DNA from: a virus
DNA: 20,353 nt
Reading direction: 5' to 3' (one strand)
IMG/VR virus record: IMGVR_UViG_3300034684_000295
Span: 1 to 20,353 of that record
Part shown: positions 1 through 20,353 of the stretch, one piece after another
Position numbering within the stretch: the stretch's first letter is position 1
How the letters are laid out: each line of letters begins with the position of its first letter
The notes under the pieces: generated by a model
Told to the model about the DNA's origin: nothing
The model's database searches: none
Seen by the model: the letters and a program-made list of their open reading frames with translations, nothing else
Made by a program: the position numbers and the translations under genes

Positions 1-724
1 TATCGAGTACGGTATTATGAGCCATTATGTCCAACATTGAATATGAAGTGGACTCGTTCGTTTGGGAATAGGAATAAAATTCATCTCCACATCTATCGCC
101 ATCTTCATCCTCATCATATTTTTTAATTGAATATTCTGGTTTGTATAAATTGTAATAATAATCACCGTGCTGATTCCATTCCAGTTTGTTCTGGAGTCTA
201 TCGATTATGTACTCAAGCGGGGGCTTCGTTAATCCAAGTCTCTTTCTCCAAAGATTCTCAATCTCGACAATTTCCGCATTCCCATTGTCAGGTGTGTTTT
301 TGTCTCCGTTTCTGGAATAAATACACCCTTGTCTCATACTCCCGTATGGCTTTTTTAAATATATTGGTGTTCTGTCAGTGTCGAATATTTTAAGGACATC
401 AAGCTCGGTGCCTTCTAAATTAACTGTTTCAATATCAATTTTGGGGATGTTGTCACCCGCAAAGTGAAGATTTGATAAGGCATCAATTACATCGGCCTGC
501 TTCTTGCGCGATTGTTGCATCCCGGTAAGTTTAAGGTCATCGGAAACACCAAAAATTAGATAACAATCCTCATCATGTACTGTGTTTGCGAAGCAAATGA
601 TATCCTTAATGAGATCATGCATATTGATATGCCACTCCTGTTTAAAGTCCCACCATTCGCCTTCTTTGCCCTTGCTTATAAAGTATGAAATTAGATTTGT
701 TATTGAATGATCACTTAGTCTCAT
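1..724 (-). CDS. AlbA_2/Schlafen-type domain protein, N-terminal part (runs off left edge)
   Basis: The frame opens at an ATG at 724 and stays open for 241 codons to the window edge, so only the N-terminus is visible. An AAGGA ribosome site lies 8 nt upstream. The start reads MRLSDHSITN; then come EWWDFKQEWH, a helical stretch, CFANTV and CYLIFGVSDD. This is the layout of the AlbA_2 (Schlafen-like, formerly AAA_4) domain: Glu/Phe-Lys, then 'FANT', then a hydrophobic strand ending in GV-x-D. The usual Gly-Gly after 'ANT' is replaced by acidic residues. Residues further on include a very acidic patch (YDEDEDGDR) followed by YSYSQ. AlbA_2 proteins are putative nucleic-acid-binding proteins and some occur in defence loci. 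The gene follows mcrC by 28 nt on the same strand, so it is probably the ninth gene of the operon. Its C-terminal domain, which would decide its function, is outside the window. Confidence 0.8.
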   Translation of the reverse strand, partial: MRLSDHSITNLISYFISKGKEGEWWDFKQEWHINMHDLIKDIICFANTVHDEDCYLIFGVSDDLKLTGMQQSRKKQADVIDALSNLHFAGDNIPKIDIETVNLEGTELDVLKIFDTDRTPIYLKKPYGSMRQGCIYSRNGDKNTPDNGNAEIVEIENLWRKRLGLTKPPLEYIIDRLQNKLEWNQHGDYYYNLYKPEYSIKKYDEDEDGDRCGDEFYSYSQTNESTSYSMLDIMAHNTVLD

Positions 725-752
725 CTGTATTATCCTTTATATTTGATGCATT

Positions 753-2030
753 TCAGCACACAATTGATATCAAATTAGCAATGCTGCTGTCCATATTTCT
801 AAGGTCGATGAAAGAAACATCAACTTTAACATTGTCATCTGATGCATACCTAATTTCACCTTTGCTAACGCTGTCAGATTGAGGATAGAGTAGTACGATA
901 CCGTCGGCGTCATATTTCTTGCTATAAGCATACATTTGATACATATCAGACTGTGAAATCCCGTTGTTTCTTACATTGTCAGATAGCAGTTTCCACTTTG
1001 TGTCCAAAATGACTGTGCGCTCTCCAGATTCCAAAACAAGGTCGGGTCTGAGGGCAAATGCTCGGGTTGGGCTATCAAACAGACTATATCTGTTGTCTTG
1101 TGTCCTAAGACTGACGCCACTCCCAAGGTGCTTGCGAAACTTAGCTGCAACAAAGCTCTCGAAAATTTTCTCCATCGGAAACAGAAGCGCCAGAGCAACC
1201 TCACTTCCGGCAAAGGCAGTAAAACTGTTTCCCTTGAGGAAAACACGACACCACGAAAGCGCTTTGTCGTAGTGACTCATACTACGGTCGCTGATGCACT
1301 TCGAAAAGTCAGATTCGTAGCTTTCTGAGAAATCCACACCTTCAAAAAAAGTGAGCAACCGGGCGGCATTATGACGGTTGCGACTATCCGCTGTCTGTTT
1401 CAACAGAAAGTGCAGGGTGGACTTAATCAGTCGGTTCTCAGGTCGGTTGAAGCTAAAATCGTCGTAGCGAACATAGAATCGCTCATAGTTCATCAGGTTA
1501 TGCTTAATGTTCTGCGAAGCCAGCAATTTACCTTTGTAGAACCGTTCGTTAGCTTCTACGGGCATATATGCAGCTTTTAGTCCTTGTTTCGTCAGAACGG
1601 ACACCTCATCAAGAAACATCTTGATGAAGATCTCAAAGAGACTCAGTTTGTCAGTGAGTAAGTTCGAGACGTTAAAGTCCTTGAAAGTCACATCTTTGAG
1701 TGTTTTAAGCATTTCAAGGAAAATACGCTTCGTGTCACCCACGGAAATGTCGGCACCTGCTATCTTCGGTAATATCTCTATGACTGTCCCGTCCGTCATC
1801 GTTATCAATCCAACATAATTACGAGCAGTGATAATTTTGCCGATTCCGCGGCGAGCAGACAAGGAGAGTAATTCGATTGCCTCCGTTTCTGCACCAGCGG
1901 TATTAGCAAGAATAAATGTTTCCAGCGCAGCGAAGGTTCTCTCCGGTAAACTCTGATATCCACTAAGCGACGCACCTCTTATAAACCCGCCATATTCAGT
2001 TATGGTATAGGTCTTATTAGATAAACGCAT
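753..2030 (-). CDS. mcrC: McrC, nuclease subunit of a McrBC modification-dependent restriction system
   Basis: McrC is the PD-(D/E)xK nuclease that joins the McrB GTPase ring to cut modified DNA. The protein is 425 aa from the chosen start. The active site is visible near the C-terminus as RPD (Asp330), then ILDTK (Asp343, Lys345), followed by a Gln/Tyr helix (QSDMYQMYAY) typical of the family. The frame extends upstream to 2096, but the ATG at 2030 is preferred: GGGAGG lies 9 nt upstream, and the first 22 codons of the longer frame lie inside mcrB. With this start mcrC overlaps the end of mcrB by 14 nt, which suggests translational coupling. The protein is longer than E. coli McrC (about 350 aa), mostly in the N-terminal and middle regions, as in many Firmicutes McrC proteins. 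All expected catalytic residues are present, so it appears intact. Confidence 0.95.
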   Translation of the reverse strand: MRLSNKTYTITEYGGFIRGASLSGYQSLPERTFAALETFILANTAGAETEAIELLSLSARRGIGKIITARNYVGLITMTDGTVIEILPKIAGADISVGDTKRIFLEMLKTLKDVTFKDFNVSNLLTDKLSLFEIFIKMFLDEVSVLTKQGLKAAYMPVEANERFYKGKLLASQNIKHNLMNYERFYVRYDDFSFNRPENRLIKSTLHFLLKQTADSRNRHNAARLLTFFEGVDFSESYESDFSKCISDRSMSHYDKALSWCRVFLKGNSFTAFAGSEVALALLFPMEKIFESFVAAKFRKHLGSGVSLRTQDNRYSLFDSPTRAFALRPDLVLESGERTVILDTKWKLLSDNVRNNGISQSDMYQMYAYSKKYDADGIVLLYPQSDSVSKGEIRYASDDNVKVDVSFIDLRNMDSSIANLISIVC

Positions 2031-4605
2031 ATGCGTCGACCTCCCTGAACGCCGCACTGTTAATCTCATAGTATTCTGGGAAGTCAATGTCAGCATTCCC
2101 GAACAGCTTCAATGCATCGGTCTTTTTCACAATGAAACGAGTACTGTCATCCGGCTTCTGGTTATCACCTAGCACAAGTTGGATCTTCTCATAATCGTCA
2201 TAGAAGTATTCTTGCAGGAGTGGAATTATCTCATTTTCAAAGATCATTGCAAGACGGTCAATGCTCGGATCAGCTTTCAACGGTTGTAGAAAATATGAAT
2301 GACCAATGGTATGCTCACGGTCGAGTAGGACCGTGATTCGCTTGTTGAGGGTATCGAGCATTTTAGCTATGTCGATGCCGTCGATAAGAATATCCTTGAG
2401 CGTTTCCGATTCTGGCAACATTTCAACAAAATTGAATCGTCGGCGTAGGGCTGCATCAATTCGAGCAATGGAACGGTCAGCGGTATTCATCGTACCTATA
2501 AGATATATATTGTCAGGCACTCCAAAATTTTGTCCTGAGTACGGTAAAGAAGCTCTCAATTGTTCGCTTGCACCTATGCGTTTTGTCGGTTCAATGAGAG
2601 TTATCAGTTCGCCGAATATTTTTGATATATTTCCTCTGTTAATCTCATCGATTATGAAGACGCGATTCGGGATTTTTACCCTCTGCGTAAATATGGATGG
2701 TTTAAGCTTTTTAATCAGTTGAAGGGCGTCTGACACGGAGATTGACAGCTTATACACCGATGGCTGCATCATTAGTTTTTCGGAGTTAAGTTCGTAGATA
2801 TCCTCGTTGATACCTGTTACGAGCCATTTTACTTTTCGTAGCCTTTTATAGTGAGGATATTCATTATGCCATTCCGGCTCACCAGTAATAATGCCGATAG
2901 CATCGATTGTTTTGTTTGAATAACATGACAGAACAATATCGCCGATTTGCATTTTGTAGTAGAAAGCGTTTAGAATATTTCTCCCATTATCACCCTTTTC
3001 ATAGGTATCTGGCAGAGTTTCGCCGTAGCCGTCATACCCGATACGGATGTGGCTATTTGCAAAGCACTCCGTTCGGGTAGGATTATCACCTGTGCCTTCA
3101 AGTGAAACCTTCCATACACTCGGATTCTTACCAATCCCTAAGTCAATATTCCCATCATTCCCAATAGGCGTACCGGCCTTGTCGCAGAAAGCCTTAAAAA
3201 TTCCATCGTGAACCTCATATTCGATTTCACGCCCAGATTCGGCTTTATCCTCTGACGAGACAACAGGTCGAATACCTTCAATGAATTCCTCATATCCGAA
3301 CGACTGATGGAATGTCGTAAATGCAACAAGTCCATCCTCTTTGTACTTCAGATACCGAGCAAACACTGCATCATAATCCTCGGCTTTCACATCGGCAATT
3401 AGTTTTTCCTCGATTATGGCAACAGCATACTGTATTGAGCTATATGTCTTACCTGTGCCAGGTGTTCCAAAAAGGATGAGATTTTTAGGGATTTTATTAC
3501 CGATAGTTCGTCCCGCGGGCGAGCTATACCGTGCCTCAACTCCATCTGCTATAACTGATGCCCCTTCACTTTGCAAGAAACTGAGATAATGCTTTATGCC
3601 GCTCTTCAGATCATCTCTTTGGACTGACGGTTCAATATCGAAGATCACTTCCATCTTTGAGTACTCACCACCACTGGCTTGGAAATACCCATCGAGACCT
3701 CCGTTTTTTATTGCATTATTAAGATCATCAAATACAGCAATAGCAAATACAGGTCGTCCATTTTTTAGCTTCGTTTTGCCAATAGCAGTCGAAATGGTAT
3801 TAGCAGAATTTGATGAACCGCCATTGTCTACATACCACTGTTTAAACGCAGCCCGCTGTTGCCGTTCATCAACAACTATAGCCTTATTACTTCCGCTACC
3901 ACTTTCTGGAGAGCCTTCTTTTTTTTCTGTCCAAGCAGTATAGGAAATTTCAGGGAGTGTAATACTGGGTGTCTTCTCAGCTACTTTTGCTTTGAGCATA
4001 CCAAGAAAAGCCACATATTCATCTCCCGTGCAATTACCACTCGGAGCAGTTACGCCGTACTTGGCAGAAACGAATGAGCGGGAATTTCCATCTAACGGCA
4101 TAAAAAGATTGGGGCGTATCCAATACAATCCCATTGTAATATAGGCAAGACCGTTGCCGCTGACTGCGATCGCCTTTTCAAAAGCCACCTTAAATTCAGC
4201 TGAATATTCATTTGTTTCAGCGGCTTTCATAGCCAGCAGGAACAAATCCCATACTTCATCCACCCCATTGAAGAATGAGTTCATATTATTTAGAACTGGG
4301 ATACCCTCAAACTTCGTAGGTGCAGAAATTTGTATATCAAATGTTGCGGCGAGAACCTTCGCCAATACTGTTCGGTTTGCGTCCGTTGTACCACGATTCA
4401 TAACGCCAATTACAGAGAACGGGTCAATCTGGTGATGTCGGGGCTCCCACCAGTCTTCCCGCTCAAAATGCAAATATTTCATCAGTGGTTGCTCCGACGA
4501 AACTTTTTTCATTAGAGCAAAGAGTTCGTCCCTTTTATCGCTGTATGCGAGCAATTTATCGGCGAGTGCTTCGTAAAACGGCACCCATTGATATGCATTA
4601 TCCAT
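2017..4605 (-). CDS. mcrB: McrB, AAA+ GTPase with an EVE-like insert between Walker A and Walker B
   Basis: McrB recognises modified DNA and drives McrC through a hexameric GTPase ring. The frame opens at 4614, but that ATG abuts AGGAGG with no spacer. The fourth codon, an ATG at 4605, has the same AGGAGG at 9 nt and is chosen, giving 862 aa. In the longer numbering: an alpha-rich N-terminal domain at about 1-225; a Ser/Gly linker near 235-243; a second N-terminal region at 250-370; Walker A GTPGTGKT at 383-390; the McrB-type TTFHQSFGYEEF at 433-444; Walker B FIIDEINR at 653-660; and the GTPase signature MNTADRS at 709-715 followed by the arginine-rich LRRRF. Between the two Walker motifs, residues about 490-625 look like an EVE/PUA-type domain (VWKVSLEG, then KMQIGDIVLSCYS, then a IGIITGE strand). 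The EVE call is from pattern memory and is less certain than McrB itself. Confidence 0.93.
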   Translation of the reverse strand: MDNAYQWVPFYEALADKLLAYSDKRDELFALMKKVSSEQPLMKYLHFEREDWWEPRHHQIDPFSVIGVMNRGTTDANRTVLAKVLAATFDIQISAPTKFEGIPVLNNMNSFFNGVDEVWDLFLLAMKAAETNEYSAEFKVAFEKAIAVSGNGLAYITMGLYWIRPNLFMPLDGNSRSFVSAKYGVTAPSGNCTGDEYVAFLGMLKAKVAEKTPSITLPEISYTAWTEKKEGSPESGSGSNKAIVVDERQQRAAFKQWYVDNGGSSNSANTISTAIGKTKLKNGRPVFAIAVFDDLNNAIKNGGLDGYFQASGGEYSKMEVIFDIEPSVQRDDLKSGIKHYLSFLQSEGASVIADGVEARYSSPAGRTIGNKIPKNLILFGTPGTGKTYSSIQYAVAIIEEKLIADVKAEDYDAVFARYLKYKEDGLVAFTTFHQSFGYEEFIEGIRPVVSSEDKAESGREIEYEVHDGIFKAFCDKAGTPIGNDGNIDLGIGKNPSVWKVSLEGTGDNPTRTECFANSHIRIGYDGYGETLPDTYEKGDNGRNILNAFYYKMQIGDIVLSCYSNKTIDAIGIITGEPEWHNEYPHYKRLRKVKWLVTGINEDIYELNSEKLMMQPSVYKLSISVSDALQLIKKLKPSIFTQRVKIPNRVFIIDEINRGNISKIFGELITLIEPTKRIGASEQLRASLPYSGQNFGVPDNIYLIGTMNTADRSIARIDAALRRRFNFVEMLPESETLKDILIDGIDIAKMLDTLNKRITVLLDREHTIGHSYFLQPLKADPSIDRLAMIFENEIIPLLQEYFYDDYEKIQLVLGDNQKPDDSTRFIVKKTDALKLFGNADIDFPEYYEINSAAFREVDAYAFI

Positions 4606-4618
4606 CGTCTTCATCCTC

Positions 4619-7282
4619 CTATATTTCTACATCGCATCCATCTGCCACAAATAAATCAGGCATATTATATTGAATGTCCCGAGCCTCATTACAAGCATTG
4701 ATATTGCTGCAAGAAAGCAACGATCGACTTAATCGAAGTTCTCCCGTTGATGTAGTTACGACAAAATCAGACTGATGGGACTTAATATAAGTCGAAACCT
4801 CACGCGAAAAACCATTTCTTTGCAGTAGGATCGTTAGAGGGTTTGTCGTTCCATACTCAACAAATTCATACCAATTATTTTCGAACTCCGTAAGTTGGTG
4901 AATGCTTTTATACTCATTTGAAAAGCGAAGGAAATAATTGGAAATACTAAAAAGGATCGTATTTTCAATTACCTCTAGGGTATCCGCAAAGACGACATTC
5001 TTATGCTCTGCCGAACCAGTGTAACGTGTTTTCTCATGCTTGTTTATCCAGAAATTATTAGGATGCGTCTCTCTATATTCAATAGCCTTTTTCATAATAC
5101 TGCTCAAGCCGGTGCCTTCCATCCACTGGATAAGGATTACAGCATACCAACGAAGCAATGCACGCTGACCATTTTCGCTAACTTTGCCAAGAGATGTATA
5201 CTCATACTTCTCCCATTTGAAAATCCTACATAGCTTTTCAAGGAATGCCAGCACATCATCATATACAAAATGCCCCTCCACACGTTCCGGATACTTAAGT
5301 CCGAATGAAATGGCTGCAGATAAGTTTTGTGCTTGGTCAACAGAAATATTTATATCATCATCAAGTAGAGAAGCAGATTCTTGAAAATTCTCCCTGATTT
5401 TGTTTTCGTCCACCTCATTCAATAATGTTGAAAACTCACGTCTCACCAAGCTGTTTCTGTTCTCCAAAATATCTCGGAGCAAAATGAGCGCAAATTTCCG
5501 CATCATTGTATGTGCTTCTTCTGATTGGTTGGCATTGCGTTTTTCGATTTCAATATCCCCAGCGAGCAACTTGGATACTATGTATTTTTTCTCAACCTCC
5601 TGCAAGCCAGTTTTTCCAGATTCAATAGACAATTTTTGATCCGGGACCGGTGCTTGCAGCAGTTCGACATAGCCCTGCTCTGTGATTTTATCTCCTTGGG
5701 CAACTAAAAAAACATTACCGTATAAGTTGAACCGTATACGTCCAACACGGCCAATCAAATTTCTGAAATCTACGGGCGTCATCATCGAACGATTAATCTT
5801 AAAATCTGTTATAAATAGATTATCTGCAGGGAGATTGACCCCTTCCAAAAGGGTACTCGTACAGAACATAATTGTTATCTTGCCCTTTCGGAACAGGTCT
5901 TCAATTCGCATTCGTATGGATGCAGGTAAATACCCGATGTGGTAGGCAACACCCTTTTTTATTATTTCGGTTAAATAATACTCGCCGTGAACTTCGTTGC
6001 GGATATCTCGTGATAAATCTTCAAGGTCTTTATCACCGCTTTCTGGAAGCAAATTGGAAAATTCACGCGCAAAATCAATCGCTTTGTTTTTACCATTACA
6101 ATATACAATAGTCTGCTGGCGATTTTCAGGTGATTTCTTTATATTAATAACTTCGAACATTCTGAGAAAATCAATTAAAGTAGCATCGGATTTCTGAATG
6201 GTCGATAAGTGAACCAGTTCCTCGGCATAATCATTGTATGAGCTGATAGTATGGCTGTTTAAGTCAATTAAAAACTTGATTTGTGCCACAGGTGAAAATG
6301 TCGACCTGAGCCTATTATCTGCATTTGTCTCTTCTGAAAGTAGTCTCAGATATACCTCTGGGTTAGGAATATTGGGTGAGGCAAAAATAATATGAGGCTT
6401 CTGAGGTCGCTTTAGTAGCATATCGACAACTTTATAATAAAAAGGACCTCTGCTGTTTTTCCCGGACAGTTTATGCGCTTCATCAATGAATAGGTAATCA
6501 ATCTGCAAATTTGGCTTGCTGATAAGCAGATACAACAATCTTTCCGGTGTAAGAACAAGAATAAAATTATGCTGTCCTTCAAGGGCTAAGTCTCCAGCGG
6601 CAGTAATTACGCGATAATTTTGTTGCTGTAAGTATTCTTTTAGATCATTAATAATTTGGCTTCGATTTTCATTTATCAGTGCTTTTGTTGGAACAATTAA
6701 CGCAAAATTTTTCTTTGCTCCTTGCCTGACTTGCTCCTTTATAAACATTCGCATGATGAAGGATTTGCCCATAGAAGTCGGACCAGAATAGCTGAAATAT
6801 GGGTCGTCTAAGTGATCATACGCATTCTTCTGCGCACCAAAAAAACGCAGGTCTGGCTCAGCGGGTATTGTAAGATAATGACTCTGAAATTCCGCAAATA
6901 CTCTTTCAAGTGCAGAAGGTGCTTGATAATTGCTTTTTATAATTTTTTGCCCCTGATAATTACCAGTGTAAGAAAGGACTGATCCGGCAACCATATTTAC
7001 ATCTTCATTGTCCGGATATAGTTCATGTAGCAGTATTACTATTTCCTGCGCCCACATTTTGTGTTTATCTTTGTTTTCGGAACACGTCGATTTAGAAAGC
7101 AAATCGGCAAATCTTAGTGCTGAAGTAATATCAACCTCTCTGGACTGCCTTTTTGTTGTCAGCTCAAATTTCTGCAGTGCGTAATTATAGAGTATGTTAT
7201 CATATAGTTCATTCAGAAATGGATTGTGTTCAATATTACTAAATATAGCATCCCCAAGATTAATCTTCTTTGCATCACTCAT
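4619..7282 (-). CDS. hamB: HamB-type superfamily 2 helicase (Hachiman partner)
   Basis: This is an 887-aa DExH helicase. Motifs in order are: GPTSMGKS (Walker A, 167-174); PTKALINENR (motif Ia, from 198); TPERLL; FIDEAHKLSG (DEAH at 267-270); FASPNIPNP (motif III position, 300-308); a second RecA domain with YHIGYLPASIR near 448-457; CTSTLLEGVNLP (motif V); and NLIGRVGRI (motif VI, 508-516). The motif V/VI style is Ski2/RecQ-like. A long helical C-terminal region follows. In Hachiman defence the helicase HamB holds the nuclease HamA inactive until it senses aberrant DNA; that role is assigned here from the gene pair. The ATG overlaps the hamA stop as ATGA, a classic coupling. The stop at 4619-4621 overlaps the ribosome site of mcrB. 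The helicase core appears complete. Confidence 0.88.
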   Translation of the reverse strand: MSDAKKINLGDAIFSNIEHNPFLNELYDNILYNYALQKFELTTKRQSREVDITSALRFADLLSKSTCSENKDKHKMWAQEIVILLHELYPDNEDVNMVAGSVLSYTGNYQGQKIIKSNYQAPSALERVFAEFQSHYLTIPAEPDLRFFGAQKNAYDHLDDPYFSYSGPTSMGKSFIMRMFIKEQVRQGAKKNFALIVPTKALINENRSQIINDLKEYLQQQNYRVITAAGDLALEGQHNFILVLTPERLLYLLISKPNLQIDYLFIDEAHKLSGKNSRGPFYYKVVDMLLKRPQKPHIIFASPNIPNPEVYLRLLSEETNADNRLRSTFSPVAQIKFLIDLNSHTISSYNDYAEELVHLSTIQKSDATLIDFLRMFEVINIKKSPENRQQTIVYCNGKNKAIDFAREFSNLLPESGDKDLEDLSRDIRNEVHGEYYLTEIIKKGVAYHIGYLPASIRMRIEDLFRKGKITIMFCTSTLLEGVNLPADNLFITDFKINRSMMTPVDFRNLIGRVGRIRFNLYGNVFLVAQGDKITEQGYVELLQAPVPDQKLSIESGKTGLQEVEKKYIVSKLLAGDIEIEKRNANQSEEAHTMMRKFALILLRDILENRNSLVRREFSTLLNEVDENKIRENFQESASLLDDDINISVDQAQNLSAAISFGLKYPERVEGHFVYDDVLAFLEKLCRIFKWEKYEYTSLGKVSENGQRALLRWYAVILIQWMEGTGLSSIMKKAIEYRETHPNNFWINKHEKTRYTGSAEHKNVVFADTLEVIENTILFSISNYFLRFSNEYKSIHQLTEFENNWYEFVEYGTTNPLTILLQRNGFSREVSTYIKSHQSDFVVTTSTGELRLSRSLLSCSNINACNEARDIQYNMPDLFVADGCDVEI

Positions 7283-8205
7283 AACATAACATCCCCCTTC
7301 ATGACGTTCTCCATGATGGCCTTTTTCTGGCTTTCGGCATCATCAAAGGGCAGGATGTAAAAATAGAATGAGTGTGATCCAAGGTTGCTCGTGCGGATTT
7401 TTTCTGCAATGTACTCTGCATGCTGTTTTATATCATAAGCCATTTTTTGCATTACTATATTCTCGTATTCTTCTGAAGTGCGCCCCTCAGAAGACAAACC
7501 GATAGAATAGCCAAGGAAAACACCATAGGCAGTGTTATAGCTTGGTGTTTTACCCTGAGATGGCAAGATAAGGTCTTTGATCAGCTCAATTTCATCTGGG
7601 TCAAACGCGCGGTCGAGAATTGTCTTCTCGACCATTTTTATTTCACGAGCTTCATGCTGTTCAATGCGGAGGATACTTTCAAATGATCGGTCAATAGCAT
7701 CCTTAATTTCACCTATAACATTAGATGCACCAAATACCATCTGACATCGTTGCTCAGTTCCTGGAGCAAATAGATGTATGCTTTCACACGCACTGCCAAA
7801 CTGTGATAATTCAGTCGAAAGCTCCACTCTACTCATTAGCTTTGGAGCGCCAAGCATGTCCTCCAAAAAAGTATATACAAGCATTTCGCCGAGTTCATTA
7901 CCACAACCCTTTGTATCTGCTGCTCCGTTTTCGCGCATAATCCTCAAAGCCTGCGCAGTTACTGAATCTAAGTCGTCCTCGAGCCTAAAATCTTCAAGTT
8001 TTGCACGGGAAAAAACATAGCGACCAATATTGCGATACAACATGGTTTCCAAATCGCTGGAATAAAATTTGTTGTTGCGCAGAGCCAAATGGAAAAGTCG
8101 CAGTTGTTCTGGCATGCATAAGCCGAGGTTCTCAGTATGCAGAACCTCAACAAAAATGCCATCTGTGCTCTTCCTTTTTATTGTTTTAGCTAACACTCCG
8201 CTCAT
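7279..8205 (-). CDS. hamA: HamA, DUF1837 protein (Hachiman), with an unusual putative active site
   Basis: This 308-aa protein has the DUF1837 pattern: a helix GNELGEMLVYTFLE at 102-115, then APKLMSRVEL, then ESIHLF, then QMVFGASNVIGEIKDAID at 155-172. DUF1837 proteins next to a helicase are HamA, the nuclease effector of Hachiman. As I recall the family, the fold is PD-(D/E)xK-like with an Asp in the 'DGxH' position and a Glu-x-Lys in 'GESK'. Here the corresponding residues seem to be Glu141 and Ala160-Ser161-Asn162. A Glu-Ile-Lys lies six residues further on (166-168). Either the site is degenerate, or this subfamily places the catalytic pair elsewhere. The start ATG has AGGAGG 6 nt upstream. 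The gene lies 30 nt after hsdR and overlaps hamB by 4 nt. Family assignment is firm; nuclease activity is not. Confidence 0.85.
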   Translation of the reverse strand: MSGVLAKTIKRKSTDGIFVEVLHTENLGLCMPEQLRLFHLALRNNKFYSSDLETMLYRNIGRYVFSRAKLEDFRLEDDLDSVTAQALRIMRENGAADTKGCGNELGEMLVYTFLEDMLGAPKLMSRVELSTELSQFGSACESIHLFAPGTEQRCQMVFGASNVIGEIKDAIDRSFESILRIEQHEAREIKMVEKTILDRAFDPDEIELIKDLILPSQGKTPSYNTAYGVFLGYSIGLSSEGRTSEEYENIVMQKMAYDIKQHAEYIAEKIRTSNLGSHSFYFYILPFDDAESQKKAIMENVMKGDVML

Positions 8206-8235
8206 GTTTTTCCTCCTGCGATGATATTAACGTAT

Positions 8236-11200
8236 TCAGCATACGCTCCAAACATCAGCCAGATTCTCTGCTTGCTTCATCACAAGTTCTATTGCAGCAG
8301 GCTGTTTATCCGGCGGATAACCATATTTGTTTAGTATTCTGCGCACTATGACCATAATTCGAGCGCGTGCTGTTTCTTTAATCGCGAAATCGATGGTCGC
8401 ATTCTTTCTGACCTTGTCAGCGATCTCTCGAGCTATTTCTCGAAGTTGGTCGTCACCCAATACCTTTACTGCACTATTGTTGGTTTCGAGCGCATCATAA
8501 AATGCAAGTTCATCCTCCGAAAGCCCCATATCTTTACCTCGCTTATCGGAAGCATTGATTTCACGTGCGATACGAATGAGTTCTTCGATTATTTCGGCAG
8601 TAGTCAGAAGATTGTTCTGGTACCTTTTCAACGCACCATCGAGCATTTCCATTAATGTCTTTGACTTGGCGAGATTGTGCTTTGAACGCAATCTAATTTC
8701 GTCGGACAGCAACTTTTTCAGCAGCTCGATTGCTACATTTTTATATTTCATCCCTTCGATCTCTTTTAGGAATTCTTCAGAAAGAATCGAAAGTTCAGGC
8801 TTCTCAAGCCCCGCTGCGCTGAAGATGTCCACAACTTGCTCAGAGGCAATAGCAGAGTTTACAATGTTTCTTATAACAGAATCATAACTCTCATCTTTCC
8901 CGTTACCACTTGTCTCAAATTTCGTAAGCCGCGCCTTGACAGCTTGAAAGAACGCTATCTCCTCAGCATTTTCAAAGGTCGCAGGGTCAGGTTTAGCGAG
9001 CGCATATGCTTGTCCTAACAGCGAAACTTCACGAACATAACGATTCTTGCCATCGTCAACTCCAAGGATGAAGTCCTCCGCCTGCAATATCAGCGATAGC
9101 TTATCTTTGACTACACTTGAGAAGAACGTTGAATAATCGAAACCATGAAGTATCCCGCGAACAACTTCGATTTTCTCAAGCATAATTTCAACAGCTTTTT
9201 GATGGGTTTCAGCCGGGACACCTTTGCCACCGCTTTCTGCATAAAAGCCGAGAGCCTTCTTTAAGTTTGTCGCAATACCTATGTAGTCTACAATCAGACC
9301 GCCCGGCTTATCCTTGAACACGCGGTTGACACGAGCGATTGCTTGCATGAGGCTGTGGTCTTTCATTGGCTTATCTATATACATCGTGTTTAGGCACGGG
9401 GCATCAAAACCTGTGAGCCACATATCACGCACGATAACAATTTTCAATGGATCATTTTCGTCTTTCAAACGAAGTGCGAGGGCTTTGCGCTGTGCTTTAG
9501 TAGTGTGATGCTTCTGAATAGCAGCGCCATCAGAACTGCTCGAAGTCATTACAACCTTGATAACACCTTTATCTAAATCATCGCTATGCCATTCGGGACG
9601 CAATTTGATTATTGCATCATAAAGAGTTACTGCAATACGGCGACTCATCGCAACGACCAAGGCTTTTCCCTCAAATACCTCCTGCCTCTCTTCGAAGTGG
9701 GTCACGATGTCATTAGCAAGAATTCGGATTCTATCTTCGTTACCGACGATGGCTTCCAATTTTGCCCACTTGATTTTAGCAGCAGTAGCTTCATCGGCTT
9801 CACCAACTTCGTCAAGTTCCGCGTCAAACTGCTCCACAATTCGTTTGCCTTCCTCTGTAAGATTCACCTTTGCAAGGCGGCTCTCATAGAAGATGCGAAC
9901 GGTCACGTTGTCCTCGACTGCTTGTGCGATGTCATAGATATCAATATAGTTGCCAAACACAGCTGGTGTGTTTGCATCCTGCTTCTCAACGGGTGTTCCT
10001 GTGAATCCAATAAACGTGGCGTTTGGTAACGCATCGCGGATATACTTAGCAAATCCGTATGCTATTCGCTGACCGACCACCTCGCCGTTCTCCTTGATGT
10101 CACGGAGTTTGGCATTAAAACCATACTGAGTACGGTGCGCTTCGTCGGCGATAACCACGATGTTTTCGCGTGCAGACAGCAGTTCATAGACCGAAGCATT
10201 ATTGTCAGGAATGAACTTTTGTATGGTTGTGAAAACTATGCCGCCCGATGCAACCTTCAACAGCGTTTTCAGTTCCTCACAGGAGTCGGCTTGTTTCGGT
10301 GGCTGCCGCAATAAATCGCCGTTGCCCGCAAAGGTGTCAAACAGCTGATCGTCGAGGTCATTGCGATCATTGATAACCAATATAGTAGGGTTGTTCAAGG
10401 CACGCACTATTTTACCAGTGTAGAACACCATCGACAGCGATTTCCCAGCACCTTGGGTGTGCCAGACTACGCCTGCTTTGCGATCTCCTTTCGGTTGGTC
10501 ACTTGCTGCAGGCAGACCATAGCTATCTGGATCTTCTTGAAGCGCAAAGTTGGAAGTTCCTACACCGCTAGCTCTGATGGTTTGTTCAACAGCCTTATTG
10601 ACAGCATAATACTGGTGGTAAGCGGCAATTTTCTTGACCGTCTCAACCTTCACTATGTGTGTAACCTTGTCCTCCGTCTGAGACTTTTCATAAGTTACAA
10701 AGTTCTGAATGTAGTCTATCAGAGTCAAAGGATTGCATAGACCATGAATCATTGTGGAAAGCTCATCATCATACTTTGTAGCTTCTTTAATGCCGTCCTT
10801 TGTTTTCCATGCACTGAAACGGGAATAAAACGCAGTCAGCGACCCCGCTTTTGCCTCCAACCCGTCAGAGATGATGCAGATTTCGTTATAAGTGAAAAGC
10901 CTTGGTATCGCTAACTTGTATGCTTGCAACTGATCAAATGCTTTGTGGCAGGTAGCGTTCTCATCAGCGGGATTCTTCAGTTCAAATATAACAAGCGGAA
11001 TGCCATTAATGAAGAGAAGTACATCAGGGCGTTTGTTATTATTATTCTGGACGAGGGTATATTGATTGACCACGAGGAACTCGTTGTTCAGCGGATTCTC
11101 GAAGTCCACTACATGTACAAAATCGCCCTTAATATCACCATTCTTGCGATACTCAACAGGGACACCATCCACGAGCATCAGGTGAAACTCCTCGTTGTCA

Positions 11201-11451
11201 GTGAGCATATTTGAAGTGGCTATCCTTGAAAGTTTGCGAGCGGCGCCATGAATTACATCGATAGGAATACTCGGATTCAACTTGGACATAGCTGCTTGTA
11301 ATCGTCCAATTAATAGCACATCTCCATAGCTATGGCGCTCGGGATTCAGCGCATCGGGTGCGAGGTCAACACCAGATATATACGTATAACCGAGGCTTTG
11401 AAGTTCTTCGATAGCCATTTCCTCTATGGCGGATTCACATAGTTTAGCCAT
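8236..11451 (-). CDS. hsdR: HsdR, type I restriction endonuclease/translocase subunit
   Basis: HsdR provides ATP-driven DNA translocation and cleavage in type I restriction complexes. The 1071-aa protein has the N-terminal RecB-type nuclease signature: RPDVLLF with Asp143, then IFELKNP with Glu157-x-Lys159, and downstream QLQAYK. The helicase core follows: WHTQGAGKS (Walker A, 330-338), VVIADEAHRTQYG (DEAH at 436-439), FIGFTGTP (motif III), DMWLTGFDAP (motif V), and QAIARVNRVF (motif VI). A helical C-terminal domain, expected to dock on the methyltransferase, completes it. Length is normal for the family and no motif is missing. The ATG follows a GGGGG ribosome site at 7 nt that starts at the hsdM stop; only 11 nt separate the two genes. 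Confidence 0.96.
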   Translation of the reverse strand: MAKLCESAIEEMAIEELQSLGYTYISGVDLAPDALNPERHSYGDVLLIGRLQAAMSKLNPSIPIDVIHGAARKLSRIATSNMLTDNEEFHLMLVDGVPVEYRKNGDIKGDFVHVVDFENPLNNEFLVVNQYTLVQNNNNKRPDVLLFINGIPLVIFELKNPADENATCHKAFDQLQAYKLAIPRLFTYNEICIISDGLEAKAGSLTAFYSRFSAWKTKDGIKEATKYDDELSTMIHGLCNPLTLIDYIQNFVTYEKSQTEDKVTHIVKVETVKKIAAYHQYYAVNKAVEQTIRASGVGTSNFALQEDPDSYGLPAASDQPKGDRKAGVVWHTQGAGKSLSMVFYTGKIVRALNNPTILVINDRNDLDDQLFDTFAGNGDLLRQPPKQADSCEELKTLLKVASGGIVFTTIQKFIPDNNASVYELLSARENIVVIADEAHRTQYGFNAKLRDIKENGEVVGQRIAYGFAKYIRDALPNATFIGFTGTPVEKQDANTPAVFGNYIDIYDIAQAVEDNVTVRIFYESRLAKVNLTEEGKRIVEQFDAELDEVGEADEATAAKIKWAKLEAIVGNEDRIRILANDIVTHFEERQEVFEGKALVVAMSRRIAVTLYDAIIKLRPEWHSDDLDKGVIKVVMTSSSSDGAAIQKHHTTKAQRKALALRLKDENDPLKIVIVRDMWLTGFDAPCLNTMYIDKPMKDHSLMQAIARVNRVFKDKPGGLIVDYIGIATNLKKALGFYAESGGKGVPAETHQKAVEIMLEKIEVVRGILHGFDYSTFFSSVVKDKLSLILQAEDFILGVDDGKNRYVREVSLLGQAYALAKPDPATFENAEEIAFFQAVKARLTKFETSGNGKDESYDSVIRNIVNSAIASEQVVDIFSAAGLEKPELSILSEEFLKEIEGMKYKNVAIELLKKLLSDEIRLRSKHNLAKSKTLMEMLDGALKRYQNNLLTTAEIIEELIRIAREINASDKRGKDMGLSEDELAFYDALETNNSAVKVLGDDQLREIAREIADKVRKNATIDFAIKETARARIMVIVRRILNKYGYPPDKQPAAIELVMKQAENLADVWSVC

Positions 11452-11462
11452 TTCAACACCCC

Positions 11463-13613
11463 CTATAAGCCAGTAAAGTATTGACCTAATCCGGTCGACA
11501 AAACATCAATTGACTTTATAGTATCTTGGAGTAACGTTTTTTGAGAAAGCAACTCCTCATATAAAGCAGAAAGACGTTTCTGTGTTGCTTCATCTGGTAA
11601 TTCAATATCAAGATTAAGAAATCTATCCACTGGTGCTGTTCGCCTACGTTCGTGTGTTCCTATAGAAATGTTCCAGTACCATTTTTTCATAAGATCACTT
11701 TTAATAACATGACCAATTAGGAACGGCTCAAATTTTGGTTTGACTGAAAGGACGACATATGCTGGTGAGGTTATACCTAAGTCCACTACCCAGCACTGGT
11801 CTATTGCACCAGCCCAAAGGAGATAAGGATTATAAACAATGTCAGTCTTCTTTACGATCTTATACGAGCTTGTGTCTTCAGTAGCAACTCGCTTTGAGAA
11901 CCTCTCCCGTTGTAGTACTAAACCTGCATTTTCAGTTATTGATAGTATTTCTGGCTCTTCAGCTTTACCAAGTGTTGTTGTTGACTCTTCCAAAACATCG
12001 TAGAGTTTATATTTTATTAGTTCCGTCGTTGGCTTATTTAGTTCTTTTTTTATTTCATTCATCAGATTGTTGATATTTTGATTAATCGTAGCCATCTTAC
12101 CGCTGATTTCGGAAGCCGCATCCTTTGCGATTGCTAGAGAATGTTCCTTTAACTTAATATCAGATTCATCAACACCAATACCGATGTATTGACCCGGATA
12201 CAGAGAATATTCACTGTCACATATTTCGCTCTGGTGAACTGAACGACAATAACCCGGAATATCTTCATACTCGTTCTCTCTATATAGCCAAGAATGATAT
12301 GTTTCGCAAATTTCACCTATAATTCTTGAATCAAGCGTCCTATGCGTTCGATCAATATCAATAAACATTTTCGAAGCGTCAATGAAAAGAGTTTCATCTT
12401 TACGGCTAGTTTTCGACTTACCCCTTGATAATACCCATAAAGAAACAGGGGCTGGGGTTGTATAAAACAACTTACCTGGCAACAGCACGATACACTCTAC
12501 CAAATCTTCTCTCACTATGCCTGAGCGGATAGTTTTCTCAGCAGCAGATTCAGAAGCTAGGGCTTTTGTCGCTAAAAGAAACCCTGCCTTGCCTGTTGGT
12601 GATAGATGAGATATAAAGTGTTGAATCCAAGCATAATTAGCATTTGAAGCAGGCGGTGTACCATATTTCCAACGGTAGTCACCACTCAATAATTCTCCGC
12701 TCCAGTCACTATCATTGAATGGCGGATTGGTAATAATGTAGTCCGAACGTAAATCTTGATGAGCATCATTTAGGAAAGATCCCTCATTATTCCATTTCAC
12801 ATTAGAACTATCGATTCCACGCATTGCAAGGTTCATTTTGCACAGACGCCAAGTTGTTTGATTGCTTTCCTGACCATAGATTGATACAACACTTTCAAAC
12901 AGCTTGTCAATTTCCTTTGCTTTACCATTGTACCGGTCGGCATGAGCTTCAATAAACTTCTCACTTTGAACAAACATGCCACCAGATCCACAGCATGGAT
13001 CTAGTACACGACCCTCGTATGGCTCAAGCATTTCTACGAGTAGTTGAACAAGGCAACGAGGTGTATAAAATTGTCCCCCTTTTTTGCCTTCTGCAAGTGC
13101 GAATTGACCAAGAAAATACTCATAAACTGTACCAAGTACATCATTTGAGCGCGATAGTGAATCTCCCAGAGCAATTGCGCTAATTACGTCGATAAGTCCA
13201 CCGAGAGACTGCTTATCTAACTTTTCTTTCGCATACTCCTTTGGAAGGACACCCTGTAAAGATGGATTATCTTTTTCGATTGAGTCCATCGCATCGTCTA
13301 TGTCCTTACCTATAGTGGCGAGTTTTGCCCTTCCGCACAGGTAATCCCAACGAGCTTGAGGTGGCACATAGAATACATTCTCTGCTCGGTATTCATAAGG
13401 ATCGTCCGGATCAGCTCCAGTATAATCGCCTTCGCCTGCCTCCAGTTTGTGGTATAACTCATAGAAGTTATCCGAAATGTACTTAAGGAATATTAAACCA
13501 AGTACAATATGTTTATATTCCGCTGCATCCATATTTTTACGCAGCTTATCCGCAGCAGCCCATAGCGCTTGCTCAACAGGTTGATCTTTAACTACTTTTT
13601 TTGCTTTTGCCAT
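11463..13613 (-). CDS. hsdM: HsdM-S fusion: type I methyltransferase with a C-terminal half specificity subunit
   Basis: The N-terminal 480 residues are a standard type I adenine methyltransferase: helical HsdM_N domain (ADKLRKNMD, IVLGLIFLKY), then FYTPRCLVQLLVEML at 182-196, motif I DPCCGSGGMF at 205-214 (SAM binding), and motif IV NPPF at 296-299 (catalysis). Usual HsdM length is about 500-530 aa, but this protein has 716. Residues about 485-525 form a long heptad-like helix. Residues 530-665 resemble one HsdS target recognition domain. A second helix at 675-705 (SALYEELLSQKTLL) matches the distal conserved helix of HsdS. No separate hsdS is present in the window. A single recognition domain per chain implies that two copies pair, which would predict a symmetric split recognition site. 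The ATG has AAGGAG 7 nt upstream. It methylates host DNA to protect it from HsdR. Confidence 0.9.
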   Translation of the reverse strand: MAKAKKVVKDQPVEQALWAAADKLRKNMDAAEYKHIVLGLIFLKYISDNFYELYHKLEAGEGDYTGADPDDPYEYRAENVFYVPPQARWDYLCGRAKLATIGKDIDDAMDSIEKDNPSLQGVLPKEYAKEKLDKQSLGGLIDVISAIALGDSLSRSNDVLGTVYEYFLGQFALAEGKKGGQFYTPRCLVQLLVEMLEPYEGRVLDPCCGSGGMFVQSEKFIEAHADRYNGKAKEIDKLFESVVSIYGQESNQTTWRLCKMNLAMRGIDSSNVKWNNEGSFLNDAHQDLRSDYIITNPPFNDSDWSGELLSGDYRWKYGTPPASNANYAWIQHFISHLSPTGKAGFLLATKALASESAAEKTIRSGIVREDLVECIVLLPGKLFYTTPAPVSLWVLSRGKSKTSRKDETLFIDASKMFIDIDRTHRTLDSRIIGEICETYHSWLYRENEYEDIPGYCRSVHQSEICDSEYSLYPGQYIGIGVDESDIKLKEHSLAIAKDAASEISGKMATINQNINNLMNEIKKELNKPTTELIKYKLYDVLEESTTTLGKAEEPEILSITENAGLVLQRERFSKRVATEDTSSYKIVKKTDIVYNPYLLWAGAIDQCWVVDLGITSPAYVVLSVKPKFEPFLIGHVIKSDLMKKWYWNISIGTHERRRTAPVDRFLNLDIELPDEATQKRLSALYEELLSQKTLLQDTIKSIDVLSTGLGQYFTGL

Positions 13614-13689
13614 TATTTTCTCCTTTTATCCGGGGCTTCTGATATGTGTTTTGAAATTGACCCCATTTTATTTGAAACTATTGCATATA

Positions 13690-13914
13690 CTATTTATCAG
13701 TGTTGTCGGTGTCCGTTAAGTCGGAATTATCTGCAGCGCCACCGGAGCGAATCCAGTCATCAACTTCAGATAGCTTAAATTTCCAAAGCCGTCCAACTTT
13801 ATATGCTGGCATATTTCTCTTGGCGATCCACTGCAGAATGGTCTCACGGCCTACACCGAGATACTCTTGTACTTCTTTTAAGGTAGACCATTTTTCAATG
13901 CTTTTATCGCTCAC
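13690..13914 (-). CDS. Excisionase-type helix-turn-helix DNA-binding protein
   Basis: This 74-aa protein has the compact MerR/excisionase-type HTH (HTH_17) pattern: WSTLKEVQEYLGVGRETILQ, then WIAKRNMPAYKVGRLWKF, then a final helix EVDDWIRSG, and an Asp/Thr-rich tail. Such proteins bind DNA as small regulators or recombination directionality factors. The chosen start is the GTG at 13914, because GGAGG lies 8 nt upstream; an earlier TTG at 13929 would overlap that ribosome site. It sits 23 nt after the NBR1-domain gene and 76 nt before hsdM-S, inside the operon and far from any integrase in view. That position favours a role as a restriction controller or anchoring regulator over excision, but this is inferred. 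Confidence 0.85.
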   Translation of the reverse strand: MSDKSIEKWSTLKEVQEYLGVGRETILQWIAKRNMPAYKVGRLWKFKLSEVDDWIRSGGAADNSDLTDTDNTDK

Positions 13915-13937
13915 GTTATTAACCTCCAAATGAGTGT

Positions 13938-14807
13938 CTATTCAATTTCGAACTTGGAATCTATTGTAACGTTAAATAACCTTTTGTTATTAGGGAAGCA
14001 GTCGTTACCCTCACTATCCTGCATCTCCCACAAACATTCATAACGTCCTTCAAAACCACGAGTGTCAAAGCTCGTGGTTATTTTTATTTCTTTTCCTGGC
14101 GCAACATCCGGTATATCGATAGAGTTCTTATCAGTTCTCGGTCTTACAGTGCCATTGTTAATAAAAACAAGTTTTCGACTACGCCAAGTCTGATTTCCGG
14201 TATTGCGAATCATCCATGTGTGATCAAATTGCTCATAACACTTTTTCGAATAAATCCGTGCCGGTAGAAATTCAAGAACATATGCCCCATCACCAGGATA
14301 CAACGGAGCTAAAGACTGAGGTTTTTCATCGGCAGGCTCAGCGAGGAGTCGTTGGTATTCCATGGCTACGATATCGTCGACATCACTATCTTCATTCTTT
14401 ACAAGATAATTAAATTGAAGAGCAAGAGCTTGAGAAAAGGTACCTTTCTGTGGTTCGAGCGAAACTGGTATTGCAAATGCTGTCATTGCTTCACGAACCT
14501 TATCATCCATCAAATGCCTATCAAACATACCGACCAATGCGTCCAACTGAATATTAGCTGGGAATGAATCCTTTAGATTCTGTGTCAGCGGCTTCGATCC
14601 ATTATACAGCTTCTTTTGATACTCCTTGTCAGCAGTGACGGACGCAGAAAAATATGAACTTCCGCCGGCTACAAACAACTTGCTCACAAACAAACCTTGA
14701 CTAGATAGTTGATGACAATATGGATATATTCTTTTGCAATACTGGGAGAAGTTGATATTAATCACCTCCGTGAAAGTCCCTTGATAAGTCCCTTTAGTCC
14801 CTTGCAA
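13938..14807 (-). CDS. Protein with C-terminal NBR1-type Ig-like (FW) domain, first gene of the defence operon
   Basis: The frame gives up to 289 aa. Residues about 186-282 show the NBR1 FW pattern: FDHTWMIRNTGNQTW with two spaced tryptophans, VAPGKEIKI, and GRYECLWEMQDSEGNDCFP ending in a strand. The FW fold is an Ig-like module known from the eukaryotic autophagy receptor NBR1; bacterial copies have no settled function. The N-terminal 150 residues are helical and I do not recognise the family. There is no signal peptide or membrane span. The start is uncertain. The outermost start is TTG at 14807, but its first codons merely translate the AAGGGACT repeats and have no ribosome site. GGAGG at 14765-14769 would place initiation 8 nt later at an ATC codon (14754-14756), where the protein-like sequence NFSQYCKRIYPYCHQ begins. 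The interval 14757-14807 should be treated as doubtful coding. Confidence 0.78.
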   Translation of the reverse strand: MQGTKGTYQGTFTEVININFSQYCKRIYPYCHQLSSQGLFVSKLFVAGGSSYFSASVTADKEYQKKLYNGSKPLTQNLKDSFPANIQLDALVGMFDRHLMDDKVREAMTAFAIPVSLEPQKGTFSQALALQFNYLVKNEDSDVDDIVAMEYQRLLAEPADEKPQSLAPLYPGDGAYVLEFLPARIYSKKCYEQFDHTWMIRNTGNQTWRSRKLVFINNGTVRPRTDKNSIDIPDVAPGKEIKITTSFDTRGFEGRYECLWEMQDSEGNDCFPNNKRLFNVTIDSKFEIE

Positions 14808-14826
14808 GGGTAATTTTTAGTCCCTT
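14775..14826. repeat. Four AGTCCCTT direct repeats in the leader of the defence operon
   Basis: AGTCCCTT occurs at 14775-14782, 14787-14794, 14796-14803 and 14819-14826; on the transcribed minus strand it reads AAGGGACT. One copy extends into the perfect 12-bp palindrome CCCTTGCAAGGG at 14799-14810. The cluster lies between the putative minus-strand promoter and the first ribosome site. It may be an operator for the HTH protein of the operon or an RNA-level element; the sequence alone does not decide. Confidence 0.7.
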
Positions 14827-14828
14827 AG

Positions 14829-14861
14829 CGCCCTGCTACTCTTATTACAGATGGCAGGGCG
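14829..14861 (-). other. Stem-loop in the defence operon leader
   Basis: CGCCCTGC at 14829-14836 and GCAGGGCG at 14854-14861 form a perfect 8-bp GC-rich inverted repeat around a 17-nt loop. In the minus-strand transcript it would fold about 30 nt after the predicted start. No run of U follows, so it is not a standard terminator; it may stabilise the RNA or be a protein site. Confidence 0.55.
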
Positions 14862-14900
14862 TTGCTCATCTCTGTTCCAAGCGTGGGTATTGACTATCCC

Positions 14901-14909
14901 ATTATATCA
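14901..14909 (-). promoter_or_regulatory. Extended -10 promoter of the defence operon
   Basis: On the minus strand this reads TGATATAAT, a perfect TATAAT with the TG of an extended -10. The -35 position (14924-14929) is poor, reading TAGTTT, as is tolerated with an extended -10. Transcription would start near 14893, giving a leader of roughly 125 nt before the GGAGG of the first gene. Confidence 0.55.
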
Positions 14910-14913
14910 CATT

Positions 14914-14966
14914 GTTTGGTAATAAACTATCCTTACCGACTATGTTGTTTATAAAAAGTCATAAAC
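14914..14966. promoter_or_regulatory. Two GTTT/AAAC dyads upstream of the defence promoter
   Basis: GTTTGGTAATAAAC at 14914-14927 has 4-bp arms, and GTTTAT at 14947-14952 with ATAAAC at 14961-14966 is a perfect 6-bp dyad with an 8-bp spacer. The first overlaps the -35 zone of the minus-strand promoter. They could be operator half-sites, but A+T-rich dyads of this size also arise by chance. Confidence 0.3.
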
Positions 14967-15019
14967 TCACTTTTCAAGTCGCAAAAAACGCTCATGTCAT
15001 TTGAAATCACCTCGATGTG

Positions 15020-15063
15020 CATCCACTGATCACGGATGGTTCAGCGCCAAGAGGCGTACAACC
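15020..15063 (+). other. Nested hairpins in the untranslated stretch before the sigma-like gene
   Basis: CATCC (15020-15024) pairs with GGATG (15034-15038). Overlapping it, GGTT (15038-15041), GCGCC (15044-15048), loop AAGA, GGCGT (15053-15057) and AACC (15060-15063) form a stem with a symmetric 2x2 internal loop and one G-U pair. Together with the downstream switch this suggests a structured leader RNA. I do not recognise a known riboswitch class. Confidence 0.4.
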
Positions 15064-15103
15064 CAATATCAAACAGCTGACTACTGAACAGGAAGCTGCA
15101 ATC

Positions 15104-15206
15104 CGAAACGGAGAAATCTGTGTTGGACTGCGGTCGGGCTTTTATTGCCTTTTTCAGCTGAGCAGCTCAATTCCTCCGTTTCGAGACAACGACAAACGGA
15201 GGAATT
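15104..15206 (+). promoter_or_regulatory. Candidate RNA switch: two mutually exclusive stems controlling the sigma-like gene's ribosome site
   Basis: Arm B (15169-15181) pairs perfectly over 13 bp with arm C (15194-15206). Arm C contains the GGAGG ribosome site of the gene starting at 15210, so this stem would block translation. Arm B extended to 15183 can instead pair with arm A (15104-15117) over 14 positions with one mismatch, ten of them contiguous. That would leave the ribosome site free. The three arms share the motif AAACGGAG or its complement. No ligand or protein partner is visible. The alternative reading is a double-stranded DNA operator. Confidence 0.6.
15120..15161 (+). CDS. Possible 13-codon leader peptide between the switch arms
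   Basis: GTG at 15120 follows GGAG (15110-15113) by 6 nt and opens a 13-codon frame reading MLDCGRAFIAFFS, ending at TGA 15159-15161. Its ribosome site is inside arm A and its stop lies 7 nt before arm B. A ribosome paused at the end would cover arm B and expose the downstream ribosome site, as in erm-type translational attenuators. Frames this short arise often by chance, so confidence is low. Confidence 0.3.
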   Translation: MLDCGRAFIAFFS

Positions 15207-15209
15207 TTT

Positions 15210-15737
15210 ATGTCAAACAATGCAAATCAGAACCAATCCAACGAACGCAAAATCTACCTCAAGGACCTTCACCAATGGGTGTCTGTCAGCAAGACCGACT
15301 ACGACAACTACTACCGCGACATCAACGCTTACCGTCGTAGGCAGCAGGAGCACGGGCGCTGTGTCTGTCCAGCAAACAAACGCTACCTATGTGATATGGA
15401 CTGCTGGCCCTGCCGTTTTCACAAGGCCGGTGATGAGCTTTCCCTTGATTACACCGTGACAGACGACGATGGCAACGAAAAAAGCTGGCTTGATGACTTA
15501 GCGGACGATGCTCCCAGCGCTCAGTCCATCTTGGAGGATCGGGAACTACTGGACAACCTTATTTGCATGCTGGACAAGCTCGACCCCGACGGTCGCCGCA
15601 TCTGCGAGCTTCTGCTTCAGGAAAAGTCCGAACGAGAGATTGCTTCCATCATGGGCATTTCTCGGCAATCCACCATCAACTATAAGAAGAAAAAGGCGTT
15701 TGACGCTTTGCGGGAGCTTCTGCGCGACTACATTTAA
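15210..15737 (+). CDS. Sigma-70 region-4-like DNA-binding protein with a cysteine cluster
   Basis: The protein is 175 aa. Residues about 105-172 resemble sigma region 4: LDKLDPDGRRICELLLQ, then the helix-turn-helix EREIASIMGISRQSTINYKK, then a closing helix. There is no region 2, so it cannot act as a complete sigma factor; a role as a phage-type transcription activator is more likely. Between the N-terminal third and the acidic linker lies a cysteine cluster: C51-x-C53, C61, C65-x-x-C68, a candidate zinc or iron-sulfur site. GGAGG lies 7 nt before the ATG, inside the downstream arm of the leader switch, so translation is probably regulated. It is the first gene of the plus-strand module and is followed directly by a terminator. 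The family is commonly annotated as 'sigma-70 family' in clostridial mobile elements. Confidence 0.82.
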   Translation: MSNNANQNQSNERKIYLKDLHQWVSVSKTDYDNYYRDINAYRRRQQEHGRCVCPANKRYLCDMDCWPCRFHKAGDELSLDYTVTDDDGNEKSWLDDLADDAPSAQSILEDRELLDNLICMLDKLDPDGRRICELLLQEKSEREIASIMGISRQSTINYKKKKAFDALRELLRDYI

Positions 15738-15750
15738 TACCTTATCCTTC

Positions 15751-15794
15751 TTTCTCCGGCTGCCAAAATTGGTGGCCGGAGAAAATCTTTTTTC
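15751..15794 (+). terminator. Rho-independent terminator after the sigma-like gene
   Basis: TTTCTCCGGC (15751-15760) pairs perfectly with GCCGGAGAAA (15775-15784), and the stem continues inward through two G-U pairs and CCAA/TTGG. The tract ATCTTTTTT follows. It lies 13 nt after the stop codon, so the sigma-like gene appears to form its own transcript, at least in part. Confidence 0.8.
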
Positions 15795-15858
15795 CTGATT
15801 TTCGTTCAAACCGTATTCTCACCTCCATTGGGTAGTGGAAAGAGCAAAACGACAAGCG

Positions 15859-15872
15859 CTCCTTCCAAGGAG
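15859..15872 (+). promoter_or_regulatory. Hairpin over the ribosome site of the 40-aa gene
   Basis: CTCCT (15859-15863), loop TCCA, AGGAG (15868-15872) forms a small hairpin that covers the AGGAGG of the next gene. In addition TCACCTCC at 15819-15826 is fully complementary to GGAGGTGA at 15869-15876. Both would limit translation of the 40-aa gene. Confidence 0.4.
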
Positions 15873-15881
15873 GTGAAATGA

Positions 15882-16004
15882 ATGCATAACGCACAGACAA
15901 GACCACGGATCTGCGCTGCAGATGACGAACTCGTTGATGTTCTCACTGCGATCAGCGTTGTATCCATGCGGCTGGCAAGAAAACTGACCTTGCTCGCCGG
16001 ATAG
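15882..16004 (+). CDS. Small 40-aa phage-module protein
   Basis: ATG at 15882 follows AAGGAGGTGA with ideal 8-nt spacing from GGAGG. The protein begins MHNAQTRPRICAADDELVDV and ends RLARKLTLLAG. It looks like a short amphipathic two-helix protein with no membrane span and no known motif. An ATG five bases earlier gives only three codons. The strong ribosome site and a position just upstream of the 103-aa gene (28 nt gap) support a real gene. I do not recognise the function. Confidence 0.65.
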   Translation: MHNAQTRPRICAADDELVDVLTAISVVSMRLARKLTLLAG

Positions 16005-16032
16005 AGCCAAACCAAGGAAGGAGGAAAATCAC

Positions 16033-16344
16033 ATGAGCAAAATGAGCGACATGGCCATGACCATCGAAGAACTACGCAGCGCAGCTGCAGCTATTAACGA
16101 AGCCGCAAATTGGCTAGCGGAGCAGTTCAGCAGCATTGACCCAATACCAGAACCTACACCCACCAAGCCGGTGCCTACTCTGGAAGCGGTCAGAGCAGTC
16201 CTTGCGGATAAGTCCCGCGCTGGATTCACCGCTCAGATTCGTTCTCTGCTGCAGAAGTATGGTGCCGATAAGCTGTCCGGTATTGATCCGGCCAACTACA
16301 AGGCCCTGCTTGAAGATGTGGAGGGACTGAACGATGCCAGCTAA
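16033..16344 (+). CDS. Small phage protein of the family often mislabelled 'rRNA biogenesis protein rrp5'
   Basis: The protein is 103 aa. An N-terminal helix (MTIEELRSAAAAINEAANWL) is followed by a proline-rich linker (PIPEPTPTKPVPT) and a C-terminal domain with VRAVLADKSRAGFTAQIRSL and KYGADKLSGIDP. This C-terminal pattern recurs in small proteins beside phage replication genes in Firmicutes; the 'rrp5' label in databases is, as I recall, transferred annotation without experimental basis. GGAGG lies 8 nt before the ATG. Its end overlaps the DUF2800 gene by 11 nt, so the two are probably co-translated. A role as an accessory factor for the recombination or replication proteins downstream is inferred from position only. 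Confidence 0.7.
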   Translation: MSKMSDMAMTIEELRSAAAAINEAANWLAEQFSSIDPIPEPTPTKPVPTLEAVRAVLADKSRAGFTAQIRSLLQKYGADKLSGIDPANYKALLEDVEGLNDAS

Positions 16345-17473
16345 AGGACATGCACTTCTATCTGCATCCTCATCGGAGCGTTGGCTTCGATGCCCACCCA
16401 GCGCACGACTCAGCGAGAGCTACGACGATAAGGGCAGCAATTATGCTGCCGAAGGCACTGACGCCCACGAACTTTGCGAGTACAAGCTTCGTCAGGCGCT
16501 GGGCATGGAGGCAAAGGACCCGACCGAGAACCTCACATGGTTCAACGAAGAAATGGCCGACTGTGCTTCTGGTTACGCGGCCTACATTATCGAACAGGTA
16601 GAAGCAGCAAAGCAGACCTGCTCTGACCCAGTCGTACTAATCGAACAGCGTGTGGACTTTTCCCGCTGGGTAGAGTCCGGCTTCGGTACCGCAGACTGCA
16701 TCATTATCGCAGATGGTACCTTGCAGATATGCGACTACAAACACGGGTTAGGCGTTCTCGTAAGCGCGGAAAAAAATCCACAGCTTCAGTGTTATGCCCT
16801 TGGTGCCCTTGAGTTGTTCGACGGAATTTACGACATTGACACCGTCCAAATGACCATTTATCAACCAAGGCGAAGCAACATCAGCACCTACAAGCTCTCA
16901 AAAGATGAGCTTTACCGCTGGGCAGACGAGGTGCTTAAACCCACCGCAGACCTCGCTTTTGCTGGTGACGGTAACTTCCTCTGTGGTGAATGGTGCGGTT
17001 TCTGCAAAGCAAAGCACGATTGCCGCGCCAGAGCCGATGCCAACATGGCACTCGCCCGCTATGACTTCAAGCTGCCGCCGCTACTCGCGGACGAGGAAGT
17101 CGAAGAAATCCTTACCCGCGTCGATGACCTTGTCGCATGGGCCACGGACATCAAGGAATATGCCCTGCAGCAGGCTATCAGCGGCAAGGAATGGAACGGT
17201 TGGAAGCTGGTCGAAGGCCGCTCCAATCGCAGGTACACCAATGAAACAGAAGTCGCTGATGCAGTTAGCAGCGCAGGCTTCGACCCGTATGACCACAAGG
17301 TCCTCGGCGTCACTGCCATGCAGAAACTGCTCGGCAAATCCCGCTTTGATGAACTCCTAGCGGCCTACATTGAAAAGCCACAAGGTAAACCCACGCTTGT
17401 ACCGGAAAGTGACAAACGCCCGGTCATGAATACAGCCAAAAATGATTTTATGGAGGAAAACGATTATGAATAA
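16334..17473 (+). CDS. DUF2800 protein, Cas4/AddB-like PD-(D/E)xK nuclease
   Basis: The protein is 379 aa. RecB-family nuclease motifs are visible in order: the helix EGTDAHELCE at 40-49 (His45), GTADCIIIAD with Asp121, and ICDYKHG with Asp134-x-Lys136, followed by QLQCYALGAL. Four cysteines are placed as in Cas4 and AddB iron-sulfur nucleases: Cys20 near the N-terminus, and Cys221, Cys224 and Cys230 after the nuclease core (CGFCKAKHDC). A 4Fe-4S cluster is therefore likely. The family name DUF2800 is from memory of phage modules with this order. It would act on DNA ends during phage replication or recombination, next to the DUF2815 single-strand-binding protein. The start ATG follows GGAGG by 9 nt inside the previous gene. 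All catalytic residues are present. Confidence 0.88.
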   Translation: MPAKGHALLSASSSERWLRCPPSARLSESYDDKGSNYAAEGTDAHELCEYKLRQALGMEAKDPTENLTWFNEEMADCASGYAAYIIEQVEAAKQTCSDPVVLIEQRVDFSRWVESGFGTADCIIIADGTLQICDYKHGLGVLVSAEKNPQLQCYALGALELFDGIYDIDTVQMTIYQPRRSNISTYKLSKDELYRWADEVLKPTADLAFAGDGNFLCGEWCGFCKAKHDCRARADANMALARYDFKLPPLLADEEVEEILTRVDDLVAWATDIKEYALQQAISGKEWNGWKLVEGRSNRRYTNETEVADAVSSAGFDPYDHKVLGVTAMQKLLGKSRFDELLAAYIEKPQGKPTLVPESDKRPVMNTAKNDFMEENDYE

Positions 17474-18041
17474 CAACACCAATAAAGCCAACAACCCAAT
17501 GAAGGTTATCACTGGACCCGACACCCGTTGGAGCTATGCAAACATCTGGGAAGCCAAGAGCATCAACGGCGGCACTCCGAAGTTCTCCGTTTCGCTCATT
17601 ATCCCGAAGTCCGACACCAAGACCGTGGCCAAGATCAAGTCTGCTATTGAGGCTGCTTACCACGAGGGAGAAGCCAAGCTCAAGGGTAGCGGCAAGTCAG
17701 TGCCTCCGATGGCGGCAATCAAGATCCCACTCAGGGATGGCGACAGCGAACGTCCAGATGATCCAGCCTATGCCAATGCATACTTCATCAACGCCAATTC
17801 AGCTACGGCTCCTGGCATCGTGGATGCTGACCGTAATCCGATTCTCACCCGCTCTGAGGTGTACTCCGGAGTATATGGCAGAGCCAGCATCAGCTTCTAC
17901 GCATTCAATTCCAACGGCAATAAGGGCATCGCATGCGGTCTGAACAACCTGCAGAAGGTACGCGATGGTGAACCTCTCGGTGGCAAGGTTAGTGCTGAGT
18001 CCGATTTCGCAACAGATGATGACGATGACTTTCTGTCTTAA
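17466..18041 (+). CDS. DUF2815 protein, probable phage single-stranded DNA-binding protein
   Basis: The protein is 191 aa from the ATG at 17466, chosen because GGAGG lies 9 nt upstream; the frame is open from 17442 but that earlier ATG lies before the ribosome site. The sequence is beta-rich (TRWSYANIWEAK, KFSVSLIIPK, YFINANSA, GRASISFYAFN) and ends in an acidic tail, DDDDDFLS. An OB-type core with an acidic C-terminal tip is the layout of T7 gp2.5-like single-strand-binding proteins, where the tail recruits the polymerase and other partners. The gene overlaps the DUF2800 stop by 8 nt and is followed by the polymerase two genes later, which fits a replication or recombination role. DUF2815 is recognised from pattern; ssDNA binding is inferred. 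Confidence 0.85.
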   Translation: MNNNTNKANNPMKVITGPDTRWSYANIWEAKSINGGTPKFSVSLIIPKSDTKTVAKIKSAIEAAYHEGEAKLKGSGKSVPPMAAIKIPLRDGDSERPDDPAYANAYFINANSATAPGIVDADRNPILTRSEVYSGVYGRASISFYAFNSNGNKGIACGLNNLQKVRDGEPLGGKVSAESDFATDDDDDFLS

Positions 18042-18058
18042 GAAAGGACGGTAAACCA

Positions 18059-18232
18059 ATGACAACGATTTTACTAAACATCCTTTTAGGATTGTACTCA
18101 GCTCTCTGTGTCACGTTCCTGATCTCAATGATTCAGAGCATTCGAGGCGATCGCAAGAGGGCAAAACGTGACGAAGAGCGCGAAGCTCGTGATAAAGAGT
18201 ATCACGAAAAACGGATGCGTGACTTCAAATAA
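18059..18232 (+). CDS. Small single-span membrane protein in the replication module
   Basis: The frame encodes 57 aa. Residues 3-25 are hydrophobic (TILLNILLGLYSALCVTFLI) and should span the membrane once. The remaining 32 residues are strongly charged (RGDRKRAKRDEEREARDKEY), probably a cytoplasmic helix by the positive-inside rule. AAGGA precedes the ATG by about 10 nt, and the gene begins 17 nt after DUF2815. I know no function for it. Its place between an SSB-like gene and a polymerase would suit tethering of replication to the membrane, as phi29 p16.7 does, but no homology is claimed. Confidence 0.65.
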   Translation: MTTILLNILLGLYSALCVTFLISMIQSIRGDRKRAKRDEEREARDKEYHEKRMRDFK

Positions 18233-18242
18233 AAAACTGTGG

Positions 18243-18271
18243 ACGGCGGTAGAGAACTTCTTTACCGCCGT
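18243..18271 (+). other. Stem-loop between the small membrane protein gene and the polymerase gene
   Basis: ACGGCGGTA (18243-18251) and TACCGCCGT (18263-18271) form a perfect 9-bp stem with an 11-nt loop. The following TTCCTTAT is a poor U-tract, so it would be a weak terminator or attenuator at most. TCCTT (18272-18276) is also complementary to the AAGGA ribosome site of the polymerase gene a few bases later. Confidence 0.6.
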
Positions 18272-18294
18272 TCCTTATAAAAGGATGGTCAACT

Positions 18295-20235
18295 ATGAAA
18301 ACACTCTCAATAGATATTGAAACCTATAGCAGCGCCAATCTCGCCAAATCAGGTGTATACCGCTATGTCGAATCACCAGATTTCGAGATACTTCTTTTCA
18401 GCTACAGCATTGACGGCGATAATGTCCAGGTCGTTGACCTTGCCAGCGGAGAGAAGCTGCCCAGCGATGTTATCACCGCACTCATGGATGAAACGGTGAT
18501 CAAATGGGCGTTCAACGCAAACTTTGAACGGATCTGCCTGTCTCGCTTTCTTGGACTCCCAACCGGCAAATACATCAACCCTTCCTCATGGAAATGCTCG
18601 ATGGTATGGGCAGCGACAATGGGATTGCCACTGTCGCTAGAAGGCGTCGGCTCGGTACTGAAACTGGATAAGCAGAAACTCACCGAAGGTAAGGATCTCA
18701 TCAAATACTTCTGTCAACCTTGCGCTCCAACGAAAGCCAACGGTCAGCGCACCCGGAATCATCCCTATCACGCACCCGATAAATGGTCGGCGTTTAAGAA
18801 ATATAACATCCGTGATGTTGAAACTGAAATGTCCATTCAAGAAAAGCTGTCCAAGTTCCCGGTGCCGGATAGCATTTGGGACGAATACCACCTCGACCAG
18901 GAGATCAATGACAGAGGCGTATCGCTGGATATGACACTGGTCCAAAAGGCTATCGCAATGGATGGTCGCTCCCGTTCGGAGCTCACTACCGCGATGAAGC
19001 ATCTGACAGAACTTGAGAACCCAAACTCGGTACAACAGATGAAGCAGTGGCTTGCCGACAATGGCATGGAGACCGACACGCTTGGGAAAAAGGTTGTCGC
19101 CGAGTTACTCAAAACAGCACCTCCGGATCTTGCAGACGTTCTCTCCCTCCGGCAGCAGCTTGCCAAATCGTCGGTTCGGAAGTATCAAGCAATGGAGAAT
19201 GCGGTCTGTGCCGATGGTCGCGCCCGTGGGATGTTTCAATTTTTTGGTGCCAATCGGACCGGGCGCTGGGCAGGCAGGCTTATTCAAATGCAAAACCTCC
19301 CTCAGAACCATCTGGAGGACTTGGCCGAAGCGCGTGCCCTTGTGCGTTTCGGTGATTTTGATGCACTTGAAATGCTGTACGAGGATGTGCCGGACACGCT
19401 GTCGCAGCTTATCCGCACCGCCTTCGTCCCAAGGGCCGGGGCTCGGTTCATCGTATCAGACTTCAGCGCCATCGAAGCCCGCGTGATCGCATGGCTGGCC
19501 GGTGAACAGTGGCGACAGGATGTGTTTGCCAAAGGCGGGGATATCTACTGCGCCTCCGCATCGCAGATGTTTAAGGTTCCGGTTGAAAAACATGGCATCA
19601 ACGGTCACCTACGTCAAAAAGGCAAGATTGCTGAACTCGCGCTCGGCTATGGCGGTTCTGTTGGTGCGCTCAAAGCAATGGGCGCTCTTGATATGGGACT
19701 TGATGAGGACGAGCTCCCTCCGCTGGTCGATGCTTGGCGTCAATCAAATCCGCGCATCGTGAAGTTCTGGTGGGATGTGGACAAGGCCGCTATGGAGGCA
19801 GTCCGGTATAAACGCACCAACTCGACTCATGGGATCACTTTCTCCTGCCAGAGTGGGATGCTTTTCATTGCACTTCCTTCTGGTAGGCGGCTTGCCTATG
19901 TGAAGCCGCGAATCGGTGAAAATAAGTTCGGTGGACAGTGCATCACCTACGAAGGTGTCGGTGCTACGAAGAAGTGGGAACGACTAGATTCCTACGGACC
20001 CAAGTTCGTAGAAAACATTGTACAGGCAACTGCCCGCGACATCCTCTGCAGTGCCATGCAAACTCTACGGCATTGCTCCATCGTCATGCATGTCCACGAC
20101 GAAGTTGTCATTGAAGCCGATCCACGGATGTCTTTGAAAGCTATCTGTGAGCAGATGGGCCGGACACCGCCTTGGGCTAAGGGGCTGCTGCTCCGCGCCG
20201 ATGGCTACGAGACAGATTTTTATAAAAAATCATGA
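18295..20235 (+). CDS. Phage-type family A DNA polymerase with 3'-5' exonuclease
   Basis: The 646-aa protein has both halves of a PolI Klenow-like enzyme and no 5' nuclease domain. Exonuclease motifs: LSIDIETYS (Asp7, Glu9), WAFNANFERI at 71-80, and YNIRDVETE at 170-178 (Asp174). Polymerase motifs: motif A IVSDFSAIEARV at 386-397 (metal-binding Asp389), motif B LRQKGKIAELALGYGG at 439-454, and motif C MHVHDEVVIE at 598-607 (Asp602). All catalytic carboxylates are present, so a proofreading replicative phage polymerase is expected. AAGGA lies 9 nt before the ATG. It follows the DUF2800-DUF2815 pair, an order seen in clostridial prophages. The stop codon sits inside a 20-bp palindrome. It differs from bacterial PolA in length and lacks the N-terminal flap nuclease. 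Confidence 0.95.
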   Translation: MKTLSIDIETYSSANLAKSGVYRYVESPDFEILLFSYSIDGDNVQVVDLASGEKLPSDVITALMDETVIKWAFNANFERICLSRFLGLPTGKYINPSSWKCSMVWAATMGLPLSLEGVGSVLKLDKQKLTEGKDLIKYFCQPCAPTKANGQRTRNHPYHAPDKWSAFKKYNIRDVETEMSIQEKLSKFPVPDSIWDEYHLDQEINDRGVSLDMTLVQKAIAMDGRSRSELTTAMKHLTELENPNSVQQMKQWLADNGMETDTLGKKVVAELLKTAPPDLADVLSLRQQLAKSSVRKYQAMENAVCADGRARGMFQFFGANRTGRWAGRLIQMQNLPQNHLEDLAEARALVRFGDFDALEMLYEDVPDTLSQLIRTAFVPRAGARFIVSDFSAIEARVIAWLAGEQWRQDVFAKGGDIYCASASQMFKVPVEKHGINGHLRQKGKIAELALGYGGSVGALKAMGALDMGLDEDELPPLVDAWRQSNPRIVKFWWDVDKAAMEAVRYKRTNSTHGITFSCQSGMLFIALPSGRRLAYVKPRIGENKFGGQCITYEGVGATKKWERLDSYGPKFVENIVQATARDILCSAMQTLRHCSIVMHVHDEVVIEADPRMSLKAICEQMGRTPPWAKGLLLRADGYETDFYKKS

Positions 20236-20246
20236 ATTCATGATTT
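20227..20246. repeat. 20-bp perfect palindrome over the polymerase stop codon
   Basis: AAATCATGAATTCATGATTT is self-complementary over its full length and centred on GAATTC. It includes the TGA stop (20233-20235). As RNA it gives an A+T-rich hairpin followed by a mixed T-rich stretch, at best a weak terminator; as DNA it could be a protein site. Confidence 0.6.
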
Positions 20247-20252
20247 CTTATA

Positions 20253-20333
20253 TTATCCTCAGGTTTACGTTATCCTCAACAAATGCAAAATTCCTTGAAA
20301 TCGCAGACGGTTTTCTGCAAATGTTGAGGATAA
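20253..20333. repeat. TTATCCTCA repeats and long inverted repeat after the polymerase gene
   Basis: TTATCCTCA occurs directly at 20253-20261 and 20270-20278 and inverted (TGAGGATAA) at 20325-20333. The second copy extends to an 18-nt arm at 20270-20287 that pairs with 20316-20333 at 16 of 18 positions, enclosing 28 nt. Repeats of this kind next to a phage polymerase may mark an origin or an operator. The element may continue past the right edge. Confidence 0.6.
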
Positions 20334-20353
20334 AAAATTTATTTCAATCCACA

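Follow-up and report, generated by a model that had tools for sequence, protein, structure and literature searches.

A candidate two-part autoregulator with an NBR1-type FW domain at the head of a prophage-borne restriction-modification and Hachiman cassette

Control of defence operons, meaning how they are silenced and switched on, is little known, especially for operons carried by prophages. In the locus analysed here, the first gene of the defence operon joins an NBR1-type Ig-like (FW) domain to an N-terminal domain (N-domain) without a named family. The initial annotation offered three roles for the product: a phage sensor, an assembly factor for the restriction complexes, or a regulator.

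The operon and its first gene

The window, the whole 20.4 kb stretch of DNA that was analysed (virus record IMGVR_UViG_3300034684_000295), is a prophage fragment. Its right part carries a phage module on the plus strand, encoding a sigma-like protein, a DUF2800-type exonuclease, an ssDNA-binding protein and a DNA polymerase, and its left part carries the defence operon on the minus strand, transcribed away from the phage module. A DUF2800 RNA motif (RF02960; 15007-15164, plus strand, 126.7 bits) separates the phage sigma-like gene from the divergently oriented defence operon. The operon runs in the order FW gene, HTH_17, HsdM with half a specificity domain, HsdR, HamA, HamB, McrB-like, McrC and Schlafen/AlbA_2, the last of these in the window and truncated by the window edge:

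13938-14756, minus strand: protein of N-domain and FW domain, likely true extent; ATC start, 272 amino acids, stop included; relatives align from the same point
13690-13914, minus strand: HTH_17 / excisionase-like protein, MAD1-like; PF12728 E 4.7e-14, NF047737 E 1.1e-18 (below the NF047737 cut-off)
11463-13613, minus strand: HsdM with a C-terminal half specificity domain; N6_Mtase 5.7e-96, HsdM_N 6.9e-27, Specificity_I at residues 531-706
8236-11451, minus strand: HsdR; HSDR_N, SWI2_SNF2 and T1RH-like_C
7279-8205, minus strand: HamA, Hachiman nuclease; PF08878 9.5e-37, PADLOC HamA 3.8e-123
4619-7282, minus strand: HamB, Hachiman helicase; PADLOC HamB1, E 0, 1201 bits
2017-4614, minus strand: McrB-like AAA protein; AAA_5 1.9e-13, McrB PRK11331 7.8e-36
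753-2096, minus strand: McrC; PF10117 1.5e-94

The open frame at 13938-14807 (minus strand) comes first and the HTH_17 gene at 13690-13914 directly next, in agreement with the initial annotation. Its term "restriction operon" is right about the restriction-modification (RM) genes but too narrow, the whole being a prophage cassette of restriction-modification and Hachiman, with McrBC in the window. HamA (DUF1837) adjoins the HamB helicase, the arrangement by which Hachiman is recognised. Among the type I RM genes HsdM and HsdR are clear, and the specificity part is the half-S on the HsdM C-terminus; a separate HsdS, which most relatives have, does not appear in the window.

The elements within and upstream of the first gene are as follows:

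13944-14297, minus strand: FW (NBR1-type Ig-like) domain, residues 154-271; PF16158 E 1.3e-10, VIA Z 12.4, 11.4 and 10.7
14334-14756, minus strand: N-terminal all-helical domain, residues 1-141, the proposed operator-binding half; AlphaFold2 model of the domain alone with pLDDT 92.9 and pTM 0.89
14761-14769, minus strand: extended Shine-Dalgarno GGAGGTGAT, near-perfect, directly before the ATC start
14775-14826, minus strand: four direct repeats AAGGGACT, the proposed operator, spacings 23-9-12 bp
14901-14906, minus strand: TATAAT, likely extended -10 (TGTGATATAAT) of the operon promoter, conserved in relatives about 150 bp from the start

The FW domain is genuine, as had been read from the C-terminal third of the protein. 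Pfam N_BRCA1_IG (PF16158) matches this third with 42.2 bits against a cut-off of 28, and all 18 of the 18 aligned relatives match the same family (E up to 5; best 1.2e-10). The AlphaFold2 model of the whole protein, built from 12 relatives, has a mean pLDDT of 86.9 and predicts an FW-like beta sandwich at the C-terminus, whose three best PDB matches by VIA are solved FW domains, namely ILRUN (6vhi, Z 12.4), NBR1 (4ole, Z 11.4) and CtNbr1 (7vqo, Z 10.7); NBR1 and ILRUN are also among the PDB chains matched by sequence profile. The spaced tryptophans pointed out initially number three rather than four: W181, W191 and W243 are invariant in the aligned relatives, and the fourth NBR1 tryptophan is absent here, as it is from ILRUN in the same alignment. 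PF16158 is the sole Pfam match above cut-off, with none to the PB1, ZZ or UBA domains of NBR1 autophagy receptors.

The extent of the gene requires correction. A TTG start at 14807, as initially assigned, is improbable; in two relatives (L003 and L004) the stretch from there to the gene contains a stop, and two others (L005 and L042) are without a standard in-frame start upstream. From the alignment of relatives, the true start is likely the ATC at 14756, 8 nt past GGAGG. A GGAGG-like motif with an 8-nt spacer recurs in most relatives, where the codon at the aligned start is ATC, ATA, ATT, ATG or TTG. In the relative L040 the start is a GTG that precedes the aligned point by a few codons, and a GTG three codons upstream, within the extended Shine-Dalgarno, is a possible alternative start in several loci including the window. 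Conserved AUA/AUU starts with an extended Shine-Dalgarno are documented for the Firmicutes repressor CcpN and for CvfC1, with expression about 10% of that from AUG (PMC13009471). No match to a full sigma-70 consensus is found for the operon promoter, and a search of the leader strand against Rfam returns nothing.

The cassette in related prophages

IMG/VR contigs, two phage records and a small number of Clostridia genomes contain relatives, which are rare: in a sample of the order they turned up in 4 of 394 genomes. The cassette is borne by prophages of gut-type Clostridia. A close relative of the FW gene, with 87% identity, lies in Caproiciproducens galactitolivorans. The arrangement FW-HTH-RM-HamAB is kept at the same prophage position in about 20 relatives, all from one prophage group and thus not fully independent, and the operon is either divergent from the phage replication module or belongs to it. 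All relatives with sufficient flanking sequence have the FW gene, then HTH_17, then RM genes, with HamA and HamB wherever the contig is long enough, which supports the tie of the gene to defence genes. One relative (L010) is assigned to the group Heliusvirales, of which a single passing mention was found in the literature searched.

The RM block of the cassette is exchangeable. The window and the relative L002 represent a clean cassette exchange in which the whole RM block is swapped between near-identical flanks: identity is 88% for FW, 96% for HamA and 98% for HamB, the HTH proteins are near-identical by eye, and HsdM and HsdR share 23% and 24%. In L010 (14699-19638) and L014 (8210-13014) a type III-like Res/Mod pair replaces the type I genes between HTH_17 and HamA, and L006 carries an AbiJ_NTD4 protein (13888-14853) between hsdS and hsdR.

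The N-terminal domain and the direct repeats

The initial annotation placed the N-terminal half outside known families. This holds for named families, with none found in Pfam and no HTH family at E 5 among 18 members, but the domain is not unique. The PADLOC LmuA model PDLC03857 weakly matches the N-terminal half in 7 of 18 members (best E 0.0011), a lead that points to ABC-3C operons whose first protein is an N-domain joined to CTD6 or CTD11. In single profile comparisons with hhalign, as distinct from database searches, the N-domain matches these LmuA-type N-termini at 95.9% (E 5.8e-9) and 95.5% (E 1.5e-8), collinearly over 119 columns starting at residue 1. These profile comparisons make the N-domain a homologue of the N-terminal part of the CTD6 and CTD11 proteins of ABC-3C/Lamassu. 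Its ABC-3C/Lamassu carriers are Streptococcus and Clostridia prophages and an Enterococcus plasmid, examples being Streptococcus phage Javan630 and an Enterococcus faecium plasmid on which the operon lies away from phage genes. Scans of viral contigs with the single proteins L055 and L052 gave none or one distant relative.

The domain model has no recognisable HTH and no PDB relatives above noise by Foldseek or VIA (best Z 2.7), which is not proof of a new fold. An XRE fold finds no support, with nothing in Pfam and 0.3% by hhalign against the XRE of a Micromonospora XRE-FW protein, though a remote kinship of fold may exist; PADLOC REase_II matches to single relatives are weak, fall in different regions and are taken as noise. 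Over its first 75 residues the domain carries a net positive charge in most FW relatives; two are neutral, and in L052 and L055 the charge is negative. The protein L055 (3-1202), which matches PDLC03857 at E 8.7e-21, has the N-domain followed by a CxxC...CxxC (HNH-like) stretch and then CTD11, the N-domain thus preceding an effector-like part rather than replacing it.

Leaders of N-domain genes usually carry three or four direct repeats, whichever C-terminus follows. In the window the repeat is GGGACT, and AAGGGACT has four matches in 20.4 kb, all within the array, against 0.39 expected. When 576 three-site geometries were scored over 12 leaders, 9/12 came out far ahead of the rest, and the first-to-third distance of the last three sites is 20-22 bp, equal to two helical turns, in nearly all leaders. 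The spacing is 9/12 bp for FW, 10/10 or 10/11 bp for CTD6 and 10/10/10 bp for CTD11; each ABC-3C N-domain gene has three or four direct repeats upstream, at 10 or 11 bp. Eight further viral contigs with CTD6 all show TCGGAA-like repeats at 10/10 bp, their proteins being close kin of L060 and 77-99% identical to the Streptococcus phage protein. The core itself varies by clade (GGGAC, GGTACA, AGGACT, AGGACA, AGGTCC, GGTTCT), and its cluster occurs a single time in each locus read.

A repeat test scoring any three-site array with a total span of 20-22 bp gives 17 or 18 of 18 for 12 of the 16 N-domain leaders and for none of 22 controls, the range having been set after both leader groups were seen, which makes the test not fully blind. 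The controls were leaders of HTH_17-headed RM operons, of other genes of the same operons and of one CTD6 gene without an N-domain. The remaining leaders (L014, L038, L040 and L052) fall below significance.

The placement of the array allows two kinds of target. The repeats are 20-90 nt upstream of the start, probably inside the transcribed leader, and their distance to the start is steadier than that to the -10. This placement, together with the non-AUG starts that point to translational control, fits a reading in which the N-domain recognises the repeats as part of the mRNA leader and regulates how the first gene is translated, near its strong Shine-Dalgarno and weak start. We consider that reading unlikely, though not negligible, as the spacings 10/10, 10/11, 9/12 and 8/13 all total about 21, or two turns of DNA, for which single-stranded RNA offers no reason, and a leader structure common to all clades is not found, a hairpin being present in the window clade only. 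DNA is favoured as the target because the repeats are helically phased.

Which protein reads the repeats, and to what end

Of the 20 loci read, 19 encode HTH_17 directly after the FW protein. Excisionase-type proteins bind DNA and recognise direct repeats; HTH_17 could likewise be the reader, leaving the FW protein with another job. This appears very unlikely. The HTH region hardly varies between loci that have different repeat cores, the ABC-3C loci have repeats and no HTH_17 gene in their annotated stretch, and five HTH_17-headed RM operons without FW have no significant repeats. Alternatively, the type I methylase of the operon might itself recognise the repeats, which would make control dependent on methylation, and bipartite type I sites can hold such short cores. 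That proposal is hardly credible, given that the window and L002 share the same GGGACT array with unrelated HsdM and HsdR (23-24% identity) and that L010 and L014 carry a type III-like pair. HTH_17 and the RM genes are therefore unlikely readers, HTH_17 staying constant while cores change and the RM genes being replaced while the core stays.

The relative L005 separates the two halves of the FW protein. Its N-domain is 69% identical to that of L028, which has the same GGTACA core, and 43% to that of the window, whereas its FW domain is 68% identical to that of the window and 56% to that of L028. By these identities L005 is a natural mosaic: its N-domain and core resemble those of L028 and L006, its FW domain that of the window clade. 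This rests on the identity figures, since the tree of the FW half does not strongly support the placement. The repeat core goes with the N-domain rather than with HTH_17, RM genes or FW. As neither HTH_17, the RM genes nor FW tracks the core, and given the L005 mosaic, the N-domain is indicated as the repeat reader.

Among the three roles offered, that of regulator appears best supported, the N-domain being tied to phased repeats upstream of its own gene. If the protein were instead a phage sensor, or helped to assemble the restriction and Hachiman complexes, repeat binding would be a side activity or the work of a host or phage factor. NBR1 FW domains do bind proteins (PMC9233695), and the gene keeps its HTH and HamAB neighbours when the RM genes are exchanged. 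We judge this alternative decidedly unlikely, since the same N-domain and repeat type occur in ABC-3C operons that lack RM genes and on a plasmid, at a distance from phage genes; the former disfavours assembly in particular.

Our preferred reading, which we regard as moderately probable, is that the protein is a two-part autoregulator heading a prophage-borne defence cassette. The N-terminal helical domain would bind the direct-repeat array upstream of its own start, head to tail on one face of the DNA, and the bound domain would repress the whole operon. The FW domain would serve as a protein- or peptide-binding module, its ligand possibly a phage protein, an operon product or a host factor, and ligand binding would be expected to alter DNA binding. 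The strong Shine-Dalgarno with a non-AUG start (ATC here; ATA, ATT or ATC in many relatives) may keep the regulator scarce. The FW fold, the gene order, the repeats, their association with the N-domain and the odd start region are read from sequence; DNA binding by the N-domain, repression as its sign, weak translation and the FW ligand are what we infer from them. Counting against the autoregulator are an N-domain model without HTH or PDB match, its mixed charge and the four of 16 leaders that fall short, and the leader position of the repeats with their steadier distance to the start also fits RNA binding. The N-terminal slot of ABC-3C proteins is usually an effector, which likewise speaks against a regulator.

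A wider reading, to which we give an even chance, takes the N-domain as a portable operator-reading module. Mobile elements would set the N-domain and matching phased repeats before a carried defence operon, RM-Hachiman via FW and ABC-3C/Lamassu via CTD6 or CTD11, so that a defence protein or sensor would carry the DNA-binding part of its own operon. This suggests a portable switch by which defence operons control themselves, and a testable regulator family, with candidate operators mapped, common to two unrelated kinds of defence system. It would give bacterial FW domains a possible role as the sensing half, and may explain LmuA-filed proteins without a recognisable effector domain, whose N-terminal part may be a regulator.

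The closest parallel in control is RptR, which heads an RM/DarTG island and represses through three 9-bp direct repeats (PMC12255303). Like the gene here, that of RptR comes first in a composite RM defence island (type I RM / DarTG2) and has a short row of direct repeats upstream of its start, and RptR is likewise a small helical protein with no PDB relatives at first look; unlike the protein here, it is a single-domain dimer reading a palindrome, TAGCTA, in the promoter (PMC12255303). The cores here vary, are not all palindromic and lie in the leader, and the protein has an FW domain, the comparison being with the description of RptR only.

The initial annotation considered the pairing of FW domain and partner undescribed. 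An FW domain with a DNA-binding domain is known from XRE-FW fusions in other bacteria (PMC3357945, PMC9233695), while FW with this N-domain in a defence setting was not found in the literature searched. The XRE-FW proteins, including L016-L024 of Micromonospora and Asanoa, likewise have a C-terminal FW domain behind an N-domain that is, or is proposed to be, DNA-binding, but the N-domain here is not XRE by sequence, there is no transmembrane segment, and the gene lies in a prophage defence cassette. LmuA of ABC-3C/Lamassu (CTD6 or CTD11) shares the homologous N-domain, the first position in the operon, the phased repeats upstream and an often divergent orientation from phage early genes; it differs in ending in an ABC-3C CTD and in its partners, a middle component and an SMC-like ATPase. 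With NBR1 and ILRUN the shared feature is the Ig-like sandwich (Z 11.4 and 12.4), whereas this bacterial phage gene lacks PB1, ZZ and UBA and has three tryptophans, not four. MADS mad1 and other HTH_17-headed RM operons also place an HTH_17 gene directly before RM genes, and here an extra N-domain-FW gene stands ahead of it.

Variant copies of the gene and cassette were also seen. In Caproiciproducens galactitolivorans (L011, 17559-20814) HamA and HamB each lie in two frames, so that Hachiman may be broken, and the FW gene is intact. L047 (G003:C164) is a degenerate FW remnant interrupted by stop codons, whose genome also carries two intact copies, and L034 (10088-10886) is an FW gene without the N-terminal part, with HTH_17 still next to it. 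In a Ruminococcus MAG protein (L015, 3209-3811), a likely transmembrane segment lies ahead of the FW domain.
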